From Terrabacter aerolatus (GTDB taxonomy: Bacteria > Actinomycetota > Actinomycetes > Actinomycetales > Dermatophilaceae): a stretch of 64,000 bases of DNA. The stretch is taken from contig NZ_BJYX01000007.1 of the NCBI RefSeq assembly GCF_007991735.1, positions 62,001 to 126,000 of the forward strand, in the 5' to 3' direction. Below the pieces are notes generated by a model. The model worked only from the letters and a program-made list of their open reading frames with translations, did no database searches and was not told the origin of the DNA. How positions within the stretch are numbered: the stretch's first letter is position 1; the number at the start of each line of letters is the position of its first letter. A program made the position numbers and the translations under genes. This document shows, piece after piece, positions 1 through 64,000 of the stretch.

Positions 1-2
1 CC

Positions 3-848
3 ACCGACGTCAACCACGACGTGGCCCGGCAGATGCGCGACGTCATGGGCCGGGTCGCGCCGGACGCACTGCTCGTCGGGGAGCACTTCCACGACTACAC
101 CCCCGACATGCCCGGTGACGGGTGGCACGGTGTCATGAACTACGCCGGCTTCTGCAAGCCGGCGTGGACGTGGCTGCGCCAGGAGCCCAAGGACCCCCGC
201 TTCCTCGCGGCGCCGGTGCCGCTGCCGCTCCTCGACGCCGGCGCGGTCGTCGACACGATGCGCGACTTCACCTCGCGGATCGCCTGGCAGTCGCTCGTCC
301 ACTCGTTCAACCTCGTCGGGTCGCACGACGTCCCGCGCATCCGCACCCTCGTCGGCCCCGGGTCGGTCGAGGCGGCCGCCGGCCTGCTCTTCACCTTCCC
401 GTCGATGCCGATGATGACCTACGGCGACGAGATCGGCATGGAGGGGACCTTCGGCGAGGACGGGCGACGCCCGATGCCGTGGGACGAGGACGACTGGGAC
501 GCGGACACGCTCGCGGTCTACCGCGGACTCATCGACGCGCGCCGTCGGTCGGTCGCCCTGCGCCGGGGAGGTATGCGGTGGGTGCACGCCGAGGGCGACG
601 CCATGGTCTACCTCCGCGAGACGCTCGACGAGGTGGCACTGGTCCACATCGCCCGCGCGGCCCACGAGCCGGTCGTCCTCGCGCCGCGGCACCTGGCCGG
701 CATCGAGTCCGGCTCGCCGCTCTACGGACCCGCGATCAAGGTCGGCAAGCGGGCTGTCACACTGAGCGCCTCGGGGCCTTCTGTCCGCATCTGGACGTGG
801 CGCCCCACCGACGACGGTCCGCGCCACGTGCGACGAAGGGGGAGGTGA
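3..848 (+). CDS. GH13 family alpha-glycosidase, C-terminal part (5' end outside window)
   Basis: The gene enters the window in frame, and 281 residues are visible up to TGA at 846. It belongs to the alpha-amylase superfamily (GH13), retaining enzymes that cleave or rearrange alpha-glucosidic bonds in starch, maltodextrin or sucrose-like substrates. Visible signatures are the general acid region LLVGEHFHD (Glu at about visible residue 27) and the third catalytic Asp in NLVGSHD (about residue 109). A beta-sandwich-like tail follows. The catalytic nucleophile must lie upstream. The LacI-type regulator starts 3 bases after the stop, so the pair is probably an operon whose sugar inducer is the enzyme's product. 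The substrate cannot be read from this fragment. Confidence 0.85.
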   Translation, partial: TDVNHDVARQMRDVMGRVAPDALLVGEHFHDYTPDMPGDGWHGVMNYAGFCKPAWTWLRQEPKDPRFLAAPVPLPLLDAGAVVDTMRDFTSRIAWQSLVHSFNLVGSHDVPRIRTLVGPGSVEAAAGLLFTFPSMPMMTYGDEIGMEGTFGEDGRRPMPWDEDDWDADTLAVYRGLIDARRRSVALRRGGMRWVHAEGDAMVYLRETLDEVALVHIARAAHEPVVLAPRHLAGIESGSPLYGPAIKVGKRAVTLSASGPSVRIWTWRPTDDGPRHVRRRGR

Positions 849-851
849 CGA

Positions 852-1865
852 GTGAAGGCACGACTGCGCGACATCGCCGACCAGGCGAGCGTCTCCGAGG
901 CCACGGTCTCGAGAGTGCTCAACGGCAAGCCGGGGGTCGCCGAGTCGACCCGGCAGGCGGTGCTGACGGCGCTCGACGTCTTGGGCTACGACCGCCCGAG
1001 TCGCCTGCGCCGCAAGAGCGCCGGACTCGTCGGGCTTATCGTCCCGGAGCTGACCAACCCGATCTTCCCGGCCTTCGCGCAGATCATCGAGAACTCGCTC
1101 GCCCAGAACGGCTACACGCCGGTGCTCTGCACGCAGGTGGCCGGGGGAGTGCACGAGGACGACTACGTCCAGATGCTCCTCGAACGGGGCGTCGCGGGGA
1201 TCATCTTCATCTCCGGCCTGCACGCCGACACCACGACCGACCCCGACCGCTACATCGCGCTCCGTGACCGCAACCTGCCGCTCGTCCTCGTCAACGGCTT
1301 CATCGAGGGTGTCGACGCGCCGTTCATCAGCAACGACGACGTCGCCTCGATGGGGCTCGCGCTCGAGCACCTCGTCAGCCTGGGGCACCGCGAGATCGGG
1401 CTCGCCGTCGGTCCGGACCGCTACGTGCCGGTCATCCGCAAGATCGCCGGCTTCCGGCACTCCATGCAGGAGCTGACCGGGCGGCCCGACGTCGACGACC
1501 TCATCGAGCGCTCGCTCTTCTCCGTCGAGGGCGGCGCGACGGCGGCCGGGCGTCTGCTCGACCGCGGTGCCACGGCGGTCGTCTGCGGCTCGGACCTCAT
1601 GGCGCTCGGCGCCATCCGCGAGGCGCGCAAGCGGGGCCTCAGCGTGCCGCGAGACTTCTCCGTCGTCGGCTACGACGACTCGACCCTCATCGCCTTCACT
1701 GACCCGCCGTTGACGACGGTCCGCCAGAGCGTCAACGCCATGAGCGCGGCGACGGTGCGGGCCCTGCTCGACGAGATCGCCGGGCAGCCTTCTCCCCGTG
1801 CGGAGTACGTCTTCCGTCCCGAGCTCGTGGTGCGTGGTTCGACGGGCGCGGTCCGACGCCACTGA
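852..1865 (+). CDS. LacI-family sugar-responsive transcriptional repressor
   Basis: The protein has 337 residues and starts at GTG just behind the glycosidase stop, with the purine-rich end of that gene (GGGGGAGGTGA) as ribosome binding site. The N-terminus is a LacI helix-turn-helix (residues 3-50, ADQASVSEATVSRVLNGKPG) with the hinge helix near residue 50. A periplasmic-binding-protein-like sensor domain follows (about 60-335), with the usual VGLIVPELTNPIFP strand and the SVVGYDDS motif near the C-terminus. Length and domain order are normal for the family. Family members bind operators as dimers and let go when a sugar binds. Its place after the GH13 gene suggests control of that carbohydrate locus. 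Confidence 0.93.
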   Translation: MKARLRDIADQASVSEATVSRVLNGKPGVAESTRQAVLTALDVLGYDRPSRLRRKSAGLVGLIVPELTNPIFPAFAQIIENSLAQNGYTPVLCTQVAGGVHEDDYVQMLLERGVAGIIFISGLHADTTTDPDRYIALRDRNLPLVLVNGFIEGVDAPFISNDDVASMGLALEHLVSLGHREIGLAVGPDRYVPVIRKIAGFRHSMQELTGRPDVDDLIERSLFSVEGGATAAGRLLDRGATAVVCGSDLMALGAIREARKRGLSVPRDFSVVGYDDSTLIAFTDPPLTTVRQSVNAMSAATVRALLDEIAGQPSPRAEYVFRPELVVRGSTGAVRRH

Positions 1866-1920
1866 GCCCGCGCGCCCGCCCGGCCCGACCGCATACGCCA
1901 GCCTGCGCACCCGCGACCCC

Positions 1921-2110
1921 GACAGCTCCGCCGGGGCGGAGAAGGGGAGGCGTTTCGTGGCGAAGCGGCCGCGACAACTCCGCCGGGGCGGAGAAGCGGA
2001 GGCGGGTCGGGGCGAAGCGGCCGCGACAGCTCCGCCGGGGCGGAGAAGGGGAGGCGTTTCGGGGCGAAGCGGCCGCGAGAACTCCGCCGGGGCGGAGGAG
2101 GGGGAGGCCG
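1921..2110. repeat. 52-bp tandem repeat block, about 3.6 copies
   Basis: Direct repeats begin at 1921, 1973, 2025 and 2077, each 52 bp apart, and the last copy breaks off near 2110. Each unit contains the near-palindrome CTCCGCC-GG-GGCGGAG, a G-rich stretch GAAGGGGAGGCG, and AAGCGGCCGC. Copies differ at only a few positions. The block lies between the convergent ends of the LacI gene (stop 1865) and otsB (stop 2140), so it may act as a bidirectional terminator, or it may be a minisatellite-like repeat. A CGGCATAC motif (reverse strand) follows at once at 2113. Confidence 0.9.
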
Positions 2111-2139
2111 GCGTATGCCGGGTGGCGCCGTCCGCCCGT

Positions 2140-2946
2140 TCAGCTCGCTGCGTGGGCGGTCGAGCAGAGCTGCTGCAAGCGCGTGAGCAGGGCCGCGGCG
2201 GCGGGCTCGTCGTCGACGCGATAGCGGGCCGCGGTCGAGCCGGTGCCGACCTTGACCGTGAGGTCCTCGGGACGGCGCATGCGGGTGAAGGCGTCCTCGT
2301 CGGTCACGTCGTCGCCGAGGTAGACGCGCGCGACGGCGTCGACGTGGCGGCCGAGGGCCGTGACGGCAGATCCCTTGTCCGCGTGCGAGACCGACAGCTC
2401 GAGCACCGACTTGCCCTTGAGCACCTTGACGCCGGGGTGGTCGAGGGCAACGCGTCGGGCGTCGGCGATCGCGGCGTCGCCGACCTCCCGCGGCAGACCG
2501 CGCACGTGGACGACGACGGCGGCCGACTTGAGCTCGATGTGGGCGTCGGGGTGGCTCTCCTTGACGAGGGCCTCGATGTCGGAGCGCAGCTCGGCGAGGG
2601 TGGCCTCGTCGTCCGGGGTGACGGCGGCGGCCTCCATGGCCTCGCGTACGGCTGCGCTCGAGGACTCGGCGCCGTGGCTGCCGATGAGGACGATGGGCTC
2701 GTCCTCGCCGATCTCGGTCAGCGTGCGCAGGGTCGTGAGGTCACGTCCCGAGACGACGGCGACATGGACCCCCGGCAGGCCCGCGAGGGAGCGCAGCGTG
2801 TCGATGGCGCCAGGCACAGGTGTCGCGTTCATCGGGTCGGCGTCGAACGGTGCGAGGACCCCGTCGTAGTCAGTCGCGACGAGGAGCGTCGGGGCCGACG
2901 CGACGCGCTCGAGCGCCTCGTCGGTGGGGGCGAGCGTCGCGCTCAC
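2140..2946 (-). CDS. otsB: trehalose-6-phosphate phosphatase
   Basis: This 268-residue HAD-superfamily phosphatase removes phosphate from trehalose 6-phosphate, the second step of the OtsAB route to trehalose in the cytoplasm. The nucleophile motif DYDG is near residue 27 (VATDYDGVLAPF), the SGRD/GSHG cap elements follow, and GDDVTDEDAF near residue 220 supplies the metal-binding acids. The start is GTG at 2946, because that codon overlaps the otsA stop in a GTGA (2946-2943), the usual translational coupling. The open frame continues upstream inside otsA, but that extension is only a shadow. Product and order fit the upstream synthase. Confidence 0.93.
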   Translation of the reverse strand: MSATLAPTDEALERVASAPTLLVATDYDGVLAPFDADPMNATPVPGAIDTLRSLAGLPGVHVAVVSGRDLTTLRTLTEIGEDEPIVLIGSHGAESSSAAVREAMEAAAVTPDDEATLAELRSDIEALVKESHPDAHIELKSAAVVVHVRGLPREVGDAAIADARRVALDHPGVKVLKGKSVLELSVSHADKGSAVTALGRHVDAVARVYLGDDVTDEDAFTRMRRPEDLTVKVGTGSTAARYRVDDEPAAAALLTRLQQLCSTAHAAS

Positions 2947-4460
2947 GACGGTGACCCCTTCGCGCCGGCGGCCGAGTGCTCGCTCGGGGAGGGCATGAGC
3001 GGCGTCTCGACCTCGTGGGGCGTCGGCGGGTTGCGGGGTTCGGCCTGCGGGAGGTCCGGCGCCGCGGCGAGGGCCGCGAGGTAGCGGGCCGCCCACCGCT
3101 GCACGTCGTGGTCGGAGACGCGGCGACGCAGCGCCTTCATGATGCGCTGCTTGTCCTTGGCCGGAGTGTTGATGGCGCGCAGGATCGTCTGCTTGAGGCC
3201 CTCGATGTCGTGCGGGTTGCAGGCGAAGGCCTGGTGCAGCTCGTGCCAGGCGCCGGTGAACTCCGAGAGCACGAGGGCCCCGCCGAGGTCGTGGCGGCAC
3301 GTGACGTACTCCTTGGCGACGAGGTTCATGCCGTCGCGCAGCGGGGTCACGAGCATGACGTCGGCGGCCTGGAAGAGGGCCGCCATCTCCTCGCGGGGGT
3401 AGGAGTGGTGCAGGTAGTGCACGGCCGGGGCGCCGATCTTGCCGAGCTCGCCGTTGATCCGTCCGACGGTCTGCTCGATCTCGCCCCGCAGGATGCGGTA
3501 GGCGTCCACACGCTCCCGGCTCGGCGTGGCCACCTGCACGAGGGTGACCTCGGGGGGCCCGATGCGCCGCTCGGAGAGCAGCTCCTCGTAGGCCTTGAGC
3601 CGGTGCCTGATGCCCTTGGTGTAGTCGAGGCGGTCGACGCCGAGCATGAGGACCTCGGGGTCTCCGAGGCTGGCACGGATCTCGCGCGCCCGGGCCATGA
3701 CGTCGGGCCGCTTCGCGAGCGCCTCGAGGCCGTTGAAGTCCACGGAGATCGGGATCGCTGCGGCGCGCACCTGACGGCGGGAGCCCTCGACCGTGACGCG
3801 GTCGCGCTTGGTCTGCGCGCCGAGAAGCTGCCGGCACGCGCGGACGAAGTTGCGCGCGTCGGCCTGGCGCTGGAAGCCGAGGAAGTCGGCCCCGAGCAGG
3901 CCGTCGAGCAGCTGGGCCCGCCACGGCAGCTGCGCGAAGAGCTCGACGGGCGGGAACGGGATGTGGTTGAACCAGCCGATGCGCACGTCGGGCCGCAGCT
4001 TGCGCAGCAGCGTCGGGACGAGCTGCAGCTGGTAGTCCTGCACCCAGACGGTGGCGCCCTCGGCCGCGACCTCGGCGACGGCCTCGGCGAAGCGCTGGTT
4101 GACGGTCTGGTAGCTCGACCACCACTCGCGGTGGAAGGTCGCCGGGACGATGACGTCGTGGTAGATCGGCCAGAGCGTGTCGTTGGAGAAGCCCTCGTAG
4201 TAGTCGCGCACCTCCTCGGTCGACAGCGGGACCGGGTGCAGGTGGATGCCGTCCTCGTCGAAGGGCTCAGGCGCCTCGCCGGCGTCCCCGGCCCAACCGA
4301 CCCAGGCGCCGGGTTGGGACCGCATGACCGACTCCATGGCGGTGACGAGGCCTCCGGGGCTGCGTCGCCACTCGACCTCCCCGTCGTCGGCGATCACCTT
4401 GTCCACGGGGAGGCGGTTCGCGGCGATGACGAGGTCGTAGGTCGGCCGAGGGGTCGGCAC
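2943..4460 (-). CDS. otsA: alpha,alpha-trehalose-phosphate synthase (GT20)
   Basis: This 505-residue GT20 enzyme transfers glucose from UDP- or GDP-glucose to glucose 6-phosphate to make trehalose 6-phosphate. Visible GT20 signatures are VIAANRLPV at the N-terminus, RSPGGLV, VGWAGD, the WVQDYQLQLVP acceptor region, GVDRLDYTKG, and the C-terminal PLRDGMNLVAKEYV donor-binding motif. The GTG at 4460 is preferred because AGGAG lies 8 bases upstream; a start 11 codons earlier has no such site. It overlaps otsB by 4 bases. Trehalose is a compatible solute and, in actinobacteria, a precursor for storage and envelope sugars. Confidence 0.95.
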   Translation of the reverse strand: MPTPRPTYDLVIAANRLPVDKVIADDGEVEWRRSPGGLVTAMESVMRSQPGAWVGWAGDAGEAPEPFDEDGIHLHPVPLSTEEVRDYYEGFSNDTLWPIYHDVIVPATFHREWWSSYQTVNQRFAEAVAEVAAEGATVWVQDYQLQLVPTLLRKLRPDVRIGWFNHIPFPPVELFAQLPWRAQLLDGLLGADFLGFQRQADARNFVRACRQLLGAQTKRDRVTVEGSRRQVRAAAIPISVDFNGLEALAKRPDVMARAREIRASLGDPEVLMLGVDRLDYTKGIRHRLKAYEELLSERRIGPPEVTLVQVATPSRERVDAYRILRGEIEQTVGRINGELGKIGAPAVHYLHHSYPREEMAALFQAADVMLVTPLRDGMNLVAKEYVTCRHDLGGALVLSEFTGAWHELHQAFACNPHDIEGLKQTILRAINTPAKDKQRIMKALRRRVSDHDVQRWAARYLAALAAAPDLPQAEPRNPPTPHEVETPLMPSPSEHSAAGAKGSPS

Positions 4461-4665
4461 GCGATCAACTCCTGCTGCTCGAGGGGTGGGCACGGCCCAC
4501 GACGTACCCGACCTGAGGGCGTGTGACGCTGCGAGGCGCGATCGGTCTCACTCTAACGAGCGAACGGTGGCGCCCGGTGCGGTCCCGTTCTAGGGTCGAG
4601 TCAGGGCATCTCCGTCGGTGCAGGTCGGCCGCCGGAGGGCATCGCGCCGAGGTGAAGGAGTCGCC

Positions 4666-5097
4666 GTGAAGGTTTCCGACGTACTGCGCAACAAGGGCAG
4701 CGAGGTCGTCACCATCAAGCCCGACGAGACCGTCTCGAGCCTGCTCGACCTGCTGACGGAGCACCGCATCGGTGCGGTGGTCGTCAGCACCGACGGCTCG
4801 AGCGTCGACGGGATCGTGAGCGAGCGCGACGTCGTCAGCCATCTCCACGGCACCGGCCCCAGCGTGCTCGACGTGCCGGTCTCGCAGATCATGACGAGCG
4901 AGGTCACGACCGGCACGGTCGACGACAACATCGCCGACCTCGCCGGCACGATGACCGAGCTGCGGGTGCGGCACGTGCCCATCGTCGACGCGGACGGCCG
5001 GCTGGCGGCCATCGTCAGCATCGGTGACATCGTCAAGCACCGGCTGTCCGAGCTGCAGTCGGAGCGCGACCAGCTGCGTGACTACATCAGCAGCTGA
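4666..5097 (+). CDS. CBS-domain pair protein
   Basis: A 143-residue cytoplasmic protein made almost entirely of two CBS motifs (about 8-62 and 73-130), which pack as a Bateman module and usually bind adenosine nucleotides. Typical pieces are GAVVVSTDGSSVDGIVSERDVV and the second-repeat HVPIVDADGRLAAIVSIGDIV. GTG 4666 is chosen because GAAGGAG sits just upstream; the open frame continues further 5' without a ribosome site. It is divergent from otsA. Stand-alone CBS pairs like this are common in actinobacteria and often lack a known target, so no specific role is assigned. Confidence 0.85.
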   Translation: MKVSDVLRNKGSEVVTIKPDETVSSLLDLLTEHRIGAVVVSTDGSSVDGIVSERDVVSHLHGTGPSVLDVPVSQIMTSEVTTGTVDDNIADLAGTMTELRVRHVPIVDADGRLAAIVSIGDIVKHRLSELQSERDQLRDYISS

Positions 5098-5218
5098 CCC
5101 GATCCGTCGCCGTCGGATGAGCCGGACATCTCGGGATGTTCCGTGACATCGCAGGACACTCCGCGGCTCGCGACGGCGACGTTGGGGTGGGGGCCCACCC
5201 GTCGCTTACCGTAGGGGC

Positions 5219-6991
5219 ATGACTGCGTACGACCGGACCGAGCGGGTGCCTGCCCCGCGGCCCGGCGCGCGCACGGGCGGCGTCCCCGTGGCCGGACGGC
5301 CCGGTCCCGGCCCGCTCGGTCGGCAGCGCATCGGCCCCTACCGCCTCATCGAGGAGATCGGCGAGGGTGGCATGGGCGTCGTGCACCTCGCCCTGGACCA
5401 GCGCGGCCGTGCCGTCGCGATCAAGGTCCTGCGCTCGCACGTCGCCCACGATGCCGACGCCCGGCAACGCCTCTCCCGTGAGGTCGACACCCTCTCGCGC
5501 ATCCGCGACGCCCGGGTGGCGAGCGTCATCGACGCCGACGTCATGGCGCCCCGCCCCTACATCGTGACCCGGTACGTCCCCGGTCCGGCGCTCGACGAGG
5601 TCGTCGAGGACCACGGGCCGCTGGCTCCGACCGACCTGCTGCGCCTGGCCCGTGGCATCGCCGAGGCGATCCGGTCGATCCACGCGTGCGGCGTCGTCCA
5701 CCGCGACATCAAGCCGGGCAACGTCCTGCTCGAGGACGGCGACCCCGTGCTCATCGACTTCGGCATCGCGCACCTGCAGGACGACGTGCGCCACACCGTC
5801 GGCGGCCTCGTCATGGGCACGCCCGGCTACCTCTCGCCCGAGCTCGTCGAGGGTGCCGCGATCACCGACGCCACCGACTGGTGGGGCTGGGCAGCCACGA
5901 TCACGTATGCCGCGTCGGGACGCCCGCCGTTCGGCCGCGCCCGCATGGACGCCGTCCTCACCCGGGTCCGCGCGGGTGACGTCGACCTCGACGGGGTCGA
6001 CCCGCGTCTGGTCCCGCTGCTGCGGGCCTCGCTCTCACCCGACCCGAGGCAGCGACCGCACGCCGACGAGGTCATCGCCGCCCTCGAGCTCTACGCCGCC
6101 GGTCACGCCGCGACGGTGCCGACGCCGAGCGGGGGCCCGTGGGACGACGGTCGGGCCGCTGCGGTCCCGGGCGACACCCAGGTCGTCCAGGGCGGTGGCA
6201 CGGCGGTGCTCCCGCCCGTCGCCGCCACGGCGGTGCACCCCGTGACCGACACGGCCGCGCGGTGGGCCCCGCCCCCGACCGGCCCGCGTGCACCCGACCC
6301 CGACCCCACGGCATACGACCACTGGGACGACGAGCCCGCCCCCGACGGCGACTGGTCCGACGGGGAGTGGGACGACGACGAGCCAGCGCCGCAGCGGGAG
6401 GGCGACCCGCGCATCGGGCGCCCCATGCGCACCGGTCTGCTCGCGACCGCCGCGATCGCCTGGGTCGGCTCGCTCATGGCATGGCCCGGTATCGCGCTCG
6501 TGGTGCTCGCCGTCCTGTCGGTGCTGGCGCGGGCCACCGACCGCTCCGTCACGGCCCTCGTCCTGCGGCGCTACGACTTCGGGCGCCGGCGCAGCGACGT
6601 GCCGTTCGCGGTCGTCTCGAGCCCCTGGCACCTCGTCGTCGGCATCATCGCGACGGTGGTCGGCATGCTGCTGCCGGCGGCCGTGGCGCTGGCCGGGATC
6701 TTCGCGAGCGCGCTCCTGCTCGCCGGCACGCAGGGGACCGGCATCGGGCCCGGCACGCCCGTCACGCTCGCGGTGGGTGGAGCGCTCGGGCTGCTCATGC
6801 TCTGGTGGGGACCCGGCGGCGCGTCGCTCCGGCGCGGGTCACGCTCGATCGCGCGCCGCCTCGTGCCGGCCGGCGTCGCGACCCAGGTGGTGGCGGGGCT
6901 CCTCGTCGTGCTCGGGGCCGTGGCGGCGCTGCTCGCGCTGCAGAACGGGGCGAGCGTCACGTGGAACCCCTTCTCCGGCAACCCTTTCTGA
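5219..6991 (+). CDS. membrane-anchored eukaryotic-type Ser/Thr protein kinase
   Basis: The protein has 590 residues. The kinase domain (about 40-300) is complete: glycine loop GEGGMGVVHLA, VAIKVL lysine, catalytic loop HRDIKPGNVLL, DFGIAH metal site, and GTPGYLSPE in the activation segment. A Pro/Asp-rich linker (about 300-400) is followed by a hydrophobic C-terminal half with several membrane spans (for example AIAWVGSLMAWPGIALVVLAVL and later segments). It differs from PknB in having no PASTA repeats and in carrying a multi-span membrane domain. It may be leaderless, since TACCGT lies about 6 bases before the ATG. It probably phosphorylates envelope or cell-division proteins, but substrates cannot be inferred. 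Confidence 0.92.
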   Translation: MTAYDRTERVPAPRPGARTGGVPVAGRPGPGPLGRQRIGPYRLIEEIGEGGMGVVHLALDQRGRAVAIKVLRSHVAHDADARQRLSREVDTLSRIRDARVASVIDADVMAPRPYIVTRYVPGPALDEVVEDHGPLAPTDLLRLARGIAEAIRSIHACGVVHRDIKPGNVLLEDGDPVLIDFGIAHLQDDVRHTVGGLVMGTPGYLSPELVEGAAITDATDWWGWAATITYAASGRPPFGRARMDAVLTRVRAGDVDLDGVDPRLVPLLRASLSPDPRQRPHADEVIAALELYAAGHAATVPTPSGGPWDDGRAAAVPGDTQVVQGGGTAVLPPVAATAVHPVTDTAARWAPPPTGPRAPDPDPTAYDHWDDEPAPDGDWSDGEWDDDEPAPQREGDPRIGRPMRTGLLATAAIAWVGSLMAWPGIALVVLAVLSVLARATDRSVTALVLRRYDFGRRRSDVPFAVVSSPWHLVVGIIATVVGMLLPAAVALAGIFASALLLAGTQGTGIGPGTPVTLAVGGALGLLMLWWGPGGASLRRGSRSIARRLVPAGVATQVVAGLLVVLGAVAALLALQNGASVTWNPFSGNPF

Positions 6992-7327
6992 GCGCCACTG
7001 GCGCTGGTCGCCTCGGCCGACCCCCGTGTCGCCGGCCAGGGGCGAGGTCAGCCCTCCTCCTGCAGACCGGCTGTGCGGCGTGTCGGGGGCTTCTGTGCGG
7101 GTCCTGTGGTGATACCGCATCAGTCCTTCCGCGGGCTGGAAAAAAGATCACGGAAGTGTCTCGACTTGCCTTGTGCAGCGTTGAAACCTCACGTACCGTC
7201 AGTGCTCGGCGGCACCCGACCCTCGGGTCGGAACGGGAGTGGCAGCATCGGCTCCCGGTTCGCTTCGTCGCGTCCGGCTCCACACGAACGCTCCCCACAA
7301 CTTCACATGGACACCCACATAATCCGT
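6992..7327. other. intergenic stretch before the riboswitch
   Basis: I see no gene here. This stretch should hold the promoter for the riboswitch-rpf transcript. It includes a short A-rich patch around 7140-7150 (GGAAAAAAGATC) that is unusual for this G+C-rich chromosome. No convincing open frame or terminator was recognised. Confidence 0.5.
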
Positions 7328-8232
<905 letters not shown>

Positions 8233-8250
8233 GTTCCTGATACAACTGAG

Positions 8251-8303
8251 CCGGACGGCCTCGCGCGACCAACCCCTGGGTTGCGCGGGGCCGTCCTTTC
8301 TCG
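8251..8303 (+). terminator. rho-independent terminator of rpf
   Basis: GGACGGCC followed by a C/G-rich arm (8253-8270) pairs with the arm ending GGGGCCGTCC (about 8284-8296). The structure is a long stem with a short loop, followed by TTTC. It lies 18 bases after the rpf stop and before the tRNA gene. Confidence 0.8.
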
Positions 8304-8383
8304 TTGTCGGGTCAGGTGTTTGGGCGTATGCCGCGGGGCTCGGTTACGCTTTCGCCCGTCCGCTGCTCACGAGCTGCGGGCGT

Positions 8384-8456
8384 GCTGGCGTGGCGCAATT
8401 GGTAGCGCACCTGTCTTGTAAACAGGCGGTTAGGGGTTCGAGTCCCCTCGCCAGCT
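8384..8456 (+). tRNA. tRNA-Thr (anticodon TGT)
   Basis: A 73-base cloverleaf is visible. Acceptor arms GCTGGCG (8384-8390) and CGCCAGC (8449-8455) pair, with discriminator T. The D-arm is GCGCAATTGGTAGCGC. The anticodon arm CCTGT-CTTGTAA-ACAGG gives TGT, which reads ACA threonine codons. The T-arm is AGGGG-TTCGAGT-CCCCT. The 3' half is the attachment site of the integrated element that follows, and the gene is regenerated intact at the left junction. Confidence 0.96.
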
Positions 8457-8464
8457 CTCTGACC
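8424..8464 (+). repeat. attL, 41-bp att core in the tRNA-Thr 3' end
   Basis: Starts AGGCGGTTAGGGGTTCGAG within the tRNA variable loop and T-arm, and ends CTCTCTGACC just past the gene. The matching copy at 20241-20281 differs at one base (G at 8454, A at 20271). The left copy lies inside the functional tRNA, and the integrase gene lies just inside the element, as expected for a tyrosine-recombinase element. Confidence 0.93.
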
Positions 8465-8500
8465 GGCACAAACGTGCTTGACGCTCGGCTCACCACCCGG

Positions 8501-9700
8501 TCACCCACTTCTTTGCCCACCTTTTTCGCGTGCCGGGAGGGCCCTGAGGGGGCCGGCGGACTCGAGCGCAGCGAGCACTCGCGGGTCAGCGAGACCGCGA
8601 CCGAGATAGACGTCGAGCGACATCGACACTCGCGTGTGCCCGAGCTGGTCGGCGATCATCCGGCCGGTGGCGCCCATCTCATCGAGGACAGTGGCGGTGG
8701 TCTTGCGCCAGGCGTGCGCGGTGACCCAGTCCAGGCCGACAGTCTCACGCGCCTCCTTGAGGAAACGGCTGACGTTGCGGGGATCTCGGAAGCCGCCGTC
8801 GATGGTGCCGAAGACGGGGCGCTCGGGGTCGTAGAGCGTCTGAGCCCGTCGATGGAGCATCGTGACGCACCAGACCGGAAGTCGCAGGCGCCTTTGACCC
8901 GCCTCCGACTTCGTCTCCTTGCGGAGCAGGCCTCGACCGGTGACGCGGATGAGGGTGGACGAGACCCTGATCGTGGCCGTATCGAGGTCGACCTCGGCCC
9001 ATGTGACCGCCAACGCTTCCCCGATGCGGAGGCCCGTTGCGAGGAGGAACGCCGACAAGTCGAGTAGGTCGCGTTCCATGGCCTTCTGGTTGCCAGCCAC
9101 CCCAACGAACCACTGCGTGCGCTCCTCGACCGTCAGCGCGCGAGGTTGACGCTGCGGCCTGACACGAAGGCGTTCGACCTCTCGCGCCGGGTTGGTCGCC
9201 ACTGCACCGTGGCGCACAGCACGGCCCATGATCCCCGAGACGATCGAACGGCACGTCCGCGCGGTCGAGGGACCGACTCGGGTGTGGATGTCGACGATGA
9301 CCCGGTTGACCGTGGGTGTGGTGACCTGGCTCAGCCGCAGTGCACCCAATGCGGGCAGAACGTGCCCATCGAGCACCCGGCGATACGTCTCCAGGGTGCC
9401 GGGGGAGCGCTGACCGGCCTCGACGAGCTGCGCCATCTCGTCAAACCATTGCTTGGCCGCCAGCTCGAAGGGGTCCGAACGGGCGAGGCCGCTGCCTCCG
9501 CCGAGGCGGGCGAGCGCCTCGAGGGCGTCGGTCAGGGCCTCGACCGCGGCACGGCGAGTGCGACCGTGGCGCTCGATGACGCGCTTCCTCCCGTCCTCCC
9601 CGCGGAACCGGGCCCGGGCCCTATGGCGGACCGGATCGGCGGAGACCCGTGAGGTGGTGATCTCACCCCACTCGCCCGGCCTCAGCCGTTCGCGAGGCAT
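8501..9700 (-). CDS. int: tyrosine recombinase (phage-type integrase)
   Basis: A 399-residue integrase that catalyses site-specific recombination between the element and the tRNA-Thr 3' end. The N-terminal arm-binding and SAM-like core-binding regions (about 1-190) lead to the catalytic domain. Its active-site residues are present: Arg in ATGLRIGEAL, His and Arg in TAHAWRKT, His in DQLGHTRVS, and nucleophile Tyr in LDVYLG near the C-terminus. ATG 9700 is chosen because it follows the excisionase stop (TGA ending at 9702) by one base; the frame is open further upstream. Its 3' end lies 37 bases from attL. Confidence 0.94.
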   Translation of the reverse strand: MPRERLRPGEWGEITTSRVSADPVRHRARARFRGEDGRKRVIERHGRTRRAAVEALTDALEALARLGGGSGLARSDPFELAAKQWFDEMAQLVEAGQRSPGTLETYRRVLDGHVLPALGALRLSQVTTPTVNRVIVDIHTRVGPSTARTCRSIVSGIMGRAVRHGAVATNPAREVERLRVRPQRQPRALTVEERTQWFVGVAGNQKAMERDLLDLSAFLLATGLRIGEALAVTWAEVDLDTATIRVSSTLIRVTGRGLLRKETKSEAGQRRLRLPVWCVTMLHRRAQTLYDPERPVFGTIDGGFRDPRNVSRFLKEARETVGLDWVTAHAWRKTTATVLDEMGATGRMIADQLGHTRVSMSLDVYLGRGLADPRVLAALESAGPLRALPAREKGGQRSG

Positions 9701-9701
9701 C

Positions 9702-9887
9702 TCAGGCAGCCGTCTGGTCGTCCAGCCAGGCCTCGACATCCTCGGGCCGGTAGCGCAGGTGCCGTCCGACCTTGACTGCCTTTGGGCCGCGATGGCGGAG
9801 TCGCCAGTCGTAAAGCGTCTGGACCGGGACCCCTAGGTACTCAGCAACTTCCGCCACCTTGAGTAGCGGAACAAATATCGTCTTCAC
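9702..9887 (-). CDS. xis: excisionase / MerR-like HTH DNA-binding protein
   Basis: A 61-residue protein that is a single winged-helix excisionase domain: LLKVAEVAEYLGVPVQTLYDWR, then a GPKAVKVGRHLRYRPEDVEAWL wing. Such proteins bend att DNA and steer integrase towards excision. It sits immediately upstream of the integrase and downstream of the replication initiator, the standard rep-xis-int order of pSAM2-like elements. The three genes are probably co-transcribed. Confidence 0.88.
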   Translation of the reverse strand: MKTIFVPLLKVAEVAEYLGVPVQTLYDWRLRHRGPKAVKVGRHLRYRPEDVEAWLDDQTAA

Positions 9888-9902
9888 TTCAATCTGCCTC
9901 TC

Positions 9903-11461
9903 TCAGTTGGATTTCTTCCGTGCGCTGGGCTGCCTTTCCTGTGCGTACTCACGGGCGCGGGCTGCAGCGGCCTTGGCGAGTTCGGCGTCGCCGTCGGTGT
10001 CCCATCCGGATCCGGCGTAGGTCCACTGGCCGACCACGAGGATGGTTTCGGTGTCGTCGTCGGCGAGGAGGTCGTCGAGGTCGCGGACGTCGAGGGCGCG
10101 CCCCTCGCGGCTGGCGGTGGCGAGGCGGCGCTGGAACCGGGCGCGGGCGCGGCGCAGCCGTCCGAGGGTGACGCTGTAGCGGCGGGACTTGGAGGAGAAG
10201 TGGCCGCGGAAGCCGAGCATGTGCGCCCACTTGCCGAGCAGCGCGTAGGGATGCTCAGCCATCGGTGCGTCGGTGGCGGCCGCTTCGAAGCGCTGCCGGT
10301 CGACGGTCTGGGCGATAGTCGAACGCAGCCGGTGCAGGTGCGGGCTGGTCGCGTCGGTCGAGTCGGTGGCGGACTTGGTCGCGTACTTCGCGAGGTAGCC
10401 GGCGACCTGCTCGGCCTCGAGCTGCTTCTCCGGATCGTCGGTCCGGTGGGCGTCGCGGACGGGTCGGGCGTCGACCTGGCTGCCGAACCGGAGCCGTCGG
10501 ACGAGGTCACCGCCGAGCAGCGGCGGGGCGTCGAACCACACCGACGCGGCTGCGGTCTCGATCGCGGTCGATAGGAGGGCGGCGGTGATGCCGGGCGGGG
10601 CTGGCGCGTGCGAGTCGTCGTTGGTTGTCTTGCCGTCGACGCGGACGAGGGCGTGGAAGTGGATGAGGCCGCGGAGCTGGTACTCGGCGACCTTGGCGAA
10701 CTGGACGGTCGCGATCTTCGCGAGCCGGTGCGCGCTGATCCCGAGTATCCGGGCGAGGGTGCGGCGCAGGGCGATGGTGAACCGTCGCCACAGCTCGGGT
10801 GCCCACCACTGCCACACGAGGTGCGAGGGGTAGTCGTAGCAGTCGCCGCCAGCGGCTGCCCGAGTATCGGCTCGCCCTCGGCATGGCTGGCGTGGCAGAC
10901 GGTCGACCGGCCGTGTGGGCACCGGTCTGCTTGGTCCTTGGCCCGGTAGGGGCGGCAGCGGCGCCCGTTGCGGGTGCCGTGGACTGGGCCGAACGACGGC
11001 GCGGTGACGGTCGCGAAGACGAGCGGGTTCTCCGACACCGTGTCGGGGACGCCTTTGCCGCCGACGACCCCGGCCCGGATGAGGTGGAAGGTGTCGGCGG
11101 CGTAGACGCGGGAACAGGCGGGGCAGTCGGCGGCGCGACGGTTCCCGCAGCGGACGTGCAGGACCCCGAGCGGAGTGTCGGTCGACGAGAACGAGGACAC
11201 GACCTCACCGGTGCGGGTGTCGACGGTCTGCGACGAGCCGTGCAGGCGAATCGGTCTGGCGCAGTGTCCGACCCGGGAGGCGGCCTCGGACCAGGCGTCG
11301 AAGTCCCGCGACAGCAACCGGGCCAGCACCTGCGCCTCGGTGGCCGGGTCGAGGTGGTCCAGGTCGAGCGGGTGTCCGTCCCCGACCCGATCGCCGCCAG
11401 TCTGCTCGTTTGAGCGCAAAGGGACGGCGTCCCAGACGCGGTCTCGTGTTTCCCGGGTCAT
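9903..11461 (-). pseudogene. RepSA-type replication initiator, broken by a frameshift
   Basis: The replication initiator family of pSAM2-like elements is recognisable in two frames. The first part (from ATG 11461) has the cysteine-rich segment VRCGNRRAADCPACSRVYAAD and runs to PILGQPL near 10853. The second part resumes as GDCYDYPSHLVWQWWAPELW and continues through LRGLIHFHALVRVDG and a basic tail to the stop at 9903. A single missing base between 10849 and 10850, in the codon after CTG, would restore CxxCYDY continuity. Together the parts encode about 519 residues, so little else is lost. Real mutation, programmed shift and sequencing error cannot be told apart here. Confidence 0.82.
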
Positions 11462-12133
11462 GTCGGTCACCCCCTTTCCTAGCGGTCCGGTTGGGTGTGG
11501 CGTGCAGGTACTGCGGCTCCCGCTGCACGGCACACCCGGTCCGAAAGGGCGGCCCAGAAACGATCGAGAAGAAGATGCCGGCGCTGCGGGGAGCCGCGCA
11601 CACGCCAGGTCACGTCAGGTGATGACGAAGAAGATGGCGGACGAGAATTTTCGTGTCGTGTGTGGCGGCTATTCGTGTGGATGGCCTCTGGCCGGGGTGG
11701 GGAGCCGACCCCCAGGGCATCAAGCCCGCGAATTTGTCAGTTCAGGTCTTTTGTGTGGGTGTATCCGCACTTCCAGAGTCCACGGCCGGGGTGCCGGAAG
11801 ACGAAGAAACACGCCGAGTCTCCGTGGGCGAAGTCTCACCGGACGCCGAAGGTCGAGTCCGCCCGCCGCAAGGTAGGAGGTGGGTGTAAGGGTCAGCATG
11901 GGATGGTGACCCTCCGTGGCCGCCAGACAGGACGGCTGGAGTCGCGGCTTGGCGCCCCACCGGCCGAGTGGTGTCTGGTTTCCGATTGAGGCATGTCGTT
12001 TCGCCTCGTCCGGATGGCACACGTGTCCCATTCCGACAGTCGCGGCAAACTTCGCATTTCGATGACGACCTGGTGGCTCCGAGATATCGTGCTCTTGCCT
12101 GGTGAGGTGGCTCTCCGGGCGTGATTGGGGGAA
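11462..12133. other. gene-free region between rep and the Tad-like genes
   Basis: About 670 bases without a gene I can support. It should contain the promoter for the rep-xis-int operon (right to left) and for the tadE-like gene (left to right). In pSAM2-type elements transfer and regulatory genes would be expected hereabouts; none is recognisable. Base composition is lower in G+C than the flanking chromosome, with AT-rich patches near 11640-11665 and 12040-12065. Confidence 0.55.
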
Positions 12134-12784
12134 ATGATGATCACCGGGTCGATGCCTGCTGCCGAGGAGGCAGTCAGGGTGGTCACCGACAAGAGGGGTG
12201 CTGGCTGCACGGAGAGCTGCAGGCGTGTCCTGTCGCATGAGAGCAGGGCTTCGCGCTCCAGCCGGTTCCCAGGTCGCGATCGCCCCCGGGATGTGTGGTG
12301 CTGGATCCGCGAGCATTCGCTGCATTCGGCTACCCCGGTGCTGCAACGTGACCGTGGAGCGGCTGCGGTGGAGTTCGCGTTGCTCGCGCCCGTGCTGTTC
12401 CTGCTGCTGTTCGGGATCATCGTGTTCGGGCTCCTGTTCGCGCAGAATCTCGCCCTGAGCAACGCCGCGCGCCAGGCCTCACGCTATGCCGTGGTCAACA
12501 ACAGCAACCGCACCTGCTCCGACGTCGTCAGCCAGGCCCTCGACTCCGCCCAGCCGCTCGTCACCCTGACCGCGGGCGCAGTCACCGTCACGCGGGGTGC
12601 CACCTCCTCCGCCGCCACCAACGCATGTGGCACGTCAACCGCCAAGCCCTGCACCGGCTCACAGCCCACCGACAACATCTACGTCACGTTGACGTACGAC
12701 GCCAACGTCCTATTGCCGGTGCCAGGCATGGGGAACACCAAGCGTCTGATTGGTCAGGGGGTGTTCCGTTGCGAGTTCTCCTGA
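12134..12784 (+). CDS. TadE-like pilus assembly protein
   Basis: A TadE-type protein of the Flp/Tad pilus family. The diagnostic prepilin-like segment is DRGAAAVEFALLAPVLFLLLFGIIVFGLLFAQN, where a hydrophobic helix follows the Glu of VEF. A short extracytoplasmic domain with two Cys follows (about residues 105-216). The hydrophobic motif normally begins within the first 20 residues, but here about 75 residues precede it. The true start may therefore be downstream, at a GTG near 12293 or 12339. ATG 12134 and 12137 have only GGGGGA as ribosome site. It overlaps the next gene by 16 bases. No TadA, TadB or TadC is visible, so it is an orphan pair. Confidence 0.75.
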   Translation: MMITGSMPAAEEAVRVVTDKRGAGCTESCRRVLSHESRASRSSRFPGRDRPRDVWCWIREHSLHSATPVLQRDRGAAAVEFALLAPVLFLLLFGIIVFGLLFAQNLALSNAARQASRYAVVNNSNRTCSDVVSQALDSAQPLVTLTAGAVTVTRGATSSAATNACGTSTAKPCTGSQPTDNIYVTLTYDANVLLPVPGMGNTKRLIGQGVFRCEFS

Positions 12785-13995
12785 ACCGACGCGACGAGCG
12801 CGGTGCCGTCACTTTGATCGTCACCTTCTTCATCGTGGCGATGTGCATCTGCGCTGCGATGGTGACCGACTTCGGCATGGCCTACCTCAACAAGCAGCAG
12901 GCGCAGGGCGCCGCCGACGCTGCCGTCATGGCCGCAGGCAAGGTCTTCGTCGGGCAGTCCGGCACGTGCGCCAGCCTCATGTCTGACGCCGGCCTCATGG
13001 ACAGCGCGAACTCCGCTGCAGACCAGCTCCGCCTGGCCAATCTGCCCGGCTCACCCGACGTCAATCTGGTCCCTTCCTGCGCGACCGGCGTGCTCACGCT
13101 CGACTACCACGTCACCACCACCTCGCCGCTCGGACTTGGCCAGATGGTCACCGGCACCGACCACCTCAACGTGGACCGAGAAGCAGAGGCGAGCCTTCAG
13201 ATAGTCACCACCACAGTCGGAGCGTGTTCCTTGTGCTTCCTCGGCACTGGGCAGATGAGCACCGGCAATGCGGACTACCAGGTCAACGGCGGCAGCATCC
13301 ACCTCAACGGGAGCCTCTCCGCCGGTCCTAACGGGATGTGGACTGCAAACAGCATCGGCTTAGCCGGCACGGCCAGCGGCGGTCAGTTCTCCCCTGCATG
13401 GAAGACGGAGCCGCAGATCCCGGACCCGCTCGGGTCCCTCCAGATGCCCCTCCTCACGACCGGGCTGAGCCCTAAGTCCAACCCGTGCACGGACGGACCC
13501 GGCATCTACGGCGCCTTCCCGATACCGAAGGGCGTCTGCACGCTACAACCGGGCGCCTATGCCATCACCGGCTCCTGGAGCATGAAGAACAACTCCACCC
13601 TGACCAGCAGCGGCGGCGTGACGCTGTACTTCCAAAGCCCCTCGGGGATGCTTGACGTCAAGAACGGCACGATCGACAACCTCACCGCTCCCACTGGGTC
13701 TCCGAGCGGGGCTCCCCCAGGCTGGCCCTCTGGGTTGGCGATCATCTACGACCGTAACAACACCAACCCCATCACGGCGCAGGGCAACGGCGGTACCGCC
13801 GTCGCGGGTGGCATCTACGCCAAGTCCGCCACGATCGACTTCAACGGCGGCTCCACGTTCCTCATCAACGGCGGACCGGTCGTCGTCAACGGGGCCACGG
13901 GCAATGGCAACCCTGGCGCCGTCATCGTCGACCATGCCAACGACATTGGCGGCACACAGCAGTCGAACGCCTCCACTACGACGATGACCAAGTAG
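12769..13995 (+). CDS. TadG-like pilus protein with long repetitive extracellular domain
   Basis: A 408-residue protein. The N-terminal helix DERGAVTLIVTFFIVAMCICAAMVTDFGMAY followed by QQAQGAADAAVMAAGKV is the TadE/TadG-like (Tad N-terminal) signature, anchoring the protein in the membrane. The remainder is Gly/Asn/Ser-rich, with many short beta repeats (NGGSIHLNG, IDFNGGSTFLING, VVVNGATG) that look like a beta-helix or polymer-forming fold outside the cell. TTG 12769 is the likely start, with CAGGGGG 7 bases upstream and overlap with the end of the tadE-like gene. The rare start and composition fit foreign cargo. An adhesin or surface-stalk role is inference. Confidence 0.72.
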   Translation: MRVLLNRRDERGAVTLIVTFFIVAMCICAAMVTDFGMAYLNKQQAQGAADAAVMAAGKVFVGQSGTCASLMSDAGLMDSANSAADQLRLANLPGSPDVNLVPSCATGVLTLDYHVTTTSPLGLGQMVTGTDHLNVDREAEASLQIVTTTVGACSLCFLGTGQMSTGNADYQVNGGSIHLNGSLSAGPNGMWTANSIGLAGTASGGQFSPAWKTEPQIPDPLGSLQMPLLTTGLSPKSNPCTDGPGIYGAFPIPKGVCTLQPGAYAITGSWSMKNNSTLTSSGGVTLYFQSPSGMLDVKNGTIDNLTAPTGSPSGAPPGWPSGLAIIYDRNNTNPITAQGNGGTAVAGGIYAKSATIDFNGGSTFLINGGPVVVNGATGNGNPGAVIVDHANDIGGTQQSNASTTTMTK

Positions 13996-14459
13996 ATCCA
14001 AATGCGATTCCATCATGGCGCTGTGTCCCAAAGATCTGTCCCGTTCTGGTTCTGATGGAGGCTCTGGGTTTCCAGGGAGAGCCCGGAGCCGACGACCGGT
14101 CGCCTTGATCGACACATGCTCGCTCCCGCGCCAACCGGTAAAGCTCTGCCGAGTCCTGCACGCTGGTCACCCCCCCCGCGCGCTCACGGAGATTGTCGCT
14201 TCAGCCGTCGATCAGGGGGCGGGTCGCACCCGTCGCTGCCGATATCAAGGCTAAACGTCCATCGGCTTTACCCGGCAGGGTCCGTGCGCGGGGTTCGAAG
14301 ACGATCATTGGCCCTGAGCGTGTCGGCGACCCACCGGCACCTGCCAGCGAAAAGACATATCAGGGAATCCGAAACCCTGCCTCCTGAATTGCGCTTTTCT
14401 TGCGTCTCGCTTGCAGGTTGCGCCGCGGAGTCTTGCGGTGCGTGGGAGAGAGTCGTTAC
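13996..14459. other. gene-free stretch on the element
   Basis: About 460 bases with no supported gene, RNA or terminator. Open frames seen on both strands lack ribosome sites and protein-like composition. It lies between the TadG-like gene and the zinc-ribbon membrane protein. Confidence 0.5.
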
Positions 14460-14771
14460 ATGTTCTCGCAGACTTCGCACGCAAGCATCGCCGACCTCGT
14501 TGCGGCGTGGCCACTCGTGCTGCTGGCAATGGCCTTCGCCTCCATTGTCGCGAGGGCTTTCGTCCGGGCGAATCGACCGGTTGCTCGCGAGAGCAGCACC
14601 GGTTGGGGCGAGGCCGGCCCGAAACGCATCTGCCGCACGGCTGGGCACCATTACCTCAAGCGCGAGACCGGCTGGCGCTGCTCGCAGTGCGGGGACGAGA
14701 TCCGCAGGTACGTTGGCGGCACCCGCGGGACCCCGCCGGCGCACCGCAACGGCGAGCTGGCGGGCGTCTGA
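14460..14771 (+). CDS. small membrane protein with C-terminal zinc ribbon, unknown function
   Basis: A 103-residue protein starting at ATG 14460, with GGGAGAG about 10 bases upstream. One clear membrane span occupies about residues 10-33 (DLVAAWPLVLLAMAFASIVARAF). The cytoplasmic tail has a CxxC pair (WRCSQCGDEI) and an earlier Cys/His cluster (ICRTAGHHY), which together could bind zinc. I do not recognise the family. It lies on the integrated element among TadE/TadG-like and secreted proteins. Confidence 0.55.
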   Translation: MFSQTSHASIADLVAAWPLVLLAMAFASIVARAFVRANRPVARESSTGWGEAGPKRICRTAGHHYLKRETGWRCSQCGDEIRRYVGGTRGTPPAHRNGELAGV

Positions 14772-14929
14772 GGCTCCAGCCCGACAAGCGCATGGCTCCT
14801 CTTGGAGACTGTCCGAGTTCGGGCGCAACTGGCCCGAAGCGCTGACGTGGTCACCGGGAGTGGTCGCACGGTGATCGAGACATCGGTGGAGGTGAGCCAC
14901 TGCGCAGGGAGGGCACGGAAGCGTTCACA

Positions 14930-15320
14930 CCTGAGCTAGGTGGAGCCCGCGGCGGTGCGCGAGCTGGCCGACGCAGTTCGCGCCAGGCAGATGATCTGGC
15001 CGGTCGGGACGGGCTGTTCAAGGCCATCCCAAGCAGGACACCAAGCCTGTCCTCGAACGGAGATGATCGAGCATGCCGGCTATGGCAAGCACCCCCGTCG
15101 TAGGCCGGAACGGGCGAACCCGCGCAACGGTACGCGAGTCAAGACGGCGCTGACCGGCAACGCTGGCCCGGTCGCCACCGAGAGCCCGCAGGACCTTTAC
15201 GGCAGCTCCTGTTCGGGCGTCAAGAAGCGGCAACGGTCCCTGAGCGATGTGGACGTGGCGATGCTGTTGCTCTGCGCGAGGGGTTGGCGACCGGAGTGGT
15301 CGGCGCGGACGTTGCTGAGA
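14930..15320 (+). pseudogene. IS256-family transposase remnant (N-terminal part, several frameshifts)
   Basis: Pieces of an IS256/mutator-type transposase are readable in shifting frames: AVRELADAVRARQ (about 14945), GRDGLFKAIPKQ (about 15007), EMIEHAGYGKHPRR (about 15062), then NGTRVKTALT, GPV and VKKRQRSLSDVD (about 15120-15255). These are in the order of the intact family N-terminus, which carries AEMxEHLGYxKH and VKKRQRRLSxxD. The DDE catalytic part is missing. It is a degraded insertion inside the integrated element. Confidence 0.7.
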
Positions 15321-15787
15321 TCCGCGACAGCGAGGGTTGGGGCACGGCCGACCTGGCCATCCCGAGGCCGTCGGGTGCCGCGTGGGGGCGGACCCGAAGG
15401 CCTTCTAAAAGCTCGATGGGTCACCGTGGGGACGCTGGCCCTGAACGGCCTTGGCCATCAACTTTGCCGACCTGATGCCGGCCGCGGAGGATTGCTCCAA
15501 AAGAAGCCGACACCTAGATCGTTCTTCGGAGGGGCCGGGGAGACAGTTCTTGCTCTCAGCGCTTCGGACGGTCCGGGCCTGCCGGTGTCCCACGATGACA
15601 ATGCGGTTGGTGTCCCACGTCGGAGGGCGCAACGTAGTGACGTCATTCTTGCGGACTTCTTGCTCCATATGGTGGTTTTTGTTGTGATTTGAGAGGCAGG
15701 CTTTGTTTCGAGCGGCCCTCTCGGCCGGTAACGCACCCGGTTACCCGGGTTTGACCAAAGGGTTTCGGCACGATGCAAGGAACGACG
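15321..15787. other. no gene recognised, upstream region of the secreted protein
   Basis: About 470 bases with stops in all frames of the neighbouring IS256 relic. It contains two copies of GGTGTCCCAC (about 15584 and 15609) and, near 15725-15750, a possible hairpin GGTAAC-GCACCC-GGTTACC before the secreted protein gene. I could not match this leader to a known riboswitch class. Confidence 0.4.
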
Positions 15788-16687
15788 ATGACGATTGGCT
15801 CGAGGGTTCTCTTGGCTTTGGGCGTGGTGGGAGCGTTGAGCACGACCCTGGCTGCTGCGGGTCCGGCGAAGGCCGCGGAGCGCCCGCTGCCGTCAGCGGC
15901 CATGAGCTACGCCCAGGACGCCAATGGCCAAGGGGACGACGAGGGCGCCAACGGACTCCAACTCCTTACCTCCTCGCTGCCGTCACTTGTTCCCGGCCAG
16001 AACGCCTGGGGGAGCCTGCTGTGGACCACGGGTACGAAGGTCTGCAACGTCGCAGTCACGGCAACCTCGACAGGCGCGACCATCGACTATCCCACCAACA
16101 CCAAGAGCTCTAGCTCGTTCTACAAGGGCACAGGGCTCGAGCCGTCGGCGATCGACTTCACCGCGCTCTCATTGTCCGTCCCGACGACGACCACGAAGGC
16201 GGTCACCGTCACGGTCACGGCTCGCTACACGATGGCCGCGACGTCCGGTGACGACCACGGTGAGAACGGCAAGGCGAACATCGCGACGCCGCCCACCTGT
16301 ACGAGCACGGTCCGGACGAGCACGTACAAGGTGACCCTGCCGGTGTCCACGCCGAGCGGTCCGGCCGTCACCGCGAGGACCACTTCTGCCGTGATCGCCG
16401 CCGGGAGCGTGGCCTGGGTGCCCCTGTCGTTCACGGCGAATCGGGCGGGTGTCGACAACTTCCGTCTTCAGGCGAAGACCCTCCCCGTGGGCCTGAGCGT
16501 GGTCTACCCGAGTGACGGCGTCACGTCGGGCCTGTCCAACGACACGTCGCTGCCGGCCGGTGGGACTGACTTCGCCGCTATCCGGTTCGATGCGACCAAG
16601 CTCGCCCGGGGCACCTACTCCATCCCGACGATCGCCTCTTGGGCTGGCGGCTCGCTCGACAGCACGCTGACCCTGAGCGTCAACTGA
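15788..16687 (+). CDS. secreted protein of unknown function
   Basis: A 299-residue protein with a clear Sec signal (about 1-31, hydrophobic VLLALGVVGALSTTLAAAGPAKAA). The mature part is Ser/Thr-rich and beta-strand-like, with one Cys in GTKVCNVAVTATS and another in TPPTCTSTV. A later Ig-like segment reads VAWVPLSFTANRAGVDNFRL. ATG 15788 follows AAGGA by 6 bases; an ATG 15 bases earlier is less well placed. The lipoprotein gene begins 9 bases downstream, so the two probably form an operon. I do not recognise the family. It may be a surface or pilus-associated protein, since it lies near the TadE/TadG-like genes. Confidence 0.65.
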   Translation: MTIGSRVLLALGVVGALSTTLAAAGPAKAAERPLPSAAMSYAQDANGQGDDEGANGLQLLTSSLPSLVPGQNAWGSLLWTTGTKVCNVAVTATSTGATIDYPTNTKSSSSFYKGTGLEPSAIDFTALSLSVPTTTTKAVTVTVTARYTMAATSGDDHGENGKANIATPPTCTSTVRTSTYKVTLPVSTPSGPAVTARTTSAVIAAGSVAWVPLSFTANRAGVDNFRLQAKTLPVGLSVVYPSDGVTSGLSNDTSLPAGGTDFAAIRFDATKLARGTYSIPTIASWAGGSLDSTLTLSVN

Positions 16688-16695
16688 GCGAGCCC

Positions 16696-17022
16696 ATGGC
16701 GATCAAGCACCTCGTCGTCACCGCCTCCGCAGCCGCCGTGATCCTCGTAAGCGGCTGCGGGGCCACCCGCCAGGGTCCGGCGGAGCGGGAGACGGTCGCC
16801 CCCGACGCGTCACAGACATTCTTGGCCATCACCGCCGCCCACTTCTGCAGCGTCCAGGGCTCGTCCTACCAGAACCCCAAGGCCATGGCCGATGCGTACG
16901 CGGCGACGCCGAGCTACCCCGGCCTCACGGCAACTCAGGTGACGGGTCTCACCGACCGGTTGGCCCGGGACGCCGCTTTTCACCGTCGCCTGACCACGCT
17001 CATCAAGCGGACGTGTCCGTAG
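16696..17022 (+). CDS. small lipoprotein of unknown function
   Basis: A 108-residue protein with a lipoprotein signal: hydrophobic VVTASAAAVILVSGC, with the lipobox Cys at residue 21. The mature part is about 88 residues, helical in character, with two further cysteines (HFCSV and the C-terminal RTCP) that could form a disulfide. It begins 9 bases after the secreted-protein stop. The family is not recognised. It would be anchored to the outer face of the cell membrane. Confidence 0.65.
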   Translation: MAIKHLVVTASAAAVILVSGCGATRQGPAERETVAPDASQTFLAITAAHFCSVQGSSYQNPKAMADAYAATPSYPGLTATQVTGLTDRLARDAAFHRRLTTLIKRTCP

Positions 17023-17090
17023 CGACCTGAGGGCGGCGCGGACGTGGTGAGACATCCCCGCAATGAAGGAGCCGGTAGGGGAACGGTGTA

Positions 17091-17146
17091 AGCGGCGTCA
17101 GGGGGTTACGGGTTCGAGCCCCCGCTCTTCTGACCAAACAAACATG
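17091..17146 (+). repeat. degraded internal att-like site
   Basis: GTTACGGGTTCGAGCCCCCG and TCTTCTGACCAAACAAACATGTGTC resemble the tRNA T-arm plus flank of attL (GTTAGGGGTTCGAGTCCCCTCG and CTCTCTGACCGGCACAAACGTGCTT). An integrase relic follows in the same relation as at attL. It is best read as the left att site of an older, tandemly inserted element. Confidence 0.7.
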
Positions 17147-17270
17147 TGTCGATAGGCCCCGCACCCGGTCATCCACCGTTCGCCCATCCTTTCACCTTCG
17201 GGCAGAATCGTCGGGGCATCGGCTGGTTCAATGGCGACGAGAGCTTGCGGCAGCGAGACCTACGACCGAG

Positions 17271-17530
17271 GTGGACGTCCCGCGACATCGACACCCGCGT
17301 GTGCCCGAGCCGGTCGGCGTTCATGCGGCGGTCGCGCCTCTCCAGACCGGCGGCGGTGGTCTTGCGGCCGGCGTGCGCGGTCAAGAGTCCCAGCGGACCG
17401 CATCGCGCGCCTGCTCGAGGACGCGGCTGACGTTGCGGGGATCCCGGAAGTCGCCGTCGATGGTGCCGAAGACGGGTCGTTCGGGGTCTTAGAGCGTCTG
17501 CGCCGCGCCAGTGGAGCTATCCCGGATGGC
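17271..17530 (-). pseudogene. integrase relic (C-terminal catalytic region)
   Basis: Close in sequence to the 3' part of the intact integrase (8600-8860). Reading leftwards, RPVFGTIDGDFRDPRNVSR is recognisable, then a stop and a frameshift, then TAHAGRKT and DRLGHTRVSMSRDVHLG. Catalytic HAWR has become HAGR, and the nucleophile DVY has become DVH, so the enzyme is dead. Together with the att-like site at 17091 it marks a second, decayed element. Confidence 0.82.
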
Positions 17531-17609
17531 AGCGGGTCGGCCATCGGGTGGAGCCAGCGTCTATCGCCTCAGACGGAATCGGACGAAGTGTTGGAATCGA
17601 TGAGATCCG

Positions 17610-17623
17610 ACAACTGAGGTGCG
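17610..17623 (+). repeat. target-site duplication, left copy of the IS481-like element
   Basis: ACAACTGAGGTGCG at 17610-17623 is repeated exactly at 19686-19699. The 14-base length is within the range reported for IS481-family duplications. Confidence 0.8.
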
Positions 17624-19685
17624 TGTCTTGACTCACCTGATGCTTGACGGATCTGTGTCACCTGATGCTTGACACTCCGGCTAGGAAACCGAGGTAGCGG
17701 TCCGTGGCCGCTGGCCCTTGATGCTACGCACGGGCTTGGTGCTGGTCCGACGGAAGACACGGGTCTCACCGTCGGCCTCGACGGTCACGGTGCTCTCGGC
17801 GACGTGGACGGTCACGGTCTGGTGCGCGTAGGCCCGGCCGATGGCGAGCTTCTGCCCGGCGACCACGATCACTCCCTCGGTGGAGGCTCGCCGTTGCACG
17901 GTGACCGGCTCGGTCGAGGGCCGGAGCGGCGGCCCGGCCGGGCGGACCCCACGCAGGCCTCGCAACTGCTCGAGCGGGAGCGGGTTCGCCCTGGTGCGCA
18001 GCAGCTCGCGGGTGTCCAGGTCGAACGCCATCAGGGTCTGGCCCTCGATCCGGATCCCGACCTGCCGGCCGCCGAGGATCTCGGCGATCAGGACCTTCCG
18101 CCCGCCCAGGTTGATGCTGCCGAAGCGGGACACGGCACGCTCGAGCTCGACCACCCCATCGGGTTCGAGCGTGGACGGCAGCGGTGGTGGACCGGCAGGG
18201 ACCGCGCCGTGGGCCACGAGGATGGCCAGGTCGTTGATGGACAGGTGGGAGCGGACCGTCTTCACCCGGGTGCCGCCGATGCTCAGGTGGACCATGTCGC
18301 AGTCGATCCAGAACCTCACGCATTGACCGACCCGGGCCGGGCCGAGCCAGAACTGCTGCCCGCGGATCGCCAGGTTCCCCGACGGCCCCACGACCCGCTC
18401 CAGCTCGACCGCATCACCGGGCTGCCTGCCCAGGGTGGGTGCCACCGGGGGTGCTACCGGGGGTGCTACCGGGGGTTCCACTGCGGACTCGTCTGTGGCG
18501 CAGTGGTCCTCATGCGGTCGCGCCGGTTCGGTGACCGCGTCCAGGGCCGGTGGCAGCCACAACGGCAGCACCTCGCGTGCCTCGGTCGGCACCGCGGCGA
18601 ACCGTTCCGCCGGGGTCACGGGCAGCGTGTCGTTCAGGGCTTGGTGCGGCCGGTCGGTGTTGTAGCCGTGCACCCACGCGTCGACGGCGGCCTGGGCCTG
18701 CTCGACCGAGGTGAACGGGCCGGCCTCGTCGAGGAAGTCCGGGCGGAACGTGCCATGGAACCGCTCCACCTTCCCGTTCTGGTTCGGGGAGGCCGGGGCC
18801 GTGAGCCGGTGCCGGATCCCGTTGCGGCGACAGATCTTGTCGAACAACACCTCCCCGTTGCGTGGCCCGTGGGTGCCGAACCGGTCGGTGAACTGCTTGC
18901 CGTTGTCCGTGATGACCTCCTCGGGGACGCCATATCAGCCCAGCGCCTGCGCGAACGCCAGGCACACCGCCCGCCCGGTGGCCCGGTCGACCACGGCGGC
19001 CATCACGCAGTACCGCGAGTGGTCGTCGACGCCGGTGACGATCTTCGCCTCCCGCACCACCCCGGTGACCTCGTCGACCAGCGCGATCCCGCCGACGATG
19101 TCGATCCCCCACAGCTGCATCGGACCCGGCCGCTCGAACCGCACGTACGAGTCCCGAGGACGCTTCCGCGGCCGCGGCGTCACCAGGTCCTTGCGCCGCA
19201 GGATCCGGTTGATCGTCGCCGTCGACGGCACCACCACACCCTCGCTCGACCCCTCACTCGACCACGGGCCCGGTGCCCGCAGCAGCTCCATCCGGATCCG
19301 CTTGGCACCCCACCGCGGATGCTCGCGGCGCATCTCTGCCACCCGTACCTCGACCGACCCGGGCGTCTGGTGCTTGCACCCCGGTGGCCGGTGCGACCGG
19401 TCCGCCAGCCCCGATACTCCCTCGAGCAGGTACCGCGCCACCCACGTGTGCACGCTCTGACGCGATACCCCGGCCTGCGCAGCCACCTCGGTGACCCTCG
19501 CGCCACCCAGCACCGCCCGCACCGCGTCCAGCCGCAGCTCGACCACCGACATCACTACCAGTGCCAATCCCGGCCTCCCTGCCTCGTCGTTGCCCACGGA
19601 GCACCGACGAACAGCGTGGCCGACAACGGCCGGCGTCAAGCATCAGCTGATACACGACTGTCAAGCATCACCCGAGACAGGACAA
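17624..19685 (-). mobile_element. IS481-like insertion sequence with paired end repeats
   Basis: About 2.06 kb between exact 14-bp duplications. The ends match imperfectly (TGTCTTGACTCACC against TGTCCTGTCTCGGG, read inward). Each end has two copies of TGATGCTTGAC exactly 25 bases apart: 17638 and 17663 on the left, and the reverse complements at 19635 and 19660 on the right. These are probably transposase binding sites. The single transposase gene is read leftwards and is interrupted by one stop codon. The intact duplications suggest recent insertion. Confidence 0.85.
17681..19552 (-). pseudogene. IS481-family transposase interrupted by an in-frame TGA
   Basis: An open frame of about 623 codons contains one internal stop at 18937-18935. 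N-terminal helix-turn-helix: VTEVAAQAGVSRQSVHTWVARY. DDE core: Asp in LWGIDIVGG, Asp in TDNGKQF and Glu in GKVERFHGTF, with the stop lying between the first two. The stop is TGA where the context ALG-stop-YGVPEEVITDNG predicts TGG (Trp), so one G-to-A change explains it. A long C-terminal extension (about 250 residues, Val-rich, with an AGQKLAIGRAYAHQTVTVHV segment) follows the core. ATG 19552 is the likely start. Without readthrough the product is inactive. Confidence 0.88.
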
Positions 19686-19699
19686 ACAACTGAGGTGCG
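19686..19699 (+). repeat. target-site duplication, right copy of the IS481-like element
   Basis: Exact match to 17610-17623 (ACAACTGAGGTGCG), directly abutting the right terminus of the insertion sequence. Confidence 0.8.
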
Positions 19700-20240
19700 A
19701 TCCGGTGAGGAGTTTCTGTACTGGCTCAAGCTGCGCCTTCGGCGCAGAAAGGCGCGGGGACCCGCGGCAGGGACCCCGCGCTGCGGGCGGCGCTGGCGCG
19801 CCGTCCTCGCGCACCCCACCGCACGCTTCCTACGAAGACATGGCGGAGCCCGGCCGGGCGGCATCCCTCTCGATGGCCGGCTCGACGATCCGCGGCCAGG
19901 ACTCAGGTGCCTGGACGAGGGAAGCCCCGACCGTCGCCGCTCGGGCGCAGACCCACGGGGGACCACTGCCCACCTCGAGCGCCAGGTGACCGAGACAGCC
20001 CGCGGGGTCGAATTGCTGAAGCGCCTTCTGCGCGGCACCTTGGTGACTCGCCAAGTGCGCGTCACTGCGCAGACCCGCGTGGTTGACGGAGCCATTCGCG
20101 CCACCCACCTCTTTGCCCACCTCTTTCGAGTCGAAGTGACCAGCAGACCCGGCAGGCGATGGAAGAGATCGAGGCCTCGAACACGCTCAGCGCCAAGGAC
20201 TTTCGCGAAGACAACGAGGGCCACCAGAGCCGGACCCAAA
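19700..20240. other. gene-free relic DNA before attR
   Basis: No gene I can support. Around 20079-20135 the sequence resembles the end of the intact integrase gene and its flank: GTGGTTGACG and CACCCACCTCTTTGCCCACCT, against GTGCTTGACG and CACCCACTTCTTTGCCCACCT at 8474-8522. This suggests yet another trace of an integrase 3' end. Open frames here have no ribosome sites. Confidence 0.5.
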
Positions 20241-20281
20241 AGGCGGTTAGGGGTTCGAGTCCCCTCGCCAACTCTCTGACC
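20241..20281 (+). repeat. attR, right copy of the 41-bp att core
   Basis: The 41 bases match 8424-8464 except for A at 20271 where attL has G. This lone T-arm fragment has no tRNA 5' half, which is what the distal junction of a tRNA-integrated element looks like. The chromosome resumes just beyond it. Confidence 0.92.
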
Positions 20282-20404
20282 TTCGGGATGCGTGGGGCGA
20301 GTCCCGCCCCCGATCGAGTCCACCGCTCCGCCCCACCCTTCTCGGCCGTGGCGAGGTCACGGAGCACTGAGGCGGGTCGGGGCGCACTGCATCGGTGTCG
20401 CTCG

Positions 20405-21034
20405 TCAGGCCAAGGCGGCTCGCAGGGCGGCGAGGAGGTCGTTCGCGGCCTTCTCGGACGGCGCCTCGACCTCGAACACCCACGATCCGGTGGTGGATGC
20501 CACCGCCGCCACGACCGCCTGGTACGGCGGTTCGCCCTCGGCGGTGAGCCAGAGCAGGGGCTCGCCCGGCGTGCTGTGGCTCGTCACGGTGAAGTCGCCG
20601 GGGTGGCCGGCTACCAGGTGGGGCCAGAACTGCGCCATGGTGATGCCCTGGCCGGCCGCCTCCATGAGAGGTTGCGTTTCGAGCCCGGTCCCGTCTGCGT
20701 AGTCCACCGCGGTCGCGGTGCGCTTGGTCACGCGGCGCCCGTCCAGCGTCGGGGGTAGCCTCCCGAGCACCGTCGCGACGGCCGTGGCGGTGGCGGGTAG
20801 CTTCGCCGGGTCGATCCCCGCCAAGACCGGGCCCAGCCGGTTCGACGTCGATCCGCCGACCCGCGGTGCGATCGACGTGGTCGGTGTGCTCGAAGCGCGC
20901 GGGGGGCCGGTGCTGCCTCCTGTGCCCAGGGTGTCGCTGCCGCCGGTGGCCACCCCGGCAGCCGTTGTCCCGCAGGCCGCCAGTGCCCCCGCTGCCAGAA
21001 CCACCGCCAGCAGCGCTGCTGCTCGTGCGCCCAT
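20405..21034 (-). CDS. lipoprotein of unknown function
   Basis: A 209-residue protein starting at ATG 21034. A short hydrophobic signal ends in the lipobox LAAC (Cys at residue 21). A Gly/Thr/Ser-rich linker (about 22-58) leads to a folded part (about 65-205) containing KLPATATAVATVLGRLPPTLDG and the GEPPYQAVVAAVASTTGSWVFEVEAPSEKAANDLLAALRAALA C-terminus as two segments. No enzymatic motif is seen and the family is not recognised. It would be tethered to the outer membrane leaflet. It is the first gene beyond the att site and is divergent from the membrane-protein gene at 21264. Confidence 0.75.
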   Translation of the reverse strand: MGARAAALLAVVLAAGALAACGTTAAGVATGGSDTLGTGGSTGPPRASSTPTTSIAPRVGGSTSNRLGPVLAGIDPAKLPATATAVATVLGRLPPTLDGRRVTKRTATAVDYADGTGLETQPLMEAAGQGITMAQFWPHLVAGHPGDFTVTSHSTPGEPLLWLTAEGEPPYQAVVAAVASTTGSWVFEVEAPSEKAANDLLAALRAALA

Positions 21035-21263
21035 CAGACCCCCTAGGTGTGAACGTCAGTGTCGTCCATGCTCTCGTCCGGCCGCTCGGCAATGCCGTGT
21101 TCACGCTCCTGCTGCGTGGGGAAGTCCGCACACTCAACGCGAGGAGCGTCGGTACCGGCACACTGGGCGGTCCGGGCGGGGCCGACCGGCAACCTGCCAC
21201 CACCCTCGAGCGCGCCGGCACCGTCGGACGCACCGCAGGACTCGACACCAGGAGACCGTCCGT

Positions 21264-22076
21264 ATGACCTACGCCGCCCCCTACGTCCTAACGACCTGCG
21301 TGCTCGCGCTCGTCATGACCGCCGCGACGTGGCGTCCCACCGCTGGGCAGGGTGCACTGCTGATCACCGGTCCCCTCGTGACCGTGGCCGCACTCGTGGG
21401 CCCCGCCTGGGGTGTGCTCGGACTGCTGGGCATCGTGGTCGTGCCCTTCGGGTATCTGCTGGTGCCCGCGGTCCTGCCGTGGTCCAGGCCGTGGGCCAGC
21501 TGGGCGGTGCCGGCGACCGTGGTGGTCGACTGCGCGATCCTCGCGGCAGCACCCCGCATCGAGGGGAGGCTGTTCACGCTGCCCTTGATCTTTGCGCTCG
21601 TCGCGATGGTCCGCGCGATCGTCCAGCTGCACTGGACCGGCGTACCCGCCACGACGGAACCGGTCGGCCGCGGTATCCGCCCGGGTGCCGCGCGCGCCGT
21701 CGTCGTGGTCGTCACCCTCCAGGGGGCGGCCGCGCTGTTGATGGGGACCTTGGGCGCCGCGGTGCTGCTCGGCCCGCGCGCGAACACCGGTAGCACCAAC
21801 GGCATGGCGATGCTGGGGTCGGACCTGGCACTGCTTGTCGCGGGCGTCGCCGGCGCAGTCGCAGCCATGTTCTTCGGGCTGGCGATCGGTCTTCGCCGCC
21901 GGTACGGCGACTTCCGGTTCGTCTTCACGATCGTGCAGGTCATCGCCCTCGTGCTGTGCGTGTGGGCGGGGCACGGGTTCTGGGTCTGGGGCGCCGCAGC
22001 ATGGGTGGCTGCCACCGTCGCCCTCGCCTACGCCGGCGCCGGCGGACGGCCGGCATCGACCACCACCGCGCGCTGA
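21264..22076 (+). CDS. multi-span membrane protein of unknown function
   Basis: A 270-residue integral membrane protein with about eight predicted spans. Examples are YVLTTCVLALVMTAATW, a long stretch around LLITGPLVTVAALVGPAW, VLGLLGIVVVPFGYLL, LLVAGVAGAVAAMFFGLAIG and VIALVLCVWAGHGFWVW. No transporter or enzyme motif was recognised. AGGAG lies 8 bases before ATG 21264. It is divergent from the lipoprotein gene and shares its upstream region. Confidence 0.7.
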   Translation: MTYAAPYVLTTCVLALVMTAATWRPTAGQGALLITGPLVTVAALVGPAWGVLGLLGIVVVPFGYLLVPAVLPWSRPWASWAVPATVVVDCAILAAAPRIEGRLFTLPLIFALVAMVRAIVQLHWTGVPATTEPVGRGIRPGAARAVVVVVTLQGAAALLMGTLGAAVLLGPRANTGSTNGMAMLGSDLALLVAGVAGAVAAMFFGLAIGLRRRYGDFRFVFTIVQVIALVLCVWAGHGFWVWGAAAWVAATVALAYAGAGGRPASTTTAR

Positions 22077-22188
22077 CCTCGACGGGTGCACCACGCTCGG
22101 CGGCGGGCGGGGCCCGGTCTCACGTCCCGGAGACGAGCGCCACGCGAACCTCGTGACATCCGGCACGTCGCTTCTGCGCGGACCGGCT

Positions 22189-22440
22189 CTACGTGTCGGC
22201 CAGACGCGAGATCTTGACGAGAAGCCCGATCTCAACGGTGATGAAGGCCACGGCTACAGCCCAGAAGGTTGGCCAGGCCTGGCGTGAGAGCACTGCAATG
22301 GAGCTCGCGAACACGGCTACCAGCGCCGCCATCACCGCCGCGAGACGTGCGCGCCTCTTCCGGTTGTCGTGCGCTGGAGTCAAAGGTTGGGGCACCGCTG
22401 TAGCCCTTCGGTCCGGAACGTCGGATACGCCATCATCCAC
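22189..22440 (-). CDS. small two-span membrane protein, hypothetical
   Basis: Up to 83 residues from GTG 22440. After a basic, Pro-rich start, two hydrophobic segments are visible (RLAAVMAALVAVFASSIAVLS and WPTFWAVAVAFITVEIGLLV), and the protein ends KISRLADT. No convincing ribosome site precedes the GTG, and a later ATG at about 22326 is possible. It could be real or an accidental frame. It lies between two convergent genes. Confidence 0.4.
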   Translation of the reverse strand: MDDGVSDVPDRRATAVPQPLTPAHDNRKRRARLAAVMAALVAVFASSIAVLSRQAWPTFWAVAVAFITVEIGLLVKISRLADT

Positions 22441-22499
22441 GACACTGGCGATGAGGCACTGGAGAACGCCACGTGCACCGGGTCCGGACCGACGGGCGG

Positions 22500-24008
22500 T
22501 CAGGGGTGCGAGGCCGCTCCCCGGCTCTCCGCTCCGACGGGCCCGTCGTGTCGCGCGCCGCCGCGTCGATCCCGAGCGGCTGCGGCCACCGTCCGCCGCT
22601 CGTAGGGGGCGAGGTCGAACGTGGCGAACCGCTCGCGGAACTCCGTGGCCCGTCCGGGCCACAGCAGGCTCTGGCGGCCGTTGCGCGGGTCGGTGTACCA
22701 GTTCGAGCAGCCGGAGGTCCAGGGCTTGCCGACGCTCCGCACGGCCATCTCCTGCGCGTAGCGGTCCTCGGCGGCGGCCGACACCTCGAGGGCGACGCCG
22801 GGTGGGGTCTGGCGCAGGGCGCCGAGGACGTAGTCGATCTGCGCCTCGATCATCAGCACGGCGGAGTTGTGGCTGAGGCTCGCGTTGGGACCGTCGAGGA
22901 TGTACATGTTCGGGAAGTCGTGGACGGCGGTCGAGGCATAGGCCTGCATCCCGGCAACCCAGTGCTCGTCGAGCGTGCTGCCGGTCCTGCCCCGGACGAG
23001 ACCGGCATACGGCTGGCGGGTGGTGTGGAAGCCGGTGGCCAGGATGACCACGTCGACCTCGTGGCGGTCGCGGTCGGTCAGGACGGCGTCCGGTTCGAAA
23101 CTGGACAGCGGTCCTTGCACCGTGACGTGGGGCAGCGCGGCGGCAGGGTAGTAGTCGTCGGAGAAGAGCACCCGCTTGCAGCCGAACTCGTGGCGCGGGG
23201 TGAGCCGGGCCCTCAGGGCGGGATCGCCGACCTGGTCGGTCAGGTGCCGCAGGGCGCGTGCCCTCGCCTCCTGTCGGGCCCCGAGGTCGCCGACCCTGGC
23301 GTCGTAGAGCCGCTCCGCCTCGGCGAACAGGTCGGCCCGCAGGGCAGCGAGCACGTCGGGCTGCTCGGCGAAGCGGGCCTGCTCGACCGCGCCGTACGCG
23401 ACGTCACCGCGCGGCAGGACGTAGGGCGCGCTGCGCTGCAGGACCACGACCGACCGCGCACGGGCAGCCACGTCCGGCAGCAGCTGGATGCCCGACGCGC
23501 CGGTGCCGACAACGGCGACGCGGGCACCGTCCAGGTCCACCGAGTGGTCCCACGCGGACGAGTGGAAGACCGGGCCTGCGAACCGGCCCGGCACCTCCGG
23601 GAGTCGGGGCGCGGTGAGCCGTCCAGCGGCCAGCACGAGCACGTCTGCACTCACAGGTCCCGCGGAGGTCGTGAGGTGCCAGCCCGTGCCGGACCAGACG
23701 GCCGACTCGACGTTCGTGCCGAGACGCAGGTGCTCGCGGACGGGCTCGGCAGCGCGCTCGAGGTAGTCACGGATCTCACCACCCCGCGCGAAGCGGCTGG
23801 AGAACGACGGGTTCGGCAAGAAGGAGAAGCAGTAGAGGTGGGCAGGGACGTCGCAGCGGACCCCGGGGTAGGTGTTGTCCCGCCACGTGCCGCCGACGGC
23901 CGGGGCCCGCTCGAGGACGACGAAGGAGTCCTCGCCCTCGGCCTGCAGGCGCAGCGCTGCTCCCAGACCGGCGAAGCCGGCTCCGACGATCGCGACGCGC
24001 ACCCTCAC
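22500..24008 (-). CDS. Baeyer-Villiger-type FAD/NADPH monooxygenase
   Basis: A 502-residue class B flavin monooxygenase. It has the N-terminal FAD Rossmann motif GAGFAGLGAA, VGGTWRDNTYPGVRCD, the Baeyer-Villiger fingerprint FAGPVFHSSAWD (pattern FxGxxxHxxxWD), the second (NADPH) Rossmann motif VVGTGASGIQ, and ATGFHT. Such enzymes insert one oxygen atom from O2 into ketones, turning them into esters or lactones. The start is GTG 24008, 10 bases behind the stop of the CofG/CofH-like gene, with GTGAGGA as ribosome site, so the two are co-transcribed and perhaps work on one pathway. The C-terminal 30 residues (charged, Gly/Ala-rich) look disordered. The substrate is unknown. Confidence 0.88.
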   Translation of the reverse strand: MRVRVAIVGAGFAGLGAALRLQAEGEDSFVVLERAPAVGGTWRDNTYPGVRCDVPAHLYCFSFLPNPSFSSRFARGGEIRDYLERAAEPVREHLRLGTNVESAVWSGTGWHLTTSAGPVSADVLVLAAGRLTAPRLPEVPGRFAGPVFHSSAWDHSVDLDGARVAVVGTGASGIQLLPDVAARARSVVVLQRSAPYVLPRGDVAYGAVEQARFAEQPDVLAALRADLFAEAERLYDARVGDLGARQEARARALRHLTDQVGDPALRARLTPRHEFGCKRVLFSDDYYPAAALPHVTVQGPLSSFEPDAVLTDRDRHEVDVVILATGFHTTRQPYAGLVRGRTGSTLDEHWVAGMQAYASTAVHDFPNMYILDGPNASLSHNSAVLMIEAQIDYVLGALRQTPPGVALEVSAAAEDRYAQEMAVRSVGKPWTSGCSNWYTDPRNGRQSLLWPGRATEFRERFATFDLAPYERRTVAAAARDRRGGARHDGPVGAESRGAASHP

Positions 24009-24018
24009 CCGCGCGTCC

Positions 24019-26202
24019 TCACCGGGCCGAGGTGCCGGCATACGTCGTCGTGCGCAGCCGGAGGGTGCGACCGAGCGTGCGCGCCAGCTGACGCGCAGTC
24101 TCGACCGGGAGCTCACGCCCGAACTCGACTCCCGCCTCGGGGAGCACGCGACCGTCCAGGAGGGTGCCTCCGAGGTCATCGGCGCCGGAGCGGAGGGCGG
24201 CGACGGCGCCCTCGAGACCGAGGCGGGTCCAGGGGGCCTGGTGGTGGTTGATGCTGCCGTGCAGCATGAGCCGGGCGACGGCGTGGACGGCGCGCGCGTC
24301 GTCCTGGTCCACGGTCGCACCGGGCAGGGGCATCGGCACGAACTCGGTGAAGCCACCGGTCTCGGCCTGGAGCGCACGCAGGCGCCGCAGGTGCGCCACT
24401 CGTTGGGCGGGGGTCTCGCCGTGGCCGTAGAACATCACCGACGTCGACCGGAGTCCTAGGCCGTGGGCGGCCCGGATGGCCTCGAGCCACCGGTCGACCG
24501 GGAGGTCGCCGGGGAACGCCCGCGCGCGGTACGCCTCGTCGAGGAGCTTGACCCCGGTGCCGGGCACGGTGTCGACCCCGGCTGCGGCGAGGGCCCGGAG
24601 GTGCTCGTCGAGACTGCGGCCGGTCCGGCGCGCTCCGTCGACGACGTCTGCCGGCCGGAACGCGTGCAGGTGGATGTCGGGGGCGCCGCGCTTGGCGGCC
24701 GCGGCAAGCTGCTCGTAGACGTCGTCGGGGGCGTGGCCCGGTGCCGTGCCCTGGATGCAGATCTCGGTGGCCCCGAGGTCCCAGGCGTCCGTGGCGACGC
24801 GCTCGACGAGGTCCGGGTCGGCGCAGACGTCGGACCCGAGGTTGCGGTTGACGACGAGGCTCACGGTCGCACCGACGACCGAGCGCCTCAGGTCGTCGGC
24901 CAGGGCCGCGAGCCGGTCGAGCTCGTCGCCGCGGGCCCCGAGGAGCGCGGCGTAGTCGGCGTCGGTCAGGCCGGTCGGGTCGGCAGCGGCCCGGCCCACC
25001 GGGTCCCCGGCGACGGCCCGTGGACTGCGCACGGCAGCCACCGGGCGTGGTCGGTGCGACGCCGTGGTGGCGCTCGCGGCGAGCACGACGTCGTGCAGCC
25101 CGGAGTCGATCCAGCGGTCGCGGTCGTCGATGTACGGCTGGTGGACGGTGAGCCGTTGGCGCAAGGTGAAGCCCGACTCGCGGGTGAGCCGCTCGAGGTC
25201 GTCGAGGCGGGGCCATGGCCGTTCGGGGTTCACGTGGTCCGCCGTCAAGGGGCTCACCCCGCCCCAGTCGTCGACTCCTGCCGCGAGGAGGGAGGCCAGC
25301 TCGGCGGGGTCGCTGAGATTGGGCGGGGCCTGGATCCGCATGTCGGCTCCGAGGACGAGACGCGCGGTGGCCACGGTCGCGAGGTACTCGTCGGCGCCGG
25401 CGTCGTCGACGTCCTGCATCGCGGTCGCCGGCTTGGCGCGGAAGTTCTGGATGATGACCTCCTGCACGTGACCGTGTCGCTCGTGCACGTCGCGCAGGGC
25501 GATCAGCGACTCGGCGCGGTCCTCGAGGGACTCACCGATGCCGACGAGCAGGCCGGTGGTGAAGGGGACCCGGGCGCGTCCGGCGTCCTCGAGCACGGCC
25601 AGGCGCACCTCGGGGTCCTTGTCCGGAGAGCCGAAGTGCGCCCCTCCCGGTCGCTCGAAGATCTCGCGCGACGTCGTCTCCAGCATCATCCCCATGGAGG
25701 GCGCCGTCGGGCGCAGGGCCTGGAGCTCGGCCAGGCTCAGCACCCCCGGGTTCAGGTGGGACAGGAGCCCCGTCTCGGCGGTGATCCGACGGGCCAGGTG
25801 GCCGACGTAGTCCACCGTCGAGGCGAAGCCGTGCTCGGAGAGCCACTCGCGAGCCACGCCCCATCGGTCCTCGGGGCGATCGCCCAGCGTCAGCAGGGCC
25901 TCCCTGCACCCCAGGGCGGCCCCCTGGTGCGCGACCGCCAGGACCTGCTCCTCGGAGAGGTAGGCGGACAGGCCCTTCGTGGCCAGCTTGGCCGGGGTGT
26001 CGACGAACGTGCAGTAGTGGCACCGGTCCCGACACAGCGTCGTGACGGGGATGAACACCTTGGGCGAGTAGGTGACCACCCGTTCGCGCCCCGCCCGACG
26101 CAGTCCCTCGTCACGGAGCCGGCCGGCGTCGGCGACGAGAGCCTCGAGCGCCTCCCCACGAGCCGACAGCAGGTCGACCAGCTCAGCGACCCCTCGAGGC
26201 AC
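24019..26202 (-). CDS. FbiC-like CofG/CofH fusion with a degenerate CofH half
   Basis: A 727-residue protein with the architecture of FO synthase (FbiC), which builds the deazaflavin core of coenzyme F420 from tyrosine and a ribityl-aminouracil. The CofG half (about 40-380) is intact, with the radical-SAM cluster motif CRDRCHYC at residues 57-64. The CofH half starts VSLVVNRNLGSDVC near residue 430, but the region that should carry its own CxxxCxxC is missing and runs straight to DPDLVERVATDAWDLGATEICIQG. FbiC proteins are usually about 840-860 residues, so about 110 are gone in total. GTG 26202 follows GGGAG. It is either a diverged paralogue needing a separate CofH, or a new function. Confidence 0.85.
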   Translation of the reverse strand: MPRGVAELVDLLSARGEALEALVADAGRLRDEGLRRAGRERVVTYSPKVFIPVTTLCRDRCHYCTFVDTPAKLATKGLSAYLSEEQVLAVAHQGAALGCREALLTLGDRPEDRWGVAREWLSEHGFASTVDYVGHLARRITAETGLLSHLNPGVLSLAELQALRPTAPSMGMMLETTSREIFERPGGAHFGSPDKDPEVRLAVLEDAGRARVPFTTGLLVGIGESLEDRAESLIALRDVHERHGHVQEVIIQNFRAKPATAMQDVDDAGADEYLATVATARLVLGADMRIQAPPNLSDPAELASLLAAGVDDWGGVSPLTADHVNPERPWPRLDDLERLTRESGFTLRQRLTVHQPYIDDRDRWIDSGLHDVVLAASATTASHRPRPVAAVRSPRAVAGDPVGRAAADPTGLTDADYAALLGARGDELDRLAALADDLRRSVVGATVSLVVNRNLGSDVCADPDLVERVATDAWDLGATEICIQGTAPGHAPDDVYEQLAAAAKRGAPDIHLHAFRPADVVDGARRTGRSLDEHLRALAAAGVDTVPGTGVKLLDEAYRARAFPGDLPVDRWLEAIRAAHGLGLRSTSVMFYGHGETPAQRVAHLRRLRALQAETGGFTEFVPMPLPGATVDQDDARAVHAVARLMLHGSINHHQAPWTRLGLEGAVAALRSGADDLGGTLLDGRVLPEAGVEFGRELPVETARQLARTLGRTLRLRTTTYAGTSAR

Positions 26203-26368
26203 CCGACTTCTCCCTTCACGCGAACGACCCGGAGCCGTGACGGTTCAGGGCGGCGGTAGGCATCCATTCCACACCATCCGGCGGGCGGGGCTCGGGCGGG
26301 TTCGCGACGCGGGATCCCGCGCGCTGCCGGGTCCGCGTCCACCGGCTCCGCTCACGCCGGCCACGTGC

Positions 26369-27043
26369 CTATGGCCCCGGCGGCGGATCCGGCGGCGGCG
26401 TGACCGGGGCGTGGTGGTTCGGGCGCCTCAGCGAGGACTCGAGGTTGCGGGAGCAGCAGGCGGGGAGCTCCGCGAGCAGGATCGCGACGACCGAGCGTGC
26501 CTTGTCCACGAAGTCCCCAGTCGGTTCGACGAGGACCCGGCGCGGGTGTCCGCGCCACGCCTTCTCGAGGCGGGCGTCGATCGCGGCGGCCGCCGCTGCG
26601 GTCTCGACCCGCAACGGGTTGGCGTGGTCGTAACCGACGGTCGGTGTCCGCAGGTGGACCACGAGGTCGTAGCGGTCGAACTCCTCCCCGGCCGTGGTCC
26701 CCGTCGAGGCCCAGAAGTCCGTGGCGGGGCCCGGCCAGTAGGCGAGCCCGTCGACGGTGCCGCGGTCGCAGAGCACGACCGCCGGGCGGGGGACGTCACC
26801 CGTGACCTCCAGCTCGCGCTGCACGTGGAAGATCGCCCGCTGCGCGGCGCGGCGCGACTCGCGGTCCTCCCGGCGGGGGAACCCGCCGCCGAAGACGACG
26901 GTCGCGGCCTCGGGCAGGATCAGCACGTGCCGGCACAGGGTGTGGCGCACCATCTCGAGCACGGCGGTCTTGCCTGCGCCGGGTCCGCCCGTCAGCACGA
27001 TCCGTTCCCGGTCATGGGTCTCGGAGCAGCCGCACGCGGTCAC
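26369..27043 (-). CDS. AAA-type ATPase / kinase-like P-loop protein
   Basis: A 224-residue protein with the Walker A motif GGPGAGKTAVLE (about 19-30) and a Walker B-like RPAVVLCDRGTVDGLAYWPG. The arrangement resembles NadR-like AAA_28 proteins, a group of nucleotide or nucleoside kinase-like ATPases. Further basic residues and HLRTP suit phosphate binding. The C-terminus is a short Pro-rich tail. The start is GTG 27043, with GAGGTGGCGGG just upstream. Substrate and role are unknown. It is divergent from kup, with about 260 bases between. Confidence 0.75.
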   Translation of the reverse strand: MTACGCSETHDRERIVLTGGPGAGKTAVLEMVRHTLCRHVLILPEAATVVFGGGFPRREDRESRRAAQRAIFHVQRELEVTGDVPRPAVVLCDRGTVDGLAYWPGPATDFWASTGTTAGEEFDRYDLVVHLRTPTVGYDHANPLRVETAAAAAAIDARLEKAWRGHPRRVLVEPTGDFVDKARSVVAILLAELPACCSRNLESSLRRPNHHAPVTPPPDPPPGP

Positions 27044-27303
27044 GGTCCCGCCACCTCCTCGGGCAGCCCGGTAGTGGCTCCATTGTCCTCCCTGTCGGGG
27101 TCGGCCCGCGCGGGTTCCGCCCGGGGCCGATGCGCCGTCCGGGCCGTCCGGGCGGCCCGTCGATCAGCCCGCGGCTCGCGCCCGACGCTCGCCGTGCCGC
27201 GCGTCCTTCCGCGTGTCCTTCCGCGCGTCTTGACGCGATCTTGACGCCCCGCCCCCTCTCCCGATGACGTGTCCACGCCGGAGTGCTGCGAGGATTGCTG
27301 CTC
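27044..27303. promoter_or_regulatory. shared upstream region of the ATPase and kup genes
   Basis: This divergent intergenic region contains short direct repeats, CGCGTCCTTCCGCGTGTCC, then CTTCCGCGCGTCTTGACGC and ATCTTGACGC (about 27199-27247), ahead of kup. No c-di-AMP riboswitch blocks are present, although such elements precede kup genes in some actinobacteria. Promoters cannot be assigned firmly. Confidence 0.4.
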
Positions 27304-29202
27304 GTGGAACACGTACCGAAACGCTCACGTCGCGGCGTCGCAGGGCTCGCACTCGGTGCCTTGGGCGTCGTCTTCGGGGACATCGGCACGTCGCCGCTGT
27401 ACGCCCTGCAGACCGTCTTCTCCGTCGACCACAACATGGTGGCCACCTCGGCGGGAGACGTCTTCGGCGTCATCTCACTCGTCTTCTGGTCGGTGACCCT
27501 GGTCGTCTCCGTGAAGTACGTCGTGTTCATCCTCCGGGCCGACAACGACGGCGAGGGCGGCGTGATGGCACTGGCCGCCCTCGCACGCACCGCGGTGCGG
27601 CCGGGCGGCAGGCGGTACGGCCTCGTCATGCTGCTCGGCGTGCTCGGGGCCTCCCTCTTCTACGGCGACAGCGTCATCACCCCGGCGATCTCGGTCATGT
27701 CCGCCATCGAGGGCCTCTCGGTGTCGACACCGGGCGTCGAGCACCTCGTCGTGCCCATCGGCGCAGTGATCATCACGCTCCTCTTCGCCGGGCAGCGGTT
27801 CGGGACCGAGCTCGTCGGACGGTTCTTCGGACCGGTCATGGCGCTGTGGTTCGTCGTCCTCGCGCTGCTGGGCGGGGCGCAGGTCGTCAAGGACCCCTCG
27901 ATCCTCGCCGGCCTGTCGCCGCACTACGCCGTGCTCTTCGTCGTGGAGCACCCCGGGATCGCGTTCATCGCCATGGGGGCCGTCGTGCTGTCGATCACGG
28001 GGGCAGAGGCGCTGTATGCCGACATGGGCCACTTCGGTCCGACGCCGATCCGGCGCGCATGGTTCTTCGTCGTCTTCCCTGCACTCACCCTGAACTACCT
28101 GGGTCAGGGCGCCCTGATCCTCGGGGACCCGCGGACGGCGGCGAGCCCGTTCTTCCACCTGGCCCCGGACGCCCTGGGCTTCCCGCTCGTCATCCTCTCG
28201 ACGGTGGCGACCGTCATCGCCTCGCAAGCCGTCATCTCCGGGGCGTACTCGGTGTCCCGGCAGGCCGAGCGCCTCGGCTACCTGCCTCGGCTCACGGTCC
28301 GTCACACCTCCCAGCGCGAGCGCGGTCAGATCTACGTCCCGGCGGTCAACTGGACGCTCTTCGTCGGGGTCATCGCCCTGCTGCTGCTCTTCGGCTCCTC
28401 GGAGCGGCTGGCGACGGCCTACGGGCTGGCCGTGACCGGGACCTTCCTCATCACGACGACGCTCTTCCACATCTACGCCCAGGCCGCCTGGGGCTGGGAC
28501 CGCCGTCGCCTGCTCCTGCTCGGCATCCCCCTCGGGCTGCTCGAGCTGACCTACTTCGGCGCGAACCTCACGAAGATCTTCCACGGCGGCTGGCTGCCCC
28601 TTGTCATCGCGGTGCTCGTCGCGACGGTCATGCTCACGTGGCAGCGTGGCCGCGGGCTGGTCACGGACCGCCGCACCGAGATGGAGGGCCCGCTCGAGCC
28701 GTTCATCGAGTGGCTCCACGGCAACCCCGTCGCCAAGGTGCCGGGCACCGCGGTGTTCCTGCACCCGGGCAAGGACTCGACGCCGTTGGCGCTGCGCGAG
28801 AACGCGACCTTCAACCACGTCCTGCACGAGCTCGTCCTCATCGTCAGCATCTCCTCGGAGAACGTCCCCTTCGTGCCCGACGCCGAGCGGGTCGTCCTCG
28901 ACCACCTCGGCGACCCGTACGACGCCATCACCCACCTGACGCTGCGGTTCGGTTTCCAGGAGGAGCAGGACGTCCCGCGCGCGCTGGGCATCGCCCGCGC
29001 GCAGGAGCTGGTGGACGTCGACATCGACGACGCCTACTACTTCCTGTCCCGCATCTCGCTCGACCGCGGCGACGAGCCGACGATGCCCCGGTGGCGCAAG
29101 CGCCTCTTCCTCGCGCTGGCCCACAACGCGGCCTCACCGACCGGCTACTTCAACCTGCCGGAGGACCGCACCGTGTCGATGGGTGCCACGGTCACGTTCT
29201 GA
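27304..29202 (+). CDS. kup: Kup-family low-affinity potassium uptake transporter
   Basis: A 632-residue H+/K+ symporter of the KUP/HAK/KT family. Hallmarks include the N-terminal GVVFGDIGTSPLYALQTVF, the membrane motifs GVLGASLFYGDSVITPAISV and GAEALYADMGHFG, and a soluble C-terminal domain (about 440-632). Roughly twelve spans fit the family. The start is probably GTG 27304, with GAGGA about 12 bases upstream; GTG 27283 is an alternative. In the cell it imports potassium at moderate to high external K+ and in low pH or osmotic stress. Confidence 0.95.
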   Translation: MEHVPKRSRRGVAGLALGALGVVFGDIGTSPLYALQTVFSVDHNMVATSAGDVFGVISLVFWSVTLVVSVKYVVFILRADNDGEGGVMALAALARTAVRPGGRRYGLVMLLGVLGASLFYGDSVITPAISVMSAIEGLSVSTPGVEHLVVPIGAVIITLLFAGQRFGTELVGRFFGPVMALWFVVLALLGGAQVVKDPSILAGLSPHYAVLFVVEHPGIAFIAMGAVVLSITGAEALYADMGHFGPTPIRRAWFFVVFPALTLNYLGQGALILGDPRTAASPFFHLAPDALGFPLVILSTVATVIASQAVISGAYSVSRQAERLGYLPRLTVRHTSQRERGQIYVPAVNWTLFVGVIALLLLFGSSERLATAYGLAVTGTFLITTTLFHIYAQAAWGWDRRRLLLLGIPLGLLELTYFGANLTKIFHGGWLPLVIAVLVATVMLTWQRGRGLVTDRRTEMEGPLEPFIEWLHGNPVAKVPGTAVFLHPGKDSTPLALRENATFNHVLHELVLIVSISSENVPFVPDAERVVLDHLGDPYDAITHLTLRFGFQEEQDVPRALGIARAQELVDVDIDDAYYFLSRISLDRGDEPTMPRWRKRLFLALAHNAASPTGYFNLPEDRTVSMGATVTF

Positions 29203-29298
29203 GCTGCGGCGGCCCCGGGGCACGGCTCCCGTCACATTCCGCTCGCCATGATCGTCATCAGGTCAGCACACCCCATCGCCAAGGAGCTGAACCCGACC

Positions 29299-29550
29299 AT
29301 GAAGACCATGACCTGCCGCGACCTCGGAGGCCCCTGCGACCTCGAGCACCGTGGCGACAACGCCGACGACGTCATCAAGGCCCAGGACCGTCACCTCAAG
29401 GAGGCGGAGCAGGCCGGGGACGCCGCCCACCAGGCCGCTCGCGACGAGATGAAGGGACGCCGGCGCCACCCGAAGCGGTCGATGGACTGGTACCGCGGGG
29501 CCAAGCAGGCGTTCGCCGACCTCAGCGACGACGTGCCAGGTGGATCGTGA
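29299..29550 (+). CDS. DUF1059 family small protein
   Basis: An 83-residue protein beginning MKTMTCRDLGGPCDLEH, which is the DUF1059 signature (conserved Cys pair, C6 and C13). It continues with a charged helix DVIKAQDRHLKEAEQAGDA. The family is common in actinobacteria and has no established function. AAGGAG lies 12 bases before ATG 29299, rather distant, and an in-frame ATG at 29248 is an alternative start. The last 29 bases overlap the end of the methyltransferase gene on the other strand. Confidence 0.8.
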   Translation: MKTMTCRDLGGPCDLEHRGDNADDVIKAQDRHLKEAEQAGDAAHQAARDEMKGRRRHPKRSMDWYRGAKQAFADLSDDVPGGS

Positions 29551-30280
29551 CGTCCGCGCAGATCTCGACGGTCTCGGGCAGCGCCCGCGTGACCCGGTCG
29601 AACACCTGCTCCCGGTCCCGGGCCGGCAGCTCGAGGTAGGCCGACACCGTCGAGAGGTAGCCGACGAAGTCGTGGACGCCCAGGCTCATCCGCCGCCCGA
29701 CCACGGACTGCTCGACGTCGGTGAACCACTCCGACCCATCGAGCTCGGTGCCCGGCCACTGCAGGCGCTCACCCGACGGGGTCCCGTCGGGTGAGGGGAC
29801 CTCGTCGCTGTCGAGGAACGGCTCGCGGGCGGTCCGCAGCGCTTCCTCGACGGACGGGTCGGCCAGCCGGACGGGGCCACCGAACGAGGCAAAGACGCCG
29901 CCCGGTTCCAGCAGCGCGGCGACCCTAGACCAGCGGCCCTCGGGTTGCGTCCAGTGCAGCGCCGCCGCGGCGTAGACCAGCCCGAAGCGCTCGTCGCAGT
30001 CCAGGGCCTCGAGCGTGGACTGGCGGGTCTTCACCGTCGACGGGACGTGCCGTCGCAGCTCGGCGAGCATCGCGGCGTCGGGCTCGGTCGCCGTGACCCG
30101 GACACCCCGCGCGGCGAACAGCTTGGTGGCCTTGCCCGTCCCCGCGCCGATCTCGAGCGCGGTCGGGACCGGTCGCCGTGCGTAGGCCATGACCACGTCG
30201 ACGAGCGACGACGGATAGCCGGGACGGAACCTCTCGTATGCCGTCGCCACCGTCCCGAAGCTCAGCGCGCGCCCTGACAT
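29522..30280 (-). CDS. SAM-dependent methyltransferase (class I)
   Basis: A 252-residue class I methyltransferase. SAM-binding motif I is ALEIGAGTGKATKLFAARG (about 41-59), followed by the acidic TATEPDAAM loop and a Methyltransf_11-type core with AAALHWTQPEGRW. The acceptor is not identifiable. ATG 30280 is preferred because AGGA lies 8 bases upstream; an ATG 9 bases earlier is possible. It converges on and overlaps the DUF1059 gene by 29 bases. Confidence 0.85.
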   Translation of the reverse strand: MSGRALSFGTVATAYERFRPGYPSSLVDVVMAYARRPVPTALEIGAGTGKATKLFAARGVRVTATEPDAAMLAELRRHVPSTVKTRQSTLEALDCDERFGLVYAAAALHWTQPEGRWSRVAALLEPGGVFASFGGPVRLADPSVEEALRTAREPFLDSDEVPSPDGTPSGERLQWPGTELDGSEWFTDVEQSVVGRRMSLGVHDFVGYLSTVSAYLELPARDREQVFDRVTRALPETVEICADVTIHLARRR

Positions 30281-30378
30281 GCGCAGCATCCTGACACGAC
30301 GTGCCCTCGCGGGCACCCGCGAGCGAAGGCGGTCGACCGTTGCGCGACAGGGCCGGAGCGAGCCGTGAGGCAGGACCG

Positions 30379-31428
30379 TCACACACCCGGGCGCGAGTAT
30401 CGCGCGTTCTGCCAGCGCACCAGGTCGGGCCCCACGTCCGCGCACGACGTGCACCCGGCGAGTGCCAGCGCCTCTTCGACGTCCGAGGTCATCTCGGTCA
30501 GCAGCCGTCGCACGCCTTCGGACCCTTCGCTCGCGAGGGCCCAGATGACCGGTCGCCCGACGAGTACAGCCCGGGCGCCGAGGGCGAGGGCCTTGAGGAC
30601 GTGGGAGCCCGTGCGCACCCCGCCATCCACGTAGACCTCGACGTCGCCACCGACGGCTTCGGCGACCTCGGGCAGGGCGAACGGGGCCGGCACCACCCCG
30701 TCGAGCTGACGTCCGCCGTGCGTGGACACGATGACTGCCGAAGCGCCAGCAGCCACGCAAGCCCGAGCCGCCTCGGCGGTCAGAACGCCCTTTGCCACGA
30801 GCGGAAGTCCGCTTGTCCCGGCCAGCCGCTCGAGGTCGTGGGGGCTGACGTCCTCGGCCTGCATCAGACGCGGGTCGGCGATGTCGCGGTGGTCGAGGGC
30901 CTCGATGATGCCGGTCCCCGGGAAGGACGCCGGGAAGCCGACGCGCTTGCGGGCCACGCGGGGCGTGTCGACCGTCACGACCAGGGCCCGCGCACCTGCG
31001 GCCGCGGCACGTCGAGCGATCTCGTCGGTGACGCCCCGGTCCTGGAGCACGTAGAGCTGCTGCCAGAAGGGGCCGGCAGCGGTCGCCACCTCCTCGACCC
31101 GGCTGCTCGCGCGCATCGAGAGGACGAGCAGACTGCCCGCTGCCTTCGTCGCCCGCGCCACCGCGACCTCGGCGTCGGGGTGTGCGAGCCGGTGAGCGGC
31201 CGTCGGAGCGACGAGCACCGGTGCGGCCACGGGGTGACCGAGCACCTGCGTCGCCGACGAGGTGGCAGAGACATCCCGTAGAACCCTGGGACGCAACAGC
31301 AGGTCGTCCCATGCCTGCTCCTGTCCCTCGAGCGTCCTCTCGGCGCCGGCACCTGCCGCGAAGTAGGCGAAGACATCGGCCGGGAGAACCTCCGCCGCCT
31401 GCCGCATCGAGGCCACGTGATCGATCAC
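30379..31428 (-). CDS. FMN-dependent alpha-hydroxy acid oxidase/dehydrogenase
   Basis: A 349-residue TIM-barrel flavoenzyme of the lactate/glycolate oxidase family. Features include PVLVAPTAAHRLAHPDAE, the FWQQLYVLQDRG strand, LPLVAKGVLTAEAA with the FMN-binding Lys, STHGGRQLDGV holding the catalytic His and substrate Arg, and VYVDGGVRTGSHVLKALALGA. Enzymes of this family oxidise 2-hydroxy acids to 2-keto acids with O2 or another acceptor. The start is GTG 31428, sharing GTGA with the stop of the upstream 68-residue ORF. That tight coupling suggests the two products act together. Confidence 0.9.
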   Translation of the reverse strand: MIDHVASMRQAAEVLPADVFAYFAAGAGAERTLEGQEQAWDDLLLRPRVLRDVSATSSATQVLGHPVAAPVLVAPTAAHRLAHPDAEVAVARATKAAGSLLVLSMRASSRVEEVATAAGPFWQQLYVLQDRGVTDEIARRAAAAGARALVVTVDTPRVARKRVGFPASFPGTGIIEALDHRDIADPRLMQAEDVSPHDLERLAGTSGLPLVAKGVLTAEAARACVAAGASAVIVSTHGGRQLDGVVPAPFALPEVAEAVGGDVEVYVDGGVRTGSHVLKALALGARAVLVGRPVIWALASEGSEGVRRLLTEMTSDVEEALALAGCTSCADVGPDLVRWQNARYSRPGV

Positions 31429-31631
31429 CCTCTCACCCCCGCGGCGCCCATGTCCCCGCAGGACCACTCGAGCATGGCCCCGGGGTCGTCGTCGCCGTAT
31501 CTCATCGCGGTGGGCCCGTCGTGGGGCAGCGACTGGTCCGGCGGGACCGGCACACACATCGAACCACGCAACCACACGCGAGACGACTCATCGGGTGGGA
31601 CCCGGTGTTGAGTGTCGATGTCGGTGTTCAC
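31425..31631 (-). CDS. 68-residue ORF coupled to the FMN oxidase, unknown
   Basis: Starts at GTG 31631 behind AGAGGAGAA, an excellent ribosome site, and ends in a GTGA overlap with the alpha-hydroxy acid oxidase gene. This makes it convincing despite its size. The product is acidic, with two Cys (GSMCVPV and EWSCGD) and the segments VWLRGSMCVPVPPDQS and AMRYGDDDPGAMLEWSC. The latter has a faint resemblance to SsgA-like proteins (RYDPxDPxAV), which I do not regard as proof. It may be a partner, substrate or regulator of the oxidase. The family is not recognised. Confidence 0.65.
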   Translation of the reverse strand: MNTDIDTQHRVPPDESSRVWLRGSMCVPVPPDQSLPHDGPTAMRYGDDDPGAMLEWSCGDMGAAGVRG

Positions 31632-31874
31632 GACGTTCTCCTCTCGTGGGCTTGCAGATGGCCACGCGCCAGCGTGAGCCATGATGCCGGGTCGGCTCCG
31701 CGCGCGGCGCTCATTGACGTTCAGGGCGTCATCGACAGGCCAGACGACCTCGTCCGACTCCTGGCGCCGCCGGTGGTGGGACGACTGCCCAGTGATCGAG
31801 CCACGTGACCCCGCGAGCGTAGGCGCGGGAGGGACCCCGTCGAGTCCGCCGAACGAGGCGACGGCACTTCGTGG

Positions 31875-32579
31875 TCACGTCGCAGCAGGCAGGGCCTCGA
31901 GCCGGGCGGCGAGGTCCGGGAGCGACCGCGCGACGACGTCGGCGGCATACATCGCCTCGGGGTAGGGCGCGCCGGTGCGGTCGATCCAGGCCGCGCGGAG
32001 GCCGGCAGCCTTGGCGCCGTGGACGTCCCACGGGTGGACGGCGACGAGCATCGCGTCCCCCGCGGTGACGTCGCACTCCTCGAGCGCGTAGGCGTAGGCC
32101 GACGCGGCCGGCTTCCACGCGGGTGCGTCCTCGACCGACAGCACCCGCTCGAAGGCGTCCCGGATGCCTCCGCGCTCGAAGAGGCTCTCGGCGATCTCGG
32201 CCGACCCGTTGCTCAGGGTCGCGAGACGCAGGCCGAGTGCGGTCAGCGCGCGGACCCCGTCGCGCACGTCGCCGTGCAGCGGCAGCGCCAGGAAGCCGGC
32301 CATGATGTGCCGGGTCGCCGCCTCGACGTTGGCCTTGTCGTGCAGGACCGTGTGCAGCGACGACCGCGCGACGTCGGCGAAGGCGGGGTTGTGGCCCGTC
32401 AGCGTGAGGGCGAAACCGTCGCGCAGCAGTCCGGCGAACCACGGCGCGGCGAGGTACGGCGCCACCCCGACCTCGACGAACCGGTCGCCGAGGTGCGTCA
32501 TGTCCGAGAGCGTCTCGTTGACGTCGAGGACGAGGAGCCGGGGGCGCCGCTCGAGGGCGGGGGACGTCGATGAGGTCAT
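31875..32579 (-). CDS. haloacid dehalogenase type II (HAD superfamily)
   Basis: A 234-residue HAD hydrolase resembling (S)-2-haloacid dehalogenases. The nucleophile Asp is in LLVLDVNETLSDM, with LATLSNGSAEI as motif II, WKPAASAYAYALEE providing the Lys, and VAVHPWDVHGAKAAGL as motif III/IV in the type-II form. It would replace the halogen of a 2-haloalkanoate with hydroxyl by an ester intermediate, though many annotated members have other substrates. ATG 32579 is chosen as the first Met with family-like spacing; the frame extends further upstream. It stands alone. Confidence 0.85.
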   Translation of the reverse strand: MTSSTSPALERRPRLLVLDVNETLSDMTHLGDRFVEVGVAPYLAAPWFAGLLRDGFALTLTGHNPAFADVARSSLHTVLHDKANVEAATRHIMAGFLALPLHGDVRDGVRALTALGLRLATLSNGSAEIAESLFERGGIRDAFERVLSVEDAPAWKPAASAYAYALEECDVTAGDAMLVAVHPWDVHGAKAAGLRAAWIDRTGAPYPEAMYAADVVARSLPDLAARLEALPAAT

Positions 32580-32671
32580 GCCCCATCGTGCCCCCGGGGC
32601 CCTCGCGCCGTCTCGCAGTCGTGGACCTGCTCTCCGGTCACCCGCCGCCCGGCCGGACCGGTGGCGGCGGG

Positions 32672-34903
32672 TCACCCCGGAGTCGTGTCACCCAGGCGGG
32701 CGTGGATGTCGGTGACCGGCTCGCTGCCCGGCGCGTGGCGCCCCGAGCGGGGCGGGCCCACGGGCCACCAGATGCGGTCGCCGAGGTCGTAGGAGACTGC
32801 CGGGACCAGCAGGCTGCGCACGACGAGGGTGTCGAGCAGCACTCCGAAGGCGACGATGAAGGCGATCTGCACGAGGAAGAGGATCGGCAGCACCGCGAGC
32901 GCCGAGAAGGTCGACGCGAGAACGATGCCCGCGCTCGTGATGACCCCACCGGTCACCGCCAGCGCGACGAGGATGCCGGGCCGCGTGCCTCTCGTGCGCG
33001 ACTCCTCCCGGACGCGGGTCATGAGGAAGATCGAGTAGTCGATGCCGAGGGCGACGAGGAAGACGAAGCCGTAGAGCGGCGTCGACGGGTCGGATCCCGG
33101 GAAGCCGAAGACGTGGTTGAACGCGATCGCCGAGACGCCCATCGTCGCGGCGAACGACAGGACGTTGGCGGCGACGAGGACGAGCGGGGCGATGACCGAG
33201 CGCAGCAGGAGCATGAGGACGACGAAGATCACCCCGAGGATGGTCGGGATGATGAGCTTGAGGTCGCGTTCGCTCGCCAGCCGCACGTCGAGGTTCGTGG
33301 CCGTGGTCCCGCCGACGAGCACGTCGGTGCCGACCTTGTCGAGCGAGGCCCGCAGCGTCTCGATGGTGCCCTCGGCCTCCACGCTGTCGGCGGCCGCGTC
33401 GAGCGTGGCCTGCACGATGACCTGGCCGTCCACGACCTTGGGCGGTTGTCCGGGCACGAGACCGACCTGCGGGTTGCTCACGCCCTTCGTGGCGCCGAGC
33501 ACCTGCACGACGGCATCCGCCTTGCTCTCGGGCGCCGCGACCTGCACCGGCGACCCGGAGCCCGCGGGGAAGTGCCGAGCCAGCACCTCCTGACCCGTGA
33601 CGGAGTCGACCTTGGTCAGGAACAGGTCCGACTGGGCGATGCCGCGGGCGTTGAGCGTGGGGAGGAAGGCGGCGCAGGCCAGCAGGGCGAGCAGGGTGAT
33701 CACCCACGTGCGCCTCGGGCGACGCCCGACCAGTCCCGCCACGCGACCCCAGACCCCGCGCGTGCCGACGGCGTCGGCGCTGTGGACGTGGTCGACCCGC
33801 GGGGTCTGCGGCCAGAAGATGCGCCGCCCGATGAGCAGCAGCACCGCCGGGAGGAACGTCAGGGAGGCGACGAACGCCCCGACGATGCCGAGCGCGCCGA
33901 CGGGCCCGAGCCCCTTCGTGCTGCCGAGGTCCGACAGCCGCAGGCAGAGCAGGCCGAGGACGACGGTGGCCGCGCTCGCCGCGATCGGCTCGAGGGCGGC
34001 CCGCCACGCCCTCTTCATCGCCGCCCACGTCGACTCCTCGTCGTGCAGCTCCTCCTTGAAGCGGGCGACGAGGAGCAGGGCGTAGTCCGTCGCGGCGCCG
34101 ACGACGAGGATCGACAGGATGCCCTGGCTCTGCCCGCTGAGGCTGATGGCGCCGTTCTTCGCCAGCGGGAACACGACGAGCGCGGCGAGCGACAGGCCGA
34201 ACATCGCGGTGATGAGCACCGCGAACGGCAGGATCGGGCTGCGGTAGACGATGAGCAGGATGAGGAAGACGACGCCCAGGGCGACGAGCAGCAGGATGCC
34301 GTCGATGCCGCTGAAGGCGATGATGAAGTCGGCGAAGAACCCTCCCGCGCCGGTGACGTGGACCGTGAGACCCGACGCGCCCAACGACGAAGCCGCGGAC
34401 TCACGCAGGGCCTGCGCGACGGCATACAGCGCCGTGTCGCCCTTGATCGTGACCTCGGCCTGGTCGGCGAGGAAGGCGACGGGGACGAGGGCGGCCTGCT
34501 TGTCCTGGCTGGGGATGGCGGCCGTCGGCGGCGCCTCGAGGAACTCGCCGACGGTCCGCGTGGGGTCCGCGAGCTTGAGGTCAGGTATGCCGGCGACCCA
34601 GCCCTGGACGGCCTGGAGGTCGGCGGGTGTGAGCCCGCTCGTGCGCTCCACGACGACGAGGTAGGGGAGCGTCTGCGTGTCGGTGGTCCGCTGGACGAGC
34701 TTGCTCACCGCCGTCGACTCGGCCGACGGCGGCAGGAAGTTCGCGTTGTCGTTGGTCGCGACCTCCGACAGTCGCCCGACGAGGGGACCTCCGACGCCAC
34801 CGACGGCGAGCCAGGCGAGGACGGCCAGGGCCGCCACCCACCGGACCGTCGCGCGACCCGTCGACCTCGTCGAACCACGCCGGCCCCGCGATGCGTCGCT
34901 CAT
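32672..34903 (-). CDS. MMPL/RND-type membrane transporter
   Basis: A 743-residue MMPL-family protein with two halves, each of one N-terminal span, a large extracytoplasmic loop, and a block of five membrane helices. The first loop begins VATNDNANFLPPSAEST, and later helices include FADFIIAFSGIDGILLLVALGVVFLILLIVY and VGALGIVGAFVASLTFLPAVLLLIGRR as separate segments. LGIDYSIFLMTRVREE near residue 620 is a typical MMPL helix. Family members export lipids, glycolipids or drugs in actinobacteria using the proton gradient. The substrate is unknown. ATG 34903 gives normal family length. Confidence 0.9.
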   Translation of the reverse strand: MSDASRGRRGSTRSTGRATVRWVAALAVLAWLAVGGVGGPLVGRLSEVATNDNANFLPPSAESTAVSKLVQRTTDTQTLPYLVVVERTSGLTPADLQAVQGWVAGIPDLKLADPTRTVGEFLEAPPTAAIPSQDKQAALVPVAFLADQAEVTIKGDTALYAVAQALRESAASSLGASGLTVHVTGAGGFFADFIIAFSGIDGILLLVALGVVFLILLIVYRSPILPFAVLITAMFGLSLAALVVFPLAKNGAISLSGQSQGILSILVVGAATDYALLLVARFKEELHDEESTWAAMKRAWRAALEPIAASAATVVLGLLCLRLSDLGSTKGLGPVGALGIVGAFVASLTFLPAVLLLIGRRIFWPQTPRVDHVHSADAVGTRGVWGRVAGLVGRRPRRTWVITLLALLACAAFLPTLNARGIAQSDLFLTKVDSVTGQEVLARHFPAGSGSPVQVAAPESKADAVVQVLGATKGVSNPQVGLVPGQPPKVVDGQVIVQATLDAAADSVEAEGTIETLRASLDKVGTDVLVGGTTATNLDVRLASERDLKLIIPTILGVIFVVLMLLLRSVIAPLVLVAANVLSFAATMGVSAIAFNHVFGFPGSDPSTPLYGFVFLVALGIDYSIFLMTRVREESRTRGTRPGILVALAVTGGVITSAGIVLASTFSALAVLPILFLVQIAFIVAFGVLLDTLVVRSLLVPAVSYDLGDRIWWPVGPPRSGRHAPGSEPVTDIHARLGDTTPG

Positions 34904-34957
34904 GGACTCATCATGGAGCAGCTTGGGGTGTCAACGTTGGACAGTCGCCGGAGCCGG

Positions 34958-35707
34958 TCACGCCGGGACATCGGCGCCCGTCGGGTCCGTGTCGCCCGTC
35001 GAGACGGCCGTCTCGAAGAACGGCGCGGCCAGGGCGGCGACGGCGCCCCCGACGAGCGGAGCCACGATGAACATCCAGACGTGCGTCAGCGAGTCGCCGC
35101 CGTTGAACAGGGCCGGGCCGATCGAGCGGGCCGGGTTGACGGAGGTGCCGTCGAGCGGGATGCCGACGAGGTGGATCACCGTGAGCACGAGCCCGATGGC
35201 CAGGCCGGCGAAGCCCGGTGCGGCGGCCCGGTTCGTCACGAGCAGGACGACGAGCACGAGCAGGAAGGTCAGGAGGACCTCGAGGACGAAGGTGCCGCCG
35301 GCGGAGATCGTCTCGCCCCAGTCGTTGGTGCCGAGGGCGCCGGTGTTGTCCTTGACTCCGCCGAAGCCGGACACCATGAGCTTGAGCAGGGCGGCCGCGA
35401 CGATGCCGCCGACGAGCTGGGCGATCCAGTAGTAGACGGCCTCCGTCGTCGTGATGCCCCTGCGCAGGAGGACGCCCAGGGTCACGGCCGGGTTGACGTG
35501 GCAGCCCGAGACCGGGCCGATGGCGTAGGCGAGGGCGAGCAGGACGAAACCGAAGGCGAGGGCGATCCCGACCGCGCCGATGGTGTCCTTGCCGAAGACC
35601 GCCGAGCCCACGGCGAAGAAGACGAGGACGAAGGTGCCGACGGCCTCGGCGACCGCCTTGCGGATCAGGTCGGGCGCCGGGGCGGATGCGCTGCTGGTGT
35701 GGGGCAT
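34958..35707 (-). CDS. aquaporin (MIP family)
   Basis: A 249-residue, six-span channel of the MIP family with the two NPA boxes: SGCHVNPAVTLG (about 74-85) and GTSVNPARSIG (about 183-193). The selectivity residues look aquaporin-like (Cys-Ala-free constriction, Arg after the second NPA), suggesting water rather than glycerol. AAGGA lies 6 bases before ATG 35707. It would allow fast water flow during osmotic change. It stands apart from the MMPL gene by 54 bases and may share its transcript. Confidence 0.93.
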   Translation of the reverse strand: MPHTSSASAPAPDLIRKAVAEAVGTFVLVFFAVGSAVFGKDTIGAVGIALAFGFVLLALAYAIGPVSGCHVNPAVTLGVLLRRGITTTEAVYYWIAQLVGGIVAAALLKLMVSGFGGVKDNTGALGTNDWGETISAGGTFVLEVLLTFLLVLVVLLVTNRAAAPGFAGLAIGLVLTVIHLVGIPLDGTSVNPARSIGPALFNGGDSLTHVWMFIVAPLVGGAVAALAAPFFETAVSTGDTDPTGADVPA

Positions 35708-35982
35708 GGGTGTCCTTCCGTAGCCGGGCGAGCGGACCCGTTCCCCCGGGACGCTCCGTCGCCGAGCGTAGGTAGGTCCTCGCCGCCCGCACCTCACCCT
35801 CCGTGGGTGTAAGTCAGCCGAACGGAGATCGCCCGGAGCCGCCCGCAGCCGCCTGAGCGGCCCCGCCCACCGGCATGGGCGCGTGGCCCGAGGGCGTCCC
35901 GGGATTCCGGGGTGGTCGGTCGTGATGAGGAGGACACTCGGGTGGGGGAGCACAGGGACTCACAGCACGATGGGGGACTCGC
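35708..35982. promoter_or_regulatory. divergent upstream region of aquaporin and signalling operon
   Basis: 275 bases between divergent genes, which should hold promoters for the aquaporin and for the histidine-kinase operon. No operator repeat was recognised. Purine-rich GAGGAGGACACTCGGG at 35927 and GATGGGGGACTCGC just before ATG 35983 provide the kinase ribosome site. Confidence 0.45.
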
Positions 35983-38673
35983 ATGAGCGGGTTCATGGAA
36001 GCCGGCGACGAGACGGTCGAGGGTGCCCACGGGCTTGCCGACCGGCTGGCGACGACGCAGGAGCAGCTGCGGGCGACGAGCGACATCCTCAAGGTCCTCA
36101 CGGCCTCGACGACGGGGGGCGCCGCCAGCCGGGACGAGGTCTTCGATGCGGTCGTCGACAGCGCCCGGCGGCTCCTTGGCGCTCAGGTGGCGCAGATCTA
36201 CCTCGTGCAGGCCGACTCCTACGTGCTCGCGCGGTCGAGCGGCCTGACGCCGGAGTTCGTCGACTTCGTCTCCCAACACCCGATCGTCCGCGACCGGGCG
36301 ACTCTGGTGGGCCGTGTCACCATCGACCGGAGGGTGCACCAGATCGAAGACGTCCTCGCCGACCCGGACTACCGTCGCACCGACTTCCAGCGGGTGGGCG
36401 GCTACCGGACGATGATGGGCGCGCCGATGGTCGTCGGCGACCAGGTCGTCGGCGCCCTCAACGTGTGGCGCACCCAGGTCGCGCCCTTCGACGACGCTGC
36501 CGAGCAGCTCCTGTCCACGTTCGCCGAGCAGGCGGCTCTTGCGCTCCGGCACGTCGAGCTCTTCTCCGCGCTCGAGAGCCGGTCGGCCGAGCTCGCCCGC
36601 AAGGTCGACCAGCTCGAGGCGCTCGCCGAGGTGGGGGAGGCGATCAGCTCGACGCTCGTCGCGGACGAGGTGTTGACCACGATCGTCAGCCACGCGGTGC
36701 AGCTGTCGGACACCGACGGTGGCTCGCTCATGGAGTTCGACGAGGCGACGGGACTCTTCCGGGTGCGCACGGCCTACGGGACGAGCGAGGACGTCATCGG
36801 CTCGCTGCGGAGCGCGGAGATCCACATCGACCGCACGTGGGTGGGCCGTGCCGCGCGCAGCCGCGAGGTGCTCCAGATCCCCGACCTCGACGCCGAGCCC
36901 GCGTCCGACGACCCGCACCTGGCGGTGCTGCGTGACTCGGGGTGGCGCTCGCTCGTGGCGATCCCGCTCGTGCGTCCCGACCGGGTCGTCGGTGCCCTCG
37001 TCGTGCGGCGCAAGACGACGGGGTCCTTCAGCGACGAGACGTGTGAGCTGCTCGCGGCCTTCGCCAGCCAGTCGGCCGTCGCCCTGACCAACGCGCGCCT
37101 CTACCAGCAGCTCGAACGCCAGAGCGTCGAGCTCGCGCAGGCCAGCCGGCACAAGTCCGAGTTCCTCGCCAGCATGTCGCACGAGCTGCGCACCCCGCTC
37201 AACGCCGTCATCGGCTTCTCGGAGGTGCTGCTCGAGAGGATGTTCGGCGAGCTCAACGAGCGTCAGGAGGACTACCTCCAGGACATCCTCGCGGCCGGCC
37301 GGCACCTGCTCGCCCTGCTCGGCGACATCCTCGACCTGTCCAAGATCGAGGCCGGCCGCATGGAGCTGGACCTCACGACCTTCCCCATCGACGACGTCGT
37401 GGTGCAGGCCCTCTCGCTCGTGCGCGAGCGCGCCGCGCTGCACGGCATACGCCTGACGCTCGAGACGGACGGCGGGCTCGGGACCGTGACCGCCGACGAG
37501 CTGCGGCTCAAGCAGGTGCTGCTCAACCTGCTGAGCAACGCCGTCAAGTTCACGCCCGACGGGGGCAGCGTCGACGTGCGGGCGTGGCGCGACGGTCAGG
37601 AGGTCGCCATCACCGTGACCGACACGGGCATCGGCATCGACCCGGCTGACCAGGAGCGCATCTTCGACTCCTTCCAGCAGGGCGAGCGGTCGGCGTCGTC
37701 GAGCGAGGGCACCGGTCTCGGCCTGACCCTCAGCCGCCGCATCGTCGAGCTCCACGGCGGTCGCCTGTGGCTCACGAGCAGCCCCGGGGAGGGCAGCACG
37801 TTCGGTCTGTCCATCCCGCAGGCGAGTGCCGAGCTGAACACCGAGCTGAACACCGAGCCGTATCCCGAGGACGCGGGCTGGACCGACGAGGATCTGGCGA
37901 GCGGCCCGACCGTCGTCGTCATCGAGGACGACCTGCGCTCCGCCGAGCTCGTCGGCCTGCACCTGCGGGCGGCGGGGCTCCGCGCCGTCGGTGCCCCCTC
38001 CGGCGAGCTGGGACTCGAGCTCGTGAGGACGATGGACCCCTTCGCCGTGATCCTCGACATCCACCTGCCAGGGATGGACGGCTGGGAGGTGCTGACGGCC
38101 CTCAAGAGCGACCCGGCGACGGCCGCCGTGCCGGTCGTCGTCGTCAGCGTCGAGCCGGAGCGTGGTCGCGGCTTCGCGCTCGGCGCCACGGAGTACCTCG
38201 TCAAGCCCGTCAGCGGAGACCACCTTCTCGCCGCCGTCACCCGGCTGCTGCCACCGACCACGGCGCCCGACGCAGCCGCCGGGCTCAGCGTCGTCGTCGT
38301 CGACGACGACCCGCTGGCCCTCAAGCTCGTGCGCAGCACCCTGGAACCGCTCGGCTGGGAGGTGCACACGTGTGAGGGTGGCCAGCGGGCTGCCGACCTC
38401 GTGCGGGCGGTCTCCCCGTCCGTCGTCGTCATGGACCTGCTCATGCCCCAGGTCGACGGCTTCGCCGTCATCGACGAGCTGCGCCCGGACCGAGACTCCG
38501 ACGGTCCGCCCATCGTCGTGCTGACCGCCAAGACCCTCACCTCGCAAGACCGTTCGCGCCTCGAGGGCCGCATCGCGTTCGTCGCGGAGAAGGCGGGCAT
38601 CGACCTGCCGGGCCTCGCGCGCCGCCTCGCGGCTGTGGCTGCCGCCCACCCCGCGCCGGAGGAAGGGCCATGA
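35983..38673 (+). CDS. hybrid sensor histidine kinase, GAF-GAF-HisKA-HATPase-REC-REC
   Basis: 896 residues with no membrane span, so the stimulus is sensed inside the cell or on a partner. In order: a short N-terminal helix, two GAF domains (about 45-195 and 210-365), HisKA with phosphorylated His400 (SMSHELRTPLNAV), HATPase with NLLSNAVKFTPDG, DTGIGI and GTGLGLTLS (about 500-610), a low-complexity linker, REC1 (about 643-760, Asp692 in VILDIHLPG) and REC2 (about 768-890, Asp818 in VVMDLLMP). The two receivers make a phosphorelay to downstream partners likely. It is the first gene of a four-gene unit joined by ATGA overlaps. Confidence 0.95.
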   Translation: MSGFMEAGDETVEGAHGLADRLATTQEQLRATSDILKVLTASTTGGAASRDEVFDAVVDSARRLLGAQVAQIYLVQADSYVLARSSGLTPEFVDFVSQHPIVRDRATLVGRVTIDRRVHQIEDVLADPDYRRTDFQRVGGYRTMMGAPMVVGDQVVGALNVWRTQVAPFDDAAEQLLSTFAEQAALALRHVELFSALESRSAELARKVDQLEALAEVGEAISSTLVADEVLTTIVSHAVQLSDTDGGSLMEFDEATGLFRVRTAYGTSEDVIGSLRSAEIHIDRTWVGRAARSREVLQIPDLDAEPASDDPHLAVLRDSGWRSLVAIPLVRPDRVVGALVVRRKTTGSFSDETCELLAAFASQSAVALTNARLYQQLERQSVELAQASRHKSEFLASMSHELRTPLNAVIGFSEVLLERMFGELNERQEDYLQDILAAGRHLLALLGDILDLSKIEAGRMELDLTTFPIDDVVVQALSLVRERAALHGIRLTLETDGGLGTVTADELRLKQVLLNLLSNAVKFTPDGGSVDVRAWRDGQEVAITVTDTGIGIDPADQERIFDSFQQGERSASSSEGTGLGLTLSRRIVELHGGRLWLTSSPGEGSTFGLSIPQASAELNTELNTEPYPEDAGWTDEDLASGPTVVVIEDDLRSAELVGLHLRAAGLRAVGAPSGELGLELVRTMDPFAVILDIHLPGMDGWEVLTALKSDPATAAVPVVVVSVEPERGRGFALGATEYLVKPVSGDHLLAAVTRLLPPTTAPDAAAGLSVVVVDDDPLALKLVRSTLEPLGWEVHTCEGGQRAADLVRAVSPSVVVMDLLMPQVDGFAVIDELRPDRDSDGPPIVVLTAKTLTSQDRSRLEGRIAFVAEKAGIDLPGLARRLAAVAAAHPAPEEGP

Positions 38674-39062
38674 GCCGACCGCCCGTGGTGCTCCTCGTCG
38701 AGGACAACACGCGAAACCTCAAGCTCGCCCGTGACGTGCTCGAGTATGCCGGCTTCACCGTCGTCGTCGCCTCCACGGGTGAGCAGGGGGTCGAGCAGGC
38801 GCGGTCGACCCTGCCCGACGTCATCCTCATGGACCTCCAGCTCCCCGGGATCGACGGGTTCGCCGCCCTGGAGCTGCTCCGTGGCGACGAGGCGACGGCG
38901 CACATCCCGGTCGTCGCCCTGACCGCCTTCGCGATGCAGCGTGACCGCGAACGGGCCCTCGACTCCGGCTTCGCCGGCTACCTCGAGAAGCCGATCAGCG
39001 TCCGTGAGTTCCCGGCCCAGGTGCGCCGTCACCTGCCGCGTCGAGGCGAGGAGCGATCATGA
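38670..39062 (+). CDS. single-domain response regulator (CheY/DivK-like)
   Basis: A 130-residue stand-alone receiver. The acidic pocket is VLLVEDNTRN, the phospho-acceptor is Asp55 in VILMDLQLPGIDG, the switch Thr/Ala region is VVALTAFAM, and the conserved Lys is in GYLEKPI. Without an output domain it would relay phosphate or bind a partner, most simply between the hybrid kinase and the cyclase. It overlaps both neighbours by four bases (ATGA at 38670 and at 39059). Confidence 0.95.
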   Translation: MSRPPVVLLVEDNTRNLKLARDVLEYAGFTVVVASTGEQGVEQARSTLPDVILMDLQLPGIDGFAALELLRGDEATAHIPVVALTAFAMQRDRERALDSGFAGYLEKPISVREFPAQVRRHLPRRGEERS

Positions 39063-40216
39063 CCGTCCGGGCCGAGGGCGCCCTGGTCCCGCTCACGGGA
39101 GTGCGGGTGCTCGTCGTCGACGACCTCGAGCAGAACCGCAAGCTCATGCACGCGGTCCTCGAGCCGCACGGCTTCGTGGTGCACTCGGCGGAGTCGGGAG
39201 CGTCGGCCCTCCTCGCCCTCGCCGAGTGCCCGTTCGACGTGGTCCTGCTCGATGTGCTCATGCCCGTCATGGACGGCTACGAGACGTGCGCGCGGATCAA
39301 GGCCGACCCGCGGACCGCCATGCTCCCTGTCGTCATGGTGACCGCGAGCGGGAGCCGGCAACGGCTGCTCGCGCTCGAGGTGGGTGCCGACGACTTCGTC
39401 ACCAAACCCTTCGACCAGGCCGAGCTCATGGCTCGCGTCCGCTCGCTGGCCCGGGTCAAACGGCTCCACGACACCGTCGTTGAGCAGACCGTCGCCCTGG
39501 AGCGCTGGAACGCCGAGCTCGAGTCGCGGGTGGCCGAGCAGGTCTCCGACCTCGAGCGCCTGAACCGGTTGCGCCGCTTCCTCTCGCCGCAGATCGCCGG
39601 CCTCATCGTCGAGTCGGGCGACGAGTCCTTCCTCGAGAGCCACCGCCGCGACATCACGACCGTCTTCACCGACCTGCGTGGCTTCACCGCGTTCGCCGAG
39701 ACCTCGGAACCGGAGGAGACGATGGCGGTGCTCCGCGAGTACCACGCCGCGCTCGGCGAGCTGGTGTTCGCCTACGAGGGAACGCTGGAGCACTTCGCCG
39801 GGGACGGGCTCATGGTCTTCTTCAACGACCCGCCGCCCTGCGCCGACGCACCGCGACGGGCCGTGCGGATGGCGCTTCGGATGCGCGACCGCGTGGACGG
39901 GCTCGCCGCGCAGTGGCGGCGCCAGGGCCATAACCTCGGATTCGGTGTCGGGATCGCCCAGGGCTACGCGACGCTCGGCCGGGTCGGTTTCGAGGGCCGG
40001 TGGGACTACGCCGCCATCGGGACCGTCACCAACGTGGCAGCCCGGCTCTGTGCCGCGGCAGCCAGCCGGCAGGTCCTCGTCAGCCCCCGGGTGCTGGCCG
40101 GCCTCGACGACAGCTTCCGGACGCGCTCGCTCGGTCCTGTCGAGCTGCGCGGCATCTCCCGTCCCCTCGAGGTCCACGAGGTCCTCGGCAGCGTCGAGCA
40201 GGAGGCCAACCCGTGA
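39059..40216 (+). CDS. receiver-regulated class III adenylate/guanylate cyclase
   Basis: 385 residues. The N-terminal receiver (about 12-130) has Asp65 in VVLLDVLMPVMDGY and the Lys in VTKPFDQ. A parallel coiled coil (about 145-190, VVEQTVALERWNAELESRV) joins it to the cyclase domain (about 195-370). Metal-binding Asp205 (VFTDLRGFTAF) and Asp249 (HFAGDGLMVFF) are present. RWDYAAIGTVTNVAARL supplies the adenine-recognising Asp plus the transition-state Asn and Arg, which favours cAMP as product. Phosphorylation of the receiver probably turns the coiled-coil dimer on or off. ATGA overlap with the previous gene, GTGA with the next. Confidence 0.93.
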   Translation: MTVRAEGALVPLTGVRVLVVDDLEQNRKLMHAVLEPHGFVVHSAESGASALLALAECPFDVVLLDVLMPVMDGYETCARIKADPRTAMLPVVMVTASGSRQRLLALEVGADDFVTKPFDQAELMARVRSLARVKRLHDTVVEQTVALERWNAELESRVAEQVSDLERLNRLRRFLSPQIAGLIVESGDESFLESHRRDITTVFTDLRGFTAFAETSEPEETMAVLREYHAALGELVFAYEGTLEHFAGDGLMVFFNDPPPCADAPRRAVRMALRMRDRVDGLAAQWRRQGHNLGFGVGIAQGYATLGRVGFEGRWDYAAIGTVTNVAARLCAAAASRQVLVSPRVLAGLDDSFRTRSLGPVELRGISRPLEVHEVLGSVEQEANP

Positions 40217-41832
40217 ACGAGACAGAACCGTCGGCCCGGCCGGCACTCGACGACCTCGACGAGGACGCCCGCGGCCGCCTCTTCTCGGACCTGCAGGACC
40301 GGCTGCCGGACGTGTGGCGCCTGATGCGCCGCGGGGACCCGCTCGAGTCGGTCGTCGTCGTGCCGTCGATGACGATCGAGCGGCTCGGACCCTCTGCCGG
40401 GGCGCTGAACCAGGCGATGGAGGAGCGCTTCCTCTTCCTCCTGCTGCTCCTGCGCCAGCCACAGCTGCGGATGGTCTACGTGACGTCGATGCCGATCCAC
40501 GACCACGTCATCGAGTACTACCTCTCGCTGCTTCCCGGGGTCATCCCCAGTCACGCCCGGGCGCGGCTGACCCTGGTGGCGGTGGGCGACTCGTCGCCGA
40601 CGCCCCTCGTGGACAAGCTGCTCGAGCGCCCACGGCTGCTGGCCCGGATCGCCTCGTTGGTGCCTGACCGCGAGCGCTCGCACCTGCTCCCGTACAACAG
40701 CACCTCGCGCGAGCGGGACCTCTCGCTCCTGCTCGGCATCCCCATGTACGCGCCGGACCCGCGGCTCTATCCGCTCGGGACCAAGACCGGATGCCGCAGG
40801 GTGTTCGCCGAGGCCGGCACCGACCATCCCTTCGGCGCCGAGGACGTCCACACCGTCGACGACGTGGTCGATGCCCTCCTCGCCCTACGTGCAGCGCGCC
40901 CGGACGCACGGTGGGCCATGGTCAAGCTCGACGAGGGGGTCTCGGGCTCGGGCAACGCGCTCGTCGATCTCACGGGCCTGGTCGCGGGACGGGTCGGTGC
41001 TGCCGACGACGACTCCGGTCTGCGCGGGCTCGTCGCCGAGCGGGTGATGACGATGCAGCTCGAGGACCGACGTGTCGCGATCGACGCGTACCTGCGCCGG
41101 CTCGAGGAGCGGGGTGGGATCGTCGAGGAGCGCATCGTGGGTGAGGAGGTGCGCAGCCCCAGCGTGCAGCTGCGGGTCACCCCCCTGGGGGAGCTCGAGA
41201 TCCTCTCGACGCACGACCAGGTGCTCGGAGGACCCACCGGCCAGAGCTACCTCGGCGCGCGGTTCCCGGCCGACCGTGCCTACGCCACGGACATCACGAG
41301 GGAGGCGGAGAAGGTGGGCCGTGTCCTGGCGGCCAAGGGCGTCGTCGGCCGCTTCGCCCTCGACTTCGTCGTCGTCCGGCAGGGAGACGACTGGCGGACG
41401 CACGCCATCGAGATCAACCTGCGCCGCGGCGGCACGACGCACCCGTTCCTGACGCTCCAGTTCCTCACCGGCGGCGTCTACGTCCACGAGGAGGCACGGT
41501 TCCGCACGCCGTCCGGGGCCGAGCGCCACCTCGTGGCGACCGACCACCTCGAGCACGAGTCTCTTCGCGGGCTCGGGATCGACGACCTGTTCGACCTCGT
41601 CGCGCGGGCCGGACTGCACTTCGACCCGTCGCGCGAGTCCGGCGTCGTCTTCCACATGATCAGCTCGATCACCGAGTGCGGCCGCGTCGGCATGACCGCG
41701 ATCGGCGACACGCCAGACTCCGCCCAGGATGTGTTCGACCGGGCGGAGTCGGCGTTGCTCGCCGCGGCGCGTGCGTCGCTGGTGCCGCTCCCGGTTCCCC
41801 TCCGGGTGCGCCTCGGCGAGGGTCTGAGATGA
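40213..41832 (+). CDS. PGM1-related ATP-grasp ligase
   Basis: A 539-residue protein whose first half (about 1-200) looks like the pre-ATP-grasp domain of PGM1-type enzymes (VVVVPSMTIERLG, MVYVTSMPIHDHVIEYYLSLLPG). The ATP-grasp domain follows: WAMVKLDEGVSGSGNALVDL as glycine-rich loop, EERIVGEEVRSPSVQLRV, and HAIEINLRRGGTTHP with the metal-binding Glu/Asn. The C-terminus (about 440-539) fits the PGM1 C-terminal extension. PGM1 joins an amino-acid derivative to peptides in pheganomycin synthesis; relatives next to signalling genes are uncharacterised. The GTG start overlaps the cyclase stop, so synthesis is tied to the signalling proteins. Confidence 0.82.
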   Translation: MNETEPSARPALDDLDEDARGRLFSDLQDRLPDVWRLMRRGDPLESVVVVPSMTIERLGPSAGALNQAMEERFLFLLLLLRQPQLRMVYVTSMPIHDHVIEYYLSLLPGVIPSHARARLTLVAVGDSSPTPLVDKLLERPRLLARIASLVPDRERSHLLPYNSTSRERDLSLLLGIPMYAPDPRLYPLGTKTGCRRVFAEAGTDHPFGAEDVHTVDDVVDALLALRAARPDARWAMVKLDEGVSGSGNALVDLTGLVAGRVGAADDDSGLRGLVAERVMTMQLEDRRVAIDAYLRRLEERGGIVEERIVGEEVRSPSVQLRVTPLGELEILSTHDQVLGGPTGQSYLGARFPADRAYATDITREAEKVGRVLAAKGVVGRFALDFVVVRQGDDWRTHAIEINLRRGGTTHPFLTLQFLTGGVYVHEEARFRTPSGAERHLVATDHLEHESLRGLGIDDLFDLVARAGLHFDPSRESGVVFHMISSITECGRVGMTAIGDTPDSAQDVFDRAESALLAAARASLVPLPVPLRVRLGEGLR

Positions 41833-41836
41833 GCCC

Positions 41837-42031
41837 TCAGGGTGCGATGGAGGCGGAGTGGATGAGGGCTCCGACATATGCCTGGTGCCAGGTCAGGCGG
41901 GCCACGACCGACCGCGCGGACGCGCCGCCGCAGTCGCACCCCCAGGTCCACCCGCCGTGCGGCAGCCGGGTCACGCGCGGGTGGTGGTGCGCGAGGTCCG
42001 GGTGGACCCGTCGACCTGTCGTCGTCGTCAT
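41837..42031 (-). CDS. 64-residue Cys/His-rich ORF next to the ligase, unknown
   Basis: Starts at ATG 42031 behind GAGGAGAGG, a very strong ribosome site, and ends 4 bases from the ligase stop on the other strand. The product is His-rich at the start (VHPDLAHHHPRV), has a central GGWTWGCDCGGASARS with a CxC pair, and ends in a hydrophobic LTWHQAYVGALIHSASIAP. It might bind a metal. Because PGM1-type ligases act on small peptides, it could conceivably be a substrate, but that is speculation. The family is not recognised. Confidence 0.6.
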   Translation of the reverse strand: MTTTTGRRVHPDLAHHHPRVTRLPHGGWTWGCDCGGASARSVVARLTWHQAYVGALIHSASIAP

Positions 42032-42172
42032 CGGAATGCCTCTCCTCGTCAGGGGGTTCGGTGCGCCCCCTCCTGCGGATGTGCTCACCGACGACGATCC
42101 CGCCCGACGGGCCGGTCGTCTGTGCGCGCGGCGACACCCGGAGCGTGCAGATCGACACGCTGCGAGGGACGG

Positions 42173-42856
42173 ATGCCCGCCGTGACCGTCGAGGTGGGAC
42201 TGCTCTCGGAGCTCGAAGCGGACGAGCGCCGCGAGATCCTCGCGAGCATGCACCGGCACTCGTACGCGGCGGGTGAGGTCGTCTTCCACGAAGGGGACCT
42301 CGCAGACGCCGTGCACTTCGTCATCGAGGGGCGCGTCGTGGCGCAGCGCTCCTCCGAGCACGGCGACCGGCTCGCATATGCCGTCATGGGTCCGGGCCAG
42401 GCCTTCGGAGAGCTCGCCATGATCGTGCGAGGGGGGCGGCGAACGGCGACGGTCGAGGCTGTCGAGCCCACGGTGACGCTGGCCCTCCGCTTCGCCGACT
42501 TCGAGCGGTTGTGCTCGCGACGCCCGGAGGTCAGCCGCCTCCTCGTGAGACTTCTCGCGGCGCGCGTCAGCCGTCTCACCGACGCCCTCATGGAGGCCCT
42601 GCACACGCCGGCCGAGCTCCGGGTCGTTCGGAGCCTCGTGTCCCTGTGCGGCATCTACTCGACTGGTGCACAGGAGCGCTCGCCGGTGGCCGTGACGCTG
42701 AACCAGACGGCGCTCGCCGAGCTCGCGGGGGTGACCAGGCCGACTGCCAACCGGGTACTGCGTCGCCTCGAGTCGACCGGCTCGGTCGCCCTCGACCGGG
42801 GCCGGGTCGTCGTCGTGGACCCCGCGGCGCTCCGCCGCGCAGGCGGCCGCGGATAG
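42173..42856 (+). CDS. Crp/Fnr-family transcription regulator
   Basis: 227 residues. The cyclic-nucleotide-binding barrel (about 8-125) has the phosphate cassette FGELAMIVRGGRRTATVEA, with the Glu, Arg and Thr that contact cAMP in E. coli CRP. The dimer helix (about 125-150) leads to a winged helix-turn-helix (about 170-225, LNQTALAELAGVTRPTANRVLRRLE). There are no Fnr-type cysteines, so cNMP sensing is more likely than redox sensing. It lies about 340 bases from the cyclase-ligase operon, and a cyclase product is an obvious ligand. ATG 42173 is preceded by GAGGGACGG. Confidence 0.92.
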   Translation: MPAVTVEVGLLSELEADERREILASMHRHSYAAGEVVFHEGDLADAVHFVIEGRVVAQRSSEHGDRLAYAVMGPGQAFGELAMIVRGGRRTATVEAVEPTVTLALRFADFERLCSRRPEVSRLLVRLLAARVSRLTDALMEALHTPAELRVVRSLVSLCGIYSTGAQERSPVAVTLNQTALAELAGVTRPTANRVLRRLESTGSVALDRGRVVVVDPAALRRAGGRG

Positions 42857-42920
42857 CCGGCGTAGTCGACCACACGGCATACGACAGCGTGCAGCTCCGG
42901 CGCGGGGGAGCGGTGGAGGG

Positions 42921-43796
42921 TCACTCGTGGACGAAGGCCTCGAGGACGCTCGCGAAGCGGTCGGGCTGCTCGAGGTGCGGGAAGTGGCCGGCGCCCTCGA
43001 AGAGCACGACCTTCGCCCCGGGGAAGATCTCGTGAGCCCGCTCGGCGTGGCCGACGGGGATCATCCGGTCCCGGGTGCCCCAGATGACGAGCGTCCGGAT
43101 GTGCTCGCCCGTGGTGAGGCGCCCGAGGGCGTTGACCGTCTGGCCGCCCGGATCGATGACCCCACGCGTCGTCGCGAGGAAGGCGCGGCGGCTCTCGGCG
43201 TCGGACAGCGACGTGAATCCCTTCCAGGCCGCCGAGGCGTCAGCGCTCGGGCGCCAGCCGAGACCGCGGACGGCCCGCCCGACCGTCTCGACGCGGTCGC
43301 GCACCCAGCTCGACGCGATGACCGGGAGCACGAGCTCGGCCCCGGGGAGGGTGGCCGAGCGCAGCAGCGGACTCACGGTGCGGCCGAGCCCTCCCGTCGA
43401 GACGAGGACCAGCGCCTCGACCCGCTCGGGGAACAGGTAGCAGAACTGCATGGCGATCCCTCCACCCAGGGAGTGGCCCACGAGCGTGACCCGGTCGATG
43501 CCGAGATGGTCGATGAGGTCACGCAGGATCGCGGCGTGCGCGCCGAGCGAGTAGTCGCCCACGGGCTTGGCGGAGGCGCCGTGCCCGAACAGGTCGGGGA
43601 TGACGACGCGGTGGTCGGTGTCGAGGCGGTCGACGAGGTGCGTCCAGTTCTCGTGGGAGCCGAGCAGGCCGTGGATGAAGAGGATCGCCGGCCCCTCGCC
43701 CGTGTCGACGAAGGACAAGTCGTGGCCGCGCAGGGTGGCGACATCCGGCGGGTAGCGCAGGTCGGAGCCGTCCCGTGGCTCCTGCGTCCTGGTCAT
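42921..43796 (-). CDS. alpha/beta-hydrolase
   Basis: A 291-residue alpha/beta-hydrolase fold protein. The oxyanion-hole region is ILFIHGLLGSHENW, the nucleophile elbow is VGHSLGGGIAM (Ser), the acid is in VIWGTRDRMIPVGHAE (Asp), and the His is in EGAGHFPHLEQP. These four elements show an active hydrolase of the epoxide hydrolase/lipase/peroxidase type. The substrate cannot be read. ATG 43796 gives normal length; the frame continues upstream in a shadow. Confidence 0.9.
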   Translation of the reverse strand: MTRTQEPRDGSDLRYPPDVATLRGHDLSFVDTGEGPAILFIHGLLGSHENWTHLVDRLDTDHRVVIPDLFGHGASAKPVGDYSLGAHAAILRDLIDHLGIDRVTLVGHSLGGGIAMQFCYLFPERVEALVLVSTGGLGRTVSPLLRSATLPGAELVLPVIASSWVRDRVETVGRAVRGLGWRPSADASAAWKGFTSLSDAESRRAFLATTRGVIDPGGQTVNALGRLTTGEHIRTLVIWGTRDRMIPVGHAERAHEIFPGAKVVLFEGAGHFPHLEQPDRFASVLEAFVHE

Positions 43797-43943
43797 GCGC
43801 CCTGGACCTCCCGCCGTGCGTGCGGCCGAGAACGGCTGGTCCGCAACGGTCCACACCACCAGCGTCCCTCGCGCGGGGCGAGCCGGGCGCGACCTGAGAC
43901 GCACCTCACCGCGGCCGCAGCAGTGTTGGTAGCGTCGCGCGCC

Positions 43944-44270
43944 ATGATCTACCACCTCGCCGAACAGGCCCACTGGGAGCAGGCGCTCGCGGACGGCACC
44001 TACACCCGATCGACGCGGGGCCGCTCGCTCGCGGAGGAGGGCTTCGTGCACGCGTCGTCGGAGCGGCAGTGGCCGGTCGTGCGGTCGCGCTTCTACGCCG
44101 ATGTCACCGAGCCGCTCGTGCTGCTCCACATCGACGAGACCCGCCTCTCCTCCCGCGTCGTGCACGAGGTCGGTGACCCGACCACCGGTGAGACGTTCCC
44201 CCACGTCTACGGCCCCATCGACGTGGACGCGGTCGTCGACACGACGGTGCTGCCGCCACCCCACGCCTGA
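43944..44270 (+). CDS. DUF952 family protein
   Basis: A 108-residue protein beginning IYHLAEQAHWEQALADGTY, with the diagnostic GFVHASSERQW and FPHVYGPID of DUF952. This is a conserved small fold related to glutathione transferase-like or ribosyltransferase folds, with unknown function. GTTGGTAGCGT about 10 bases upstream of ATG 43944 may be a -10 region, so the gene could be leaderless or nearly so. It stands alone between the hydrolase and the release-factor gene. Confidence 0.88.
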   Translation: MIYHLAEQAHWEQALADGTYTRSTRGRSLAEEGFVHASSERQWPVVRSRFYADVTEPLVLLHIDETRLSSRVVHEVGDPTTGETFPHVYGPIDVDAVVDTTVLPPPHA

Positions 44271-44312
44271 CCCGCCTGCACCGTCGGCGGGCCACCGAGG
44301 ACCGGCGTGCGG

Positions 44313-44768
44313 TCACTCGGGCTGGACTCGACCCCGTCCGGACTTGACCTGCGACCGGCGCTTCTTGCCCTCGACACGGCGTCGCTGTGAGCCACGGGTC
44401 GGCTTCGTCGCCCGGCGCGCCGGCGGCGGGGGAGCGAGGCCGTCGCGGAGCAGGGCGGCCAGCCGCTCGCGCGCCGCAGCGCGGTTGCGCAGCTGGGACC
44501 GGTGCTCGGACGCGACGACCGTGATCCGGCCGCCCACGAGCCGTCCGCCGAGGGCGGAGACGAGGCGCTCGCGCTGCGTGGGAGTCAGCGCGCTCGAGGC
44601 CTCCGGTTCGAAGACGAGCTCGACCCTGCTGTCCGCCGTGTTGACGCCCTGACCACCGGGGCCGGAGGAGCGGCTGAACCGCTCGACGAGCTCGACCGCG
44701 GGGACGACGAGGCCCCGCCGCAGACCCGGACCGGCCGCGATCACGAGGTCACCGCCGGGCTCGTTCAC
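44313..44768 (-). CDS. arfB: peptidyl-tRNA hydrolase ArfB-like ribosome-rescue factor
   Basis: A 151-residue single-domain release factor. The catalytic SRSSGPGGQGVNTADSRVEL holds the GGQ loop that cleaves peptidyl-tRNA. The C-terminal tail (about 115-151) is strongly basic (ARRATKPTRGSQRRRVEGKKRR), which in ArfB/YaeJ enters the empty mRNA channel of a stalled ribosome. It rescues non-stop complexes alongside tmRNA. The start is GTG 44768. The length is normal for the family. Confidence 0.9.
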   Translation of the reverse strand: MNEPGGDLVIAAGPGLRRGLVVPAVELVERFSRSSGPGGQGVNTADSRVELVFEPEASSALTPTQRERLVSALGGRLVGGRITVVASEHRSQLRNRAAARERLAALLRDGLAPPPPARRATKPTRGSQRRRVEGKKRRSQVKSGRGRVQPE

Positions 44769-44844
44769 CCGACCATCATCTCCCGGAGTCGTCCGTGAGC
44801 GACGGGTCCCGCATGACCCGGATGGCCCGGGTGTCCCGCGTGGC

Positions 44845-45621
44845 TCAGCGAGGCGGCATACGCAGGGCGCCGTCGAGGCGGATGACCTCGCCGTTGAGCA
44901 TCGGGTTGTCGACGATGTGGCGCACGAGGTTGGCGTACTCCTCGGGGCGGCCCAGGCGCGACGGGTGCGGCACCTGCTTCTCGAGGACCTCCTTCACCTC
45001 GCCGGGAAGGCCGGCGAGCATGGGCGTCTCGAAGGTGCCGGGGGCGATGGTCATGACGCGGATCGCCTTGTCCGCCAGGTCACGAGCGGCCGACAGGGTG
45101 AGTCCGACGATGCCGCCCTTGCTCGCGGCGTAGGCAGCCTGGCCGATCTGGCCGTCGAACGCCGCGATGCTCGCCGTGTTGACGATGACGCCGCGGTCGC
45201 CGTCGAGGGGCTCGTTGGTGAGCATGGCGGCAGCGGCGAGCCGCAGCACGTTGAACGAGCCGACGAGGTTGATCTCGACGACGGTCCTGAACGTGTCGAG
45301 CGACAGTGGACCGCCGCGGCCGATGACACGGCCGGGGGTTGCGACTCCCGCACAGTTCACGGCGATGCGCAGCTCGCCGAGCTGCGTGGCGCGCTCGATG
45401 GCCGCCTGCACCTGTGCCTCGTCGCGCACGTCGGCAGCGACGAAGACCGCACTGCCCGCGCGCTGCGCGTCGAGCTCGTCGACGAGGGCCGGGGCGGTCG
45501 AGGACTCGAGGTCGATGATGACGACCGTCGCGCCGTCGGCGACGAGGCGCCGCGCGGTGGCCCCACCGAGGCCGGAGCCGCCACCGGTGACGACGGCGAC
45601 CGTGGACGAGTTCAGCTGCAT
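44845..45621 (-). CDS. short-chain dehydrogenase/reductase, 3-hydroxyacyl-CoA dehydrogenase-like
   Basis: A 258-residue SDR. The NAD-binding [10 protein letters not shown] motif is near the N-terminus, NCAG is at about 90, and the catalytic Ser is in ASIAAFDG with the YxxxK motif in YAASKGG. The arrangement most resembles type II 3-hydroxyacyl-CoA dehydrogenase, which oxidises the beta-hydroxyl of acyl-CoA. It lies 24 bases behind the acyl-CoA dehydrogenase gene on the same strand, which supports a beta-oxidation role. ATG 45621. Confidence 0.9.
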
Positions 45622-45645
45622 GACAGAGCCTTTCGAGAGAATGGG

Positions 45646-46791
45646 TCAGCGGGCGAGGAGCTGGCGCGAGATGACGAGGCGCTGGATCTGGTTGGTGCCC
45701 TCGAAGATCTGGGTCACCTTGGCCTCGCGCATGTAGCGCTCGAGCGGGAAGTCCTCGGTGTAGCCGGCGCCGCCGAGCACCTGGACGGCATCGGTCGTCA
45801 CCCTCATCGCGGCGTCGGTGGCGACGAGCTTGGCGACCGCGGCCTCCTTGCCGAAGCCACGACCGGCGTCCTTGAGCCGGGCCGCGTGCAGGTAGGTGGC
45901 GCGAGCAGAGGTCACCGCCGCCTCCATGTCGGCGAGGAGGAACGCGAGTCCCTGGAAGTCGCCGATGGGGCGGCCGAACTGCTGGCGCTCCGACGCGTAG
46001 TCGGCGGCGGCGTCGAGGGCGGCCTGGGCCAGGCCGGTCGCGGCCGCGGCGATGCCGAGCCGGCCCGCGTCGAGGGCCGACAGGGCCGTCTTCATGCCGT
46101 CGCCCTCGCGACCGATGAGGCGTGCGCCCTCGACGGGCACCCCGTCGAACATGACCTGCGCGACGGGATCACAGTGCAACCCCATCTTGCGCTCGGGCTC
46201 GGCGAAGGTGAGGCCCGCGGCGTCGCCGGGGACGATGAAGGTCGACAGCCCCTTGCCGCCGTCGTCGGACGTGCGCGCGAAGGTCGTGTAGTAGTCGGCG
46301 TGGCCGGCGTGCGAGATCCACGCCTTGGTGCCCTTGAGCGTCCAGTCGTCGCCGGTGCGCGTGGCGCGTGTCGTCATCGACGCGATGTCGGAGCCGGCGA
46401 GGGGCTCGGAGAGGCAGTAGGCGCCCAGCTGCTCGCCCGAGAGCATCCCGGGCAGCAGGGCCTCCTGCTGGGCTCGGGTGCCGAACGTCGCGACGGGGTA
46501 TGCCGTGAGGCTGTGGACGCTGACGCCGACGGCCACGCTCATCCAGACGGAGGCGATCTCCTCGACGACCTGGAGGTAGACCTCGTAGGGCTGGTCGGCG
46601 CCGCCGAACTCCTCGGGGTAGGGCAGCGACAGCAGACCCGCACGTCCGAGGGTGCGGAAGGTGTCCTCGGGGAAGGTGTGGGCGCGTTCGGCGTCGTCGA
46701 CCTTCGGGGCGAGGTCCTTGCGGCAGATCTCGCGGGTCAGCTCGATCAGGTCGGTGGCTTCGTCGGTCGGCATCAGCCTCGTCGCTGGCAT
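45646..46791 (-). CDS. acyl-CoA dehydrogenase
   Basis: A 381-residue flavoprotein that puts a trans-2 double bond in acyl-CoA, the first step of beta-oxidation. The family signatures AYCLSEPLAGSDIASM and (near the C-terminus) QVLGGAGYTEDFPLERYMREAKVTQIFEGTNQIQRL are complete, with catalytic Glu in the second. It is probably co-transcribed with the SDR gene downstream. The start is ATG 46791, with a second Met 18 bases later also possible. The substrate chain is not predictable; the protein has short-chain dehydrogenase length. Confidence 0.93.
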   Translation of the reverse strand: MPATRLMPTDEATDLIELTREICRKDLAPKVDDAERAHTFPEDTFRTLGRAGLLSLPYPEEFGGADQPYEVYLQVVEEIASVWMSVAVGVSVHSLTAYPVATFGTRAQQEALLPGMLSGEQLGAYCLSEPLAGSDIASMTTRATRTGDDWTLKGTKAWISHAGHADYYTTFARTSDDGGKGLSTFIVPGDAAGLTFAEPERKMGLHCDPVAQVMFDGVPVEGARLIGREGDGMKTALSALDAGRLGIAAAATGLAQAALDAAADYASERQQFGRPIGDFQGLAFLLADMEAAVTSARATYLHAARLKDAGRGFGKEAAVAKLVATDAAMRVTTDAVQVLGGAGYTEDFPLERYMREAKVTQIFEGTNQIQRLVISRQLLAR

Positions 46792-47154
46792 GGCTAGATA
46801 CTAGGACGTCCGAGCATCTCGTCCAAAAAGTGAGACGGCAGGCGGGCTGTCGGCCCCGCCCGAGCCGGCCGAGAGGGATCCGCTCCCATCCTGGACCCGG
46901 CGTCCTCCCATGCGAATGACATCCGGCACACAGGGGGGATCCAGCGGTCGTGCAGGTGGGTCAACTGGCGTCCAAGTCATGGCGCTCCGGATACGGGATC
47001 TTTGAAATCCCTTGAACCGCAACGGCTCCCAGCGCCCCTACATTTTCAAGCGCCGTCCGGGTCACCGGTCGGAGGCAGTTCCCTGAGCCGTGTCACGCCG
47101 ACCCTGCGCGCCACTCGGTTCCGGTCCTTCGTCACACCCTTCGAGAGGATCCAC
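46792..47154. promoter_or_regulatory. divergent promoter region of acyl-CoA dehydrogenase and secreted protein
   Basis: About 360 bases without a gene. Close to the dehydrogenase start is GCTAGATACTAGGACG, whose TAGATACTA half is palindrome-like and could be a -10 element or operator. On the other side GAGAGGA at 47143 is the ribosome site of the secreted protein. AT-rich patches occur near 47000-47045 (GGGATCTTTGAAATCCC, an inverted repeat). Confidence 0.45.
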
Positions 47155-49035
47155 ATGCTGTCCAACCACACGCGCCGCCGGGGTCTCGCCCGTCTGGCCG
47201 TCTCGGCCCTGGCGCTCGCCGCTGCGGCCGCCGTCGCCGGGTCACCCACCGCAGGGGCCTCGCCGGCGGGCAGTGCCCACCGCACGGCACCGAACCCCTA
47301 CTCGCCCCAGACGGGCCACTCCTACCGACACGGCGTCGTGCCGACCAAGGCGACGAACGCCCGGATGAAGCAGTGGGCGCAGACCCAGTCGACGGCCGCG
47401 ACCGGCACGCAGACACTCTCCTACGGTGGTGCGGTCGACGGCATCGGCGTCACGAGCGGCAAGCCGAAGGTCTACCTCGTCTTCTGGGGCACCCAGTGGG
47501 GCAGCCAGGGCACCGACTCGAACGGCAACCTCACCTTCTCCAGTGACGCAGCGGGCGGCGCGGGCCGCCTCCAGCAGATGTTCAAGGGCCTCGGCACCGG
47601 CGGTGAGCAGTGGTCCGGCGTCATGACCCAGTACTGCGACGGCCCGGGTGTCGCCAGTGGCGCGACCTCGTGCGGTTCGGGAACGGCGCACGTCGGCTAC
47701 CCGACCGGCGGCGCCCTCGCGGGAGTCTGGTACGACAACAGCGCCGCCGAGCCTGCAGCCGCGACCGGCACGCAGCTCGGCACCGAGGCCGTCAAGGCGG
47801 CCAGCCACTTCGGCAACACCACCTCCGCCTCGAACCGCTACGCGCAGTACGTCGTCCTCTCGGCGACCGGCCTCAATCCCGACAACTACAAGACGGGCGG
47901 TTTCTGCGCCTGGCACGACTGGAACGGCGACGTGAGCGTCACCTCGGGCGTCGGTGACGTGGCCTTCACGAACATGCCGTACGTCATGGACCAGGGCTCG
48001 AGCTGCGGCCAGAACTTCGTCAACTCCGGCAGCGCCGGCACGACCGACGGCTACACGATGGTCGAGGGCCACGAGTACGCCGAGACGGTCACCGACCAGA
48101 ACCCCGCCGGCGGCTGGACGAACCACACCGGGAACGCCACCTACAACGGCCAGGAGAACGCGGACGAGTGCGCGTGGATCGCGCCCGGCTCCGCGGGCGG
48201 CGCCGGCAACGTGGCCATGGGCAACGGCTCCTACGCCGAGCAGGCCACGTGGTCCAACGACACGAACCGGTGCGACATCTCGCACCCGACCGTGGGCGGC
48301 ACGACGAGCAACACGGTGACGGTGACCAACCCCGGCAACCAGTCCGGCACCGTCGGCACGGCCAAGAGCCTGCAGATCCAGGCGAGCGACTCCGCGTCGG
48401 GCCAGACCCTCACCTACTCCGCGACGAGCCTGCCGACCGGTCTGTCGATCAACAGCTCGACCGGCCTCATCAGCGGAACCCCCTCTGCCGCAGGCACCTA
48501 CAGCGTGACGGTGTCGGCCAAGGACACGACCATCGCCAGCGGGTCGGCCACCTTCACCTGGACCATCGGCACGTCGGGCACCTCGTGCAGCGGTCAGCTG
48601 CTCGGCAACCCCGGCTTCGAGACCGGCAGTGCCGCACCGTGGGCCGCGAGCACCGGAGTCGTCGACAGCTCGACCAGCGAGCCGGCGCACTCGGGCAGCT
48701 GGAAGGCCTGGCTCGACGGCTACGGCTCGGCGCACACCGACACGCTCACGCAGTCGGTGACGATCCCCGCCGGGTGCAAGGCGACCCTGTCGTTCTATGT
48801 GCACATCGACACGGCCGAGTCGGGCTCGACGGCCTACGACACGCTGACCGTCAAGGCGGGCTCGACGACGCTGACGACGCTCTCGAACGCCAACGCGGCC
48901 TCGGGCTACGTCCTCAAGTCGTTCGACGTCTCCTCGCTCGCGGGCCAGACGGTCACGGTCGGCTTCACCGGCGCCGAGGACAGCTCGCTGCAGACGTCCT
49001 TCGTCATCGACGACGCCGCGGTGACGCTGGGCTGA
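47155..49035 (+). CDS. large secreted protein with putative protease-like domain, He_PIG Ig domain and C-terminal jelly roll
   Basis: A 626-residue secreted protein. The signal peptide (about 1-37) is [23 protein letters not shown]. The N-terminal domain (about 80-385) has [14 protein letters not shown] and a [17 protein letters not shown] stretch near 305 that resembles a metallopeptidase HExxx site; I do not know its family. A He_PIG Ig-like domain follows (about 390-475, [35 protein letters not shown] as shorter pieces). The C-terminal domain (about 480-626) starts [15 protein letters not shown] and looks like a carbohydrate-binding jelly roll. GAGAGGA lies 5 bases before ATG 47155. Probably an exo-enzyme. 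Confidence 0.75.
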
Positions 49036-49075
49036 GCTCGGGACCCGTCGGCCCGATGACGGGCTGACGGGGGCC

Positions 49076-49120
49076 AGGGCGGATGGGGTGCGGACGAGAT
49101 CCGTGCTCCATCCGCCCTTC
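49076..49120. terminator. bidirectional hairpin between the secreted-protein and modC genes
   Basis: AGGGCGGATGG (49076-49086) pairs exactly with CCATCCGCCCT (49108-49118), with an inner GGA/TCC pairing in the loop, and is followed by TTC. It lies between converging genes (stops at 49035 and 49146). Confidence 0.75.
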
Positions 49121-49145
49121 GGCGTTCCGGCTCACGTGGGTGAGA

Positions 49146-50219
49146 TCAGCGGGGGTAGGTGCGCACCTCGGTGGCCTTGACGGCGGCCCAGACGTCGTGC
49201 CCGACCTGCAGGCCCAGGGCGGTGACCGACTCCAGGGTCACCTCCGCCGTGAGCGGCACGCCACCGACGAGCCCGACCCGGGCCGACTGCCCCTGCATCG
49301 TCACCGCCGAGATGCGCAGCCGCCACGCGTTGCGCGGTGAACCCTCCGGCTCGTGCAGGTGCAACGACACGGCGCTCGGCGGCACGGTGGCCCACACCGG
49401 ACCCTCGGTCGGGCTGGTCGTGACGATGAGCCCCCCGTCCGCGGTGCGCACGTGTCCGTGCGAGTCGCCTTGTCCGGCATACAGGTTCAGCCCGACGACG
49501 GTGCCGACGTAGGCGCTTCGGGGTTCGCTGAGCACGTCGGCCGGTGTGCCCGTCTGGCTCACCTTGCCGTCCTCGACGAAGACGAGGTGGTCGGCGAGCG
49601 TCAGCGCGTCGAGCGGGTCGTGCGTGACGAGCACCGTCACCCCGTCGTATGCCGCGAGCCGCGCTGCCAGGTCGCTGCGCGTGCGTGCGCGGGTGTCCGG
49701 GTCGAGTGCCGCGAGTGGCTCGTCGAGCAGCAGCAGGGCGGGGTCGGTGGCGAGGGCGCGGGCCAGCGCCACGCGCGCCTGCTGGCCGGACGACAGCTCG
49801 CCCGGCCTGGCCGACTCGCGGTCGGCCAGGCCGACCCGCTCGAGCTCGGCGCGCGCACGCTGTCGGGCCTGCTGTCGGGGCACGCCTCGGCTGCGTGGGC
49901 CGAAGGCGACGTTGTCGAGGGCGCGCAGGTGGGGGAAGAGCAGGCTGTCGGCGAGCATGAGGCCGACCTGGCGCTGCTCGGGCGCCAGGCGGCGACGTCC
50001 GTCGTCCCAGAGCCGACCGCCCACCTCGACGTGCCCCGCCGCGAGGGGCAGCACCCCGGCGAGCGCGAGCACCGTCGAGGTCTTGCCGCCCCCGTTGGGG
50101 CCGAGGATCCCGATGACTTGTCCGGGCTCGGCGGTGAGGGCGACATCGACCTCGATCGCACCGCGCGAGAGTCGAACCCGCGCGTCCAGCCCGTCGCGCC
50201 GCAGGCCCGGCGGGGTCAT
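49146..50219 (-). CDS. modC: molybdate ABC transporter ATP-binding protein
   Basis: 357 residues. ABC ATPase (about 1-230): Walker A GPNGGGKTST, signature ELSSGQQARVALARALAT, Walker B LLLLDEPLAALD and the switch VTHD. The C-terminal TOBE-like extension (about 290-357, IVTTSPTEGPVWATVPPSAVSL) fits ModC. With ModA and ModB it drives molybdate or tungstate uptake. ATGA overlap with modB (50219-50216). Confidence 0.92.
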   Translation of the reverse strand: MTPPGLRRDGLDARVRLSRGAIEVDVALTAEPGQVIGILGPNGGGKTSTVLALAGVLPLAAGHVEVGGRLWDDGRRRLAPEQRQVGLMLADSLLFPHLRALDNVAFGPRSRGVPRQQARQRARAELERVGLADRESARPGELSSGQQARVALARALATDPALLLLDEPLAALDPDTRARTRSDLAARLAAYDGVTVLVTHDPLDALTLADHLVFVEDGKVSQTGTPADVLSEPRSAYVGTVVGLNLYAGQGDSHGHVRTADGGLIVTTSPTEGPVWATVPPSAVSLHLHEPEGSPRNAWRLRISAVTMQGQSARVGLVGGVPLTAEVTLESVTALGLQVGHDVWAAVKATEVRTYPR

Positions 50220-51001
50220 CGCAGCCACCGGCCACGGAGGACGCCGAGCACGAGCACGCTGACGGCCAGCAGCATGATGCTGATCGAGATCGCCACCTGC
50301 GGGTCCCGCTCCAGCTCGACGTAGACGAGCAGGGGCAGGGTCTGGGTGCGGCCCTGGAAGTTGCCGGCGAAGGTGATGGTCGCGCCGAACTCGCCGAGCG
50401 CCCGAGCCCAGGCGAGGGCGAGGCCGCTCGCGATGCCGGGCAGGACGAGCGGGATGCCGACGGTGCGCAGGTAGCGCAGGTCGCTGGCGCCGAGGGTCCG
50501 GGCCACCGACTCGAGCCGGGGGTCGAGGCCGCGCATCGCGCCCTCGACGGCGAGCACGTAGTAGGGCATGGCGACGAAGGTCTCGGCGAGCACCACGGCC
50601 ACCGTCGTGAAGGGGATCTGGATGCCGAACGGCGTCAGGTGCTGTCCGATCACCCCGTTGCGCCCCCACGTCATGAGCAGGGCGACGCCGCCGACGACGG
50701 GCGGGAGCACGAGCGGCACGGTCAGCAGGGCTCGCACCCAGCTCGTCGCTCGGTGGTCCGACCGGGCGAGGAACCACGCCAGGGGAGTGCCGAGCAGCAG
50801 GCAGAGCACCGCCGTCACCGACGTCGTCGTCAGCGAGAGCCGCAGTGCGGGCAGGACGGTCGGCGTCGCGAGGTCGGACGGGATGCGGGCCCAGTCGGCA
50901 CGCAGGAGCAGGGCGACGAGGGGCACGACGAGCAGCAGGAGGGCCAGCCCCGCTGGGACGCCGAGGGCGACGCGTGAACGCCAGCCGGCGGCATACCTCA
51001 T
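50216..51001 (-). CDS. modB: molybdate ABC transporter permease
   Basis: A 261-residue inner-membrane permease with about six spans (for example VPAGLALLLLVVPLVALLL). The EAA-type cytoplasmic loop VARTLGASDLRYLRTVGIPLVLPGIASG contacts the ATPase. The sequence FAGNFQGRTQTLPLLVYVELE is typical of ModB. It overlaps modC by 4 bases and follows modA by 36 bases. Confidence 0.94.
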   Translation of the reverse strand: MRYAAGWRSRVALGVPAGLALLLLVVPLVALLLRADWARIPSDLATPTVLPALRLSLTTTSVTAVLCLLLGTPLAWFLARSDHRATSWVRALLTVPLVLPPVVGGVALLMTWGRNGVIGQHLTPFGIQIPFTTVAVVLAETFVAMPYYVLAVEGAMRGLDPRLESVARTLGASDLRYLRTVGIPLVLPGIASGLALAWARALGEFGATITFAGNFQGRTQTLPLLVYVELERDPQVAISISIMLLAVSVLVLGVLRGRWLR

Positions 51002-51037
51002 GTCAGGTCATCCTGCCGGTGGCCGCGCGACACGACC

Positions 51038-51853
51038 TCAGGGCGCGCCGAAGCCGAACGACTGCACCGTCGCGAGCCCCTGGGCACTGAGCAGGTAGGC
51101 GACGAACGCCTTCGTCGCGGCGTCGTCGGACAGCGTGATGACGGGATAGGTGAGGCTCGTGTTGACCTGGGAGGGGATCTCGACGCCCTTGACGGCGTCC
51201 TTCGCGGCCACGACGTCGGAGTGGTAGACGACGGCGGCGTCGGCCTCGCCGAGCTTGACCTTGGCGAGCGTCGCCTTGACGTCGACCTCCTGGCTGACGA
51301 CGTTGGGCACGACGCGGGCCTTGGCGAAGGTCGCCTTCGCGGCCTTGCCGCACGGCACCGTGTCGGCGCAGAGGACGACCTTGACGCTCGGCTTCGAGAG
51401 GTCGTCGATCGAGGTGACCTTGCCGGGGTTGCCCGGCGGGACGGCGATCTCGAGGACGTTGGTCGCGAACGTCTTGGTGTCCTTGACCATCGACGCGTCG
51501 AGCGGCTTGGCCGCGGCCGTGCCGGCGAGCGCGATGACCGACGCCGGGGCACCGTTGTTCACCTGCTGCACGAGCGTGGCGCTCGATCCGTAGGAGGTCT
51601 CGACGGTGACCCCGGGGTGGGCCGCCTCGAAGTCGTGCTTGAGCCGGTCGAACGACTCGGTGAGCGAGGCGGCGGCCAGCACGGTGACGGTGCCCTGCAG
51701 GGATGAGGGCCCGCCACCCGTTCCGGCCGGCTGGCCCGTGGCGGTGGTCGACGGCGTCGTGGTGCCGCAGGCGGTGAGGAGCAGGGCGGCGAGCCCGGTG
51801 GCCACGGCGGGGACGAGCGTGCGGGGCGCGCGGCGGGGGGAGCGGGTGCTCAT
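51038..51853 (-). CDS. modA: molybdate-binding lipoprotein
   Basis: A 271-residue type II periplasmic-binding-type protein. The signal ends with the lipobox LLTAC (Cys at about 29), so it is anchored outside the membrane. The binding fold has VTVLAAASLTESFDRLKHDFE, the molybdate-contact SYGSSATLVQQVNNGAPAS, and AAVVYHSDV with the conserved Tyr. ATG 51853 overlaps the stop of the upstream regulator gene by 4 bases. Confidence 0.94.
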   Translation of the reverse strand: MSTRSPRRAPRTLVPAVATGLAALLLTACGTTTPSTTATGQPAGTGGGPSSLQGTVTVLAAASLTESFDRLKHDFEAAHPGVTVETSYGSSATLVQQVNNGAPASVIALAGTAAAKPLDASMVKDTKTFATNVLEIAVPPGNPGKVTSIDDLSKPSVKVVLCADTVPCGKAAKATFAKARVVPNVVSQEVDVKATLAKVKLGEADAAVVYHSDVVAAKDAVKGVEIPSQVNTSLTYPVITLSDDAATKAFVAYLLSAQGLATVQSFGFGAP

Positions 51854-52245
51854 GCGGGGACCTCGACGACGACGTGGGTGGACTTGACGCTCGCGACCGC
51901 GACCGAGCCGACCTCGAGGGCGAGGTCGTCGACGGACTCGCTCGACAGGAGGGAGACGATGCGGAACGGGCCGCACTGCAGCTCGACCTTGGCCATCACC
52001 GTGTCGCGCGTGATGGCCGTGACGATGCCGCGCATCCGGTTGCGGGCGGACGCGCCCCCGATGGCGCCGACCGCAGCCGGATGCGCGAGCTCCTGCGCCA
52101 CGGCTGCGAGCTGGGCGCCGTCGACCGTGCGGCGGCCGGCGTCGTCGGTGGCGCCCTCGAGGCGTCCCGAGTCGACCATGCGACGGACCGTGTCGTCGGA
52201 GACGCCGAGCAGCGCGGCTGCCTCAGTGATTCGCAGGTGCGGCAT
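51850..52245 (-). CDS. HTH plus Mop/TOBE domain regulator of the molybdate operon
   Basis: 131 residues. The N-terminal excisionase-type helix-turn-helix (about 1-55) has LRITEAAALLGVSDDTVRRMVDSGRLEG. The C-terminal Mop (TOBE) domain (about 68-131) has ARNRMRGIVTAITRDTVMAKVELQCGPFRIVSLLSSESVDDL, the small barrel that binds molybdate in ModE and molbindins. It is the first gene of the mod operon and could be its molybdate sensor, binding the inverted repeat just upstream. ATG 52245. Confidence 0.9.
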   Translation of the reverse strand: MPHLRITEAAALLGVSDDTVRRMVDSGRLEGATDDAGRRTVDGAQLAAVAQELAHPAAVGAIGGASARNRMRGIVTAITRDTVMAKVELQCGPFRIVSLLSSESVDDLALEVGSVAVASVKSTHVVVEVPA

Positions 52246-52262
52246 GGGCGCGACATTACACC

Positions 52263-52285
52263 CGCATCTGCGGTTTTGTGATGCG
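52263..52285. promoter_or_regulatory. inverted repeat upstream of the mod operon
   Basis: CGCATC (52263-52268) and GATGCG (52280-52285) form an 11-base-spaced inverted repeat 18 bases upstream of the HTH-Mop gene. It does not match the E. coli ModE box and could be the operator of this different regulator. Confidence 0.45.
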
Positions 52286-52439
52286 TGCGTATGCCGCGCG
52301 CGCGGCTGTGCTGCGATCCGGGTCTTGGGTGCGTGGCGGGCTGGGGGGCGGGCCCGTGGCGAACCGCAGCGGCCGTCGGGGGACCTGTGGCGCGTCATGC
52401 CCCACAGAGGGGTTGACGTGGCGGCCGGTCGCGGCTTTA

Positions 52440-52472
52440 ATCAACGTGTTAGTTGATCAAGGAGTTAGTTGA
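52440..52472. promoter_or_regulatory. operator-like repeats before the arsR-type gene
   Basis: ATCAAC-gtgtta-GTTGAT (52440-52457) is a perfect 6-base inverted repeat, and GTTAGTTGA occurs twice (52448-52456 and 52464-52472). The second copy overlaps the ribosome site AAGGAG and start of the ArsR-type gene, a classic self-repression layout. Confidence 0.65.
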
Positions 52473-52474
52473 CC

Positions 52475-52864
52475 ATGATGCTCTCGCCCGTCTCGGACGT
52501 AGACCTCGACCGCGCCTTCGCGGCCCTCGCCGACCCCGTCCGGCGCGCCATCGTCGCCCGCCTCAGTCGGGGCGCCGCGACCGTCAACGAGCTCGCCGAG
52601 CCGTTCGAGATCAGCAAGCAGGCCGTCAGCAAGCACATCCAGGTGCTCGAGCTGGCCGGTCTCGTGAGCCGGTCCCGCGAGGCCCAGCGCCGCCCGGTGC
52701 ACCTCGAGGCCGCGCGCCTCGAGGCGCTGACCGCCTGGATCGACCGCTACCGGCTCGCAGCCGAGCAGCGCTTCCGGTCGCTCGACGCCGTCCTCGAGCG
52801 CACCTCCCCACCCGCTTCCGCAGCAGCACCCGCCCGCAACACCGACAAGGAGCAGCAGCCATGA
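52475..52864 (+). CDS. ArsR-family winged-helix transcriptional regulator
   Basis: A 129-residue repressor. The winged helix-turn-helix spans about residues 10-90: FAALADPVRRAIVARLSRGAATVNELAEPFEISKQAVSKHIQVLELAGLV in shorter pieces. No metal-binding Cys box is present, so the ligand is probably not a heavy metal. This subgroup usually sits before AHSA1/SRPBCC genes, as here. AAGGAG precedes ATG 52475. It overlaps the next gene by 4 bases (ATGA 52861-52864). Confidence 0.93.
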   Translation: MMLSPVSDVDLDRAFAALADPVRRAIVARLSRGAATVNELAEPFEISKQAVSKHIQVLELAGLVSRSREAQRRPVHLEAARLEALTAWIDRYRLAAEQRFRSLDAVLERTSPPASAAAPARNTDKEQQP

Positions 52865-53385
52865 CCAACCCACTCACCCTCGACATCCCCGCCGGCGTGC
52901 CGTGGATCGACTTCACGCGCGAGTTCGACGCCCCCGTCGCGGCCGTGTTCAACGCCCACCGCGACCCCGACCTCGTGCGCCAGTGGCTCGGCCCGCGGGG
53001 CTATGAGATGCAGATCGAGCGCTGGGACTTCACGTCGGGTGGTGGCTATCGCTACACCCACCGGCACGGCGACGACGTCTACGGCTTCCGCGGCACCTTC
53101 CACACGGTCCGCGAGAACGACCTCGCCGTCCAGACCTTCGAGTTCGAAGGGGCGCCGGACGAGGTCGCCATCGAGTTCATGCGGTTCGTCGACCTCGGTG
53201 ACGGACGCTGCCGGCTCGAGGGCCGCAGCGTCGGGCGCACCGTCGAGGGGCGCGACATGATGGTCGAGAGCGGCATGGAGAAGGGGATGTCGGAGGGCTA
53301 CGAGCGTCTCGACGAGCTCGTCGCCGAGGCGGCGTCCGGCGCATCCTCGGACTCCAGCACGACCTCCTCCGCGGCGCAGGGGTGA
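52861..53385 (+). CDS. SRPBCC (AHSA1-like) domain protein
   Basis: A 174-residue START/AHSA1-type fold protein with IDFTREFDAPVAAVFNAHRDPDLVRQWLGPRGYEM, the usual N-terminal helix-grip signature. GGGYRYTHRHG and the C-terminal SGMEKGMSEGYERLDELVA helix follow. The fold binds hydrophobic ligands, with no catalytic residues expected. It is translated with the ArsR gene and the VOC gene (4-base overlaps on both sides). The last 20 residues are Ser/Ala-rich. Confidence 0.9.
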   Translation: MTNPLTLDIPAGVPWIDFTREFDAPVAAVFNAHRDPDLVRQWLGPRGYEMQIERWDFTSGGGYRYTHRHGDDVYGFRGTFHTVRENDLAVQTFEFEGAPDEVAIEFMRFVDLGDGRCRLEGRSVGRTVEGRDMMVESGMEKGMSEGYERLDELVAEAASGASSDSSTTSSAAQG

Positions 53386-53831
53386 CCGGCATGGACTGGA
53401 CCCTCGAGGTCGTCATCGTGCCGGTCAGCGACCTCGGCGCGGCCATCGCCTTCTACCGGGACCAGGTCGGCTTCGACCTCGACCACGAGACGCAGAACGA
53501 GCACATGCACGTCGCCCAGCTGACGCCACGCGGCTCCGGCTGCTCGATCGTCGTCGGCGACCTGCCGTCCCAGCGGGGGATGGCCCCCGGCTCGCTCCAC
53601 GGCGTCCAGCTCGTCGTCGCCGACGCCGAGGCGGCCCGGGCCGAGCTCGTCGGCCGCGGTGTCGAGTGCTCGGAGATCCAGACGATCGACCCGCGCGACG
53701 GCGGGACGTTCTTCGGGTTCACCGACCCGGACGGCAACTCGTGGGCGGTCCAGCAGCTCAAGGTCCGGGCCGACCAGCCCCTCATCCCGCACGAGGCCCG
53801 CGGCCGCTTCGGCGAGGGCGTCGAGCTCTGA
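53382..53831 (+). CDS. VOC-superfamily (glyoxalase/bleomycin resistance fold) protein
   Basis: A 149-residue protein with paired beta-alpha-beta-beta-beta modules of the vicinal oxygen chelate fold: VSDLGAAIAFYRDQVGFDLDHE (first module) and GVQLVVADAEAARAELVGRGVE with FFGFTDPDGNSWAVQQ (second). Glyoxalase, dioxygenase and resistance proteins share this fold; the metal ligands cannot be set with confidence. GTG 53382 overlaps the previous stop in GTGA; ATG 53391 is an alternative. Confidence 0.9.
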   Translation: MTGMDWTLEVVIVPVSDLGAAIAFYRDQVGFDLDHETQNEHMHVAQLTPRGSGCSIVVGDLPSQRGMAPGSLHGVQLVVADAEAARAELVGRGVECSEIQTIDPRDGGTFFGFTDPDGNSWAVQQLKVRADQPLIPHEARGRFGEGVEL

Positions 53832-53899
53832 CCCACCGACCGGCGGCGCGACGACAGGGTGCGCCGCCGGTCTCCGCCCCAAACGATCCAGGAGCAATC

Positions 53900-54481
53900 A
53901 TGAGCACCGTCGTCTTCGACATCAGCCTGTCGCTCGACGGCTTCGTCACCGCGGCCCCGCAGACGGTGGAGGAGCCGCTCGGGCCGGGCGGGGAGCAGCT
54001 GCACGGCTGGCTCGTCGACCGCGACTACCTCGAGCGCGCCGTCAGCGGCCTCGGGGCCGTCGTCGCCGGTCGCACCACCTACGACCACTCGATCCCGTCG
54101 TGGGGCGCCGACGGGCCGTCCGGCGTGGCCCGCCGTCCGGTCTTCGTCGTCACGCACGAGGCGCCGGACGCCGGCGCCGTGCCGGAGGGTGGCGTCTACA
54201 CCTTCGTCACCGACGGGATCGAGTCCGCGGTCGAGCAGGCCGAGGAGGCGGCGGCAGGTCGCACCGTCACCGTCATGGGCGGGGCCGACCTCGGCCGTCA
54301 GTGCCTTGCCGCAGGGCTCGTCGACGAGGTGTCGCTCCACGTGGCCCCGGTCCTCTTCGGCAGCGGCACCCCGATGTTCGCCGGCCTCGACGTCGGTCAC
54401 CTCCGGCTCGAGCTGCTCGAGACGAGCGCCACCCCGGAGGCCGTCCACCTGCGCTACCGGGTGCTCCGCCCGGCCGCCTGA
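53900..54481 (+). CDS. dihydrofolate reductase-like (RibD C-terminal family) protein
   Basis: A 193-residue protein of the RibD-C/DHFR-like fold: VVFDISLSLDGFVTA at the start, GAVVAGRTTYDHSIPSWG, and DEVSLHVAPVLFGSGTPMF at the end, which are family hallmarks. These proteins bind NADPH, but most actinobacterial members have unknown substrates and are not the essential DHFR. CCAGGAG precedes ATG 53900. It is the last gene of the ArsR-SRPBCC-VOC group, 68 bases behind the VOC gene. Confidence 0.9.
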   Translation: MSTVVFDISLSLDGFVTAAPQTVEEPLGPGGEQLHGWLVDRDYLERAVSGLGAVVAGRTTYDHSIPSWGADGPSGVARRPVFVVTHEAPDAGAVPEGGVYTFVTDGIESAVEQAEEAAAGRTVTVMGGADLGRQCLAAGLVDEVSLHVAPVLFGSGTPMFAGLDVGHLRLELLETSATPEAVHLRYRVLRPAA

Positions 54482-54504
54482 CGCAGCCTCGCCCCCGCCG
54501 AACG

Positions 54505-54558
54505 ACGCGTTCGGTCGCGAACCCATGGTTCTGCCACGGACTCGGCGACCGAATGCGT
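54505..54558 (+). terminator. hairpin downstream of the DHFR-like gene
   Basis: ACGCGTTCGGTCGC (54505-54518) pairs with GCGACCGAATGCGT (54545-54558), with one mismatch, around a loop containing its own GAACCCATGGTTC partial palindrome. There is no T-run. It could be a terminator for the ArsR operon or a structured leader of gabT, which starts 80 bases later. Confidence 0.55.
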
Positions 54559-54638
54559 CGATCAGGTGCGGAATGCGAAGGTGCGGGGCGTGCGACCCGG
54601 GTTCCGTCCGGGCCCGGCCGGGCGGCATACTGACCCCC

Positions 54639-55976
54639 ATGAGCAACGTCCCCCAGCAGCGGCTCCTGCAGACCGCGATCCCCGGCCCGAAGTCGGCTGC
54701 GCTCCAGGCCCGCAAGACGGCGGCCGTGTCCGCCGGCGTCTCCACCGGCCTGCCGGTCTACGTCGAGCGTGCCGGCGGCGGCATCCTCGTCGACGTCGAC
54801 GGCAACCAGCTCATCGACTTCGGTTCGGGCATCGCCGTGACGACCGTCGGCAACTCCGCCCCGCGGGTCGTCGACCGCGTCACCGCCCAGGTGCAGGACT
54901 TCACCCACACGTGCTTCATGGTGACGCCCTACGAGGAGTACCTCGAGGTCGCCGAGGCCCTCAACGAGCTGACGCCCGGTGACCACGAGAAGCGCACCGC
55001 GCTCTTCAACTCCGGCGCCGAGGCCGTCGAGAACGCCGTCAAGGTCGCGCGCCACTTCACCGGCCGCAACGCCGTCGTCGCCTTCGACCACGCCTACCAC
55101 GGCCGCACCAACCTCACGATGGCGCTCACGGCCAAGAACATGCCCTACAAGCACAAGTTCGGGCCGTTCGCCGGCGAGGTCTACCGCGCGCCGATGAGCT
55201 ACCCCTTCCGCTGGCCGGGCGGTCCTGCCGACTGCGCCAAGGAGAGCTTCGACGCGTTCGTCAGCCAGGTGCACGCGCAGGTGGGGGAGGACAACCTCGC
55301 CGCCGTCATCCTCGAGCCGATCCAGGGTGAGGGCGGATTCATCGTCCCCGCACCGGGATTCGTCAAGCAGGTCGCCGACTGGTGCGCCGACAACGGCATC
55401 CTCTTCATCGCCGACGAGGTGCAGACCGGCTTCTGCCGGACCGGTGACTGGTTCGCCAGCGAGCACGAGGGCGTCGTGCCCGACCTCATCACGACCGCCA
55501 AGGGCATGGCCGGCGGCCTCCCGCTCGCCGGCGTCACCGGCCGCGCCGACGTCATGGACTCGATCCACGGTGGCGGCCTCGGGGGCACCTACGGCGGCAA
55601 CCCCGTCGCCTGCGCGTCCGCCCTCGGCGCCATCGAGACGATGAAGGAGGAGGACCTCTGCGGCCGCGCCAAGCAGGTCGAGGCCCTCTTCGTCCCGCGC
55701 CTGCAGGCGCTCGCCGAGAAGTACCCGCAGATCGGCGACATCCGCGGCCGCGGCGCCATGCTCGCCGTCGAGCTCGTCAACGGCCCCGGCGACCTGACGC
55801 CGAACGCCGCGCTGACCGGCGCCGTCAACAAGGCCTGTCACGCAGACGGCCTCGTCACCCTGACGTGCGGCACCTACGGCAACGTCTTCCGGTTCCTGCC
55901 GCCGCTCGCCGCGAGCGACGAGCTGCTCTCCGAGGGCCTCGACATCTTCGAGAAGGCGTTCGCCGCCTCCGTCTGA
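54639..55976 (+). CDS. gabT: 4-aminobutyrate aminotransferase
   Basis: A 445-residue PLP-dependent class III aminotransferase that converts GABA plus 2-oxoglutarate to succinate semialdehyde and glutamate. Signatures: VTTVGNSAPRVVDRV, FNSGAEAVENAVKVARHFTGR, FDHAYHGRTNLT, the EPIQGEGGF region, ADEVQTGFCRTG, and the PLP Lys in TTAKGMAGGLPL. The C-terminal DGLVTLTCGTYGNVFRFLPPL is also typical. CATACT 8 bases before ATG 54639 could be a -10 element for a leaderless or short-leader mRNA. It stands alone and is followed by a perfect hairpin. Confidence 0.93.
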   Translation: MSNVPQQRLLQTAIPGPKSAALQARKTAAVSAGVSTGLPVYVERAGGGILVDVDGNQLIDFGSGIAVTTVGNSAPRVVDRVTAQVQDFTHTCFMVTPYEEYLEVAEALNELTPGDHEKRTALFNSGAEAVENAVKVARHFTGRNAVVAFDHAYHGRTNLTMALTAKNMPYKHKFGPFAGEVYRAPMSYPFRWPGGPADCAKESFDAFVSQVHAQVGEDNLAAVILEPIQGEGGFIVPAPGFVKQVADWCADNGILFIADEVQTGFCRTGDWFASEHEGVVPDLITTAKGMAGGLPLAGVTGRADVMDSIHGGGLGGTYGGNPVACASALGAIETMKEEDLCGRAKQVEALFVPRLQALAEKYPQIGDIRGRGAMLAVELVNGPGDLTPNAALTGAVNKACHADGLVTLTCGTYGNVFRFLPPLAASDELLSEGLDIFEKAFAASV

Positions 55977-55994
55977 CACCCCGCCGACCCGAGA

Positions 55995-56033
55995 ACGTAT
56001 GCCGTCCCGCTGAGCCAGCGGGACGGCATACGT
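55995..56033. terminator. perfect 18-bp hairpin built from inverted CGGCATAC motifs
   Basis: The left arm starts ACGTATGCCG and the right arm mirrors it exactly, separated by the 3-base loop AGC. It lies between the converging stops of gabT (55976) and the AbiEi/DUF559 gene (56101). Both arms hold the 8-mer GTATGCCG/CGGCATAC that recurs through the window. It should terminate transcription from either side. Confidence 0.88.
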
Positions 56034-56100
56034 GCGCTCGGGCCTCGGCTGGCGGGGACGACTGACTCCCTCTCGCCCATCGACCACGGTCCTGCGGTGC

Positions 56101-57054
56101 TCAGGCCGCGGCGACCGAGCCGCGAGAGGTCGTCGGCCGTCCCCGGTCCGCCCCGAGCTCGGTGACGCGGCGCCGGACCGTCCGCTCGATGACCTGCGCG
56201 ACCCACGCCGGCCGGAGCATGACCTGCTCCCACGTGAAGCGCAGCACGAGCCACCCGCGCGAGACGAGCTCGTCATAGCGTTCGGTGTCGCGCGACATGG
56301 CTGCCCGCTCGCTGTGGAACTCGAAGCTGTCGGCCTCCAGCACGATCCCGAGGTGCTCGTCGGCGAGGTCGACCCGCGCGTAGAAGTCGTCGTAGCGGAT
56401 CCGGTGCTGGGGGTCCCAGTCGGAACCGACGCCCAGGGCGATGGCGCGCAGCACCGACTCGAACGGGTTGGCCGCCTGCGCGCTGCCCTGCCTCACGACG
56501 GCCAGGGCGCGAGCCCGGAGGCGCGGGCCCAGCGCCCCGGCGGCCGTGACGAGCGCGCGCCTCGGCAGGCCGCTCCGCAGCGCCGAGTCGACGACCGAGA
56601 GGGCCTCGTCGAACAGCAGGTCGAGGCAGCAGTCGAGGACGGTGCGGACCGGCGTCGTGACCCAGCCGTCCACGACATCACCGGGAGCGAGAGTGCGACG
56701 GTGCACGGTCGCGCCACCGCGGGTGCTCGCGCGCGGCTTGCGTCGTGCCGGGACCGTGACGTCGGGCAGGCGCGGCACGGTCTTGACCTTCCACCCCCAG
56801 TGCAGCGCCGCGGTCCGGTGCGACGCGACACCGGTCATCCGCCGGGCGGCCACCCGACCGTCGTCGGCGGCGGGCAACGCGTAGCTGCCGTGGCCGATCC
56901 GCCGCACGAGCCCGGACTCGACAGCCGGTCCGATGAGCCGCCACGGCACCGCCCGCCGCAGCTCGCGCCACGAGCAGATGCCGCCGAGACGCGTCAGGGC
57001 GGCGACGACATCGGCCGTCGTGCGGCCCCGTCGAGGTCGACACCGGGTGGTCAT
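56101..57054 (-). CDS. AbiEi-type antitoxin N-domain plus DUF559 nuclease-like protein
   Basis: 317 residues. The N-terminal winged-helix part resembles AbiEi/type IV antitoxin domains (LGGICSWRELRRAVPWRLIGPAVESGLVRRIGHGSYALP as short pieces). The C-terminal half (about 205-300) is a DUF559/Vsr-like fold: VDLADEHLGIVLEADSFEFH gives a D-ExD nuclease pattern, and RYDELVSRGWLVLRFTWEQV ends it. No toxin (AbiEii) partner is adjacent. This arrangement is widespread in actinobacteria without known function. ATG 57054. Confidence 0.8.
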   Translation of the reverse strand: MTTRCRPRRGRTTADVVAALTRLGGICSWRELRRAVPWRLIGPAVESGLVRRIGHGSYALPAADDGRVAARRMTGVASHRTAALHWGWKVKTVPRLPDVTVPARRKPRASTRGGATVHRRTLAPGDVVDGWVTTPVRTVLDCCLDLLFDEALSVVDSALRSGLPRRALVTAAGALGPRLRARALAVVRQGSAQAANPFESVLRAIALGVGSDWDPQHRIRYDDFYARVDLADEHLGIVLEADSFEFHSERAAMSRDTERYDELVSRGWLVLRFTWEQVMLRPAWVAQVIERTVRRRVTELGADRGRPTTSRGSVAAA

Positions 57055-57212
57055 GACGCCGAGCGTGGCAAAGACGGTCGCGCGCCGGCCGGGCTTCTCC
57101 ACAGGGGGAGGAGGGACGAGCGACGACCCTTCGCGGTGGCGCACCCTCGCGACCGTGCTCAGGCGCAGGCCCCGGCCGACGAAGGGGAGTCAGTCGTCCT
57201 CGCCGACGCGTC

Positions 57213-57249
57213 CGTATGCCGTCACGCCGGCCCGCGCACACGGCATACG
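57213..57249. terminator. hairpin with inverted CGGCATAC motifs downstream of the SGNH hydrolase
   Basis: CGTATGCCGT (57213-57222) pairs exactly with ACGGCATACG (57240-57249) across a 17-base loop, and flanking CGCCGA/TCGGCG can extend the stem beyond a bulge. It lies just beyond the SGNH gene stop (57267), where a terminator for the ung-SGNH operon is expected. Confidence 0.75.
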
Positions 57250-57266
57250 TCGGCGGGTGGTGGGCC

Positions 57267-58091
57267 CTACGACGGGTCCAGCGGGGCGACGTCGGGGCGC
57301 TTGGCCTGGCGGTGGTCGCCCGAGCTGCGGCCGGTGAGGCGGCGGTGCACCCACGGGCCGACGTACTCCTTGGCCCACTGGGCGTTGGCCTGCAGGGCCT
57401 CGCGGCGCCCGATCGGGGGCGCGGGCTCGAGGGGCGTGGCCCAGTCGGTCTCGGCCGGCGTGTGTCCGAGCGCCTCCAGCGCGGCGAGCGCGACCCGGCG
57501 GTGGCCCTCGGTCGTCATGTGGATGCGGTCCTCGCTCCACATGCGCCAGTCGCGCAGCGCGTGCAGGCCCCACTGGTCGATGACGTGGGCACCGTTGCGT
57601 CGGGCGATGCTCCAGATGTTCGCGGTGTGGATCGCGGCCCGGCCCCGAGTCGCCTTGACGAGCGGCGCGTCGGCCGGGTCGACGGGCGTCGCCATGAGCA
57701 CGTCGGCGCCGGTGGCCCGGATGCGCGCGACGGCGGCCTCGAGCCGGGCGGCCAGGCTGTCGAGGTCGGCCTTGGGCCGCAGGATGTCGTTGCCGCCGCC
57801 GACGATGCTGACGAGGTCGGGCTGCAGCGACAGGGCGTCCTCGAGCTGCGGGCCGACGACGTCGGCGAGCTTGCGCCCACGCACGGCGAGGTTGGCGTAG
57901 CCGAAGTCCACCCCCTCGGTGCGGGCGATCTCCGACAGGTGCGACGCGAGGCGGTCGGCCCAGCCGGCGAACTCGCCGTCGTGCCCGAACGTCGGGTCGT
58001 CGTCGCACATGCCCTCGGTGAACGAGTCGCCGATCGCCACGAAGCGGGTCCACACCGAGGGCTTCGAGGCCTCGGGCGATGGCTGGGTCAT
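57267..58091 (-). CDS. SGNH/GDSL-type hydrolase
   Basis: A 274-residue esterase-like protein. Block [13 protein letters not shown] holds the nucleophile Ser, [12 protein letters not shown] is block [12 protein letters not shown] is block III (GxND), and [14 protein letters not shown] is block V with Asp and His. The order and spacing fit SGNH lipases/acyl esterases. There is no signal peptide, so it is cytoplasmic. It overlaps the uracil-DNA glycosylase gene by 4 bases. Confidence 0.9.
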
Positions 58092-58765
58092 GTCAGCCTC
58101 CAGTCGATGGGTGCCGCGCCCTGCTGGGCGAGGAGGTCGTTGGTGCGGCTGAAGGGCCGCGAGCCGAAGAAGCCGGAGCGCGCCGACAGCGGCGACGGGT
58201 GGGCCGACTCGATGCGCGGCACGTCGCCGAGCATCGGGGCCAGCGACTGCGCTTGACGTCCCCAGAGGATCGCCACGAGCGGGCCGCCGCGCTGGACCAG
58301 GGCCGAGATCGCTTGTGCCGTCACGGTTTCCCAGCCCTTGCCCTGATGACTGGCGCTCGCCCCGGGCCGCACGGTCAGCACCCGGTTGAGCAGCATGACG
58401 CCGCGCTCGAACCACGGTGTCAGGTCGCCGTTGCCCGGCGTCGGCAGCCCGAGGTCGGTGCCGAGCTCGGCGTAGATGTTCTGCAGCGAGCGGGGGACCG
58501 GGCGCACGTCGGGCGCGACGCTGAAGCTCAGCCCCACCGGGTGGCCCGGCGTCGGGTACGGGTCCTGGCCGACGACGAGAGCCCTGACATCGGGCAGCGG
58601 CAGCGAGAAGGCCCGCAGCACCCGGTCGCCGGCGGGCAGGTAACCGCGGCCGGCCGCGACCTCGGCGCGCAGGAACTCACCCATCTCGGTGATGGTGTCG
58701 GCCACCGGCTCGAGCGCCGGGACCCACGTCGGGTGGACGAGGTCGCTGAGGGGTCGGGCTGGCAC
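58088..58765 (-). CDS. ung: uracil-DNA glycosylase, family 1
   Basis: A 225-residue base-excision repair enzyme that removes uracil from DNA. The catalytic motif [20 protein letters not shown] carries the active Asp, and [21 protein letters not shown] is the leucine-loop/DNA-contact region. GTG 58765 is preceded by the short gap to nagA (divergent). The ATGA overlap at 58091 couples it to the SGNH hydrolase. Confidence 0.95.
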
Positions 58766-58809
58766 GGCCTCACGCTACCCCCGCCCGCCGTGCGACAGAA
58801 TCGACCCCG

Positions 58810-59988
58810 ATGAACCTCACACTGCGCGGACCCGCCCTCGTCGACGACGCCGTGCTGCCCGACGTCCTCGTCCGCGTCGAGGGCGAGCGCATCACCGCCC
58901 TCACCCCTCTCACCGCGGGCGCGGAGCCCCCACAGGGCGCCGACGCGGCCGAGCGCGTGAGCGGGACGATGGTGCCGGCATACGTCGACGTCCACTGCCA
59001 CGGCGGCGGCGGGACGGCCTTCACCGACCTGCGCGAGGACGCCGCGGTCGCGGCCGCCGAGCACCACCACCGCGCCGGGTCGACGAGCCTCCTCGCGAGC
59101 CTCGTCACGATGAGCCCGCGCGACCTCGAACGGGGCGTCGCGATGCTCGCCGAGCTCGCCGACGACGGCGTCGTCGACGGCATCCACCTCGAGGGCCCGT
59201 GGCTCGCCGAGGCGCGCTGCGGCGCCCACGACCCCACCCTGCTGCGCGACCCGGCGCTCGCCGAGGTCGAGCGCCTCATCGCCCTGGGCCGCGGCCACAT
59301 CCGGCAGATGACGCTCGCCCCTGAGCGCACGCACGGGCTCGACCTCGTCCGCTGGCTCACCTCGGCCGGCATCCATGCCGCGATCGGCCACACGACCGCC
59401 ACCTACGCCCAGGTCGAGGAGGCCGTCGCGGCCGGAGCCGACCTCGGCACGCACCTCTTCAACGGCATGGACCCCATGCACCACCGCAACCCGGGCGCCG
59501 TCGCGGCACTGATGCGTTCGGCTGCCAGGGGAGCCGTGACCGTCGAGCTCATCGCCGACGGGGCGCACCTGGCCGACGACACGGTGCGCACCGTCCTCGA
59601 CCTCGTCGGCGTCGACCACGTCGCCTTCGTCTCCGACGCCATGGCTGCCGCCGGGGTGGGCGACGGAAGCTACGTCCTCGGCGGCCTCTCGGTCGTCGTC
59701 GACGACGGCGTCGCGCGCCTCGCGCGCGACCCGGACGGCACGACGCCGGGCTCGATCGCCGGCGGCACGAGCCACGTCGCCGACATCGTCGCCCGGGTCG
59801 TCGCCGGCGGCGTCCCGATGGCGTATGCCGTCCGCCCCGCCACACGCACCCCGGCCCGCGCACTCGGGCTGGCCGACCGGGGCTCGCTCGCGGCCGGGTC
59901 ACGGGCCGACCTCGTCGTCGTCGACGACGCCGTCCACCCGACCCGGGTCATGAGACGAGGGCGGTGGCTGGACCCGGTGCTGCCCTAG
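58810..59988 (+). CDS. nagA: N-acetylglucosamine-6-phosphate deacetylase
   Basis: A 392-residue amidohydrolase that turns GlcNAc-6-phosphate into GlcN-6-phosphate and acetate, in amino-sugar recycling and catabolism. Signatures: VDVHCHGGGG metal-binding start, GIHLEGPWLAEARCGAHDP, IGHTTATYAQVEEAV, GADLGTHLFNGMDPMHHRNPG and the catalytic Asp in AFVSDAMAAAG. ACAGAAT about 10 bases before ATG 58810 could be a -10 element for a leaderless mRNA. The HAD phosphatase follows 9 bases later. Confidence 0.94.
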   Translation: MNLTLRGPALVDDAVLPDVLVRVEGERITALTPLTAGAEPPQGADAAERVSGTMVPAYVDVHCHGGGGTAFTDLREDAAVAAAEHHHRAGSTSLLASLVTMSPRDLERGVAMLAELADDGVVDGIHLEGPWLAEARCGAHDPTLLRDPALAEVERLIALGRGHIRQMTLAPERTHGLDLVRWLTSAGIHAAIGHTTATYAQVEEAVAAGADLGTHLFNGMDPMHHRNPGAVAALMRSAARGAVTVELIADGAHLADDTVRTVLDLVGVDHVAFVSDAMAAAGVGDGSYVLGGLSVVVDDGVARLARDPDGTTPGSIAGGTSHVADIVARVVAGGVPMAYAVRPATRTPARALGLADRGSLAAGSRADLVVVDDAVHPTRVMRRGRWLDPVLP

Positions 59989-59997
59989 GCTCGGCCG

Positions 59998-60645
59998 GTG
60001 ACTTCTCCCCGCTGGTCCACCGCCGTCTTCGACCTCGACGGCACGCTGGCCGACACGATCAACCTCATCGTCGAGTCGTACCAGCACGCGTTCCGCACCA
60101 TCCTCGGCCACGAGGAGGACCCGGACGTGATCCGTTCGTGGATCGGACGGCCGCTCATCGGCGCCTTCCGCGACCACTCGCCCGAGCACGCCGACGAGCT
60201 CTACGCGACGTACCTGACGTGGAACGCCGACAACACCGAGCGGCTCATCCGGGGCTACGACGGCGTGGTGGAGGTCCTCGGCGACCTGCGCGCCGCCGGC
60301 GTCCACGTCGGGGTCGCCACGTCCAAGCGGCGCGAGTCGGCCCAGCAGGCCATGGACATCCTCGGGATCAGCGAGCACGTCGACGTCCTCGTCGCCATGG
60401 AGGACACCGAGCGGCACAAGCCGGACCCCACGCCGCTGCTGCTCGCCCTCGACCGGATGGGCCGCGGCTCCAACGACGCCGTCTACGTCGGGGACGCCGT
60501 CGTCGACGTGCTCGCAGGCAAGGCCGCGGGCATGGACACCGTGGCGGTCACGTGGGGCGCCGGACAGCCGGACGCCCTCCACGGGGTGCGCCCGACGGTC
60601 GTCGCCTCGACGGCCGACGAGCTGCGTACCGCCCTCCTCGGCTGA
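59998..60645 (+). CDS. HAD-family phosphatase (phosphoglycolate phosphatase-like)
   Basis: A 215-residue HAD hydrolase: nucleophile motif FDLDGTLADT, motif II VGVATSKR, Lys in RHKPDPTPLLLAL, and motif IV VYVGDAVVDVLAGKAAGM. The cap between residues 15 and 85 is of the helical type-1 kind, as in phosphoglycolate phosphatase and PpaX. The start is GTG 59998, preceded by TAGGCT, so it could be leaderless. It follows nagA by 9 bases on the same strand. The substrate is unknown. Confidence 0.9.
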   Translation: MTSPRWSTAVFDLDGTLADTINLIVESYQHAFRTILGHEEDPDVIRSWIGRPLIGAFRDHSPEHADELYATYLTWNADNTERLIRGYDGVVEVLGDLRAAGVHVGVATSKRRESAQQAMDILGISEHVDVLVAMEDTERHKPDPTPLLLALDRMGRGSNDAVYVGDAVVDVLAGKAAGMDTVAVTWGAGQPDALHGVRPTVVASTADELRTALLG

Positions 60646-60716
60646 CCACCCGCCCCACCCGTCACGCGACCGGCCGACGGTCGAAGGCACCGGGTCGCAG
60701 GGCCTAGCATCTGTGC

Positions 60717-62078
60717 GTGCACAGCTTCGACAAGGACGCCGACCACGTCGCCGTCGACAAGGTCCTCAGCTACGCCCGCGAACGGCTCCTCATGGACCCG
60801 ATCCCGCTCGACGGGGCGCAGACGGAGGACTACCTGCAGTCGGCCGCCGGCCAGACCATCACCCCCGAGGGTCTCGGCTCGACGCGGGCCATGGAGCTCT
60901 TCGAGCACACCCTCGCGCCGGCCTGCCTCTCCACCGACCACCCGCGCTACCTCTCCTTCATCCCGTGCGCGCCGACGCGTGAGGCCGCGGCCTTCGACGT
61001 CGTCGTCGGCGCCTCGTCGATCTACGGCGGCTCGTGGATGGAGGGAGCCGGCGCGGTCTACGCCGAGAACCAGGCGCTGCGCTGGATCAGCGACCTCGCG
61101 GGCCTGCCCGAGTCGGCCGGAGGCGTCTTCGTGCCCGGCGGCACGGTGGGCAACCTGTCGGCGCTCGTCGTGGCACGGCATACGGCCCGGGCGAAGGCCA
61201 GGCAGGCGGGCACCGGCGCGCGTCCCTATCGGATCGCCGCCACCGACAACGCCCACTCGTCCGTCGTCTCGATGGCGGCGGTCATGGACGCCGAAGTCTG
61301 CGGGGTGCACGTCGACGACCAGCTGCGCCTCACGGGTGACGAGCTGCGCAAGACCTTGGAGGAGAACGGGCCCGAGACCTTCTTCGCTGTCGTCGCGACG
61401 AGCGGCACGACGAACTTCGGTGTCGTCGACGACCTCGCGTCGGTCGCCGAGGTGTGCCGAGAGTACGGCCTCTGGCTCCACGTCGACGGCGCCTACGGCG
61501 GCGCCGGGCTCGCCGCGCCCTCGGTGCGTTACCTCTTCGACGGCATCGAGCACGCCGACTCGTTCATCGTCGACCCGCACAAGTGGCTCTTCGCGCCCTT
61601 CGACTGCTGCGCCCTCATCTACCGCGAGCCCGAGCTCGCGCGGCTGGCCCACACCCAGGAGGCGGGCTACCTCGACGTCATCACGAAGTCGGCCGAGTGG
61701 AACCCGACCGACTACTCGATCGGCCTGACGCGCCGGGCCCGCGGTCTTCCGCTCTGGTACTCCCTCGCCGTCCACGGCACCGACGCCTACGTCGAGGCCA
61801 TCGAGAGCACGCTCGAGGTGACGCGGTTCGCCGCCGACGAGATCGGACGGCGCGACTACCTCGAGGCGGTGCGCGAGCCCGACCTCTCGGTCGTCGTCTT
61901 CCGGCGGCTCGGCTGGGGCCCGGAGGACTACCAGGCCTGGACCGACCGGCTGCTGGGGGAGGAGTTCGCCTTCGTCGTGCCGACGACCTTCCGCGGGGAG
62001 ACGCTGACGCGCTTCGCCATCGTCAACCCGCACACGACGAAGGAGGACGTCAACGCCATCCTCGACACGATGGCCTGA
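60717..62078 (+). CDS. PLP-dependent group II amino-acid decarboxylase
   Basis: A 453-residue decarboxylase of the aromatic amino acid/glutamate/diaminobutyrate type. The PLP Lys lies in SFIVDPHKWLFAPFDC. GGTVGNLSALVVAR, TDNAHSSV, ATSGTTNFGVVDDL and HVDGAYGGA are further hallmarks. Substrate is not predictable; candidates include tryptophan, tyrosine, glutamate and diaminobutyrate. The start is GTG 60717, with TAGCAT six bases upstream and no ribosome site, so translation is probably from a leaderless mRNA. Confidence 0.9.
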   Translation: MHSFDKDADHVAVDKVLSYARERLLMDPIPLDGAQTEDYLQSAAGQTITPEGLGSTRAMELFEHTLAPACLSTDHPRYLSFIPCAPTREAAAFDVVVGASSIYGGSWMEGAGAVYAENQALRWISDLAGLPESAGGVFVPGGTVGNLSALVVARHTARAKARQAGTGARPYRIAATDNAHSSVVSMAAVMDAEVCGVHVDDQLRLTGDELRKTLEENGPETFFAVVATSGTTNFGVVDDLASVAEVCREYGLWLHVDGAYGGAGLAAPSVRYLFDGIEHADSFIVDPHKWLFAPFDCCALIYREPELARLAHTQEAGYLDVITKSAEWNPTDYSIGLTRRARGLPLWYSLAVHGTDAYVEAIESTLEVTRFAADEIGRRDYLEAVREPDLSVVVFRRLGWGPEDYQAWTDRLLGEEFAFVVPTTFRGETLTRFAIVNPHTTKEDVNAILDTMA

Positions 62079-62209
62079 CGCGGGGTCGACGCCGGCCTGA
62101 TGCGAGGTCCAGCCGGGGCCACGGATGGGTCTGGAGGGGCTGGTGTGACCGGTGTTCCACCCGTTACCAAGCCGGCCCCGACGACATGCCGCGCCACGCC
62201 GCAGCTGAA

Positions 62210-62241
62210 TGACACCCTTGTCATTTCGGTCTAGGGTGTGA
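62210..62241 (+). promoter_or_regulatory. palindromic promoter region of the DUF3263 gene
   Basis: TGACACCCTTGTCA (62210-62223) is a palindrome, and CACCCT/AGGGTG (62213-62218, 62233-62238) forms a second inverted repeat. TGACAC and TAGGGT are 16 bases apart, fitting a -35/-10 pair. The region lies about 55 bases before ATG 62294. Confidence 0.5.
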
Positions 62242-62293
62242 CCGGAGCCAACGCACGACGCGAGACGCAGCACGACTGCAGCGAGACGGGGAC

Positions 62294-62593
62294 ATGAGCA
62301 CAGAACACGCCACGGCGCAGCCGCACCGCCACGAGTCCGAGGACGGCCTCAGCGCGCGCGACCTCGAGATCCTGGCGTTCGAGCGCCAGTGGTGGAAGTA
62401 CGCCGGCTCCAAGGAGCAGGCCATCAAGGAGCTCTTCGACATGAGCTCCACGCGCTACTACCAGGTGCTCAACGCCCTCCTCGACAGCCCGGAGGCCCTC
62501 GAGGCCGACCCGATGCTCATCAAGCGTCTGCGCCGCATGCGCGCGAGCCGCCAGCGGGCGCGCACCACCCGCCGCCTCGGCATCAACGTCTGA
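62294..62593 (+). CDS. DUF3263 family protein
   Basis: A 99-residue protein with the DUF3263 core LEILAFERQWWKYAGSKEQAIKELFDMSSTRYYQVLNALLD in pieces: a helix-turn-helix-like fold with conserved W and Y, and a basic C-terminal tail. It is widespread in actinobacteria, often near cell-envelope genes, and its function is not established. It may bind DNA. ATG 62294 follows a palindromic promoter region. Confidence 0.88.
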   Translation: MSTEHATAQPHRHESEDGLSARDLEILAFERQWWKYAGSKEQAIKELFDMSSTRYYQVLNALLDSPEALEADPMLIKRLRRMRASRQRARTTRRLGINV

Positions 62594-62697
62594 GCCGTCC
62601 CACCTGCTGAGCTCCACCCTGAGCCGCCCTGCGCGTCCGCCCGGCCGGTCCCGCCGGGTTGCGCGCCGTTCGAGCGCCCCCGTGGTTCACTTCCCTC

Positions 62698-63162
62698 ATG
62701 GCCGAGGTGACGATCCGTCGCGCGTCGGCTGACGACGCCCTCATCGTGGCCGCGCTGCACCTGCAGTTCGCCCGCGAGCTCGGTATGCCGTCCGAGCCGG
62801 GCTACCTCGACCGTTTCGTCGACGCGTGGCTGGCCGAGCGTCCCGACCGCCCGACGTGGATCGCCGAGAGCCGCGGCGAGCACGCCGGCATCCTCGAGAC
62901 CCGCCGCATCCGCGCGCTGCCCTGGCCCGGCCGCAAGGACGTGTCGTGGCTGCACGTCGGGGGCCTCTTCGTGGCTCCCGGCTGCCGCGACCGCGGGGTC
63001 GGTCGCGCGCTGACCGAGGCGATGATCGAGTGGTCGCGCACCACCGACGTGAAGTGGATCCGCCTCAACGCCCCGGACGACCGCGCCCAGGAGTTCTACG
63101 AGCGGCTCGGCTTCAGCTCGCCCGGCCGGCTCATGGAGTTCGACCTCCGAGACCCGCAGTGA
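62698..63162 (+). CDS. GNAT-family N-acetyltransferase
   Basis: A 154-residue acetyltransferase with motif A GLFVAPGCRDRGVGRALTEAMIEW (acetyl-CoA-binding R/QxxGxG/A variant) and a C-terminal NAPDDRAQEFYERLGFSS. Substrate unknown. It overlaps the P1 peptidase gene by 4 bases (GTGA at 63159), suggesting joint translation. Confidence 0.9.
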   Translation: MAEVTIRRASADDALIVAALHLQFARELGMPSEPGYLDRFVDAWLAERPDRPTWIAESRGEHAGILETRRIRALPWPGRKDVSWLHVGGLFVAPGCRDRGVGRALTEAMIEWSRTTDVKWIRLNAPDDRAQEFYERLGFSSPGRLMEFDLRDPQ

Positions 63163-64000
63163 CCGGTGCCGGGCCGACGCCCGGGCCGACCAACTCCCTC
63201 GTCGACGTCGCCGGCGTGCGCGTCGGTCACTGGACGCGCGACGAGCCGGGCTGGCTCACCGGCGTCACCGTCGTCGCCGCGCCGCCCAGCGGAGCCGTGG
63301 CCGGGGTCGACGTGCGCGGCGGAGGGCCCGGCACCCGCGAGACCGACGTGCTCGACCCCCGCAACCTCGTCGACCGGGTCCACGCCGTCGTGCTCGCTGG
63401 GGGCTCGGCCTTCGGTCTCGCGGCCGCCGACGGGGTCATGGACGGTCTGCTCGACGACGGGATCGGGTGGCCCGTGGGCGAGTCGGGGCAGGTGGTGCCC
63501 ATCGTCCCGGCTGCGATCCTCTACGACCTGGGACGGGGTGGCACCTGGGGTCACCGTCCGCGCGCCGAGGACGGCAGGGCGGCCTACGCCGCGGCGTCGG
63601 CGGACGCCGTGGAGCAGGGCTGCGTGGGGGCCGGCACCGGGGCGAAGGTCGGTGGCTTCAAGGGCGGGATCGGCTCCGCGAGCATCGTGCTCGAGTCGGG
63701 CGCGACCGTCGCCGCGCTCGTGGCCGTCAACGCGGTCGGGTCGGCCGTCGACCCCGCCACGGGGATTCCGTATGCCGTGGGCCTGGCTCTCGGGGACGAG
63801 CTGGCCCACGTGGGCCGGCCGAGTGCCGTCGAGCTCGAGGCGGCGCGCGCCAGGTTCGAGGCGGAGCCGGCCGGTGCCGGACGGCCGGGTCTCGCCACGA
63901 CGATCGGCGTCATCGCCACCGACGCCACCCTGACCAAGGCGCAGTGCCAGAAGGCGTCCGGCGTCGGGCACGACGGGCTCGCCCGCGCCCTCAGGCCGGT
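63159..64000 (+). CDS. P1 family peptidase (DmpA-like), 3' end outside window
   Basis: 280 codons are visible, without a stop. Hallmarks of the DmpA/BapA (P1, N-terminal nucleophile) family are present: NSLVDVAGVRVGHWTRDE, VRGGGPGTRETDVLDPRN, VHAVVLAGGSAFGLAAADGVMDGL, AILYDLGRG and VGAGTGAKVGGFKGGIGSASI. The protein is probably made as a precursor that cuts itself at a Gly-Ser/Thr bond; the cut site TTIGVIATDA near the window end fits (nucleophile Thr/Ser region). The family hydrolyses N-terminal D- or L-amino acids or related amides. GTG start overlaps the GNAT stop. Confidence 0.85.
   Translation, partial: MTGAGPTPGPTNSLVDVAGVRVGHWTRDEPGWLTGVTVVAAPPSGAVAGVDVRGGGPGTRETDVLDPRNLVDRVHAVVLAGGSAFGLAAADGVMDGLLDDGIGWPVGESGQVVPIVPAAILYDLGRGGTWGHRPRAEDGRAAYAAASADAVEQGCVGAGTGAKVGGFKGGIGSASIVLESGATVAALVAVNAVGSAVDPATGIPYAVGLALGDELAHVGRPSAVELEAARARFEAEPAGAGRPGLATTIGVIATDATLTKAQCQKASGVGHDGLARALRP

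Follow-up and report, generated by a model that had tools for sequence, protein, structure and literature searches.

Terrabacter aerolatus carries an FbiC-like fusion gene whose CofG half is intact and whose CofH half has lost the residues for its own iron-sulfur cluster. The gene is followed by one for a putative Baeyer-Villiger-like flavin monooxygenase, and the two recur together in relatives. Judging from sequence and gene order, we propose that this pair supplies F420 synthesis with FO, the precursor of the coenzyme, or with a close deazaflavin, and that the monooxygenase substitutes for the radical chemistry of CofH. We put the probability of this reading at about 0.6. In terms of sequence and gene order, the fusion counts as a new FO-synthase variant. 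We advise against listing it as a normal FbiC, since the two-cluster feature that defines this enzyme was tested for and the second cluster motif is absent. No description of a clusterless CofH or of a monooxygenase partner was found in the open-access PMC literature. The features below are given in the coordinates of the window, i.e., the whole 64,000-nucleotide stretch of contig NZ_BJYX01000007.1 that was analyzed.

24019..26202, minus strand: FbiC-like fusion of a CofG half and a clusterless CofH half, an open frame of 727 amino acids with a GTG start and a TGA stop
25063..26202, minus strand: CofG half, about residues 1-380, radical-SAM domain intact (TIGR03550 match and kept columns)
24019..24960, minus strand: clusterless CofH half, about residues 415-727 (TIGR03551 match below the cut-off, modelled barrel, column counts)
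24814..24840, minus strand: site of the canonical CofH CxxxCxxC loop, about residues 455-463 (alignments and structure model)
22500..24008, minus strand: putative type I Baeyer-Villiger-like flavin monooxygenase, about 502 amino acids, with a GTG start 10 bases past the fbiC stop

The CofG-CofH Fusion

The original prediction described a clean frame with a CofG cysteine motif and a CofH half lacking one, and all three points hold in the window. The CofG half carries C57-x3-C61-x2-C64 at about 26011-26034 (-) and matches TIGR03550 over residues 44-372 with 452.3 bits, above the cut-off of 213.35. Column counts were made on 21 rows of the clusterless form (short rows) and 84 canonical rows. Left out of these counts were five rows that duplicate the window's gene (L008, L009, L011, L012, L013), four fragments (L025, L032, L041, L042) and the divergent row L040. 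Among the CofG columns that are invariant in canonical rows, 111/125 are kept in at least 90% of the 21 short rows and 1/125 is found in fewer than 10%. Six residues have been gained in at least 95% of the short rows, and just one of them, V277, lies in the CofG half. The CofH half is the faster-changing of the two, with a mean identity among short rows of 52% as against 69% for the CofG half.

The CofH half scores 297.6 bits against TIGR03551, below the curated cut-off of 374.1, and CofH models match residues 463-722. In the search of the T. aerolatus genome this match aligns to profile positions 2-49 and 72-343 and leaves out the 22 positions (50-71) at the cysteine box. The CxxxCxxC motif is missing from the CofH half of the window's protein and of all 20 short relatives. 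The prediction of a deletion of about 25 residues at this site is borne out in the window by the 22 lost profile positions, but it does not extend to the relatives as one fixed deletion. They carry unrelated replacement stretches of differing length there, so the event is better described as loss of the loop. The window's CofH half has two cysteines, which do not form a CxxC, CxxxC or CxxxxC pair. The CofH halves of all 21 short rows are free of such pairs, and on this ground we rejected relocation of the cluster cysteines to another part of the half. In canonical CofH, strand 2 is followed by two glycines, which we take to be the SAM-motif glycines, and here this pair is not kept intact either. 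The canonical CMQGG reads CIQGT in the window, and position 486 is Gly in none of the 21 short rows versus all 29 canonical rows of alignment A1. This alignment holds 21 short and 29 chosen canonical rows. The clusterless half is unable to form the p-hydroxybenzyl radical by the usual means.

Much of the CofH half is nevertheless retained. At 137 CofH columns, at least 98% of the 84 canonical rows agree on one residue. At 53 of these columns at least 90% of the 21 short rows retain that residue, and at 44 fewer than 10% do. Residues kept in 21/21 short rows are N452, R453, N454, E480, C482, Q484, G485, H513, G548, T549, Y592, G593, H604, E620, Q655, W658, D676, G678 and G679. In all, 72 CofH columns show a single residue throughout at least 20 of the 21 short rows. 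Other positions have switched. S516R, D596E and E684G occur in every short row versus none of the 29 canonical rows, R688P occurs in 20/21, E552 has become Lys or Arg in 20/21, and K566 has become Asp or Glu in 21/21. These fixed switches, together with the retained CofH residues, argue for refunctioning and not decay.

An AlphaFold2 model made on 50 rows has a mean pLDDT of 89.9, with the CofH-barrel blocks mostly above 84; its pTM is 0.56, and the stretch that joins the two halves (residues 382-398) is uncertain. The half-barrel, whose modelling had been suggested along with the prediction, is thus modelled with confidence. Strand 446-456 runs directly into helix 463-475, so that in the model the loop has been removed and the barrel kept. 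The nearest solved structure to the CofH half by sequence is the aminofutalosine synthase MqnE (PDB 6xi9, 6xig; E 3.6e-22), and 6xig and 6xi9 are also the top Foldseek matches of the model. MqnE, however, works in menaquinone synthesis as a radical-SAM enzyme, and the clusterless half scores far below the MqnE models.

Compared with canonical FbiC or CofG-CofH, the protein shares the order of the fusion, the intact CofG, a recognizable CofH barrel with its C-terminal region, and F420 genes in the genome. It differs in the missing CxxxCxxC and second SAM-motif glycine of the CofH half, in the charge and residue switches at 516, 552, 566, 596, 684 and 688, and in having a monooxygenase partner. 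Like the CofH half on its own model, the whole fusion falls below the cut-off of the FbiC model NF006687 (895 bits versus 1018).

Distribution and Phylogeny

A scan of one genome per species gave 598 stretches that matched a pattern and 80 loci among the matches listed. Alignment of the frames placed at least 20 of the 80 listed loci in the clusterless form (L043-L058, L061, L063, L065, L067). The carriers include Aeromicrobium flavum (71% identity in the best segment), Cryobacterium, Microbacterium, Herbiconiux, Promicromonospora, Humibacter, Frigoribacterium, Subtercola, Rathayibacter, Galbitalea, Curtobacterium, Arthrobacter and two further metagenome-assembled genomes (MAGs). The form was also found in two other genomes (G501 and G545), whose rows share the same HA(F/Y)RP and have likewise lost the SAM-motif glycine. 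The original prediction would have been undermined had the deleted form not been conserved in relatives. Since it recurs in at least 20 loci, and in G501 and G545 besides, we can rule out a sequencing error or a deletion private to the window.

Trees were built from 23 short and 33 chosen canonical rows, L040 included. In the CofH-half tree a branch with an SH-aLRT support of 99 separates the 23 short rows from the 33 canonical rows. The CofG-half tree does not bring the short rows together (2 changes), although a single group is not rejected (AU p 0.258). It does not show one origin, and we dropped it as support for one.

The spread is patchy. Any relative of FbiC is found in 1/9 genomes of the window's genus, and in its family 30/186 genomes have an FbiC-relative match when five candidates are scored per genome. 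One carrier, L049 (CAJCHX010000732.1), comes from a record named Acidobacteriaceae, and its CofH half groups with that of Promicromonospora soli (98), indicating either transfer or a misplaced contig. Other unusual loci were seen as well. L040 (G171) and L041 (G055) have a CofH cysteine box of CTYKCTFCGFSKGPLSLNLRG or similar with an insert and represent a distinct variant in which the cysteines are kept. L042 (G110 C1:4104036-4105489) has FbiC as five matching pieces in two frames, and looks like an FbiC under loss.

The Monooxygenase Partner

The downstream protein is a class B flavin monooxygenase whose nearest solved relatives are steroid monooxygenase (4ap3) and phenylacetone monooxygenase (1w4x). 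The protein was aligned with its homologs in alignment A2, which holds 19 of the 21 sequences and leaves out L046, where a contig end cuts the gene, and L067, where it lies in two frames. Residue numbers are those of row 1 of A2, which starts one codon before the GTG. G10-x-G12-x2-G15, F144-x-G146-x3-H150-x3-W154 and G169-x-G171 are invariant in the 19 rows. FxGxxxHxxxW, which we take to be the type I Baeyer-Villiger fingerprint, thus lies between two Rossmann motifs. D54 and R280, also invariant in the 19 rows, align with the catalytic D66 and R337 of phenylacetone monooxygenase. The active-site Arg and Asp are described as conserved in passages of an earlier paper (PMC4966971). Fold by sequence, fingerprint and the two equivalent residues together suggest a Baeyer-Villiger-like enzyme. 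It differs from the steroid and phenylacetone enzymes in length (about 502 versus 542-549 residues) and in forming a module with a clusterless FbiC. Class B relatives are capable of other oxygenations.

A homolog of the monooxygenase lies downstream of the clusterless FbiC in 21/21 loci. In 15/21 loci the monooxygenase starts no more than about 50 bases past FbiC, and the remaining six have a gap of about 730-910 bases. In exactly those six (L044, L056, L057, L061, L063, L067) an alpha/beta-hydrolase-like frame fills the gap, with 65-119 bits to the one of L067. In L067 (Arthrobacter sp. MYb23) the monooxygenase is in two overlapping frames, 8950-9795 and 9692-10792, and may be broken or misread.

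By canonical FbiC the monooxygenase was not seen. No homolog (E 1e-5) was found near 60 canonical FbiC loci, 48 of which had both 6 kb flanks. None was found near 89 canonical-type loci either, of which L014-L042 had flanks of about 1.5 kb or less and four are fragments. We therefore rule out that the monooxygenase is a common neighbor of any FbiC.

We searched 396 genomes of the phylum with a profile of the 19 monooxygenase proteins and examined the 30 best loci. Three of them (G501, G545 and the window's own) score 726-730 bits and adjoin the clusterless form. The next scores 624, and no FbiC relative lies within 1.5 kb of any of the other 27. The high scores of the three are expected, because the profile was built from the same family. 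As G501 and G545 were found via the monooxygenase model, their adjacency is not an independent test. In G501 the parts are unfused and form three neighboring frames, in the order clusterless CofH, monooxygenase and CofG (L182, 269-1450, 1501-2982 and 2898-4259; also L212). The three parts thus travel together, whether fused or not.

F420 Genes and the Search for a Second CofH

One option raised with the original prediction was that a second CofH is encoded elsewhere. The genome of T. aerolatus is in 62 contigs and listed as 100% complete, and it has no CofH above the TIGR03551 cut-off. With this genome, the 20 relatives, G501 and G545 taken together, none was found in the 23 genomes with the clusterless form, several of which are MAGs, and we rejected this option.

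Carrier genomes do have F420 genes. That of T. aerolatus has CofD and CofE together on contig 10, and its FGD-family genes are found on contigs 5 and 2; none of them adjoins the pair. CofD is above the cut-off in the genomes of all 20 relatives, and in 8/20 it lies no more than 10 kb from the CofH match. We searched for nearby F420 genes at 22 loci with the L067 proteins as queries and chosen score limits. FGD was found at 10 loci, CofC at 11, CofD at 7 and CofE at 4, so that 13/22 loci have at least one of them; in the stretch searched, 9/22 have none of the four. The fullest context is that of L067, where the order by NCBIfam is LLM oxidoreductase, FGD, CofD, CofE, CofC, clusterless FbiC, hydrolase and monooxygenase. 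FGD scores 632.9 bits here (cut-off 420), and this near-complete F420 operon has the clusterless gene as its single FbiC. This sole locus with such an operon is also the one with the two-frame monooxygenase.

The presence of F420 genes in a genome is to be read with some care. All nine genomes of the genus have CofD above the cut-off, a CofE match (above the cut-off in 4/9) and FGD-family genes. FbiC was not found in 8/9, one of these eight being 74% complete. Such genes are therefore no guarantee that FO is made locally. In the family, CofD is above the cut-off in 139/186 genomes as against the 30/186 with any FbiC relative. Genomes with F420 genes but no known FO synthase are thus common in the genus and family, and their FO may come from salvage or from another source, such as a different synthase.

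A Proposed Oxygen-Dependent Route to FO

Passages of a 2021 review describe the canonical route, in which CofH makes the p-hydroxybenzyl radical from tyrosine and adds it to 5-amino-6-ribitylaminouracil, and CofG closes the ring (PMC8498797). In the route we propose, the monooxygenase would take a tyrosine-derived ketone or aldehyde of the arylacetone type, i.e., 4-hydroxyphenylpyruvate or 4-hydroxyphenylacetaldehyde. Phenylacetone monooxygenase turns phenylacetone into benzyl acetate by inserting oxygen beside the benzyl carbon, and 4-hydroxybenzyl esters are known to give quinone methides. By analogy, oxygen would be inserted beside the benzyl carbon of the tyrosine-derived substrate, and the resulting 4-hydroxybenzyl ester would shed oxalate or formate to give a p-quinone methide. 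The clusterless CofH barrel would hold 5-amino-6-ribitylaminouracil, whose C5 would attack the quinone methide. The product would be the same adduct that CofH obtains with the p-hydroxybenzyl radical, and the intact CofG would close it to FO. We speculate that the hydrolase-like gene of the six loci would suit such ester chemistry. This ester and quinone-methide route is tentative, and its details could well turn out otherwise. It is possible, rather than probable, that the pair represents an oxygen-dependent second origin of F420, in which a Baeyer-Villiger step is combined with a former radical-SAM domain acting as a non-radical C-C bond former and only the CofG step is radical.

The original prediction had offered, besides a second CofH, that the protein carries out another radical-SAM reaction with the CofH barrel as binding domain. 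The idea of a binding domain fits the confident barrel model and the many CofH residues kept while the SAM and cluster residues are gone. A different radical-SAM reaction is not favored, given the well-kept CofG columns and the position of the gene among F420 genes in many relatives. The downstream monooxygenase, which the original prediction did not mention, offers a third option, namely that the missing step is carried out by another enzyme. It is improbable that the pair is unrelated to FO altogether, e.g., a radical-SAM enzyme of specialized metabolism that reuses CofG while FO is scavenged. The patchy spread, with one of nine genomes of the genus, would suit such an enzyme, and the eight FbiC-less congeners that keep CofD, CofE and FGD-family genes make FO uptake or another source likely there. 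Against it, F420 genes lie beside the pair in 13 of the 22 loci and in one the clusterless gene is the only FbiC of its operon, while none of the 20 relatives' genomes has a canonical CofH and all have CofD. Decay to a non-functional FbiC is hardly credible. Catalytic cysteines have been lost and a fragmented FbiC is known in the family (G110), yet the frame is open in the window and in 20 loci, the 72 invariant CofH columns persist, and new residues have become fixed.

The remaining alternatives concern what the pair makes and how. It may make a different deazaflavin, such as a hydroxylated or altered FO or one built from another aromatic precursor, which CofD and CofE would carry on to an F420 analogue. 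A new oxygenase beside an altered CofH half could shift the product, the CofD, CofE and FGD-type genes of carrier genomes would be at hand, and variants of the F420 product do exist, 3PG-F420 being one noted in passages of the review (PMC8498797). We consider this outcome rather unlikely. The CofG half is nearly unchanged, and its 111/125 kept columns suggest that the usual intermediate is still taken; the FGD of L067, at 632.9 bits versus 420, is an ordinary F420 enzyme. Alternatively, the single CofG cluster could carry out both radical steps, with the CofH barrel binding the substrate and the monooxygenase an accessory that, e.g., clears or oxidizes a by-product. An intact CofG half and a retained CofH barrel are what such an enzyme would need. 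The CofG half has no striking new conserved residues, though (V277 being just one of the six gained). Moreover, a monooxygenase present in 21/21 loci and not found by 60 canonical ones fits an essential partner better than an accessory, and we judge this alternative very improbable. Synthesis of FO or a close deazaflavin with the monooxygenase in place of the CofH radical chemistry is thus the reading we prefer.

According to passages of the 2021 review, all studied F420 producers share one universal mechanism of FO synthesis, which relies on two SAM-radical domains (PMC8498797). The pair, should it make FO, would be an exception to this rule. An oxygen-sensitive radical step would then have given way to an oxygen-dependent enzyme, and a former radical-SAM barrel would now act as a non-radical enzyme. 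If true, biotechnology would gain an FO synthase that is easier to use in aerobic hosts, and the pair would be a clear example of radical and oxygenase chemistry replacing one another. Annotation pipelines may label such genes FbiC, or their carriers FO-deficient.

As a minor observation on the rest of the 64-kb window, a tRNA-Thr (TGT) gene at 8384-8457 (+) is the only tRNA gene found in it.
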